Positions 1 to 35,802 of a stretch of 35,802 nucleotides of DNA are shown here, piece by piece. The stretch spans positions 1 through 35,802 of the IMG/VR virus record IMGVR_UViG_3300006754_000060. One strand, given 5' to 3'. This DNA comes from a virus. The position numbers and the translations under genes were made by a program. The stretch's first letter is position 1. Every line of letters starts with the position of its first letter. The notes under the pieces were generated by a model. The model worked only from the letters and a program-made list of their open reading frames with translations. It had not been told where the DNA came from and made no database searches.

Positions 1-1194
1 AGTGACCAGACCGACACTGAGTGGACCCAGAAAGTAAGTGCTGGTATTGGTTTTATACATATGCCAGCACCGCCATTTGGAATCATTCATCAAACCCGCC
101 TTGTTCTTCCATTTGATTATACTACTAGTGGAAGCAGTGGTAGTGCAACTATTACAAACAGAGGCATTAGGGATGAAGTGATATTTTCTGATATCCTGGA
201 CACAGACACCTACGATCAGATATATGCCCAATTCCGCCTCAACGCCGGAACGTCAGATTTTATAGTAGGATTTCTTTCTTTTGCCGAAGACAAGTTGGTT
301 GTTTTTAATCGCAATTCCATTCATCTGATATCTGGGTCATCAGATCCTACCACCGCAACATCTCAGCTTATTACAGGAGAGGTAGGATGTGTTGCTAGAA
401 AGACCATTACACAAATCGGAAACAACATTATGTTCCTATCTGATAATGGTTTGTATTCTGTGAGTTTCCAAGATTTATATAATTTGCGAGGAGACGATCT
501 CCCTGTTTCGACCAATATTGAAAATACTATAAATCGAATTAATAAGGCGCATGTTTCAAAAGCTCTCGGTGTTTATTTTGAAAACAAATATTATTTAGCC
601 GTTCCGTTGGATGATGCCATTGTAAACAATTCTATTATTGTTTATAATTTTTTAAACCAGAAATGGGAGTCAGTTGATTCAGTTAATGATTCTGACTGGG
701 AATCACATAATTTAATTATAGCCGGTAACGATGATGACCGGGGAGTATATGTTGTTAATCAACAGGGTGGGGTGCATCAACTCGATTCAAGAAACGATGA
801 TGTCGATGTTGTAATAACTCAGATTGGTTCAGCACAGAGAAGCATTCCTATTCTCGGAACCGCAACAACCCGGATGTTTACCGCACAAAGCGTTGATCGT
901 AAGAAGTGGAACAATTGGGACTTACATGCTCAGTCCTCTGACTTTAACGAATCAGATGCTACGATAACAGCAATAACAGAAAATATTGATGATACTATAA
1001 GTATTGGAACAATTAATGAGTATAATGGTGGGTTACTATCTGTAGGCGAAGATGTTTCTTTACGTGGCAGGTTTGGAAACAGACGGGCTTATGGGTTACA
1101 ATTTAAATTAGACACGACACAGGGAAGACCAAAATTTAGAGCAGTAAAAATTGCGGGAGCGCAAACCTTTAGACATTTAGAAAAGGCAGATTAA
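1..1194 (+). CDS. Tail nozzle/neck-like beta-rich protein, 5' truncated by window edge
   Basis: The reading frame is open from base 1 (Ser-Asp-Gln-Thr...), so the ATG at 61 is probably internal and the real start lies outside the window. About 397 residues are visible. The protein is beta-rich, with segments such as VGCVARKTI, NNIMFLSDNGLYSV and SIIVYNFLNQKWESV. These resemble blades of the beta-propeller-like proteins that form the neck or nozzle of short-tailed phages, but no catalytic motif is seen. The stop overlaps the ATG of the tail-fibre gene by one base (TAATG), so the two are probably translated together. Its place just before the fibre fits a tail-tip role. The structural-protein call is firm in kind; the nozzle assignment is inferred from position and fold style. 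Confidence 0.6.
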   Translation, partial: SDQTDTEWTQKVSAGIGFIHMPAPPFGIIHQTRLVLPFDYTTSGSSGSATITNRGIRDEVIFSDILDTDTYDQIYAQFRLNAGTSDFIVGFLSFAEDKLVVFNRNSIHLISGSSDPTTATSQLITGEVGCVARKTITQIGNNIMFLSDNGLYSVSFQDLYNLRGDDLPVSTNIENTINRINKAHVSKALGVYFENKYYLAVPLDDAIVNNSIIVYNFLNQKWESVDSVNDSDWESHNLIIAGNDDDRGVYVVNQQGGVHQLDSRNDDVDVVITQIGSAQRSIPILGTATTRMFTAQSVDRKKWNNWDLHAQSSDFNESDATITAITENIDDTISIGTINEYNGGLLSVGEDVSLRGRFGNRRAYGLQFKLDTTQGRPKFRAVKIAGAQTFRHLEKAD

Positions 1195-4100
1195 TGGCAA
1201 TACTAGCAACAGGAAATACGTTCGCTGACGGCGATCAAGTCACTTCGACTAAATTGAATAACATTGCTAATGCAGCAACTTTTGCAGCGGACGCAGTGGA
1301 CGATAGCACAACCGCACTTAGCGGAGGAAAGATTATCATCAAAGATGGAGGTGTCACTCCGGCAAAACTTTCTACAAACCATCCAAATTGGGACTCAACT
1401 GGTCTTGGTGTAGGCACCAGTTCACCCAGTTCAAAGCTGGACGTAGAAAGTAGTAGCAGTAGTGCAGATGGCGTAGATATTAATAACACGTCTACGGGTG
1501 ATCCCGTTATAGAATTTCAGTTATCAGGCACCGCTACATTTACAATGGGTGTGGATAATAGTGACAGTGATAAGTTCAAAATTGGAACCACTGCTGTTGA
1601 AACTGCAACATGCCTGACAATAGATAGCACCGGCCCACAACTTACCATTGGCAATGGTGCAGCAGCAGACACTGCTATTATATTCGATGGTAATGCCCAA
1701 GACTTTTACATAGCTCTGGACGATAGTGCTGACGATTTATTAATTGGTCTTGGTTCAACCATTGGAACCACACCTGCAATTGCTATAGATGAGAATTTAC
1801 AATCCACATTTGGTGGAGATGTTATTATTGGTGGCACGACCCCAACATTAACTATTGGTGATGCGGGAGCCGAAGACACAGCAATCGTCTTTGATGGAAA
1901 TGCAAAAGACTTTTATATAGCCCTAGATGACTCAGCAGATAAGCTGGTTATCGGAGAAGGCTCAACTGTTGGAACCAATAGCATTTTAACCATTACAGAC
2001 GATTCTGTCACCATTGGTGACGCTTCTGCGGTTGATACCAAGATTGTTTTCGATGGGAACGCACAAGATTTTTATATTGGATTAGATGATAGCGCAGATG
2101 ATTTGGTTATCGGTCTTGGAAGCACCGTAGGAACTACTCCCTCCATCTCGGTTGATGAAAATCAATTGGCCACATTCGGAGCTGGAATTACATCCACAGC
2201 AGCAGCCAACACATTGGGAGCCACCAGCTTCAATGATGCTGACATCACTAATGTTGGGTCGATTGCGTTAGATACCATTACTAACGATGGAACCGATGTA
2301 ACTATAGACTCCAGCGGAGACATAATTTTAGACGCAGACGGAGCAGACATTAGGTTAAAAGATGCTGGAACAGAATTTGGAGCCTTCACAAACTCATCAA
2401 GCAGTTTTGTTATAGGTAATTATATATCTGACAAAGATATAATATTTAAGGGCAATGATGGTGGGTCAACAATCACTGCTTTAACGCTTGATATGTCAGA
2501 CGCAGGCGCAGCAATCTTTAACGATAAGATTGTCGCAACAGAGCTGGATATTTCAGGCGATATGGATATCGATGGCACAACAAATTTAGATACAGTAGAT
2601 ATTGATGGTCCAGTCGATATGTCCTCCTCCTTGACACTAGATGGAGACTTGTATGTTCACAAACCGGCTGATGCATGGTCCGCAAATACTACTTGGTTAG
2701 GTATTGATACCCTTGGGTCAATTAATTCGGGCGGGTCGTATGCTGTCACCTTAAATGGTAACGGTTATCGTGCAGATGATGGTGAATGGACAAGTCATGG
2801 AACCGATAGTGAGGATGGTGCCACTCAAATTCACCTGTTCCCAGAAGGATACATGACATTTTGTACAGCTGCTGATTGGCCCACTGGGTCTGGCACCAGT
2901 GTAACTGAACGAATGAGAATAGATGGTTCGGGTAACGTCGGTATTGGAGACACTACCCCAACTTATAAATTAGATGTCAATGGAACCGGCCGATTTACAG
3001 GTATTGTTACATTTGATAGTAATTTAGACATTGCTGGTGATGTGGATGTCGATGGAACACTTGAAACTGATGCATTCTCTATAAATGGAACAACTGTTTC
3101 ATCAACAGCAGCAGAACTCAATCTGCTGGATGGTTCTTCTGCCGACACTGTAGTTAATTCAAAAGCTGTAATTTACGGATCAAGCGGAGAAGTAGCTGGA
3201 ACCTTGTCTACTGCTGCACAAGGCAGCGTAACCAGTTTAGGGACACTTACAGCCCTCACAGTAGATAATCTTGGTGTTAATGGTAATACTATTACAGCAA
3301 ACTCTGGTGCTTTAAATCTTACACCTGCAAGTGGTTCTGCTATCGTTTTAGATGGAACAATCAATGTAGACGCAGGAGTCGTTACAGGTGCAACAAGCAT
3401 TACATCCACAGCCTTTGTAGGGACATTAAGCACAGCAGCACAGGCTAATGTTACTAGTCTTGGAACACTCACCACCATTGATGTTAATGGCACAAGCAAC
3501 TTAGACGCTGTAGACATTGACGGTAATGTCCAGATCGACGGAACAGTTACAGTGGGCGTTAATGATACAGGCAAAGATGTTAAATTCTTTGGAGCAGCGG
3601 ATGGAGCTTATATGCTGTGGGATGAAAGTGCTAATGATTTAAAGGTGGTCGGAGCCGATAACAACACAGGCTGGCTTTCTGTATGGGGAGGTGCCAATCG
3701 CCGTATCCACATGCAGACTTACGTAGATCGGGGATTATTGTATCTGTATAATGAGCATAATGACGCCGCATTTCGGGCGAGTATTAATGCTTACGGAGCA
3801 TACATCCATCTCTTTAATTCCAAGGACGATGGGAGCGAAGAGGAAAGAGTTAAGATGGGAGTTGATAACAATGATGACGGTTACATTGAGGTCTATGACG
3901 ACGGCGACACCAAAGTAGTTGATATATCTGGAAATGGAAACGCATCATTTTCAGGAGCTGTTTCAAAGGGAAGCGGATCGTTTAAGATTCCCCACCCATT
4001 AGAATCTAAAAAGGAAACCCATCACTTGGTTCACAGTTTTATTGAGGGACCACAAGCTGATTTAATTTATAGAGGGAAAGTGGATCTTGTTGATGGATCT

Positions 4101-4403
4101 GCTGAAATAGATATAGACACTGTCAGCGGAATGACCGAAGGAACTTTTGTTGTTCTTTGCCGAGACATTCAAAGCTTCACGACCAATGAATCAGGTTGGA
4201 CTGCTGTCAGGTCCAGTGTGTCGGGTAACATTCTGACAATTGAGGCACAAGACGCTACATGCACAGATTCAATTAGTTGGATGGTAGTTGGTGAACGTCA
4301 GGACGATCACATGATGAACACTGGCTGGACCGATGAAAACGGAAAAGCTATTGTAGAGCCTTTAAATCCAGAGCCAGAGGAAGAAGAAGAAGACGATGAG
4401 TGA
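1194..4403 (+). CDS. Tail fibre / adhesin with repeated beta modules
   Basis: This 1069-residue protein is Asp-, Gly-, Ser- and Thr-rich and strongly repetitive. Residues about 149-325 hold three copies of a roughly 60-residue unit (core FDGNAQDFYIALDDSAD followed by an IGLGSTVGTTP-type segment). Residues about 640-780 carry TAAELNLLDG and GTLSTAAQ-NVTSLGTLT motifs, which are hallmarks of marine-phage fibre stems. The C-terminal part (about 925-1060, from KIPHPLESKKETHHLVHSF) is a non-repetitive, probably globular domain followed by an acidic Glu/Asp tail. I see no Ser/Lys pair of an S74 self-cleaving chaperone, so maturation may differ. It presumably binds the host surface. The stop overlaps the next start (ATGAGTGA, 8 bases), linking it to the cupin gene. 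Confidence 0.8.
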   Translation: MAILATGNTFADGDQVTSTKLNNIANAATFAADAVDDSTTALSGGKIIIKDGGVTPAKLSTNHPNWDSTGLGVGTSSPSSKLDVESSSSSADGVDINNTSTGDPVIEFQLSGTATFTMGVDNSDSDKFKIGTTAVETATCLTIDSTGPQLTIGNGAAADTAIIFDGNAQDFYIALDDSADDLLIGLGSTIGTTPAIAIDENLQSTFGGDVIIGGTTPTLTIGDAGAEDTAIVFDGNAKDFYIALDDSADKLVIGEGSTVGTNSILTITDDSVTIGDASAVDTKIVFDGNAQDFYIGLDDSADDLVIGLGSTVGTTPSISVDENQLATFGAGITSTAAANTLGATSFNDADITNVGSIALDTITNDGTDVTIDSSGDIILDADGADIRLKDAGTEFGAFTNSSSSFVIGNYISDKDIIFKGNDGGSTITALTLDMSDAGAAIFNDKIVATELDISGDMDIDGTTNLDTVDIDGPVDMSSSLTLDGDLYVHKPADAWSANTTWLGIDTLGSINSGGSYAVTLNGNGYRADDGEWTSHGTDSEDGATQIHLFPEGYMTFCTAADWPTGSGTSVTERMRIDGSGNVGIGDTTPTYKLDVNGTGRFTGIVTFDSNLDIAGDVDVDGTLETDAFSINGTTVSSTAAELNLLDGSSADTVVNSKAVIYGSSGEVAGTLSTAAQGSVTSLGTLTALTVDNLGVNGNTITANSGALNLTPASGSAIVLDGTINVDAGVVTGATSITSTAFVGTLSTAAQANVTSLGTLTTIDVNGTSNLDAVDIDGNVQIDGTVTVGVNDTGKDVKFFGAADGAYMLWDESANDLKVVGADNNTGWLSVWGGANRRIHMQTYVDRGLLYLYNEHNDAAFRASINAYGAYIHLFNSKDDGSEEERVKMGVDNNDDGYIEVYDDGDTKVVDISGNGNASFSGAVSKGSGSFKIPHPLESKKETHHLVHSFIEGPQADLIYRGKVDLVDGSAEIDIDTVSGMTEGTFVVLCRDIQSFTTNESGWTAVRSSVSGNILTIEAQDATCTDSISWMVVGERQDDHMMNTGWTDENGKAIVEPLNPEPEEEEEDDE

Positions 4404-4950
4404 TATTACAGAAATGATCCCAGAATCCATTAGCGATATTGAGATATTGGAGAAGCTAACCCCATTTCAGAATCAATCACATATCCTGCCGGTGGATGAT
4501 AATGAAACTCATGCCGATATATTAGAACGGCAGATGCTTGAAAATGTATTGAATGGTGAACCTAATACATTTCTATGCTCAGAATTACCCGAATGTGTTA
4601 ATCATTATTTTGCTCCGGGGATTTATCTGAGAGAACTACACATGGCTAAAGGACTGGTTGTTGTCGGACATAGGCATAAAACGGAAACGGTAAATATTCT
4701 TCTAAAGGGGAAAGTAGCCATTATTGAAGACGGAAAACTTATATATAGAGAGGCTCCATTCACCTATGTTTCTCCGGCAAAACACAGAAAAGCTCTTTAT
4801 GTAATAGAAGATATTATATGGCAGAATCCTCATCCTTCTGATGAAACTGACCTTGAAAAATTAGAAGATATTTTCATAGAAAAAAGTCCTGCATTAATGG
4901 AGTTTGAAAGACAGATATTAGAGTTTAACGAAGAAAGGAAATTAGTATGA
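4396..4950 (+). CDS. Cupin-fold metal-binding protein in the tail cluster
   Basis: The protein has 184 residues. A cupin signature is visible: GHRHKTETVNILLKG (residues 91-105) gives the His-X-His pair (H92, H94) and a following Glu (E97) with a conserved Gly. The second-motif histidine is H130 in YVSPAKH. These four residues are the usual metal ligands of mononuclear cupins. The reaction cannot be read from sequence; cupins include dioxygenases, isomerases and non-catalytic sugar-binding proteins. The gene overlaps the tail fibre upstream by 8 bases and the large internal protein downstream by ATGA, so it is embedded in the structural operon. It could be a virion component, a fibre-associated glycan or metal protein, or a metabolic gene. 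The fold call is good; the function is open. Confidence 0.7.
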   Translation: MSDITEMIPESISDIEILEKLTPFQNQSHILPVDDNETHADILERQMLENVLNGEPNTFLCSELPECVNHYFAPGIYLRELHMAKGLVVVGHRHKTETVNILLKGKVAIIEDGKLIYREAPFTYVSPAKHRKALYVIEDIIWQNPHPSDETDLEKLEDIFIEKSPALMEFERQILEFNEERKLV

Positions 4951-7900
4951 GTTGGGCAATGGTAGCTTCAGCAGCTATAGGCACAGTGAAAGCAGCAGCT
5001 TACAGCGCAGCGGGATCAGCACTTACATCAGCACTTACCTCTTCAGGAGGTGGTGGTGGAACAGGCGGAACAGTGAAAATAGATCCGATTGATATAGAAA
5101 AGGTTCTTAAATCAACTGCCAAAGGATTCGAAGAAGCAACTCCGGCTATGATTAGAGCCGAAGAAGCAATGCGTCCAGCTATGCAGAGGCAGGCTCTAGA
5201 GGATGCCAGAACGGCTTTAATGGGTGCTGATCCCGCTCTCAGAGAAGAAAGAGACATAGCGGAGGCTGCTGTAAAAGCATTAGAAGTTGGTTTATCTAAG
5301 GCCACGGCTGAAATCCGAGCTAAGGAATCCGAGATTGAATCAACGACCTTTAATGTTGAAGACCAAAAGGAGGAATGGGAAAAAACCAGAATCCTTTATC
5401 AGGATGAGTTAAAGGCAACAGACAAACTCCAGACCGAGTATGAGGACTACACTAGCGATTTTGGGAAATTAAAAGATTTTAAAAATAAATATTACCCATT
5501 AGTCGAGATGTCAGGTCTCCAGAGAGGTAAACTTAAAAAATCAACAAAAGGAATTTTTGCTACTGATATTACAAGATTAGAAAAGCTAGATGCTAATTGG
5601 AAAACTGCCCTTGCAGATGCTTTGGTCATTGAAGAAAAACTCGGTGAATCCTATGCCGATGCGGGAAAGAGATATGACTGGCTCGAAACACAGGCAGAAG
5701 AGGCAGGATTCAAAGATGCAACGTCCTATCTTGATGATCTTGAAAAGAATTACACTGAGGGTATTGGTACTCTTGATGATGAAATAGCAGCTCAGCCTGA
5801 AGACGTTGATGCATATGAACCTTATATTAGGGCTGAAAAAGCATTTAATGAAAATAAGAGAGTAGAATTAGGAGAACTTGCTAATCAAATTGAGAATTTG
5901 AAAAAAACTGGGCAATTCTCTGATGAGAATTATGAAGCATTAAAAGGAGAATTTGAGGATACGGCTGCTGCGGTTCTTGAGGGTAGTCCGGGTATACTCG
6001 ACTTGGCTGAATATTCTGTAACCAGACAAGCAGGTGTTGGTGAACGCTTGAAAGAAGCTGCCTTAAAAAATGAATTTCGGATCATGCAGGAATTGGCTCC
6101 TAAGTTGGTTGAGATGTATCGGGAGACTAATCTACCCGCCGCAGCATTAGCTAACCTAGTAAAGGAACAGGCGGATCTGATGATAAAAGAACCAAATCGT
6201 TCTTTTAGTGATCAACAAGTAGCTTTAACTGAACTAAGGAAAAACCTTGGTTTGTCCCCGGATAAAAAAGCACTGGAAACTAAAGTGGCAGACGCAGTAT
6301 CTACGTTTATAGATCAAAAGTCTCTTGGTTCTCCGCAAATTCAAACAGATTTATCAGCTAAAGTTGGATCTTTGATGTCGGGGCCATCAGCAGGTGAAGC
6401 AGAAAAAGCACTTTACGGAGCAGCCTTCGATGAACAAGGAGCAAGGAGAGGTCCATCTCTGGAAGCACAAAAGTTGTCTACATTTGGACAAGGACAATTG
6501 GCTTCTGAATTAGCGGCCCGTGGACCATCGGCTGCTGAAACCGCCCTTTTAGCAGCAGGTGGAGCAGCACCCGGCGGGGCAGCACAAGCAGAGGAACTAT
6601 CGAAATTTGGAATAGATCAATTGGCTGCGACAGCGACACCTGCTGGATGGGCTGAAAAAAATTTACTAGCAGCCGCTCAGACAGCAAAAATAAGACCAAC
6701 AGAAGCAACGAATTTTGCACGATTCGGAATAGACCAAATGGCTGCGACAGCGAGACCGGCTGGGGCTGCTGAAAAAGCTTTACTAGCAGCCGCTCAGAGA
6801 CCAACAGAAGCAACGGGTTTAGCACAGTTTGGAGCAGATCAATTGGCTGCTACTGGTAGAACGGCTTCACCTGTAGAAACAGCATTGGGAGCCGCTGCGG
6901 CGGATCGTTTAGGCTTCGAACAACGGCTAGCTGGAATGGGAGAAACCGATATAAGAACGGCGGCACAAGCCTTGTTGGGACAAGCAGCAGGTGGACCTTC
7001 TGCTGTTCAACAAAATGTTCAAGCGCAAGCATTGCTTGATATTGCCGAAGGTGTTCGTGGCGCATCCTCAACGGAACAAGCGTTAAGGCAAGCTGCTGAA
7101 ACAGGTTTGGGAGCAACTCAAAGGACTGAAGGGGCCAGAGAGCAGGCTTTAACGGCGGAAGGACTACGATTGTTGCAAAAACAGGCAGGTGGACCATCTG
7201 GCGTTCAAAGCGCAATGGCTGATGCTGCCATAAGAGATATGGGAGCTGGAGCTAGAGGAGCTTCTCCTCTTGAAATCGCTTTAGGCGTATCGGGAATGCG
7301 TGGCCTGGATGCTCAAGCCAGAGGAGCTTCTGATATTGAACAAGCCCTTAGTGCTTCAGCGATGCGTGGCATGGGTGCCGATGTCAGGGCTGCTTCTGAA
7401 GTGGAAAGAGCTTTAGGGTTGTCAGCCATGCGTGGCATGGATGCTCAACAACGTGCAGCTTCTCCTGAACAGATTGCAATGCAGGCACGAATTGGAGAAC
7501 TCATCGGAGGCGCAGGAACACTTTCCCCGTTAGAACAACGCCAGGTGGAGCAGGAGATGTTGGCATTACAACAACGTCAGGGTAGAGCTAGAGATACTGG
7601 TGCTGCCGCTGCTGTTACTGGTCGCATGGCCGAGGCTCGCCGGGCTGATTTAGGGCAGGATTTAGGTCTAGCTTCAGCCCTTCTCGGTCAACAAGATGCT
7701 TTGACACAAGCTGCAATTCAAGAGCAGAGGCAAGCGCAAGCATTAGGTCAACAGGGTGCCCTTGGTGCTGCTGGACTGGAGGCTGCGAGACAGGATGAAA
7801 TGATGAGACAAAGGGCTTTAGGGCAAACTGGTGCTACCAGTGTCGCTGGTCTCGAAGCAGGCAGGCAAGATGAAATGCTCAGGCAGCAAGCACTGGGTCA

Positions 7901-9599
7901 ACAGGGAGTTCTTGGTGCAGCCGGATTGGAAGCTACCAGACAAGAGGAGATGCTCAGACAACGAGCTTTAGGTCAACAGGCGGGTGTATCGGCAGAACAA
8001 ATGGACATTGCCAGAGCGCAACAACTGGCAGCAGAAAGGCTAGCTGGAGCCGGATTCTTAGGAGAAGCTGAAAGCCTGCAACAAGCTAGAATACAAGAAG
8101 ACTTACAGCGGCAGGGAATTGCTCAACAGGCTGCTGCTCAAACAATGGGGCAGGAAACAGCGAGACAAGCAGAACAGTTACGTAGACAAGCACAAGGACT
8201 ACAGGCTGGAATGACAGCAGAGCAGATGGAGCTTGCCAGACAACAACAGGAAATTGCTGCCACTCAAGCAGGGGCAGGATTGGTTTCCGGAGCCGATGCT
8301 TTACAACAAGCTCGGTTCCAAGAGTTGATGGCCCAACAACAGGCCGGAGCGGGGATGGCTGCCACTGCTGGGCAAATGGAAGCACAACGCTTTGCCGAGA
8401 TGCAGGCTCAACAGGGAATGGGAATGCAGGCAGCAGGTCAGGCAGGTTCGCTCGGTTTACAGGGGCAACAACAACAGCTATCTGCTTTAGGTGATGCCGG
8501 AGATTTAGAAGCGCAACGGATGGCCGAGATGCGGGCTCAACAGAGCATGGGAATGCAAGCCTTGGGTCAAGCTGCTGGTCTCAGTTTACAGGGACAACAA
8601 CAACAGCTAACGGCTTTAGAATATGCCGGGGATTTAGAAGCTCAACGAATGGCATCCCTACAAGCCCAGAAAGAAATAGGAGCGCAAGCCTTGAGCCAAG
8701 CTTCCGGTTACGGTTTACAAGGTGGAGCACAACAGTTGGATGCACTGCAATACGCTGCACAACTAGAGGCTCAACGAGAGGCTGAATTACAGGCTCAACG
8801 AGGAATAGGATTGCAAGCATTGACGCAAGCAGGAGGGCTTAATTTGCAACAGAGGCAACAGGAATTGGCTGCATTAGAAGCTGCTGCTCAAAGGGAAAGT
8901 GCAAGGGAATCGCAATTCTTACAAGGTATCGGTCTCTCCACAGCAATTTCCCAAGAGGAGTTTAGACAATCGGCTATTGCTAGAGATCTGGAAAGGGAAA
9001 AACTCGTTAGTGGATCAGCCGTTACCTCTGACATAGTAGAGAGAGATCTCAGAGAACAAGCCAGAGAACAAGCTATGGAAGCTTCTCTCCTTACGCAGGA
9101 ACAAGATATGGAAGCCAGAAGGAGAGCCGAGAATTATGCGAGAGAACAGCAAGCATTAACTACTGCTGGACAAGCGTTTACTATGCAGCAGAGAATAGCC
9201 CCAGATGTCACTGCTTACATGGGTCGACCGGCCTCCCAAGGTGCCGGGTTGGATGTGCTAGGTGTGAGCCAACAGCAAGCCCAATATGGTACTACTCCGA
9301 AAGCTTTTAATTATGATGTGGGAGTGAATGTTGCTATGGCAGAACAAGCTAACTTGACTGCTCTACAGGGAGCACAGACGTCTGCATCAGCAGCGAAGAA
9401 AGCTGGGATGTATAGTGGTCTAGGGAATGTAGTTGGTAGTTTTCTTGGGACTGAAGCAGGTGCCGGAGGAATTATGGATATATTTGGCAGCGGCGGAGGC
9501 ACCAGCGGTGGAGGCACCAGCGGTGGTGGTAGTTATTCTAATCCGCCGACATACAATATGCCTCAAACTAGTTTTGAACAATGGAATCCCTTGACATAA
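4947..9599 (+). CDS. Large Gln/Ala-rich repetitive internal virion (ejection-like) protein
   Basis: The protein has 1550 residues. It starts with a small-residue hydrophobic stretch (about 3-35) ending in a Gly-rich run, continues as a charged coiled-coil region (about 95-460), then a long Ala/Gln/Glu/Arg helical repeat region, and ends in a Gly/Ser-rich tail (about 1500-1550). Repeat families are visible: FGIDQLAATA..EKALLAAAQ units around 511-640, MRGMDAQ.RAAS units around 780-840, ALGQQG..GAAGLEA units around 930-1015, and LQGQQQQLSAL units around 1150-1300. There is no enzymatic motif. Size, coiled-coil content and position next to two other large proteins suit a podovirus-type protein ejected with DNA. 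A tape-measure protein is the main alternative, but no tail-tube genes accompany it. ATGA overlap with the cupin gene. Confidence 0.6.
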   Translation: MSWAMVASAAIGTVKAAAYSAAGSALTSALTSSGGGGGTGGTVKIDPIDIEKVLKSTAKGFEEATPAMIRAEEAMRPAMQRQALEDARTALMGADPALREERDIAEAAVKALEVGLSKATAEIRAKESEIESTTFNVEDQKEEWEKTRILYQDELKATDKLQTEYEDYTSDFGKLKDFKNKYYPLVEMSGLQRGKLKKSTKGIFATDITRLEKLDANWKTALADALVIEEKLGESYADAGKRYDWLETQAEEAGFKDATSYLDDLEKNYTEGIGTLDDEIAAQPEDVDAYEPYIRAEKAFNENKRVELGELANQIENLKKTGQFSDENYEALKGEFEDTAAAVLEGSPGILDLAEYSVTRQAGVGERLKEAALKNEFRIMQELAPKLVEMYRETNLPAAALANLVKEQADLMIKEPNRSFSDQQVALTELRKNLGLSPDKKALETKVADAVSTFIDQKSLGSPQIQTDLSAKVGSLMSGPSAGEAEKALYGAAFDEQGARRGPSLEAQKLSTFGQGQLASELAARGPSAAETALLAAGGAAPGGAAQAEELSKFGIDQLAATATPAGWAEKNLLAAAQTAKIRPTEATNFARFGIDQMAATARPAGAAEKALLAAAQRPTEATGLAQFGADQLAATGRTASPVETALGAAAADRLGFEQRLAGMGETDIRTAAQALLGQAAGGPSAVQQNVQAQALLDIAEGVRGASSTEQALRQAAETGLGATQRTEGAREQALTAEGLRLLQKQAGGPSGVQSAMADAAIRDMGAGARGASPLEIALGVSGMRGLDAQARGASDIEQALSASAMRGMGADVRAASEVERALGLSAMRGMDAQQRAASPEQIAMQARIGELIGGAGTLSPLEQRQVEQEMLALQQRQGRARDTGAAAAVTGRMAEARRADLGQDLGLASALLGQQDALTQAAIQEQRQAQALGQQGALGAAGLEAARQDEMMRQRALGQTGATSVAGLEAGRQDEMLRQQALGQQGVLGAAGLEATRQEEMLRQRALGQQAGVSAEQMDIARAQQLAAERLAGAGFLGEAESLQQARIQEDLQRQGIAQQAAAQTMGQETARQAEQLRRQAQGLQAGMTAEQMELARQQQEIAATQAGAGLVSGADALQQARFQELMAQQQAGAGMAATAGQMEAQRFAEMQAQQGMGMQAAGQAGSLGLQGQQQQLSALGDAGDLEAQRMAEMRAQQSMGMQALGQAAGLSLQGQQQQLTALEYAGDLEAQRMASLQAQKEIGAQALSQASGYGLQGGAQQLDALQYAAQLEAQREAELQAQRGIGLQALTQAGGLNLQQRQQELAALEAAAQRESARESQFLQGIGLSTAISQEEFRQSAIARDLEREKLVSGSAVTSDIVERDLREQAREQAMEASLLTQEQDMEARRRAENYAREQQALTTAGQAFTMQQRIAPDVTAYMGRPASQGAGLDVLGVSQQQAQYGTTPKAFNYDVGVNVAMAEQANLTALQGAQTSASAAKKAGMYSGLGNVVGSFLGTEAGAGGIMDIFGSGGGTSGGGTSGGGSYSNPPTYNMPQTSFEQWNPLT

Positions 9600-9628
9600 A
9601 ATAATTAATTTTTTAAGGAGAAAATATT

Positions 9629-10843
9629 ATGGCTAGAGTAGGTGAATCAATAGATGCCAGACTTTTACGTCTGGACCCGCAGGTATTCAGATCAATAGAA
9701 AGTGCAGGTGCTTCTGCGGGTGCTATGTATTCCAGCTTAGGTGAAAGTTTTGCTGGAGCTATCAAGAGCCATGCTGAAAGAGAAAAAGAGAAAAAGGAGA
9801 AAAGGGAGAAGGAAGAAAAAGATAAGGCAGCAGCTTTAGATTATATTAGAACGATGGAGAACATCGATGCTGCCGGTATTCTTAAAGGCAAATCCGAGCA
9901 TCCTTGGGCGGAATTAGGTAAAAGACCACAAACTAAAATCGATCCTGCAACCGGCCGGCCTCAGCCTTCTAAAGAAAGTGTCAATTTTTATTCAAGTCTT
10001 AGAAAGGGTGTTACCGATAATAATTTAACTTATGCTCAGGTGGTTCAAATGTATAACAGTATGTTGTCTCAAGAGCATTTTAGGGAGACCCAAGCTTTAC
10101 AAATGAATATTGCCGAGATGAACATCAAAAGTAGGGAAGGTATTTCCTCAGCCCAGATTACTGCCCAAGGAAGTCTAGCAAATGTCGATGAATTAGGGAA
10201 AAGATATACTGAGAAACTAAATCAACTGGGGAAAATAATTGAGTTAGCTGGGAAAGGAGTTAATGTAAGTATCGATTCCGAAGGTAACCCAAAAGTGGGT
10301 GTAGGACTTAATGCGGTTGGAATAGCTAACCGAAGTAATCAAATAATGAATGCCAAATCTATTGACGCAGCCAGCAAGATGGCTGCCGCTACGGACAAAT
10401 TCATTGATTTTAGTGGAATGCAAACGGATCTAGTAAAAATGGATGAAGCTGAGGGTGTTAAGAAATATACAGGTAAATTAACTTGGCAGGAATACTCAGA
10501 CAATTTTGATAAACTCATGGCCGAGTTAAAGAGCAAGACAGTAGCATCAATGCTCGCTGACTTCTATGCGGGGAAGGATACAAAGGAAACACATGCTGCC
10601 GGATTATTTGGATCAAAAGACTATGCAGGAGCTGATCCATCACAACCTGATGCGACCACCACAATTATCCTTCTACCTTACAAACCGGATTGGGGCCGCA
10701 CGCCATATCCAGTGGGGGGAGGTCAGATGCAAGCAGGAGATTACAGGACACAACAGAATGTCACTCCAATAGGGGGCATATATCATGCGGGTTATTACAT
10801 TAAACTAAAGAAAGAGCTATGGCCACCCGAACCAAAAGAATAG
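9629..10843 (+). CDS. Putative internal virion protein, coiled-coil
   Basis: This 404-residue protein has no recognised domain. The start is well supported by AAGGAG at 9615-9620, 8 bases before the ATG. An N-terminal segment with small residues (SAGASAGAMYSSLGESFAGA) is followed by a very Lys/Glu-rich helix (about 50-70). The middle is polar and helical, and the C-terminus is Pro/Gly-rich. The gene lies between two giant proteins and its end overlaps the next start by 25 bases, which argues for co-synthesis with them. By position it is the middle member of an ejection-protein trio, as in many short-tailed phages. No similarity to a named family could be recognised by eye, so the function rests on context alone. 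Confidence 0.5.
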   Translation: MARVGESIDARLLRLDPQVFRSIESAGASAGAMYSSLGESFAGAIKSHAEREKEKKEKREKEEKDKAAALDYIRTMENIDAAGILKGKSEHPWAELGKRPQTKIDPATGRPQPSKESVNFYSSLRKGVTDNNLTYAQVVQMYNSMLSQEHFRETQALQMNIAEMNIKSREGISSAQITAQGSLANVDELGKRYTEKLNQLGKIIELAGKGVNVSIDSEGNPKVGVGLNAVGIANRSNQIMNAKSIDAASKMAAATDKFIDFSGMQTDLVKMDEAEGVKKYTGKLTWQEYSDNFDKLMAELKSKTVASMLADFYAGKDTKETHAAGLFGSKDYAGADPSQPDATTTIILLPYKPDWGRTPYPVGGGQMQAGDYRTQQNVTPIGGIYHAGYYIKLKKELWPPEPKE

Positions 10844-13800
10844 AGAAAGACTTAGATCCAGTCTCTGGAGGTCCGGTTCCAGTGGGGGGAATTGCTAGAG
10901 TTGCTATTGAAAGACAACGGGCTACTCATAAGAAACATCCATCGGAAGTTATATTAGGAGGAGATCTTCCCGAGCCTGAAGATCCAATCTCTTTAAAGGA
11001 GCTTGGAAAGGGTATAGCAGTAGAAACAGTGGGGGGAGTTGCTTCACAGGCTGCGGGGATTAAGGCCGGGGCTATAGTTGGAGCTTTGTCTGGTCCTGCT
11101 GCTATTGTTACAGCACCCCTCACCTATGCAGCGGTTTCATTCTCTGGAGGATTTGGGTCTAGTGTGTTAGCTCAAAGAGCAGAGGGCAGGAGTTGGGATG
11201 TAATTTCTTGGGGAAGAGCAGTTGCGGGTGGTCTGATTACCGCAGTCCCCGGAGGTCAAGCAGTTAGGGGAGCTTCAAAAGTTGGAATAATAGCAAAAGA
11301 AGGTGCTAGGGGAGTTGGATATGGTGTGACCGAAGCTACCACTAGAGCAATCATAGATGAAAAACGTCTTCCAACGAAGGAAGAGGTTGCTCAGTTAGGT
11401 TTGTGGGGAGGAGGCTTTGGCCTCGGTGCAAGAGGAGCAGGAATGTCTGTGGGAGCCGGATATAGGGCAACCAAAAGGCGAGTTAGTGACTACTTAGGAC
11501 TAACTGGGGATATTGTGCCCGGGTTCCCTAAGATTCTGGACGATGCTCCTTTTGTGCCCGGTTTTGACAAAGTTCCCAAGGGCACTCCAAAGGCAACGCA
11601 GGCTGATATTGACTGGGTTGTGGCAACGGCTGATGATATAGACAGGGGTATATCTCAAGATGCTGCTCATTTCTCCAATGACTTATCTGGTCCCGGTGAA
11701 GAAGCAGATGCTATGCTTACTGTTGCCGGAAGATTATCTAAGTGGAAGCAATTACCATTTTTAGAAAAAAACGAGTTAGTGAAACGTCTTGGTTTAAATC
11801 CTATAAATGGAGAAAGGAGGGGAGTAGCTTCCAACAAGAGAGCGGATGAACTTCTAGGCAGGGTCGTTGACGATATAGAAGGTGAAGCCATAGGCTTGAC
11901 TATCATTGAAGCTATACAGGCACAAGCAAATCCAATAAGCCCAAGTTCTTTAGCTACAAGGGGCAAAGTTCTTAATACTATAAATAATTTTCTAACAGGA
12001 ACTTTCCCAAGCATGGTGGTTAAGAATCCTTTAAGAAATAAAATCAAAAATATTAAAAGACAAGGAACTGCTAACGCTCGATTGACTAGTAAGGTCAGGG
12101 ACAAAATTCAAAAAATCACCTTACAAGATCCTGCCAGCACAATAGGTATTGATACAACTAGATTTTTAACAGGACAAATTGATACTCCAACTTCGGCAAT
12201 GAAGCCTATTGCTGGTGAAGCTCGTGTGTTATACGAGCGAATGCAGCAATTTCAACAGGTAGTTTTCCCATTTTTAAAACCAAACTTTCTTGATAAAATT
12301 CCACTTGACCAAAGGAAGTGGTTAAAGGACATATATGATAGTCATGGCAGGTGGTTACATGTATCATATAGAATATTTGACGACAAGAATTACCCGAGTG
12401 GACCCGAAGAAGAAAAAATCTTTAGACAGTCACTTACAAATTTAAAGAATTTTTTAAAGAGTTCCAAGGGTGCTGACTGGGGATTTGGAGACTTTAAAGT
12501 TGTTGAAGAAACAATTAAAAAGCCCCTACCCAGGGCTGTTCGTTCTGACGCTTCACTGACAACCTATACCGTCGCACGCCGAGGGCCGCCGAGGATAAGG
12601 AGACCTAAAAGAAAAACTCCTAAACCCATTACTCGATTTGTAAGAAGCGATAACGGGAAAGAGCCACCAGCTTGGGCTTTTAGTGATACTGGAAAAAAGA
12701 AACCGTTAAGTCCCGAGGCTTTAAGAGTTGAAAAAATAAAAAGAATTCAGGATTACACCGATAGATATCTAAATAATTCCGCAAAGAACAAGGCTACGCA
12801 GGTTGATAAAAACCTGAAAGGTAAATCAAATATAATATCCGAAGAGGATATTATAAAACATAAAATGACGAACTGGCCCAAGGAGTTTCTAGATTTTTTT
12901 GGTGGTCCGTTAAAGATTCCCGGGACTGAGTTAGTAGACTACGGTAGTATTCTTGAGGTAGGTAATAGGCAACTGGCATCATTAGCCGTTAAAAATCAAG
13001 TCGATTTTCATGTCCTCAAATCTTTAGCCCAGTCTGGTTTAGCCAAAAGAATAGATTTTGTACAAAAAATGCCTCATACCCGCATAATGTTTAGGGAAGG
13101 GGCAGAAGAATTAAGGAGAAATGCAGAAGCGAGGGGAGTGTTAACTCCTGATGCTGGAGGCCAAGGCACTACAACAATTAATTTTTTCAATAATACCCTT
13201 GAGGTAGAAACAACTCCTAGAGTCGCAAGAGCTTTGGATGATATCAGGTTTGATCGCATTGCAAAATCAATGTCTGAAGGCTCAACGGTCCCTGCTGCTG
13301 GCGTTGCTAAGGAAGCTCTAAGCTTGGGAATATTTGCATCTAAGTATGGTTTAGTAGCGTTGAATTTTGCATCCTTCCCAACCAATACAATTGGTGCAGT
13401 AATGGCTACGTTTGCTTCGGGTAATAATCCTTTCAGGAATATGGTCACGGCAGCCAGAGCTGGTTTAAGTGAGTTTGGTGTGGGGCCCCAAAAGGCGGAA
13501 GTAATAAGAGACTTTGATAAGGCTATAGAGTTGGGCGTATTAGACAACAGCGTAGTTAAAGGAGCCTTATATGATAATATAATTGAGGGTAGTTGGACTA
13601 AAAAGATCACAGATAATCCAATTATAAAAGTCCCCGGTTCTGTTTATTCTTCTATAGATAACGCATTTCGGTATACAACTTGGAAAGGAAATTCCAAGAT
13701 GTTTGATGATATAGTCCCTCACTTAGATGGGGTTGATGAGGTTACCCGATCCAACATGGTGGCGGAAATGGCAGCAAACTTCACCAATGCTCACTATCCT

Positions 13801-15396
13801 AATTACGACAATGTTGCTCCTGTTGTTAAGCAAGCTTCAAAGTGGGGTGTCTTACCTGTCTTTGCTACGTTTAATGCTGAGTTGGTAAGGAACACAGTTA
13901 ATCTTACTGTCCTTCCATTAAAGATGCAATTCCAGCCAGAGAAATTTCTTTTGGAAATGGGAATGGACCGAAAGTTCCTTAAAAATGTTTCTGAATCAAC
14001 AAAAAGTAAGTTACGGTGGCGTGGCTTAAGAAATGAAGCTTCCTTTGTAGCGGTGGCTGCGGGTTCTACCGCCTTATGGCTTGGGCTAAATGATGAAGCA
14101 ACCGGATTTGATTCTGATATGCGAAACAAGTTGAGGAACTTTGTTGCTCCTTGGAATCGGAATGATGATTTAATATTTTTCCCAAACAAAGATGATCCGA
14201 CTAAGGGCCGATATGTAAACTTAGCTTACCTAAACCAATATAGTTTAATCCCTAGAATGGTAGGTGCAGTTGCAGATTTATTTTCCAAAGATCCAGATGC
14301 CAGTGATAATCAAATAAAGACCAACCTGATGAATATCCTTATTGATGAATTTGGTGGTGAGGGTAATTTTATTATGCAAAGCGGGATGGAGTCGCTATCT
14401 GGGTTTGATGACCGAGGAAATCCAATAAGTTTATCAGCGGAAGAGGCTTCCAACAGACAAGACCGATTGTGGTATTTTATAGAAAGCACATTTCGTGTGG
14501 CAGGCTGGGGTGATTTTATTAATCTTTTAGAACTTGGAGGGTTTATTGAAGGAACTCCAAGGCGAGATTGGGATGAGATGTTATATAGGAGTTTGGGTAT
14601 AAGAACACAAGACTATGATGTAGAGAGATCCTTGATATATGAGGCCAACCCTAGTTCCCAATCTATAAATAATATTAGGACCAACCTTAAAAATATTGCA
14701 CGAATAAGGCAGGAAGACCTTAAAGCCAAGTTTGGAAGAGAGGTTGGTATTGTTGAGGCAACACTTGATTTACAGAATGAAGAAGCTTCTATGATTGATA
14801 AAAGGAAATATTTAACTGCATTCCAAGATCTTAATAAGGATTACCAATCGCATATTACAAAATTAATCCGACTTAAAGATGCAGCGATGGATGTGTCTTC
14901 GGGAACTATAGACGAAGAGAGGATTGTTAGTTTGTATAAACAGGCTGGACTTAGTCAATGGGAGATAATTGACATTTTACGAAATAAAGTAGGAAACCTT
15001 CAGGTGGTGGTAAGCGATTCAATCGCTGACAAATGGCAGAGAGAAAAAACCCAACTGATTAATGAAGGGAAACCCCATACGGATGAGGATGTATTTAGGG
15101 TCTTTAGTTATGATGCAAAAGTAGGAGACATTACTTATCCTACCTATACCGATGCTATGAATTACAAGAAAAAAATTGATAGTTCTATGTTTTATAAAAT
15201 GACCGAAGTTGAGAAGTTATTATCCACACTTCAGGGATTAAATAAAATTGAAAAATTATTTGAAATTTATCCCAACATAAAAGAGAACGGGGTATTACAG
15301 GTAGAGTTACGGGATAAGACGATTATTACTGAGGGTGATTTAATGGCTATAAGGGAGTATAGTCCGCCTAATGTAGGTATCAGCCCGAAGCATTAA
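10819..15396 (+). CDS. Giant internal virion / DNA-ejection-like protein
   Basis: The protein has 1525 residues. After a basic N-terminus, residues about 50-215 are Gly/Ala-rich with several hydrophobic stretches (for example AGIKAGAIVGALSGPAAIV), as expected for a segment that can enter a membrane. The central part (about 440-720) is basic and soluble. Residues about 830-1100 form a helical region containing ALNFASFPTNTIGAVMA and WGVLPVFATFNAELVRNTVN. The C-terminal third is charged and helical. I see no lysozyme or transglycosylase catalytic motif. Length and position last in the tail block match the large ejection proteins of podoviruses (T7 gp16-like in role, not in recognisable sequence). 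It ends 36 bases before a convergent minus-strand gene. Confidence 0.55.
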   Translation: MATRTKRIEKDLDPVSGGPVPVGGIARVAIERQRATHKKHPSEVILGGDLPEPEDPISLKELGKGIAVETVGGVASQAAGIKAGAIVGALSGPAAIVTAPLTYAAVSFSGGFGSSVLAQRAEGRSWDVISWGRAVAGGLITAVPGGQAVRGASKVGIIAKEGARGVGYGVTEATTRAIIDEKRLPTKEEVAQLGLWGGGFGLGARGAGMSVGAGYRATKRRVSDYLGLTGDIVPGFPKILDDAPFVPGFDKVPKGTPKATQADIDWVVATADDIDRGISQDAAHFSNDLSGPGEEADAMLTVAGRLSKWKQLPFLEKNELVKRLGLNPINGERRGVASNKRADELLGRVVDDIEGEAIGLTIIEAIQAQANPISPSSLATRGKVLNTINNFLTGTFPSMVVKNPLRNKIKNIKRQGTANARLTSKVRDKIQKITLQDPASTIGIDTTRFLTGQIDTPTSAMKPIAGEARVLYERMQQFQQVVFPFLKPNFLDKIPLDQRKWLKDIYDSHGRWLHVSYRIFDDKNYPSGPEEEKIFRQSLTNLKNFLKSSKGADWGFGDFKVVEETIKKPLPRAVRSDASLTTYTVARRGPPRIRRPKRKTPKPITRFVRSDNGKEPPAWAFSDTGKKKPLSPEALRVEKIKRIQDYTDRYLNNSAKNKATQVDKNLKGKSNIISEEDIIKHKMTNWPKEFLDFFGGPLKIPGTELVDYGSILEVGNRQLASLAVKNQVDFHVLKSLAQSGLAKRIDFVQKMPHTRIMFREGAEELRRNAEARGVLTPDAGGQGTTTINFFNNTLEVETTPRVARALDDIRFDRIAKSMSEGSTVPAAGVAKEALSLGIFASKYGLVALNFASFPTNTIGAVMATFASGNNPFRNMVTAARAGLSEFGVGPQKAEVIRDFDKAIELGVLDNSVVKGALYDNIIEGSWTKKITDNPIIKVPGSVYSSIDNAFRYTTWKGNSKMFDDIVPHLDGVDEVTRSNMVAEMAANFTNAHYPNYDNVAPVVKQASKWGVLPVFATFNAELVRNTVNLTVLPLKMQFQPEKFLLEMGMDRKFLKNVSESTKSKLRWRGLRNEASFVAVAAGSTALWLGLNDEATGFDSDMRNKLRNFVAPWNRNDDLIFFPNKDDPTKGRYVNLAYLNQYSLIPRMVGAVADLFSKDPDASDNQIKTNLMNILIDEFGGEGNFIMQSGMESLSGFDDRGNPISLSAEEASNRQDRLWYFIESTFRVAGWGDFINLLELGGFIEGTPRRDWDEMLYRSLGIRTQDYDVERSLIYEANPSSQSINNIRTNLKNIARIRQEDLKAKFGREVGIVEATLDLQNEEASMIDKRKYLTAFQDLNKDYQSHITKLIRLKDAAMDVSSGTIDEERIVSLYKQAGLSQWEIIDILRNKVGNLQVVVSDSIADKWQREKTQLINEGKPHTDEDVFRVFSYDAKVGDITYPTYTDAMNYKKKIDSSMFYKMTEVEKLLSTLQGLNKIEKLFEIYPNIKENGVLQVELRDKTIITEGDLMAIREYSPPNVGISPKH

Positions 15397-15431
15397 TCAA
15401 TTTTTGTGCCCAGCACACGCTAGATCTTTTA

Positions 15432-15845
15432 CTATAAGAATTCAGGGTCTATTGGTATCTTAAAGAACAATTCTCCCTCGGGGATATACTTGTTCTTAAC
15501 TTCAACGGGTTCTATCTCTTTAACGATAAAGCTATTGAATGAGATCAGGTGGCTGAACTCCCGGTTCCAGATGCAGAACAGGGTGGGCATATCTAGGTTG
15601 AAGTATTTAGACTTCCTGTAGGGCAGGTGAACGTCCTTATAGGGGAACTCTTCCCCGGTCCACACATACTTGCATTCGACTTCTACATAGAAGCAGTCGG
15701 GGACAATGAGATCCACACCATACCTGTCCGGGTTCTCTACAGCATTAATACCTAGATTGCCTAGATATTCGATTGTTTTAAGTTTCGCAGTGAAATCGAA
15801 TTCTTGGTGAAGGTCTTCATCGAATTCTTTACGTGGAGAATACAT
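15432..15845 (-). CDS. PD-(D/E)XK nuclease-like small protein
   Basis: The preferred start at 15845 gives 137 residues beginning MYSPRKEFDED; an upstream ATG at 15893 would add 16 residues that look unlike a protein N-terminus. A helix (KLKTIEYLGNLGI) is followed by YGVDLIV, then YVEVECK. This gives the D45 ... E57-X-K59 arrangement of PD-(D/E)XK nucleases, with a later beta strand (TLFCIWN). That order fits a restriction-endonuclease-like fold. The target is unknown; it could process phage or host DNA. It is the last gene of the minus-strand early operon and meets the late block tail to tail at 15396/15432. The fold is a motif-based inference. Confidence 0.6.
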   Translation of the reverse strand: MYSPRKEFDEDLHQEFDFTAKLKTIEYLGNLGINAVENPDRYGVDLIVPDCFYVEVECKYVWTGEEFPYKDVHLPYRKSKYFNLDMPTLFCIWNREFSHLISFNSFIVKEIEPVEVKNKYIPEGELFFKIPIDPEFL

Positions 15846-15925
15846 GGGGGTCTTGGGTTTAATAAAGGTAAAACAAACAAACCCTGCCCACATTACTGCT
15901 AAAGCTCACCAAGCACCCCCATTAA

Positions 15926-16159
15926 TTATTCTTTACTCTGCTTCGGGGGACTCTTCGTGTCGAGTTCTTTCTCTAACTGCAGGATCTCCTTGGAACTCAT
16001 CTTGCTGACCTTCGTGTCGGCATTCTCTTGGCACTTCTTAAAAAGGAAGTTGCACATCTGGGCCATAGTTATGTTGTTCAACATAACCTCAGCGAGTTTG
16101 GCTTTAAGATTCCTGATTCTGTCTGTACCTATTTTCTCTTCTTTCTTTATTTTCTTCAT
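15926..16159 (-). CDS. Small charged helical protein, function unknown
   Basis: Seventy-seven residues starting MKKIKKEEK. I chose the ATG at 16159 because AAGGAG lies 7 bases upstream on the minus strand; a longer in-frame version begins at 16204 but has no such site. The protein is very Lys/Glu-rich and predicted helical, with a central hydrophobic stretch (LAEVMLNNITMAQMCNFLF). I recognise no domain. Its first 56 bases overlap the 3' end of the HNH gene in another frame. Confidence 0.5.
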   Translation of the reverse strand: MKKIKKEEKIGTDRIRNLKAKLAEVMLNNITMAQMCNFLFKKCQENADTKVSKMSSKEILQLEKELDTKSPPKQSKE

Positions 16160-16496
16160 CCGTTTTCTCCTTGTGACATTTTTTACATAAAACTTGTAAC
16201 CCATCCAGAGGACAAAAGAGTCTCTTGTCGATCACGTTCCAATCCCAGTCCTCATTATCCGCCCAGTCAAGTGGAACAACTGACTCGATGTGATCTACAG
16301 ATACTCCTTTTACAGGGAAGGTCCCCTTGCATGATCTACACCTATACTCATTACGCATCCTCTTGGTCTTAGGATTGAGTTTACGACCCACGAGGGCCTT
16401 ACCCCTTGCCTCATACTTCAAAGGGTTCCTAGCCCCCCTCCAAGCTGCCAGCTTAAAGAGTCTCCAGCGAGACTGGGTCCATGGTTTCTTCTTCAT
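16104..16496 (-). CDS. HNH endonuclease
   Basis: The protein has 130 residues. Zinc-knuckle cysteines C53-X2-C56 (YRCRSCKG), the catalytic-strand motif VDHIESV (D68-H69), and the second pair C104-X2-C107-H108 (LQVLCKKCHKEKT) form a complete HNH/treble-clef nuclease. The N-terminal basic segment (SRWRLFKLAAWRGARNPLKYEA) is typical of phage HNH proteins and probably contacts DNA. It may be a free-standing homing enzyme or a replication-associated nicking enzyme; there is no separate T7-gp3-like resolvase visible, so a structural role in DNA processing is possible. It lies 3 bases downstream of the preceding gene's stop and overlaps the next gene by 56 bases. Confidence 0.85.
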   Translation of the reverse strand: MKKKPWTQSRWRLFKLAAWRGARNPLKYEARGKALVGRKLNPKTKRMRNEYRCRSCKGTFPVKGVSVDHIESVVPLDWADNEDWDWNVIDKRLFCPLDGLQVLCKKCHKEKTDEENKERRENRYRQNQES

Positions 16497-16498
16497 TA

Positions 16499-16702
16499 TT
16501 AAATGTCCTCGATGATACGACGGATTTGTTCGTAAGGCAACCCCAAGTATAAGGCAACCTTAGCTACGTCCTCTTCGTTTAAATACTCTGACAGGAATAA
16601 CTCCTCCAAGAGTTTGAGTGGAGTGTATTTCATATGTGCTGCCAGTATACAAACTGCTTCTGACAATTCTTCTGGATCGGGTGGTGAGATTGTTGTTATC
16701 AT
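16499..16702 (-). CDS. Small acidic helical protein, unknown
   Basis: Sixty-seven residues starting MITTISPPDPEEL at 16702; an upstream ATG at 16768 would overlap the HNH gene and adds residues of poor quality. The C-terminal half (LNEEDVAKVALYLGLPYEQIRRIIEDI) reads like a short helix-turn-helix or helical-bundle element, but no family is recognised. No Shine-Dalgarno sequence precedes the start; an A/T-rich leader does. It sits between two HNH genes in the tightly packed early operon, so expression by translational coupling is likely. Confidence 0.5.
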   Translation of the reverse strand: MITTISPPDPEELSEAVCILAAHMKYTPLKLLEELFLSEYLNEEDVAKVALYLGLPYEQIRRIIEDI

Positions 16703-16709
16703 TTTTAGA

Positions 16710-17006
16710 TTAATTTTTATAGTGGTGAAGTCGGTGACAGTTGGCACAAAGGATGATGCATTTCTCAACTTCTTTCTGTAGGCTAACCAGCGGAACGGTG
16801 CCTTGCACGAGACTTGCTATGGTTGACACCTTATTTATTGGATTGAGATGATGCAGATCCAAGCACAAAGGGTCATAGATTTTCCCGCAACGAGAACATG
16901 GTTTATTGCATTTATATTCATTCAACCATTTTCTTTTTTCAGCAGTCCTACGGAGGTGCCACTCACGCTTGTATTCACGTTCTTGTTCAGGGTCAGTGTA
17001 TGGCAT
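16710..17006 (-). CDS. HNH endonuclease (short form)
   Basis: The protein has 98 residues. C37-X2-C40 (CSRCGK), LDLHHLNP (D50, H52-H53) and the closing CIILCANCHRLHH (C87, C90, H91) form a standard HNH domain that occupies most of the protein. The N-terminal part (PEQEREYKREWHLRR) is highly basic and acidic, as in phage-borne HNH homing enzymes. It starts 1 base after the stop of the 122-residue gene upstream, whose 3' end carries the 13-bp sequence (17021-17033) also found before the other homing gene (17910-17922). This suggests mobile insertion at a shared target. Likely a nicking or cleaving endonuclease. Confidence 0.85.
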   Translation of the reverse strand: MPYTDPEQEREYKREWHLRRTAEKRKWLNEYKCNKPCSRCGKIYDPLCLDLHHLNPINKVSTIASLVQGTVPLVSLQKEVEKCIILCANCHRLHHYKN

Positions 17007-17007
17007 T

Positions 17008-17376
17008 TCATTTTCTTATAGGTAAGGGTTTTCGTGATGAAGGTAAAGGTATTGTACCTCGATGACCCTCTTGTCGTTTTGTTTGCTCTATCACTTCATC
17101 TCTTTCAACCACTGTCCGGTCCTCGGGCTTAACAGGAATAGGTCTAAACTCAAAGTCCCATCCCCTGTTAAGAAGGGTGGAGCGATTGGTCACCACCTGC
17201 TGGGGTCCCTGCTTCCTCCTCGCCTCATTATAATAGAGGTATCGATCTGATTGTGGGACCCAATGACCTTTGTCAATCAGGTAGTATTCGTGCAGGTAGG
17301 TTCCCCTCTCGGGGATGTCAGTTTTGTCAGAGATGGTGGAGGATTGTATCACAAATCTTTTAGTTTTCTTTATCAT
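17008..17376 (-). CDS. Unknown basic protein between two homing-endonuclease genes
   Basis: The protein has 122 residues and no recognised domain. It is rich in Arg, Lys and Pro with little predicted helix; the start MIKKTKRFVIQSS overlaps the upstream AP2/HNH gene by ATGA. The start region carries AAACCAAATA shortly before the ATG, a leader found before two other early genes. The last residues (SSRKPLPIRK) repeat the RKPLP that ends the RecB-like nuclease gene at 17906. It may be a phage core gene split from its neighbours by inserted HNH genes; the sequence does not say what it does. Confidence 0.5.
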   Translation of the reverse strand: MIKKTKRFVIQSSTISDKTDIPERGTYLHEYYLIDKGHWVPQSDRYLYYNEARRKQGPQQVVTNRSTLLNRGWDFEFRPIPVKPEDRTVVERDEVIEQTKRQEGHRGTIPLPSSRKPLPIRK

Positions 17377-17906
17377 TTTATATTTGGTTTAGGTTGATTC
17401 AGTGCTTCAGGGTTGAATCCATATTGTATGGCTGCCTTGTTATAGGCTCTTGCTGCCTCTGCCTCATCAACAAAGTAGCCAAGGTGTTTCTGTTTCCCAG
17501 CCAAGGTGATGACAGCCGTCCATTTCTTCTTATCCTTACGCCAAGAGACACCTCGGAATCTAGAAGTGCATCCCTGCGCCTTGGTTCTGAAGCTTCTGCT
17601 ATTCCCTTGATGGGTTACCATTCTCAGATTTGATACGTAGGTTTCTTTCTTCACCCCATTGATGTGGTCTACCTCTAAACTCTCATCCCAATCAGGGAGA
17701 AAGGCTTTGGCAACTAGACGTGGAATGCGGTGAAATTTTTGTCTTCCTCCTTTGCAAAGCCCAATTCGCCAGTAGCCATTATTGCCATGGGTTTGGGGTT
17801 TTAGAATCTTAGTCTTGTTAAATTTCAGGGATCTAACCCCGCCTCGGTTGGAGACTTGATAGTCTCTGTCATAACCAACAACGTCTTTCCATATTTCTTT
17901 GTTCAT
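17373..17906 (-). CDS. Homing endonuclease: NUMOD4 + HNH + AP2
   Basis: The protein has 177 residues and three recognisable parts in order. A NUMOD4-like N-terminus (IWKDVVGYDRDYQVSNRGGVRSL, about 5-28) leads. An HNH_3-type nuclease follows (about 58-102: HRIPRLVAKAFL, then EVDHINGVKKETYVSNLRMV with D80, H81, N83, N93). Last is an AP2/ERF-like DNA-binding domain (about 115-162: RFRGVSWRKDKKKWTAVI, then LGYFVDEAEAARAYNKAA). This is the classic architecture of free-standing phage homing endonucleases, which cut a phage genome lacking the gene and spread by repair. It overlaps the nuclease gene upstream by one base and the next gene by ATGA, so it is inserted with almost no disturbance of the operon. 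Confidence 0.93.
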   Translation of the reverse strand: MNKEIWKDVVGYDRDYQVSNRGGVRSLKFNKTKILKPQTHGNNGYWRIGLCKGGRQKFHRIPRLVAKAFLPDWDESLEVDHINGVKKETYVSNLRMVTHQGNSRSFRTKAQGCTSRFRGVSWRKDKKKWTAVITLAGKQKHLGYFVDEAEAARAYNKAAIQYGFNPEALNQPKPNIK

Positions 17907-18691
17907 TAGGGTAAGGGTTTTCTATCAGGGGCATGTAGCCTGTAGATGTCGTCGTAATGGTTAATGTAAAACTTGGCTTCGATGGCTGCCTTTTCAACAG
18001 CAGTGTCTGTCCATTTCTTTGCATAGGTTTCCCCGGAGTTGCTGTCAATAATGACAGTGTAGACATCAGGCCGATAGGATAATTTCATCTTATGCATAAC
18101 CATCTCGGCTTCAATGGCCAGTTGCATACAGTCGGAGGTGTAAGCTTTCTTGGATATACCGCTGTCCCCTGCTTCCCGGGTCTTATAATCAAACAGGCAC
18201 ACCTTACCATTGTGCGTTGCTATTAGATCCACCTGACCTACTGTGTTGTAACCAGCGACAATACTCTCGCATGAAACGACACTGAACTGGTTTGTTTTAA
18301 ACCACTCCAAGAACGGTTTAACGAATTTCTCATATGGTTTATTGGACCATCGTTTCTTAAACTTTAAAAGATTGAGGGCATCCTCCAGTTGTTTATGCAC
18401 CAAGGTGCCAAATAGAGAAGTGAGGATCTCCTCCCCTGTTTCGGGATGGACCCTCACTCCATAGACCCGAGCAACTATTTCAGGGATCGGAAGGAGAGGA
18501 TACTTACGGGCCAGTCTCGCAGCCTCCTCCTTCCCCCACTTCTCTAGGTAGGGTTTGGGGCAGATGGCTAGTTTGGTGGTCACACTGGCGACAACCCTTA
18601 CGCCTGACTCTACAAGCTTTCTCGCCTGCGGTGGAGTTTCAACATCGGTCCTCAAGAACGGACCATTAATTGAGATTTCGTAAAAATGCAT
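17906..18691 (-). CDS. RecB/Cas4-like PD-(D/E)XK exonuclease
   Basis: The protein has 261 residues. The RecB-type nuclease motifs appear in order: GTLVHK with H99, GQVDLIA with D155, LFDYKTR with D168-X-K170, and the QLAIEAEM motif with Q190. Together they form a complete metal-dependent nuclease site. I see no four-cysteine iron-sulfur cluster as in Cas4 or AddB, so this looks like the cluster-free phage form. Such enzymes sit beside primase-helicase and SSB genes in many marine phages and probably serve as recombination or replication exonuclease. The gene starts 65 bases after the SSB-like gene, across a strong hairpin, and its 3' end abuts the homing endonuclease. Confidence 0.88.
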   Translation of the reverse strand: MHFYEISINGPFLRTDVETPPQARKLVESGVRVVASVTTKLAICPKPYLEKWGKEEAARLARKYPLLPIPEIVARVYGVRVHPETGEEILTSLFGTLVHKQLEDALNLLKFKKRWSNKPYEKFVKPFLEWFKTNQFSVVSCESIVAGYNTVGQVDLIATHNGKVCLFDYKTREAGDSGISKKAYTSDCMQLAIEAEMVMHKMKLSYRPDVYTVIIDSNSGETYAKKWTDTAVEKAAIEAKFYINHYDDIYRLHAPDRKPLP

Positions 18692-18720
18692 AGGTGTTTA
18701 ATTTTATATTAAAGTTCAGA

Positions 18721-18744
18721 GGGGTAGCCCCCATTGGCTACCCC
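18721..18744 (-). terminator. Strong hairpin between SSB-like and nuclease genes (attenuator candidate)
   Basis: GGGGTAGCC and GGCTACCCC form a perfect 9-bp stem with a 6-base loop, 12 bases after the stop of the SSB-like gene. No U-run follows on the minus strand, so it is not a classic intrinsic terminator. It may partly stop transcription or protect the SSB mRNA 3' end, giving more SSB than nuclease. Confidence 0.5.
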
Positions 18745-18755
18745 AAAACAATGGA

Positions 18756-19337
18756 TTAGAATGGGTTTTCCTCAAAGGCCACAGGTGTGGGTTCCTTTTT
18801 GAATTCCAATTCCTTTCCGCTTCTCAAGGCATCCCCCACTTCAAGGATAGCCGTTGCAAGGGCAAACAATGTCTGCTTGTCGCAGTCAGTTCCGTTGGTC
18901 ATGAAATCAGCAGCCTTATTCAGAGCCTGTCCGATCTCAATCCCCCGTGTGTTCTTTGTGTATTGCCCCTTGATGTTGGACAGGTTGGCAAAGGACGTTA
19001 CCTGTCCTTGGGGAGTATTATCCTGACTCATGGCATACCTCGGTTTGTTGTCCCATTCTGAACCGTCATCCTTCAATCGATTGACTGATATTTCGGGGTT
19101 TCCGTTGTTCGCTAATCGAGGATTACCGTTGCGATCCGTCTTTTCCGTGATGGAAACCTTGGTTCCCGGCGTGGTATAGAACGGCTCAGTTGATTTGGCC
19201 ATGGATATTCCCTCGAAATCATCTGTGCATTTGACCCACAGTTCATAGAGGTCTCCCACATTCGGGATGTTCTTTGTTTTTGGGGAACCATCTTCTTTTT
19301 TCATGATCTCCACTTTTTCTATCGTTTTTATCGGCAT
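18756..19337 (-). CDS. Single-stranded DNA-binding protein (probable)
   Basis: The protein has 193 residues. The N-terminal part is beta-rich and could form an OB fold (VGDLYELWVKCTDD, TKVSITEK segments); the C-terminal part is helical and ends in an acidic-hydrophobic tip, PVAFEENPF. This resembles the DDDIPF-type tail by which bacterial and phage SSBs dock partner proteins. Its position directly between primase-helicase and a recombination nuclease supports an SSB role. The gene begins 14 bases after the primase stop, with AACCAAATA 5 bases before the ATG instead of a Shine-Dalgarno sequence. No signature pattern proves the fold, so the call rests on tail, size and context. Confidence 0.6.
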   Translation of the reverse strand: MPIKTIEKVEIMKKEDGSPKTKNIPNVGDLYELWVKCTDDFEGISMAKSTEPFYTTPGTKVSITEKTDRNGNPRLANNGNPEISVNRLKDDGSEWDNKPRYAMSQDNTPQGQVTSFANLSNIKGQYTKNTRGIEIGQALNKAADFMTNGTDCDKQTLFALATAILEVGDALRSGKELEFKKEPTPVAFEENPF

Positions 19338-19351
19338 GATCTTATTTGGTT

Positions 19352-21199
19352 TTAATACAAACCCTCCGTGGGTTCGTAGGTTATGATTGGTGTTAGTGAA
19401 AATTTCCTCTTCTCGGTATCGAACCAGAGGTCCTTCTCGAAATTGTCTCCGGTTGCTCGCTGCTTAAACACAGTGAACTTACCGTCACACTTCTTGGACC
19501 ACACCTTCTTCTGCTCCTCGTCATCGCCACTCATAATGAGTCCTTTCTGGGTGTTGCGCCAGCAGGAGAAGATGGTGTGAGCAGCAGCCCCGGTGTCCTG
19601 TGACCCGAGTATATCAGAAGGAGACTTGGGAGGATACTTACCCCCTTGATCCATCTTCTTCCCATCGCTGTGAGCAATGAGGAGGATGGTCATCTGCTCC
19701 TTGACTGCTAATCGTTGCATCGATTTAATAATCAGAGACTGAAGATCGAACGCCAGTTTTGGAGCCAAGTACTGGAACGAATCGATCAGAACAAAACTCA
19801 CCCCCCACTTCTGTTTGGCGAACCGGATGTTCTCCTCCACTCCTTCCCAGTTGTGTTTGATGGATTTGAATGAGGAGGAGTCCATGAAGAAGATGTTGTC
19901 AAAGTCCTTGATGATCTCATCTTGGTTCTCGTAGGTGGGTGCTTCTTCAGCATGTATGTGTGCCAGATTCCACAGCATGTTAGGGATGGTAATCTCGAAG
20001 CTGATAGCCAGACTCTTACGGTTCTGTTCCAGTGCTTGATGAAGGAGGATTTCATAACAGAGCTGAGATTTCCCATGCCCGGGCAGGCCTGTTGCTATTA
20101 TCAATTCGCTAGGTCTCAGACTCAAGGGCACATCCCAGATAAAATTACGGTGTTCTTTCTCCTGCTCGTAGCGGGTGATCTCATCGGTGAGTTGGACATT
20201 GAACTCATTGGCCTTGGACAGGGTGGCAAGGGTGTGTCCCTCTGCCTCGTGAATCAACGCAAAGAGATCCTGATAGGTGGGTTTGGCCTCCAGATACCAT
20301 TGATTAACATCGTTATACTCCAATGGAATGGACAGACGTTTAACCCTGTCCACTCCAAGTCGCTCTCCGAGCTTTAAGAATAGCTGATCTCCCGCCGAGT
20401 CATTGTCACAGCAGGAGAAGATGGTTTCCAATCCGCTGAGAGTTTGAAAGTTGTTGCTGATCCAATCCATGTTGCTCACTCCACAAGGGACGCTGAGTGC
20501 AGGTATGGCTGTGTCCTCCGAAGTCTCAGGAATCCCGGACTGGATGGCATCCAGACTCATGGCATCGATCTCACCTTCCGTCAGAAGGATGGACTTGCTG
20601 TCGTCAATGGTGTTCAAACCAAACAGCGACCAGAACGGTGGTTTGCTGGTAAAGATCTGCTTCTTAGATCCCCGTTCGATGTTCGTGCATTTGAACATCC
20701 TGCTCCTTCCTTCCTCATCGTAGAAGCTAGCAGTCCAGAACTCCTTACCGTTCTTCAGGTAAGGCGCCACCCCATACTTGGAGCACACTCGCTCATTGAT
20801 TCCTCGAGCAGCCAGATACTTGGCAGTTTCACTGCCTCTGAGTGCGGAGGTATCCAACTTGGCCTCCACTGCAACCGAAGCCTGCTTAACCGGGTGGATC
20901 TCACTCTGTGAAATGCCCAGCCAGCGTAACGCCCACCTCACGGTGTCGTGGTAGCCTGTCCCACGCTTTCGGATCAGTAGATCGAGAATCCCTAAGACTT
21001 GCCCAGTGGCGTTGTCCTTGGCTACATAAACGTTGGCTTGGTTGTGCAGGTATACCTGAGTGGACCTGCCCGGGTTCCCGTCGAGGTCCCCCATCGTATA
21101 CTTACCTGCCGTCTCCCGCTTTGCATCGGGGAAAACCTCTGACATCAGAGAGTTGATGTTGGCACTCAACCGCACCTTGAGTTCTTGCGGACTAATCAT
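19352..21199 (-). CDS. Primase-helicase (Toprim + DnaB/gp4-type ATPase)
   Basis: The protein has 615 residues. The Toprim domain shows TEGEIDAM (E208) and CDNDSAG (D265, D267). The RecA-like helicase domain shows Walker A GLPGHGKS (371-378) and Walker B VLIDSFQ (470-476), followed by LLIAHSDGKK and a late arginine-bearing segment. This is the bifunctional T7-gp4-like layout: the N-terminal part makes primers, the C-terminal ring unwinds DNA. The first 100 residues lack the paired cysteines of a zinc-binding domain, so template recognition must differ from T7. The start overlaps the preceding small DNA-binding gene by 8 bases. It anchors the replication block, although no DNA polymerase is seen with it. 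Confidence 0.93.
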   Translation of the reverse strand: MISPQELKVRLSANINSLMSEVFPDAKRETAGKYTMGDLDGNPGRSTQVYLHNQANVYVAKDNATGQVLGILDLLIRKRGTGYHDTVRWALRWLGISQSEIHPVKQASVAVEAKLDTSALRGSETAKYLAARGINERVCSKYGVAPYLKNGKEFWTASFYDEEGRSRMFKCTNIERGSKKQIFTSKPPFWSLFGLNTIDDSKSILLTEGEIDAMSLDAIQSGIPETSEDTAIPALSVPCGVSNMDWISNNFQTLSGLETIFSCCDNDSAGDQLFLKLGERLGVDRVKRLSIPLEYNDVNQWYLEAKPTYQDLFALIHEAEGHTLATLSKANEFNVQLTDEITRYEQEKEHRNFIWDVPLSLRPSELIIATGLPGHGKSQLCYEILLHQALEQNRKSLAISFEITIPNMLWNLAHIHAEEAPTYENQDEIIKDFDNIFFMDSSSFKSIKHNWEGVEENIRFAKQKWGVSFVLIDSFQYLAPKLAFDLQSLIIKSMQRLAVKEQMTILLIAHSDGKKMDQGGKYPPKSPSDILGSQDTGAAAHTIFSCWRNTQKGLIMSGDDEEQKKVWSKKCDGKFTVFKQRATGDNFEKDLWFDTEKRKFSLTPIITYEPTEGLY

Positions 21200-21413
21200 T
21201 GTATTGTTTATCTAAAAATTCACCTACGCTTCCACCAACTGAGTCCTTAATCAATCGGTCCTTAGTCTTCTGATCCACCCGAGTATACAATGGCACCCGT
21301 GGTGTGGTCCATTTGATGGGTCGTCCCCGTTTCTTCACTGGTCTGGGTGGTTTCCCGGGTGGGACCAGCTTGTCTATTTTTAAAAAATCCCTGCGGATTT
21401 GGCGTTTGTCCAT
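21192..21413 (-). CDS. Small DNA-binding protein: AT-hook plus ribbon-helix-helix-like
   Basis: Seventy-three residues. Residues 27-35 (VKKRGRPIKW) contain the RGRP core of an AT-hook, which binds the minor groove of A/T-rich DNA. The C-terminal half (VPLYTRVDQKTKDRLIKDS, then GGSVGEFLDKQ) has the strand-helix-helix pattern of MetJ/Arc-type regulators. The start is supported by AGAGAGG upstream. It lies just downstream of the inverted-repeat region 21420-21537 and overlaps the primase-helicase start, so it may autoregulate the replication operon or act in origin recognition. Fold assignment is by pattern only. Confidence 0.6.
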   Translation of the reverse strand: MDKRQIRRDFLKIDKLVPPGKPPRPVKKRGRPIKWTTPRVPLYTRVDQKTKDRLIKDSVGGSVGEFLDKQYND

Positions 21414-21537
21414 TTGTTTTTCCTCTCTGTGTTATAAATTTTATACGGTTTGGGTTAAACTTTTAATAGTTTATGAAAACTTTTCGGATACTAAAAGTTT
21501 GGTATAAGTTTCGGCCGAGTTTATACCAAAAAGCTAG
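21414..21537. promoter_or_regulatory. Regulatory gap with inverted repeats before the primase operon
   Basis: This gap of about 120 bases is A/T-rich and full of symmetry. A 10-bp inverted repeat, TTTGGTATAA (21498-21507) and TTATACCAAA (21521-21530), encloses the palindrome TCGGCCGA (21511-21518). AAACTTTT occurs at 21457-21464 and 21477-21484 and inverted at 21493-21500. On the minus strand, TATAAA near 21441-21446 could be a -10 box for the primase operon, but its -35 is weak. The large inverted repeat sits right after the zinc-finger gene's stop; the minus-strand sequence after it is only weakly T-rich, so an operator is as likely as a terminator. Confidence 0.5.
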
Positions 21538-22005
21538 CTAGGATGGCACAATCAAAGCTGGTGGTGGCAGTCCAATGGATCTCATTGCCTTCTTGAAATC
21601 AGATTCCGAGTAGGGTTGTCCATGAATGTGATCGTCCATCATCTGGAACAACGGACAGTCCGAGTCCCTCGCAGGTAGGTTGTATGCCCACCATATGATT
21701 GATGCCACCCACGAGCGGGTGAAGTCATCACGCACTCGTAACAACCTGTCAGCCCAGTATACCGGGTCCTGTTCCCTGATTGCTTTTACAAACCTAGCTT
21801 TGGTTCGACGTCTCTTCATGGCTACCCTGCACACAGGACACCATCTGCCCCATCGGACACGGAAGATGGGAGCGTCCCACTCGTGGTTGAAATGACACTG
21901 CCACCTCACGGTGGTGCGACAGTTCTCGAAGGTCGTGTCGAGACAGACCCCCTTGTGGGCCTTGGCCGTCTCCCGGATATCGTCAAGAGTCAGTCGTCGA
22001 GACAT
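21538..22005 (-). CDS. Zinc-finger (treble-clef-like) protein, DNA-binding candidate
   Basis: I take the ATG at 22005, giving 155 residues starting MSRRLTLDDIRETAKAHKG; a longer version from 22101 would run back through the upstream gene. Residues 35-59 (VRWQCHFNHEWDAP, then GRWCPVCR) give probable zinc ligands C37, H41, C56 and C59 in the W-x-C...G-x-W-C-P-x-C pattern of phage zinc-ribbon or treble-clef domains that often accompany homing-type nucleases. The rest is basic and helical with no nuclease motif. The start overlaps the preceding gene by 16 bases. Perhaps a DNA-binding regulator. Confidence 0.6.
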   Translation of the reverse strand: MSRRLTLDDIRETAKAHKGVCLDTTFENCRTTVRWQCHFNHEWDAPIFRVRWGRWCPVCRVAMKRRRTKARFVKAIREQDPVYWADRLLRVRDDFTRSWVASIIWWAYNLPARDSDCPLFQMMDDHIHGQPYSESDFKKAMRSIGLPPPALIVPS

Positions 22006-22205
22006 TCGTCGAAGTGTTGAAGTGTTGAAGTGTTGCACGGTGTTTCTGCCACATCGTATATCAGGTTTGAGTTTACAATTGCGGTGGGTTCTGTTCCCCA
22101 CCGCAGGATGACGCAGTCATCGTTGGGAGTCTTAGCAGTATCAGCAAACTCACCCAAGGTGGTGGTGGTTGAGACTGATACCGGTTTAATTTTTTCAGGT
22201 TTCAT
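21990..22205 (-). CDS. Small unknown protein
   Basis: Seventy-one residues from the ATG at 22205. Rich in Thr, Val and Asp with no recognised domain. No Shine-Dalgarno sequence precedes it; the region upstream is the AT-rich repeat tract. Its C-terminus (TSTLQHFDECLDD) is encoded across three copies of an 8-bp repeat and overlaps the zinc-finger gene start by 16 bases. Coding is likely from its fit in the operon but not certain. Confidence 0.45.
   Translation of the reverse strand: MKPEKIKPVSVSTTTTLGEFADTAKTPNDDCVILRWGTEPTAIVNSNLIYDVAETPCNTSTLQHFDECLDD
22012..22035. repeat. Three tandem copies of an 8-bp unit
   Basis: AAGTGTTG is repeated three times without a gap at 22012-22019, 22020-22027 and 22028-22035 (CAACACTT on the minus strand). 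It lies at the overlap of two genes, just upstream of the zinc-finger start. It could be slippage-prone DNA, a binding site array, or chance within coding sequence. Confidence 0.8.
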
Positions 22206-22280
22206 ATTGGGACTGTAAGTATTAAGTATTAGTATTTAATTATTAATAGTTAATAGTATTAGTAATACTAAGATAGAGGT
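22206..22280. repeat. AT-rich iteron-like tract, origin or promoter candidate
   Basis: The tract is almost pure A/T between 22216 and 22270. AGTATTA occurs at 22218-22224, 22225-22231 and 22255-22261, with a variant at 22231-22237. TAGTATTA G TAATACTA (22254-22270) is a perfect palindrome around one base. It lies just downstream of a winged-helix gene and upstream of the next small gene. Repeats plus low melting stability suit a replication origin; a promoter with operators for the 22205 gene is the simpler alternative. Confidence 0.5.
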
Positions 22281-22556
22281 TCATTCTGATACCCCCGAGA
22301 CTATGGTGTAAATGGTGGACTTGTTGTAGCGTTTGTTCCGGGCAATTAACCCACACTCAGATAATTTGTCCAAAGATCGGATGACACTGGACCGTGAGGA
22401 CCACGAGGTCTTGGCGATTGTGTCAACCGAGGGAAAACATTTGTCCTCCCGGCCAGTGTATGATGCCAGAGTTATAAGCACAGCTTTATCGGTAGTGTTC
22501 AGATGGGGAAACGGTTTGGGTTTCTTAGTCCAATATACCAGAGGTTTCCAACTCAT
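22281..22556 (-). CDS. Winged-helix (HTH_36-type) DNA-binding protein
   Basis: Ninety-one residues, nearly all one winged-helix domain. The pattern LNTTDKAVLITLASYTG, CFPSVDTIAKTSWSSRSSVIRSLDKLSECGLIARNKRY matches the helix-turn-helix family typical of phage regulators and replication-initiation proteins; the recognition helix is about SSRSSVIRSLDKL. It starts by ATGA overlap with the acidic small gene upstream. The AT-rich repeat tract immediately follows its stop, which makes it a candidate binder of those repeats. Whether it regulates transcription or starts replication cannot be told here. Confidence 0.8.
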   Translation of the reverse strand: MSWKPLVYWTKKPKPFPHLNTTDKAVLITLASYTGREDKCFPSVDTIAKTSWSSRSSVIRSLDKLSECGLIARNKRYNKSTIYTIVSGVSE

Positions 22557-22816
22557 GTGACTCTTCTGTCGGCGGTGAGTCGCTCCTCCTCCAAGATCCG
22601 GAGGAACATAATGTCCAACTCCTCGTCTGTTGGTTCACGATCCATCTCTTGCATGTCTTGGTGATATGCCTTCTCGTCTTCCTCATCCATCACGACTTTG
22701 ATTGCTGCCGTTGAGAGGGCAGTCTTAATCAACTGCCCCTCGATGGAGTGGTAGGCGTGAGCCTCTTGTTCTTCTTCATGGGCCATGATGGCCTCAAACA
22801 ACTGTTGGTTTTTCAT
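22553..22816 (-). CDS. Small acidic protein, unknown
   Basis: Eighty-seven residues, strongly acidic, helical, with clusters such as AHEEEQEAHAYHS, MDEEDEKAYHQDMQEMD and TDEELDIMFLRILEEERL. No recognised family. Small acidic phage proteins of this kind sometimes mimic DNA or inhibit host enzymes, but nothing here shows that. ATGA overlap couples it to the winged-helix gene. It is the first gene after the noncoding stretch 22817-23116. Confidence 0.55.
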   Translation of the reverse strand: MKNQQLFEAIMAHEEEQEAHAYHSIEGQLIKTALSTAAIKVVMDEEDEKAYHQDMQEMDREPTDEELDIMFLRILEEERLTADRRVT

Positions 22817-23116
22817 ATGGTTATAAATATTGATATTGTTATTAGGGATGTAAAGTAAAAAATTGCACTATTTACCTAAAAAAACAGGGGTATTAGAACG
22901 AGGAGAGTCGGGCAGAGTTACGAGGAGAGGGAACCTCTGACTTGGCACTCGCTGCGTAGCCCCCAGCCTTCCAATCCCAAGGACCCCCGTCAATGGGGGT
23001 CTTTTTTTGTGTACCTTCTAGAACGCCCGCTAATACCCCTAGAAAGCATTCTGTCTGAGAATAGGACTTACCCCCCATGCAATACGCCACAAACGCCACC
23101 TTGCCAACATCAGGGT
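22817..23116. other. 300-bp stretch without a secure gene; possible plus-strand small RNA
   Basis: On the minus strand an open frame of about 61 residues (ATG at 23078, stop 22893) exists but has no ribosome binding site and is crossed by a plus-strand terminator. The plus strand has hairpin AGAGG-GAA-CCTCT at 22926-22938 and a full intrinsic terminator at 22982-23008. A weak plus-strand promoter (TTGATA 22830-22835, TAAAGT 22851-22856, spacer 15) precedes it. A short noncoding transcript of roughly 110-150 bases is possible. The leader and promoter of the minus-strand gene at 22816 must also lie here. Confidence 0.35.
22982..23008 (+). terminator. Intrinsic terminator facing right
   Basis: GACCCCC and GGGGGTC form a 7-bp G/C-rich stem with loop GTCAAT, followed by seven T on the plus strand. 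On the minus strand the stem is preceded, not followed, by the T/A run, so it works rightward. No plus-strand gene lies upstream. Confidence 0.8.
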
Positions 23117-23118
23117 AC

Positions 23119-23150
23119 AAAAAAGCCCGGGTCAATTAAGCCCGGGCTTT
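23119..23150 (-). terminator. Intrinsic terminator of the first early-gene group
   Basis: AAAGCCCGGG (23122-23131) and CCCGGGCTTT (23141-23150) form a 10-bp stem with a 9-base loop; on the minus strand a run of six T follows (23124-23119). It ends transcription a few bases after the 31-residue membrane-peptide gene. Confidence 0.88.
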
Positions 23151-23160
23151 GGTTTTGTGG

Positions 23161-23256
23161 CTACCTTTTCCGCAGTGCCAAGTATAGGATCACTATCAGG
23201 ATAGGTACCGCTACAATCTGCAGTCTGATGAGTATCTCAAGTATGCTTTCAATCAT
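23161..23256 (-). CDS. 31-residue single-span membrane peptide
   Basis: ATG at 23256 to TAG at 23161. The peptide begins MIESILEILIRLQ, continues as a strongly hydrophobic stretch (IVAVPILIVILYLAL) and ends RKR, which fits one membrane span with a positive cytoplasmic end. GGAGG lies 5 bases before the ATG and the start overlaps the upstream stop (TAATG), so translation is well supported despite the size. A strong terminator follows at once. It may be an early membrane effector, an inhibitor of host functions, or a small holin-like peptide; the early-operon position makes a late lysis role less likely. Confidence 0.65.
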   Translation of the reverse strand: MIESILEILIRLQIVAVPILIVILYLALRKR

Positions 23257-23474
23257 TAGGACCTCCAATCTGTTACTGGATTGGCAACGTCAATCTCGTA
23301 ACCAAGCTCTTCTATAATCTTGAGATTGGAATGAGTCAGGGTCTTTTGATTAGGACTTAAACAAGTCAGCAATTTGGCTGAAGTGTTTAAAGGATAGTAG
23401 CGTACGTTTCCATAGCTTTCCCGGCGTTCTATCATTACTATTTTTCGGTCAACATATGTCTGTTTATATGGCAT
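23256..23474 (-). CDS. Small early protein, unknown
   Basis: Seventy-two residues. AAGGAG lies 9 bases before the ATG at 23474. Basic N-terminal half (YVDRKIVMIERRESYGNVRYY) and a helical segment (HSNLKIIEELGYEID). No recognised domain. The stop is shared with the start of the membrane peptide downstream, so the two are probably made together. Confidence 0.6.
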   Translation of the reverse strand: MPYKQTYVDRKIVMIERRESYGNVRYYPLNTSAKLLTCLSPNQKTLTHSNLKIIEELGYEIDVANPVTDWRS

Positions 23475-23475
23475 T

Positions 23476-23697
23476 TTATGAATCTCCTTTCTTGTCTATG
23501 ATGCTGTAGAGTTCGTTTAGTGTCGTTTGCCATAGATTATCATCAAGAGCTCTAATGGGACCTCTATTCAGAAAACCCCCGGTCCTTCCATACTCACCAC
23601 CCTTTGCTTTATAAAGTTTGTGAGCTTCATCTATATCTTTAACCGAAAACTTTGCCCCGTCTTCGATCGAGTAACTTCTTAATACTGTATTTTTCAT
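23476..23697 (-). CDS. Small early protein, unknown
   Basis: Seventy-three residues, starting MKNTVLRSYSIEDG at 23697 with AAGGA upstream. Mixed charged sequence with two helical stretches (VKDIDEAHKLYKAKGG, LWQTTLNELYSIIDKKG). No domain recognised. It is followed 1 base later by the next gene. A typical short phage early gene of unknown role. Confidence 0.6.
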   Translation of the reverse strand: MKNTVLRSYSIEDGAKFSVKDIDEAHKLYKAKGGEYGRTGGFLNRGPIRALDDNLWQTTLNELYSIIDKKGDS

Positions 23698-23723
23698 ATG
23701 TTTATTCCTTCTATTTTTAGTGT

Positions 23724-24410
23724 TTAGTTATTGATCAATTGAAAGGCTTTCTTTGCCCCGGAGCCGTGAAGTGGCACCCATATGTCAGGACCATGCCCGC
23801 CGTTACATATCCCACATTCTGCACACGTTTTACCACGTGTCACATTTAAGCAGGTAGTGAACTTTCCCAAAGGCTTATTCCGGCTAGAATGAAAGACCCG
23901 CAAGCCTTGTGACTTGGCTTCTTCTAAAGATGCCAAGGTATCAGTTGAAGCCATAAAATACCTGTTGTATTTCTTAGCTTTTTGATTCGCTTTCCAGTCG
24001 TGAAAGTAGCCTGTTGTTTTTCCGGCTCGCCGTCTAATCGCTTTCACGATTCGCAAGGGAAGTAGAGAAGGATTCCCATAAGCCCCAAAGCGAACTTCCC
24101 TATCTTGAAAGACAGAATAGTCCTCCAAAGGTGCATAGGACCCATTGTTATAGGCTTTCCACACTGCCAAGGGCGCTTGGCCTAGGTTGACGTAACACCC
24201 GTTGCCACTGGAAAAGGGACACCCGATGCAGATCGTCAAAGCATCAAGCCCGGATTGAATGCCCGCAACCGGGCTTTGATCCACAAGTAAGATCCAAATT
24301 TGGATCATGTCCCCGGTTTTGATATTTGATGAAGCCCGGTTAAACCCCGTTGCAATTACAACGAACCGTTGCCCGTTTGTGATCCCTTTATACAAGATGA
24401 ATCCGTTCAT
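23724..24410 (-). CDS. Cys-rich conserved phage protein of unknown function
   Basis: I choose the ATG at 24410 (228 residues) because AGAGGAGG lies 7 bases upstream; a start at 24446 lacks this. The sequence has the features of a family seen in phages and plasmids: an N-terminal VIATGFNRASSNIKTGDMIQIWIL stretch, then ICIGCPFSSGNGCYVN and LGQAPLAVWKAYNNG, a middle REVRFGAYGNPSLLP, and a C-terminal cysteine cluster (TTCLNVTRGKTCAECGICNGG). The cysteines suggest bound metal, and the second cluster resembles a zinc or iron-sulfur site. The reaction is unknown to me. ATGA overlap with the upstream 62-residue gene. Confidence 0.75.
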   Translation of the reverse strand: MNGFILYKGITNGQRFVVIATGFNRASSNIKTGDMIQIWILLVDQSPVAGIQSGLDALTICIGCPFSSGNGCYVNLGQAPLAVWKAYNNGSYAPLEDYSVFQDREVRFGAYGNPSLLPLRIVKAIRRRAGKTTGYFHDWKANQKAKKYNRYFMASTDTLASLEEAKSQGLRVFHSSRNKPLGKFTTCLNVTRGKTCAECGICNGGHGPDIWVPLHGSGAKKAFQLINN

Positions 24411-24595
24411 GCTTTTACCTCCTCTGAGTGGACAATAGCTAAGCACGCTCTGTTGCTAATGTCTGTTCCATAGACAATAGTTCTGTCTCCTCTTATACTG
24501 TGGACAGTGTAGTCCGTGCCCTCCCTTAAAAGGGCGAATCTCTTTTCGTCCCCATACTTTGAATAAAAGCCTTCGTTTTTTATTTTAATTGTCAT
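24407..24595 (-). CDS. Small early protein, first of the minus-strand operon
   Basis: Sixty-two residues (MTIKIKNEGFYSKYG...). A beta-rich pattern (DYTVHSIRGDRTIVYGTD) with no recognised domain. No Shine-Dalgarno sequence; AACCAAATA stands 5 bases before the ATG and an 8-codon leader ORF stops 4 bases upstream, so it may be translated by coupling. Its last codons (LAIVHSEEVKA) hold the ribosome binding site of the next gene and are echoed by a relic upstream at 24624-24658. Confidence 0.55.
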   Translation of the reverse strand: MTIKIKNEGFYSKYGDEKRFALLREGTDYTVHSIRGDRTIVYGTDISNRACLAIVHSEEVKA

Positions 24596-24599
24596 ATTT

Positions 24600-24626
24600 T
24601 TATTTGGTTAACGTTAGTGTGATCAT
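24600..24626 (-). CDS. Eight-residue leader ORF (MITLTLTK)
   Basis: ATG at 24626, stop TAA at 24600-24602. GGAGG stands 7 bases upstream of the ATG, a much better ribosome binding site than that of the following gene, which starts 4 bases after this stop. It may feed ribosomes to the 62-residue gene, or be a by-product of the local duplication. Confidence 0.35.
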   Translation of the reverse strand: MITLTLTK

Positions 24627-24658
24627 GCTTTTACCTCCTCCGGATGAACCCTTGCAAG
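24624..24658 (-). pseudogene. Relic of a duplicated 3' gene end with ribosome binding site
   Basis: Read on the minus strand, this stretch encodes LARVHPEEVKA-stop, matching LAIVHSEEVKA-stop at the end of the 62-residue gene. The last 17 bases including GGAGG and ATG (24624-24640) are identical to 24408-24424. A stop lies about 5 codons upstream in that frame, so no full gene remains. It looks like a leftover from duplication or deletion of a neighbouring gene. Confidence 0.55.
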
Positions 24659-24660
24659 CT

Positions 24661-24732
24661 TTAATTGATGCTATCAATAAATAACTTAGGGTAAACCCTC
24701 ATTTTCCTCCCTCCCTTTTGTCTCTTTTTCAT
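24661..24732 (-). CDS. Possible 23-residue basic leader peptide
   Basis: ATG at 24732 to TAA at 24661: MKKRQKGGRKMRVYPKLFI plus DSIN. AAGGAAGG stands 11 bases upstream, rather far; an internal ATG (residue 11) has GGGAGG 4 bases upstream. The ATG lies in a 7-bp inverted repeat (ATAGGTT 24731-24737, AACCTAT 24765-24771). Very short, so coding is uncertain. Confidence 0.25.
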   Translation of the reverse strand: MKKRQKGGRKMRVYPKLFIDSIN

Positions 24733-25084
24733 AGGTTGAGGAGCCTTCCTTTTTTTGCCCCGAAAACCTATTTTCCTCAGCTAATAAAAGCCTTCCCTAA
24801 CTACCTTTTTTGGTAAAATTTAAATCTTCATTAATTTATAACCTACGCCATGTAAACTGTTGACTGCCAACTACTTACAGACAGGGGGGAGGGGATCGAC
24901 CCAACGGCCAGAGCGCACTACTATATACATAAACTGCCCTTTAAAAATATGAGGTGCTAACGGTTTTACTTGAAGGATTACGAGGGAATGGTATATTCCC
25001 GATATCATTAACTAACACTAAAGTTTAATTTTCATTGCAATATAATGACAGATATGTCCATTTGCGTGTGGTAAAATCATAATA
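24733..25084. promoter_or_regulatory. Divergent early/late control region
   Basis: This noncoding stretch of about 350 bases separates minus-strand early genes from the plus-strand late block. Contents seen: the inverted repeat ATAGGTT/AACCTAT (24731-24771); direct repeats of AGCCTTCC on the plus strand (GGAAGGCT read on the minus strand); a homopurine-like GGGGGGAGGGG run near 24884-24894; and the promoter-like element described separately. An exact TATAAT also occurs at 25041-25046 without a good -35. Just left of it, within the relic/leader region, are ATTGAT-GCT-ATCAAT (24664-24678) and AGGGT-AA-ACCCT (24688-24699). No tRNA or complete ORF was found. Confidence 0.5.
24970..25000 (+). promoter_or_regulatory. 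Candidate sigma70-like promoter for terminase block with overlapping operator
   Basis: TTGAAG (24970-24975) and TATATT (24992-24997) are spaced by 16 bases. The -10 box lies in an inverted repeat GGGAAT (24984-24989) / ATTCCC (24995-25000), so a repressor bound there would block the promoter. Transcripts would start about 80 bases before the terminase gene. Confidence 0.4.
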
Positions 25085-25633
25085 ATGAATGAGCGTAAAA
25101 AAATAATGAGTGGAATAGCCGAGGCTATTAAGGATGTTTCAGGGAAGAAGGAGGTTCAGGGAATCAAGAGTCTAAGTCGTTACAACCCTAACAAGGTGGC
25201 TAAGATCCTGTATCTCCACAGTCAGGGGTTTAGTGTTGGTGGTATTCGCAGGGAGTATGGCTTTACAAAGCACACAATTGTAAGTGTCTTGGTTGATTAT
25301 GCTGATTATGTAGGGAAGTGGAAGGATCTTGGAGCTAAGATTTCTGCGAGGAATTTCTTAAAGCTATATTCTTTACAGGAAGAGATCATTGACAGGGTAT
25401 CTAGGTCTCTTGATGATGAGGACAGTGTGGTGCAAATAAAGGATCTGCTTCCTGTCAGCATTGCCTTGGAAAAGGCTGAGCGGTCTAGTAATCATTTCAG
25501 GGGGGAACCTTCTGAGATAACCGAGGAGAGGCATGTGGTGACGAGGGAGCAGCTAACTGCCACGGAAGAGATGATTAAAAAACGTATGTTAGAATACAAG
25601 AAATCAGATGTTATAGATGTTCCCCCAAAATGA
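25085..25633 (+). CDS. Terminase small subunit (probable)
   Basis: The protein has 182 residues. A helix-turn-helix is visible at about 37-72 (KVAKILYLHSQGFSVGGIRREYGFTKHTIVSVLVDY), followed by a charged helical region suited to oligomerisation. Small terminase subunits bind phage DNA through such a domain, and the gene stands two places before the large subunit at the start of the packaging module. No Shine-Dalgarno sequence; an in-frame ATG at 25106 is an alternative start. The call depends on position plus HTH; a transcription regulator is the alternative. Confidence 0.65.
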   Translation: MNERKKIMSGIAEAIKDVSGKKEVQGIKSLSRYNPNKVAKILYLHSQGFSVGGIRREYGFTKHTIVSVLVDYADYVGKWKDLGAKISARNFLKLYSLQEEIIDRVSRSLDDEDSVVQIKDLLPVSIALEKAERSSNHFRGEPSEITEERHVVTREQLTATEEMIKKRMLEYKKSDVIDVPPK

Positions 25634-25847
25634 AAATAACTCCATGGATTTCGTGGCTGAAGTTCTTTCAGACATGTCAGACCAGTGGTGGATTGTTCTG
25701 GAGAAAGACGGTAATGTGTGTGTTGTTGGTCTTCCTCCGGCGAAGTTAATGAACTTGCTTAAAGGGAAGTTTGAGAAGCCCAAGAGATACCCTGACAGCA
25801 AGGATTACCTTAATGATCGGTTTGATCCAATGTTCTGGAACAATTGA
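25617..25847 (+). CDS. Small unknown protein between terminase genes
   Basis: Seventy-six residues from 25617, or 67 from an ATG at 25644. It contains SDQWWIVLEKDGNVCVVGLPP and a Pro/Asp-rich end (RYPDSKDYLNDRFDPMFWNN); no domain recognised. It overlaps the small terminase gene by 17 bases and its stop overlaps the TTG start of the large subunit, so it belongs to the packaging operon. A packaging accessory role is possible but not shown. Confidence 0.5.
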   Translation: MFPQNENNSMDFVAEVLSDMSDQWWIVLEKDGNVCVVGLPPAKLMNLLKGKFEKPKRYPDSKDYLNDRFDPMFWNN

Positions 25848-27502
25848 AAACGCTAGAATTCACTCCCCATCCTATATTAAAGCCACTTGCTGATGATCTG
25901 TTGTTACAGATGCTCGAGAGTGACCCTGACGGGTTTTTGGATTATCACAGGCAGTATGAGGAGCTGATAGAGTTTTCCGTCAATGATCCTGTTAGGCATG
26001 GGTTTGATTTGAATGGTTGGAGTAGGATCAGGGATGGTCTTGTTAAGTATAATGAATGTCTTTGTTTAGGGGGCAACAGGTCTGGAAAGACAACTGGGTG
26101 TGCCAAGATAGTGATGGAGAGTGTTATGAAGAACAAGAATGGTCACATTGTTTGTTTTTCACAGAATGCGGATACATCTAGGAAGGTTCAACAGGCATCT
26201 ATATGGGAGATGATGCCTAAAGAGTTTAAGAAGAAAACCAAGGGAGTGGAGGGTTACATCAACTACTCTATGCAGAATGGTTTTACTGGGAGTAGTTTCA
26301 TATTCCCGGACACTAAGACTCGTGTTGATTTCAAGACTTACACTCAATTCAGTAATAACCAGACTATTTTGGAAGGGTTTGAGTTTGGTTTCAAGTATCC
26401 CAACAGTCTTAACATTGGAGCTTGGTTGGATGAGTATCTTGGTGATTCATCTTTGATTAATACTTTACGTTTCAGGTTAGCCACTCGTAACAGCAAGATG
26501 CTGATAGCCTTTACTCCGATCAATGGTTACACTCCTTTCATTAATGAATACCTGAAGGGGAGTGAGATACTGGAGACCAAGATGGCTTCATTACTGGGTA
26601 AACAGGTTCCTGTACGCCAATATAGCCCTGCAAGGGATGCGTCTGTTGTTTACCTGCATTCGGATGAGAATCCTTTTGGGGGATTTGACAGGCTGGCAAA
26701 GGACTTGGAAAACAGGCCAGAGGAGGAGATATTGGTCAGGGCGTATGGGATTCCGGTAAGGAGTATGACTTCTCTCCTTCCTTTATTCAATACTGAGGTT
26801 AATGTCCTCTCGGATGTTCCTAATAAGTATGGGATGGTATTCCCCGATATAACTGACGAGGAACGATTTACCTGTTATCAGGTTGTTGACCCTGCGGGTG
26901 CTCGCAACTACACTGCTATATGGGCAGCGGTGAACGGGCAGGGAGATGTATACATTCGGCGTGAGTGGCCTGACAGGGACAGTTATGGTGAATGGGCTTT
27001 ATTTGGAGATCCTAGATGGTCACGGGGACCTGCAACGAAGAAGATTGGGTATAATGTTAAGGGATACTCTGATTTGTTTTTAGAGATAGAGGAAGAACTT
27101 GATATTACGGTATTTGAAAGGATTGGGGACAGTCGTTACTTCGCTAGGGAGAATGAAAACAATGAAGATCTATTCACGGCGTTTGACCAATATGGTTTAA
27201 TATTTGTCCCTTCTGATGGCAGGACTGAGGAGATTGGAATTAATGCGATTGACGAATGGTTCAGTTATACTCCTAATGTGAAGATTGATTCGGCTAATAA
27301 GCCAAGATGTTTTATACACAAGGATTGTGGAAATTTAATTGACAGTTTAATTAATTATAATTCAAAAGGTAAGTCGGATGAGGCTCTTAAAGATTTTTTT
27401 GATTTGGTTCGCTATTTGCGAATGTCGAATGGTGGAGAGGGTCCTGACCATGTCACTGAACAATCGTTATCGGTTTTGAGCAAAGGCTCTGGGGGTTATT
27501 AA
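25844..27502 (+). CDS. terL: Terminase large subunit (packaging ATPase/nuclease)
   Basis: The protein has 552 residues. Walker A GGNRSGKTT (76-84) and Walker B IGAWLDEY (D196, E197) form the ATPase, with motif III-like MLIAFTPINGY (219-229). The RNase-H-like nuclease shows QVVDPAGARNYTAIW (D349), ERIGDSRYF (D429) and FFDLVRYLRM (D520). The motor pumps DNA through the portal and cuts it. The start is a TTG that overlaps the upstream stop (TTGA); a first internal ATG at 25910 would remove conserved-looking residues. The stop overlaps the next gene by one base. Confidence 0.95.
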   Translation: MKTLEFTPHPILKPLADDLLLQMLESDPDGFLDYHRQYEELIEFSVNDPVRHGFDLNGWSRIRDGLVKYNECLCLGGNRSGKTTGCAKIVMESVMKNKNGHIVCFSQNADTSRKVQQASIWEMMPKEFKKKTKGVEGYINYSMQNGFTGSSFIFPDTKTRVDFKTYTQFSNNQTILEGFEFGFKYPNSLNIGAWLDEYLGDSSLINTLRFRLATRNSKMLIAFTPINGYTPFINEYLKGSEILETKMASLLGKQVPVRQYSPARDASVVYLHSDENPFGGFDRLAKDLENRPEEEILVRAYGIPVRSMTSLLPLFNTEVNVLSDVPNKYGMVFPDITDEERFTCYQVVDPAGARNYTAIWAAVNGQGDVYIRREWPDRDSYGEWALFGDPRWSRGPATKKIGYNVKGYSDLFLEIEEELDITVFERIGDSRYFARENENNEDLFTAFDQYGLIFVPSDGRTEEIGINAIDEWFSYTPNVKIDSANKPRCFIHKDCGNLIDSLINYNSKGKSDEALKDFFDLVRYLRMSNGGEGPDHVTEQSLSVLSKGSGGY

Positions 27503-27873
27503 TGCCAAAGAAAAGACTTATTCAAATATCCAAGGAGTTAGACATTTCTTTTGAGAAGGCTATGAACTTGGTTAATAATAAATTATCAAGTGATATGGTA
27601 TCAGGGAAACAGAGAGCCACATGGATCACGGAGGAGGGTCAGGTTATATTGGGAGAGGCAGCCTATATAGAGGAAATTGTTCCAAAACATTTCAAGGGAT
27701 GGGTTATTAAGCCGGCCTTGAATCCCAACTATGTCTTTGCGGAGATAAAAGAAATAGGAGAGAAGGTTGCTGTTTCAATTCCCCGAAGATACAGAGGAAA
27801 GTTAATACACAAGAACATAATAATTCACGGCATTAAGGATAAAAATGGAACCAGTTATAGATATCCCGGATGA
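27502..27873 (+). CDS. IF2-N-like small protein after terminase
   Basis: The protein has 123 residues. The first part (KRLIQISKELDISFEKAMNLVNNKLSS) resembles the short helical IF2-N module that precedes the GTPase in translation factor IF-2. The remainder is beta-rich (FAEIKEIGEKVAVSIPRRYRGKLIHKNIIIHGI) and could form a small nucleic-acid-binding barrel. It begins by TAATG overlap with terL and its end overlaps the next gene by 29 bases. Function unknown; perhaps a small nucleic-acid-binding accessory of packaging or translation. Confidence 0.5.
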   Translation: MPKKRLIQISKELDISFEKAMNLVNNKLSSDMVSGKQRATWITEEGQVILGEAAYIEEIVPKHFKGWVIKPALNPNYVFAEIKEIGEKVAVSIPRRYRGKLIHKNIIIHGIKDKNGTSYRYPG

Positions 27874-28069
27874 CATTACCCTTAATCGGGGATGGATATT
27901 TGAGCAAGTTGATCGTTTGATTGCTTGGGAGATTTTTTGCAGGGGAGTTACCCATAAAAGTGGAATACCTATACTGCCGTATGATTTATGTGATATGATA
28001 AGTGCTCCTAGCAGGGAATATATCTCTCACATAATACAATCAGCGAGAAATAAAGTAAATGAAGAATAA
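27845..28069 (+). CDS. Small unknown protein before the portal
   Basis: Seventy-four residues (MEPVIDIPDDITLNRGW...). Helical, no domain recognised. It overlaps the preceding gene by 29 bases and the portal start by 11 bases. AAGGA-like sequence stands shortly before the ATG. Part of the packaging/portal operon; a neck or packaging helper is the natural guess but nothing in the sequence proves it. Confidence 0.5.
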   Translation: MEPVIDIPDDITLNRGWIFEQVDRLIAWEIFCRGVTHKSGIPILPYDLCDMISAPSREYISHIIQSARNKVNEE

Positions 28070-30149
28070 TTCAATTTCGGAGTCCTTGACATACGTGAGT
28101 AAAGAACCTGACGTTAAATCTCTTTTACATTCATACAATCAATCGGTTACGGAACTGGAGTCTTATTTCGATTTATGCCGGAGTAGCTACGATGACAGAC
28201 GTAACTGGTGGCCCGGTAAGAGCAGGGATATGCGTAAGCATGGTGCTGATGCCTTTCCTTGGGAGGGAGCTTCTGATGTTGAGGCCCATACCATAGACGA
28301 AAGGATCACCCGGCTGGTATCTTTGTTCCTATCTGCCATGAACAGGTCAAATATCAGGGCATTTCCTGTCGAATTTGCTGATATTCCAAGATCCAAGGTG
28401 GTTAGTGATTTCCTTAAATGGATGATTACTTCAGGGTATATCCCTAGATTTAAGCGAGAAATGGAGCTTGGGGCCAACTATCTTCTGGAAAGAGGTATCT
28501 TTATTACTTATGTTGGTTGGCACAGGGAAGACAGAAGCTTTCTTCAGAGGCTAAGTCTTGATCAAATAGCAAGTCTTGACCCCGAGATTGGGGAAAGCAT
28601 TGTAAATGGTGAGGACGAGGAAAGTATTGTTAGCTTGATGCAAGCTTCGTTCTTGGGTGTTTCAACGAAGAGAGCTAGGAAAGCTTTGCGGGAACTCAGG
28701 AAGTTTGGAGTCACTGAATTACCCATCGTCAGGAGACAGGTGAATTGTCCCGAGGTTAAAACATTAGCTCCGGATGGAGATTTTATTTTTCCGCCCTATG
28801 TCACTGATCCCCAACGAGCACCATATTGTTTTTGGAGGACCTACTATACTCCTCAAGAGTTGCAGAATAAAGTAACAACCGATGATTGGGATGAAGATTT
28901 TGTAGATTTTGTAATCGAACGCTATCGTGGCGTAAACATTGATTCGATTGAAAGGGAACAGGAGGGTAGACGTAGCTTGAGCCTTACGGATAATGCGTAT
29001 GAGGCTGAGGAACTCATTGAGCTTGTTTACGGGTATCAGCGTTTAATCGACAAGGAGGATGGTTCGGAAGGAATCTATTGCACTATTTTCCATAAAGACT
29101 TTACGGGCAACGATCAAACCCCTGCATATGCTAAGTTTGAGTTACTTAACGGGTATGAGGATTATCCTGTGGTTGTCACCAAACTATCTGAAGATAGTAA
29201 GAGGCTATACGATACGACCACTATCCCCGATCTTCTCAGGGGGATTCAGAATACCATAAAGGTGGAGAGGGATTCCAGAATTGACAGGAACAGCATCACT
29301 ACCATCCCGCCAATAATGCACCCTGTAGGCCACGCCCCTTCTGATTGGGGTCCCGGTAGAATGATCCCGGAAAGAAGGAAAGGGGAAATTACTTTCGGCC
29401 CTGCTCCCCCTGATAATTCCGGTTCTGTTGAAATAGAAGAAACCATGCAGGAGCAAGCTGACCGCTTGGTTGGTCTGGATGAAGATTCCCAGATCAGTCA
29501 GGTCAGAAAACAATTCTTGGTAGATAAATATCTGCAACATTCAGCTGAAGTTGTTTCGATGTGTTATCGGTGCTTTCAAAGGTTTGGCCCCGATTCTATA
29601 TTTTTTAGAGTTACAGGAGTCCCTGATCCTCAAGTCTTTAACAAGGGCAACCCGGACGAAAACTTTGATGTTACCATTAATTATGATGTGCTTAATAATG
29701 ATCCTGAGACTCAGGAGAAAAAACTCCAATCAATGGTTTCCCTTCTCCAACTTGACAGGAACGGGCGTATAAATATTGATGACTTAATCACTTTAATCGC
29801 CGGAAGCATAGATCCTATGCTTGCAGATTCGGTCTTACAGCCGATAGAAACCGCACAACAAGAGATACTGAAAGATGTTACCGATGATATTTCGAAAATT
29901 TATGCAGGGATTGAAATGCCAGCTCGCCCGAATGGGGCCGAGATCGCTATGCAGATTTTGCAAAGTTATGTCCAACAGCCTGATATCGTTGCGAGGCTGC
30001 AATCAGATCCAGCTTTTTCAGAGAGGTTGCAAAAGTATATGGGGCAGTATCAGTTCTCTATGCAGCAGGCTCAGAATGCGCAAATAGGCCGCATTGGAAC
30101 AGCTCCGGCCGAGATGGGCGGAGTTCAAACTCAACAGATGCAACAATGA
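28059..30149 (+). CDS. Portal protein (head-tail connector)
   Basis: The 696-residue protein follows terminase directly, as the portal does in most tailed phages, and has the size of podovirus portals. The N-terminal part (RRNWWPGKSRDMRKHGADAFPWEGASDVEAHTIDERI) and the following LVSLFLSAMNRSNIRAFPVE are typical of portals of this marine-phage kind. The C-terminal 60 residues are Gln-rich and helical (QQPDIVARL, QQAQNAQIG, QTQQMQQ), resembling the barrel end of podovirus portals. It overlaps the previous gene by 11 bases and the membrane-peptide gene by ATGA. Confidence 0.85.
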   Translation: MKNNSISESLTYVSKEPDVKSLLHSYNQSVTELESYFDLCRSSYDDRRNWWPGKSRDMRKHGADAFPWEGASDVEAHTIDERITRLVSLFLSAMNRSNIRAFPVEFADIPRSKVVSDFLKWMITSGYIPRFKREMELGANYLLERGIFITYVGWHREDRSFLQRLSLDQIASLDPEIGESIVNGEDEESIVSLMQASFLGVSTKRARKALRELRKFGVTELPIVRRQVNCPEVKTLAPDGDFIFPPYVTDPQRAPYCFWRTYYTPQELQNKVTTDDWDEDFVDFVIERYRGVNIDSIEREQEGRRSLSLTDNAYEAEELIELVYGYQRLIDKEDGSEGIYCTIFHKDFTGNDQTPAYAKFELLNGYEDYPVVVTKLSEDSKRLYDTTTIPDLLRGIQNTIKVERDSRIDRNSITTIPPIMHPVGHAPSDWGPGRMIPERRKGEITFGPAPPDNSGSVEIEETMQEQADRLVGLDEDSQISQVRKQFLVDKYLQHSAEVVSMCYRCFQRFGPDSIFFRVTGVPDPQVFNKGNPDENFDVTINYDVLNNDPETQEKKLQSMVSLLQLDRNGRINIDDLITLIAGSIDPMLADSVLQPIETAQQEILKDVTDDISKIYAGIEMPARPNGAEIAMQILQSYVQQPDIVARLQSDPAFSERLQKYMGQYQFSMQQAQNAQIGRIGTAPAEMGGVQTQQMQQ

Positions 30150-30238
30150 AAACCTTTCTAACAATTGCCTTTCTTTTCGCCATCGGTGTATATGTTTGTA
30201 AAAAAACTTTTCTTTTGTTTACTATTAATTATGACTGA
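30146..30238 (+). CDS. 30-residue membrane peptide overlapping the lysozyme (holin candidate)
   Basis: ATG at 30146 overlaps the portal stop (ATGA); TGA at 30236-30238 overlaps the lysozyme start in ATGACTGA. The sequence MKTFLTIAFLFAIGVYVC is a short membrane span, then KK, then a second hydrophobic stretch TFLLFTI. It is far smaller than classic holins, but its place directly before an endolysin and its coupling on both sides fit a lysis role. A signal-anchor peptide or noise are alternatives. The region also encodes hydrophobic sequence in the lysozyme frame. Confidence 0.5.
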   Translation: MKTFLTIAFLFAIGVYVCKKTFLLFTINYD

Positions 30239-30719
30239 TAATATAACAGCTAGTGAATTTGCTAGAGATCGCTCTAACGAATTCTATAAAGCCATCCTCC
30301 GTAAAGATGAAGCCTTTAGGGGCGAAGCCTATCAACTCCCGGGCGAAACCGAATGGACAATTGGCTATGGGCATTATGGTGCTGATGTGGAGGAAGGGGA
30401 CACCATCACGAAGAAAGAAGCGGAAGACCTTCTAGATCAAGACGTTAAGGAACGTCTCGTTTCTCTAAATAAAATGATTGGAGATTTTGATTCATTCCCT
30501 GAATATCTCCGTGGTTCTTTGTTCAGTGAACACTACAGGGGATCAATTGCCCAAAGTCCTAAAACCCTTGAGCTAATCAATGAAGACAAATTCCTAGAAG
30601 CGGCTGAGGAATTTTTAGATAATGACCAATATCGTAATGCGGTAGAAGAAGGCATCCCGGGTATTAGACCTCGGATGGAACGTCTCGCAGAAGCTCTAAG
30701 AAAACATGCCAAAAAATAA
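30231..30719 (+). CDS. Endolysin, T4-lysozyme-like (GH24)
   Basis: Start at 30231 gives 162 residues, close to the 164 of T4 lysozyme. The muramidase core is visible: RKDEAFRGEAY with candidate catalytic E27, then WTIGYGH (T43 to H48), then DTITKKEAEDLLDQDV, and C-terminal NAVEEGIPGIRPRMERLAEAL. The Asp expected shortly after the first Glu is not clear (Leu36; E39 or E41 might substitute). An in-frame ATG at 30192 would add MFVKKLFFCLLLI, a signal-peptide-like start, which would export it without a holin. It cleaves peptidoglycan at lysis. The end overlaps the next gene by 14 bases. Confidence 0.88.
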   Translation: MTDNITASEFARDRSNEFYKAILRKDEAFRGEAYQLPGETEWTIGYGHYGADVEEGDTITKKEAEDLLDQDVKERLVSLNKMIGDFDSFPEYLRGSLFSEHYRGSIAQSPKTLELINEDKFLEAAEEFLDNDQYRNAVEEGIPGIRPRMERLAEALRKHAKK

Positions 30720-30933
30720 TTTAGAAAAAGATATAAAAGCATTACATAACCATGAACATTTCGCTAGGTTCATTAGTGTAATAGATGACCTTCGGGAGCA
30801 AAGTATTGGTGAATTATCTGATGCTACAACTGACAAAATACAACAAATATCAGGGAGGATAATTGCCCTTGATGACATGTTACAATTGTCGGGATGGAAA
30901 AATTTAGAAAAAAGATATAAAGATTTGCTTTAA
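30706..30933 (+). CDS. Small conserved-looking helical protein before scaffold
   Basis: Seventy-five residues. Helical throughout (HEHFARFISVIDDLREQSIGEL, ATTDKIQQISGRIIALDDML). Proteins of this pattern often lie between portal and capsid genes in phages; function is unknown to me. It starts inside the lysozyme end by a 14-base overlap. A head-assembly accessory is possible from position. Confidence 0.55.
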   Translation: MPKNNLEKDIKALHNHEHFARFISVIDDLREQSIGELSDATTDKIQQISGRIIALDDMLQLSGWKNLEKRYKDLL

Positions 30934-30988
30934 CCTATGTTAATATAAATAGTTCGCCGTCTCTGGGCGTAAAACAGTGGAAACAGTT

Positions 30989-32041
30989 ATGTCAAAAGGA
31001 ATCGTTGAGGCTATCGCTGAAGCCGAACCAGAATCAGTGGAAAATCAATCTGCGTCAGAATTAGTTCTGAGCCGTAGCGAGAAACTTCAGGGGAAACCCG
31101 AAGCTTCTCAAGAATCTTCCGAAGTTAAGGAGGAGGTAGAAGAGACTGAATCAGTCGCTGAAACCGAACCCGAAGCGGAGGACAATGTTCTTTCTCAGTT
31201 AAATTTGGATGAGTTATCCGAAGAACAACTTAGTGAACTCAGGGAGAAGCTAATCCCCGGAGCCGAGTCTCGTATTGGTGAATTGACCAAGAAAAGAAAA
31301 ACGGCAGAAGAGGAATTGATTCGAGTGAGAGAGCAACAAAAGGAGCTTAAAATTGAAAAACCAAAGGTTTCTGATAATCCTTTTAAGGACTTATCAACCA
31401 TAGAGGATCTTCAATCTAAAGCCGATGAAGTTACTCGCATTATAGATTGGGCTGAGGACTTATTGTTTGAATCTGATTACACGAGTGCAACAGATGAGAT
31501 CACTCAACTGGAAGGTCAACCCATGACTAAAGCGGATGTGCGTAATGCATTAAAGAACGCTAAAAAAGCAAGGGATATTTATATACCGGATCAGTTGGAT
31601 TCTCTAAAGTTTGCACAAAATGCTGAATCAGTTAAATTTGCCATGGGTAACAAGGCCATTGAAGAACTGGGTTGGCTTCAGGATCAATCCGAGAATGAGA
31701 AAAAGTCTGCTTTTATAGAATTTATGTCAGATCCCGGATTAAAAAAGTTAAATGAAGTAGACCCTCGTTTAAGTTCTATGCTTCCATATTTTATAGCACA
31801 CGCTACTAATTCTATTTATGGAAGAAAAGAAATACCCAATAGCCCGACAAATACCCAGACCAAACCCAAGGCTAACATAGCATTGGAACCTTCAAGCAAT
31901 AGTGTGCCGTCATCGGCAACATCCGAAAAAACTGAAAAAAGATCAACCAAGGCTATTAAGGAATCGAATAGTAGATTTAAGCAATCAGGACAAAAAAGCG
32001 ATTTCATCACATTAAGAACCTTACAACTAAAAAACCGATAA
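30989..32041 (+). CDS. Scaffolding protein
   Basis: About 350 residues. I take the ATG at 30989 (MSKGIVEAIAEAEPESVE); a GTG at 30977 is the alternative. The N-terminal third is extremely acidic (Glu/Asp/Ser runs), the middle is a long charged helix, and the C-terminus is basic and disordered-looking (SKATSEKTEKRSTK-type composition). This acid-to-basic helical profile, immediately before the capsid gene, is that of podovirus scaffolds, which guide shell assembly and leave before DNA enters. Weak ribosome binding site. No protease motif is seen. Confidence 0.75.
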   Translation: MSKGIVEAIAEAEPESVENQSASELVLSRSEKLQGKPEASQESSEVKEEVEETESVAETEPEAEDNVLSQLNLDELSEEQLSELREKLIPGAESRIGELTKKRKTAEEELIRVREQQKELKIEKPKVSDNPFKDLSTIEDLQSKADEVTRIIDWAEDLLFESDYTSATDEITQLEGQPMTKADVRNALKNAKKARDIYIPDQLDSLKFAQNAESVKFAMGNKAIEELGWLQDQSENEKKSAFIEFMSDPGLKKLNEVDPRLSSMLPYFIAHATNSIYGRKEIPNSPTNTQTKPKANIALEPSSNSVPSSATSEKTEKRSTKAIKESNSRFKQSGQKSDFITLRTLQLKNR

Positions 32042-32044
32042 ATC

Positions 32045-33037
32045 ATGGCGTTTTCAAATACATATGATACAAGTAATACTGGATCGGCTGTTTCCAATCG
32101 TGAGGACCTGATGGATGTTTTAACCATCTTGGCCCCTGAAGAGACACCAATCCTTTCATCTGCTTCTAAAAGCAGAGCTAACGCTACGTTTGTTGAATGG
32201 ACGGTTGACAGCCTCGCTGATGTTTCCACTGCTGGAATCGCAGAAGGCGCAGATGTCACCGCATTCACCGATCAGTTCTCAGGACGTGCTCGTCTCGGTG
32301 ATTATGTGCAGAAGTTCCGCAGAGATTATATGGTATCCGATTTACAGGATGCTGTTGAATCTGTTGGACCTGCCAAAATTGCTCAAGCCGAAGCCAAGTC
32401 CATCCGAGAGTTGAAACGTGACATTGAAGCAACGCTAGCATCAACTAATGATCGTGCCGTCGAAGACGGTGCCGGAGCTGTTTACAAGCTGCGTGGCTTG
32501 GGAGACTGGATTGATTCCAGTGGACCGAGTGATGTGCCTTCTGCGTTCCGCACCCCCTCTGGAAGTATTCATTCTTCTGGAACCTACACCGAAACGGTAC
32601 TTAATACCCAAATAACTTCTATATTCCGTGTTACGGGATCTACCAATAACCTGACGCTTGTTGCCGATACCGCCTTGAGGCGTATCATCAGCGACTTCGC
32701 TCGTTTAGATCCAGACGGAAGTGGTCCTGACCTATCCATTCGTAGTGTAAATTACAATGGTAGCAATGCCACCATAAAACTATCTGTAGAAGTTTATCAG
32801 TCAGATCACGGAAGTGTAGCCATCGTAAATGGTAATCCTGACTGTATGCCGGACACAACTAACAAGGACTACGGTTACCTGTTGAACCCAGAATACTACG
32901 GTGTTGCTGAGTTAATCCCAATGGGTAGCACTCGTTTGCCGAATCTCGGTGGAGGAGAACGTGGTTACGTTGATTGTGCTTTAACCCTGACTATGTTGCA
33001 CCCCGGTGCGCATGGTAAAATAACCGTCATCGCATAG
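32045..33037 (+). CDS. Major capsid protein, SU10-like (DUF5309 type)
   Basis: The protein has 330 residues. The N-terminus NREDLMDVLTILAPEETPILSSASKSRANATFVEWTVDSLAD is the signature start of the SU10-type capsid family, followed by AQAEAKSIRELKRDIEATLAST and later FRVTGSTNNLTLVADTALRRIISDF. Family proteins take the HK97 fold. It starts 3 bases after the scaffold and 12 bases before the decoration-like gene, as expected for a head operon. Confidence 0.92.
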   Translation: MAFSNTYDTSNTGSAVSNREDLMDVLTILAPEETPILSSASKSRANATFVEWTVDSLADVSTAGIAEGADVTAFTDQFSGRARLGDYVQKFRRDYMVSDLQDAVESVGPAKIAQAEAKSIRELKRDIEATLASTNDRAVEDGAGAVYKLRGLGDWIDSSGPSDVPSAFRTPSGSIHSSGTYTETVLNTQITSIFRVTGSTNNLTLVADTALRRIISDFARLDPDGSGPDLSIRSVNYNGSNATIKLSVEVYQSDHGSVAIVNGNPDCMPDTTNKDYGYLLNPEYYGVAELIPMGSTRLPNLGGGERGYVDCALTLTMLHPGAHGKITVIA

Positions 33038-33049
33038 GAGGAAATTATT

Positions 33050-33508
33050 ATGGCCAAATTAACTGTAAATGAAGCTAGTGGTGATTTCACCCATGTTGTT
33101 GTTCTGAGTGCTGCAGAGATTGTAGCAATTGGAAACGGTGGACAGGATACAATATTAACACTACCCGCAGGGTCAGCTATTGATCTTTGTGGAGTTGTAA
33201 ACAGTGTTGATATAGTTGGATCAAGTTCACTTGTTATTGACGTGGGAACAACCACTGCCGATCCCGACGAATTCATTGACGCTCTCGATGTAGACGCAAT
33301 GACCGTCAACTTACCAACATTCAATACTGGCGATCTATTCGTTCAGGGTGCTGGAACTACCACCACTTTAGGTGGAAGCTTACCAGTTAAGGCAGTATCT
33401 GCCGACACTGAAGTTGTTATTGAGATTACCGATGCTGCTGCCGCTAGCATTACTGCTGGCGAAATCATAATCGGTTTCCGTGTAATCGATCTGTCTCGTT
33501 TTTTCTAA
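33050..33508 (+). CDS. Capsid decoration-like protein
   Basis: The protein has 152 residues, small-residue and Thr/Val/Asp-rich, nearly all beta, with no charged helix. It follows the major capsid gene with AGGAGG (33036-33041) 8 bases before the ATG, the strongest ribosome binding site in the late block. High predicted output and position suit a shell-surface or head-stabilising protein made in capsid-like numbers. No decoration family could be recognised by eye. A strong terminator follows, closing this transcription unit. Confidence 0.6.
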   Translation: MAKLTVNEASGDFTHVVVLSAAEIVAIGNGGQDTILTLPAGSAIDLCGVVNSVDIVGSSSLVIDVGTTTADPDEFIDALDVDAMTVNLPTFNTGDLFVQGAGTTTTLGGSLPVKAVSADTEVVIEITDAAAASITAGEIIIGFRVIDLSRFF

Positions 33509-33535
33509 AAGCGATTAGCAAATAATTACCAAAGG

Positions 33536-33568
33536 GGGAGGTCAGGCCAAAACTGGCCTCCCTTTTTT
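33536..33568 (+). terminator. Intrinsic terminator after the head genes
   Basis: GGGAGG-TCAG pairs with CTGG-CCTCCC (10 bp with one G-U pair), loop GCCAAAA, followed by TTTTTT at 33563-33568. It should end or reduce head-gene transcription. The next ATG is only 4 bases after the T run, so downstream tail genes are probably reached by read-through. Confidence 0.88.
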
Positions 33569-33571
33569 CTT

Positions 33572-33892
33572 ATGGATGCACCGAACATAAATTTCATACC
33601 AACAGCTCCCAAGTATTCAGATGCCGAACTTGATGATGCTCTTATCACAGAAGTGTTTTCTCAGCATGAAAAGAAGTTTCAGTCAGAGAAAGCTCGAGAG
33701 GAACAGACGGCAACGGAAGCAAAAACCAATGTTGGTAAGACTCACCCTGTATTGGGTAAGTGTGTTGCGAATTTTCCTTACCCAGAGTATATGTTTCTTC
33801 TTAAGAAATACGGGCGTGAAACAGTTCACAGTCCAGAATTTTTAAAGGATTACAATAAACGATTCCCCCATCTCAGTCCCAACAAAGCATGA
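33572..33892 (+). CDS. Small unknown late protein
   Basis: The protein has 106 residues, acidic in the first half and more structured later (THPVLGKCVANFPYPEYMFLL, RETVHSPEFLKDYNKRFP). No domain recognised. The start lies immediately after the terminator, with no Shine-Dalgarno sequence visible. The stop overlaps the next start by ATGA, linking it to the adaptor-like gene. Presumably head-completion or packaging related by position. Confidence 0.6.
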   Translation: MDAPNINFIPTAPKYSDAELDDALITEVFSQHEKKFQSEKAREEQTATEAKTNVGKTHPVLGKCVANFPYPEYMFLLKKYGRETVHSPEFLKDYNKRFPHLSPNKA

Positions 33893-34863
33893 ATCAGTTG
33901 AGAAAGAATTATGACTTATACGCATTAGTACGTGCGTTATCCGGGGTGTCTTCTTTTTTGGATAATGAGAATACTAAGCTGCTTGAATTGGCAAACCGGA
34001 GATTTTATGAGGCTTACCAAGCCACTCCTATGTGGCCAAGATATCTGTTATCAGCAGAACAAAGGTCGATAACCAATCAAATAGTCCCATTCACTCAGGA
34101 TGGTTTTTATGTTTTTGGAGCTGGAACAACTGCGGTTGATGGGGTTTATAAAAGAAACGGCACCCAAAATAGCGTTGCTGCCTACACAAAGTATGACATA
34201 GACGGAACCACAGCTTTATATTCTTTAATCTACGTTAGTGGAACCAGTGGTGAGGCAGATGCACAATTTACTATTATAAGCGGAGAACCGGATAGTGGAG
34301 GTGCTGTCCAGTATACTAACGATGATGACTGGACCGTAACCGATAATGTTATTATAACCACAGTGGAAAGTGGCTGGAGCGTTAATAGCGGAACCACCCC
34401 TGCTCCAATAGTTAGATTACTTTCAGATGTTCAGGAGTTCATGCGGATGCATCGGGCAGAACCATTTTTGAACAATAGTTCTGTTGAGTTTGATTTCTTT
34501 GTTCAGAGTGATGGGGCACATGTGATGAATGTAAGTAGCGACAATGACACATCTATTTTTGTTACCTATAAGAAACAACTTCCTGCTTATTTAACTACTT
34601 GGGATTTGAATCCCGATAGTTCACCTCCTGATACGGAACCACTTAATGACATTACATTAGTGCCTAACGAATTTTTCCATTATATAGCCCACGCCACTTA
34701 TGCAGATTTTTTACGCATGGATGGCCAGCATGACAAAGCTGTCATAGAAGAACAGGTAGCCGAAAAGTATCTGGCTAACGAACTGGAAAAGACGGACCAG
34801 ATTATGAACAATAACACCGTTAAAAAACGATTTCACACTTATGTTTCAACCCAATCCAGATAA
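33889..34863 (+). CDS. Head-tail adaptor / tail-tube-A-like protein
   Basis: The protein has 324 residues. The N-terminus (LLELANRRFYEAYQATPMWPRYL) and C-terminal segment (NEFFHYIAHATYADFLRMDGQHDKAVIEEQVAEKYLANELEK) follow the pattern of adaptor proteins that dock on the portal of short-tailed phages. In between lies an inserted beta-rich region (about 90-180). Its place after the head genes and before tail genes supports the role. Insertion aside, the length is longer than classic adaptors. Function by pattern and context. Confidence 0.6.
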   Translation: MNQLRKNYDLYALVRALSGVSSFLDNENTKLLELANRRFYEAYQATPMWPRYLLSAEQRSITNQIVPFTQDGFYVFGAGTTAVDGVYKRNGTQNSVAAYTKYDIDGTTALYSLIYVSGTSGEADAQFTIISGEPDSGGAVQYTNDDDWTVTDNVIITTVESGWSVNSGTTPAPIVRLLSDVQEFMRMHRAEPFLNNSSVEFDFFVQSDGAHVMNVSSDNDTSIFVTYKKQLPAYLTTWDLNPDSSPPDTEPLNDITLVPNEFFHYIAHATYADFLRMDGQHDKAVIEEQVAEKYLANELEKTDQIMNNNTVKKRFHTYVSTQSR

Positions 34864-34874
34864 TATCCAGAATT

Positions 34875-35186
34875 ATGAATAGCCATATTACTAACCTATA
34901 TCCACAGCCAAATGGAACTGTTGCAGGCGAAAATCTGTCATGTGCAACAACTGGCACCGGTGCTCAGTTTGCTGCATTTGACGACTACACCAAATATGTG
35001 ATAATTGATGTGCAGGACAATAATGTATATGTCACGTTTGACGATACTGCTCCCTCCGCAACCAATGGTCACATCTTGGTAAAAGACAATCCGTTAATCA
35101 CGCTTAGTGCTAATGCTGGTAAAGCTGCTAAATTCTTAGGGATTAGCGGAACCGCCATTGTTCATGTTTCACAGTTTATAGACTAG
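34875..35186 (+). CDS. Small beta-rich neck/tail protein
   Basis: The protein has 103 residues, all beta in appearance (YVIIDVQDNNVYVTFDDTAP, TAIVHVSQFID). Short beta proteins at this spot in marine podoviruses are often head-closure or tail-associated, but no family is recognised. The stop overlaps the GTG of the next gene by one base. Confidence 0.55.
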   Translation: MNSHITNLYPQPNGTVAGENLSCATTGTGAQFAAFDDYTKYVIIDVQDNNVYVTFDDTAPSATNGHILVKDNPLITLSANAGKAAKFLGISGTAIVHVSQFID

Positions 35187-35362
35187 TGAATGACCTGGCC
35201 CAGAAGTCTTTCATTGGAACGATCGGTTCTGTAATTGCTGTGACGACACAAGAGACGAGTCAGATGCTATCTTTAGTGGCATCGGGATGCACCATCGTAT
35301 TCATGCTTCTATCTATAATTAAACTAATTAGAAGTTTAAGGAAGAAGAAAGATGACAGGTGA
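35186..35362 (+). CDS. Holin-like membrane protein, 58 residues, GTG start
   Basis: GTG at 35186 overlaps the previous TAG; the stop TGA at 35360-35362 overlaps the next gene by 11 bases. One clear membrane span (MLSLVASGCTIVFMLLSIIKLI, about 27-48) is followed by a basic tail (RSLRKKKDDR), and an N-terminal half (FIGTIGSVIAVTT) may be a weaker second span. Size, charge tail and position beside another membrane protein suit a small holin or holin partner. No start-site Shine-Dalgarno sequence; translational coupling likely. Confidence 0.6.
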   Translation: MNDLAQKSFIGTIGSVIAVTTQETSQMLSLVASGCTIVFMLLSIIKLIRSLRKKKDDR

Positions 35363-35774
35363 GTTAGTTGCCATGCTTGGTGGAGGAATCACCGGATTCG
35401 TCATGAAATTTGTATCCGCACAGATGGACATTCAGTCCAGAGCATTGGAGCGGATGATTGCAGCACAAGGTGCTTCGGATGATTCTGCTGATCGTGCTGC
35501 GGCCAGAACTGGAGAAGGTGGAGTTTGGGTCAGGAGAAGCATAGCCATTACCATTTTGTTTGCTGTGGTGATTGCTCCGTTTGTTTTTGCTTTTTACAGT
35601 ATCCCTGTGACCATCAAAAATGAAGGTTCGGGAGGAATATTTAGCTTTCTGGGATTCCACGCTGACAGGTGGAAAAGTTTGGAAGGATTCGTTTTACTAC
35701 CGGAAATCAGGCAGGGGATGTTAGCCATTCTCGGTTTCTATTTCGGTAGCTCACAAGTAACAGTAAGGAGATGA
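35352..35774 (+). CDS. Holin-like protein (3TM-type)
   Basis: The protein has 140 residues. A Gly-rich amphipathic N-terminus (LVAMLGGGITGFVMKFV), a charged linker (DDSADRAAARTGEGGVWVRRS), a strong membrane span (IAITILFAVVIAPFVFAFY) and a final span (GMLAILGFYFGSSQ) give the layout of marine-phage three-span holins. Together with the 58-residue gene it may form the inner-membrane part of lysis, with the lysozyme encoded about 5 kb upstream. Holin function is inferred. Confidence 0.65.
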   Translation: MTGELVAMLGGGITGFVMKFVSAQMDIQSRALERMIAAQGASDDSADRAAARTGEGGVWVRRSIAITILFAVVIAPFVFAFYSIPVTIKNEGSGGIFSFLGFHADRWKSLEGFVLLPEIRQGMLAILGFYFGSSQVTVRR

Positions 35775-35775
35775 C

Positions 35776-35802
35776 ATGCCAAAGGTAGGAAAAAAACATT
35801 AT
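35776..35802 (+). CDS. Start of next gene, cut by window end
   Basis: ATG at 35776 with AAGGAG at 35765-35770. The nine visible residues (MPKVGKKHY) resemble the start of small basic proteins seen in marine phages at this spot. Nothing more can be said. Confidence 0.55.

Follow-up and report, generated by a model that had tools for sequence, protein, structure and literature searches.

A rightward terminator without a gene ahead of it, and the short backward RNA that it may end, next to a phage replication operon

Genes and features of the locus

The window, i.e. the whole stretch of DNA analysed, corresponds to a virus record 35,802 bases long, with a G+C content of 43.8%. The features discussed here are collected in Table 1. 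The first gene of the leftward operon has its ATG at 22816 (-), and the second encodes an O-type initiator, as judged by family match.

Table 1. Features of the window near the proposed RNA and the surrounding gene blocks (window coordinates)
Feature	Position	Strand	Remark
Structural and packaging genes (tail-type proteins, terminase, major head protein, endolysin)	either side of leftward block	+	
Replication and accessory gene block	24595 down to 15432	-	
First gene of leftward operon, 87 aa	22553..22816	-	without known family
Winged-helix protein	22281..22556	-	matches HTH_36 and phage replication-initiator / O-like PHROGs
Primase-helicase	19352..21199	-	further along the leftward gene block
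Promoter-like site TTCATA-16-TATTGT	22812..22839	+	weight-matrix scan; TG ahead of -10; start near 22846
Second promoter-like site TTGATA-15-TAAAGT	22830..22856	+	weight-matrix scan; start near 22863
AT-rich stretch before leftward operon	22817..22897	unspecified	25% G+C
GC-rich, ORF-free body of proposed RNA	22898-22978	+	62% G+C; top 0.3% of 81-nt windows
Proposed non-coding RNA, 145-165 nt	22846..23008	+	5' end uncertain, 22846 or 22863; orphan terminator without plus ORF upstream
Orphan rightward intrinsic terminator	stem 22979-23004, T-run to 23008	+	T-tailed hairpin scan
Leftward terminator, ends upstream early operon	stem 23150-23122, T-run to 23117	-	T-tailed hairpin scan
ACGAGGAGAG, two copies 22 nt apart	22898-22907 and 22920-22929	+	only exact copies in window
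11-bp perfect inverted repeat, AGGGGTATTAG / CTAATACCCCT	22886-22896 / 23030-23040		flanks RNA body and terminator

We take the phage to be marine, based on the metagenomes that yielded two near-identical contigs, 3300025097_000069 and 3300006753_002653. The terminase groups the window with many mostly marine-looking viral contigs, the nearest named record being phage C75C1 (OQ984151.1) with a terminase identity of 72%. A terminase scan of genome contigs gave no match by which a host could be named. No lysogeny genes were seen among the genes examined.

Additional observations were made in the early block. Two HNH endonuclease genes were found by family match (16104-16496 and 17373-17906, both on the minus strand), and a further HNH-like frame, recognised by eye only, lies at 16710-17006 (-). 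The protein of 23724-24446 (-) is phrog_2554, a family of unknown function that occurs in phages infecting hosts as diverse as Mycobacterium, Klebsiella and Roseobacter, and it has conserved cysteines. An unlisted hydrophobic reading frame of 31 amino acids, MIESILEILIRLQIVAVPILIVILYLALRKR at 23161-23256 (-), is the last of its operon before the leftward terminator and carries the best ribosome-binding site among the early genes tested. Within 15432-24595 (-) a Shine-Dalgarno site is absent from many early genes and clear in others, and a ACCAAATA-like stretch is found ahead of several gene starts. Such stretches may hint at the host or at an alternative translation start.

Two facing terminators

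A scan for T-tailed hairpins returned only three strong ones in the whole window, namely 22979-23004 (+), 23150-23122 (-) and 33532-33566 (+). The last (dG -22.7) lies directly past the gene that follows the head protein. The rightward hairpin of the facing pair, AAGGACCCCCGTCAATGGGGGTCTTT at about 22979-23004, has a near-perfect stem, a dG of -17.6 and a run of 7 Ts, so that 22979-23008 has the GC-rich hairpin and following U-run of an intrinsic (Rho-independent) terminator. Its leftward partner has a dG of -18.7 and a 6-T run in the leftward direction, and when read rightwards it has a weak tail with a T-run of 4 only. The facing arrangement given in the preliminary description was thereby borne out. 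The hexamer GTCAAT is found at the loops of both hairpins in the same orientation (22989-22994 and 23131-23136), maybe by chance.

Two controls were used for the rightward hairpin. In 100 dinucleotide-preserving shuffles, a mean of 0.04 hairpins per shuffled window had a dG of -17.6 or lower. As coding control we used long ORFs of related phages (409,683 bases in total), where two hairpins reached a dG of -15, both with a T-run of at most 5, and none combined a dG of -15 or lower with a T-run of at least 6. The rightward hairpin is therefore far beyond chance.

Furthermore, the same stem and T-tail with a different loop, GGACCCCC-N6-GGGGGTCTTTTTTTG, recurs in the virus contigs L268 and L270, which are unrelated, approximately 20-25 nt past the stop codon of a gene. 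This is the classic place for a terminator. In the window no plausible plus-strand ORF lies ahead of the rightward terminator, as the sole plus ATG from 22840 to the hairpin directly precedes a TAA. Thus, an intrinsic terminator lacking a preceding plus-strand gene, as first described, is established by the hairpin scan, the shuffles and the reading frames. By the criteria used, 7 of the 47 distinct strong terminators across the phage group have no gene ahead of them, which makes orphan terminators uncommon but not unique in this group. A rightward ORF at 23009-23317 was discarded; it has a negative codon score in the part tested, and a ribosome-binding site is absent upstream.

The proposed RNA and its relatives

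The orphan terminator points to a short RNA made rightward from the region that holds the promoter of the leftward replication operon. Such an RNA, unannotated and with its 3' end near 23008, is probable and is the best reading of the terminator. Of the short plus-strand RNA put forward in the preliminary description, the terminator without a plus ORF stands, whereas the promoter, the transcript and its local effect are inferred.

The 'weak promoter-like pair' reported earlier is present, and the two sites are the best plus-strand ones of the area. As scores that high come about once per kb (approximately 0.9 per kb over both strands), these sites are suggestive only, and the scores assume an E. 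coli-like sigma factor, which may not be that of the host. The AT-rich stretch at 22817-22897 probably holds promoters of one strand or of both. From the leftward promoter-like site closest to the operon (22854-22826), the mRNA would begin at approximately 22819, almost at the ATG, leaving no leader for pairing with the RNA. Two other predicted leftward sites, 22993-22965 and 23107-23079, score better and would give a large overlap with the leader. The plus and minus -10-like sites adjoin at 22826-22839.

On its own, the body of the RNA does not fold more stably than shuffles do (z +0.27), and with the terminator included the z-score is -1.5 to -1.8, i.e. the hairpins noted earlier between 22830 and 22982 lack significance. 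Nor does the body pair in excess with the translation starts of the phage (mean -18.8 versus -18.5 +/- 0.7 in shuffles). Because fold and pairing are both at the level of shuffles, neither these hairpins nor the suggested control of early genes finds support in the computation. No Rfam family matched at the gathering threshold, relaxed thresholds giving sub-threshold and mostly terminator-like matches, and no tRNA or tmRNA was found.

An inverted repeat such as that in Table 1 is present in 2.1% of shuffles and was chosen after the fact; judged by sequence, its arms are possible candidate protein-binding sites. A 17-mer at 23029-23045 shared with L086, where it lies within a short gene, and L052 is probably due to chance (E = 0.04).

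The two near-identical contigs are more than 99.8% identical to the window with zero differences over 22820-23260, and consequently carry no evolutionary information on the RNA region. They were the only nucleotide relatives of this region among phages, plasmids and fetched loci. Scans of viral contigs using the primase-helicase, the 22553-22816 protein, the terminase, the 23724-24446 protein, the 23476-23697 protein, the winged helix and the terminator pattern as queries gave no divergent homologue of it.

Relatives having both the winged helix and the primase at 33-46% protein identity were found (L016, L036, L226, L234, L255-L265). Upstream of the winged-helix gene these are mostly gene-packed and have no comparable strong orphan terminator. 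Hairpins on the opposite strand are weak there, about -10 to -11.5, and lie inside genes where checked (L226, L258). In L016 a leftward terminator is found at a comparable place, together with one weak hairpin (-9.7) in a gap of 161 bp. In another contig, L012, the 23476-23697 gene has a homologue, and a further small gene of similar size and a leftward terminator are also present; the 150 bp that remain up to the contig end contain no rightward terminator. It had been stated beforehand that relatives keeping the flanking genes without the stem would speak against the RNA. The stem is mostly absent, which counts against conservation among relatives as distant as these. On present data, with the replication genes retained in these distant relatives but no orphan terminator of comparable strength, the rightward terminator and RNA element appear to be lineage-specific.

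Rightward terminators in L050, L077, L078 and L079 were considered as counterparts and rejected, as they mostly follow rightward reading frames and look ordinary. A different orphan rightward candidate RNA is found just ahead of the packaging operon in three relatives (L061:3830-4010, L063:8898-9078, L064:2556-2736). It consists of a TTGACA promoter-like site, a hairpin and a strong terminator in that order, with one pair of the hairpin exchanged in a compensatory manner (T-A in L061, C-G in L063). This element resembles a late-operon leader or a small RNA.

Possible explanations and known systems

We tentatively prefer a backward RNA with a local effect on the replication operon, in a layout like that of lambda pO/oop, and rate this reading at slightly less than an even chance. 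The AT-rich region before the leftward replication operon would also fire rightward, from about 22846 or 22863, and the transcript would end at the intrinsic terminator near 23008, giving a non-coding RNA of approximately 145-165 nt that points back from the operon. Its action would most likely be local, with the backward promoter competing with the promoter of the leftward operon. If the leftward mRNA starts above approximately 22960, the RNA would also pair with the operon leader. This reading is backed by a hairpin beyond chance, the recurrence of its stem and T-tail past gene ends in other viruses, the scarcity of orphan terminators in the group, an AT-rich followed by a GC-rich ORF-free stretch, well-placed plus sites, an O-like initiator and a primase-helicase nearby, and the lambda precedent. 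It is weakened by modest promoter-like sites, an ordinary fold of the body, sequence relatives limited to the near-identical contigs, replication-gene relatives without the element and L012 without a rightward terminator.

Insulation, which we regard as rather unlikely, fits almost as well as the lambda-like reading. Leaky divergent transcription from the leftward promoter would be halted before the upstream early operon, the leftward terminator would do likewise in the other direction, and the RNA would be a functionless by-product. Both terminators are located exactly between the two operons, the -10-like sites of the two strands are adjacent, divergent transcription is common at bacterial promoters (PMC10268837), and neither the shuffle comparison nor the phage translation starts revealed a function-bearing fold or target. 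However, a by-product would not need an ORF-free body of 62% G+C, which is unusual for this genome, and the predicted starts, approximately 27 bp apart, lie just outside the 7-25 bp that define bidirectional promoters (PMC10268837).

The remaining explanations are all given a low probability. A replication origin, where the two ACGAGGAGAG copies are initiator-binding repeats beside an AT-rich unwinding region and a rightward transcript activates or primes replication, is improbable: an O-like initiator is encoded next door, the copies are about two helical turns apart and unique there as exact copies, and the flank is AT-rich, but two 10-bp copies are below the usual iteron arrays and too few for this reading to be argued strongly, the window has many other AT-rich stretches, and the GC skew merely tracks gene direction. 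We find it slightly harder still to accept that the hairpin is a chance structure or the relic of a lost rightward gene, with no RNA made. The element is seen in no relatives and the region looks lineage-specific, as such a relic might; against this, 0.04 such hairpins are expected per shuffled genome, and the near-perfect stem with its 7-T run is unchanged between the window and the near-identical contigs. It is very improbable that a leftward gene for a small protein of 61 aa (22893-23078) fills the gap and that the rightward hairpin is accidental. The frame of this gene is open with mildly gene-like codon usage (0.059 per codon, a score that 7% of spurious ORFs reach), but it is a weak candidate without ribosome-binding site or homologue found, and approximately 410 kb of related coding DNA holds 0 hairpins of the quality of the rightward terminator. 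Most far-fetched is a switchable leader, where the rightward transcript would stop early at 23008 (partly at 23149) and antitermination would later carry it antisense across the early operon toward the packaging genes at 25085, turning early genes off and late genes on.

If the backward RNA of the preferred reading is made, the presumably marine phage with no lysogeny gene seen and no cII-like gene overlapped would favour a role of such RNAs in replication or promoter interplay over one in lysogeny. It would also show that, from sequence alone, a terminator with no gene ahead can reveal a small RNA in an uncultured phage.

The locus was compared with known systems. Bidirectional bacterial promoters (PMC10268837) likewise have promoter-like sites of the two strands next to each other within an AT-rich stretch, whereas the spacing between the predicted starts is approximately 27 bp here compared to a typical 18. 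The trans-acting phage sRNAs PreS of lambda and VpdS of VP882 (PMC12197685) are also phage-encoded small non-coding RNAs, but no target was found here and pairing at phage translation starts is not in excess. The short antisense RNAs P22 sar and lambda aQ lie opposite the phage gene that they regulate and pair with the mRNA they control (PMC12197685). The proposed RNA is similarly short and opposite phage genes, but its overlap with an mRNA hinges on the leftward start.

The closest layout is that of lambda, where the promoter pO, immediately before gene O and pointing the other way, makes the short leftward oop RNA; pO lowers transcription from pR, and its loss impairs lambda replication (PMC3985674). 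In the window, a proposed short RNA opposite to the replication operon would likewise begin just ahead of it, at a predicted plus promoter, and end at an intrinsic terminator, and the operon encodes an O-like initiator in both cases (the second gene here). Oop overlaps and silences cII, whereas the RNA proposed here ends at 23008 and overlaps no gene, the nearest upstream reading frame ending at 23161, beyond the leftward terminator. As the defining antisense feature of oop therefore fails, we do not class the RNA as oop, and no sequence relation to lambda oop was found. By analogy of layout, the proposed RNA may nevertheless work like pO/oop, and if made it would, like oop in lambda, be a further example of a short transcript directed away from the operon of a replication initiator.
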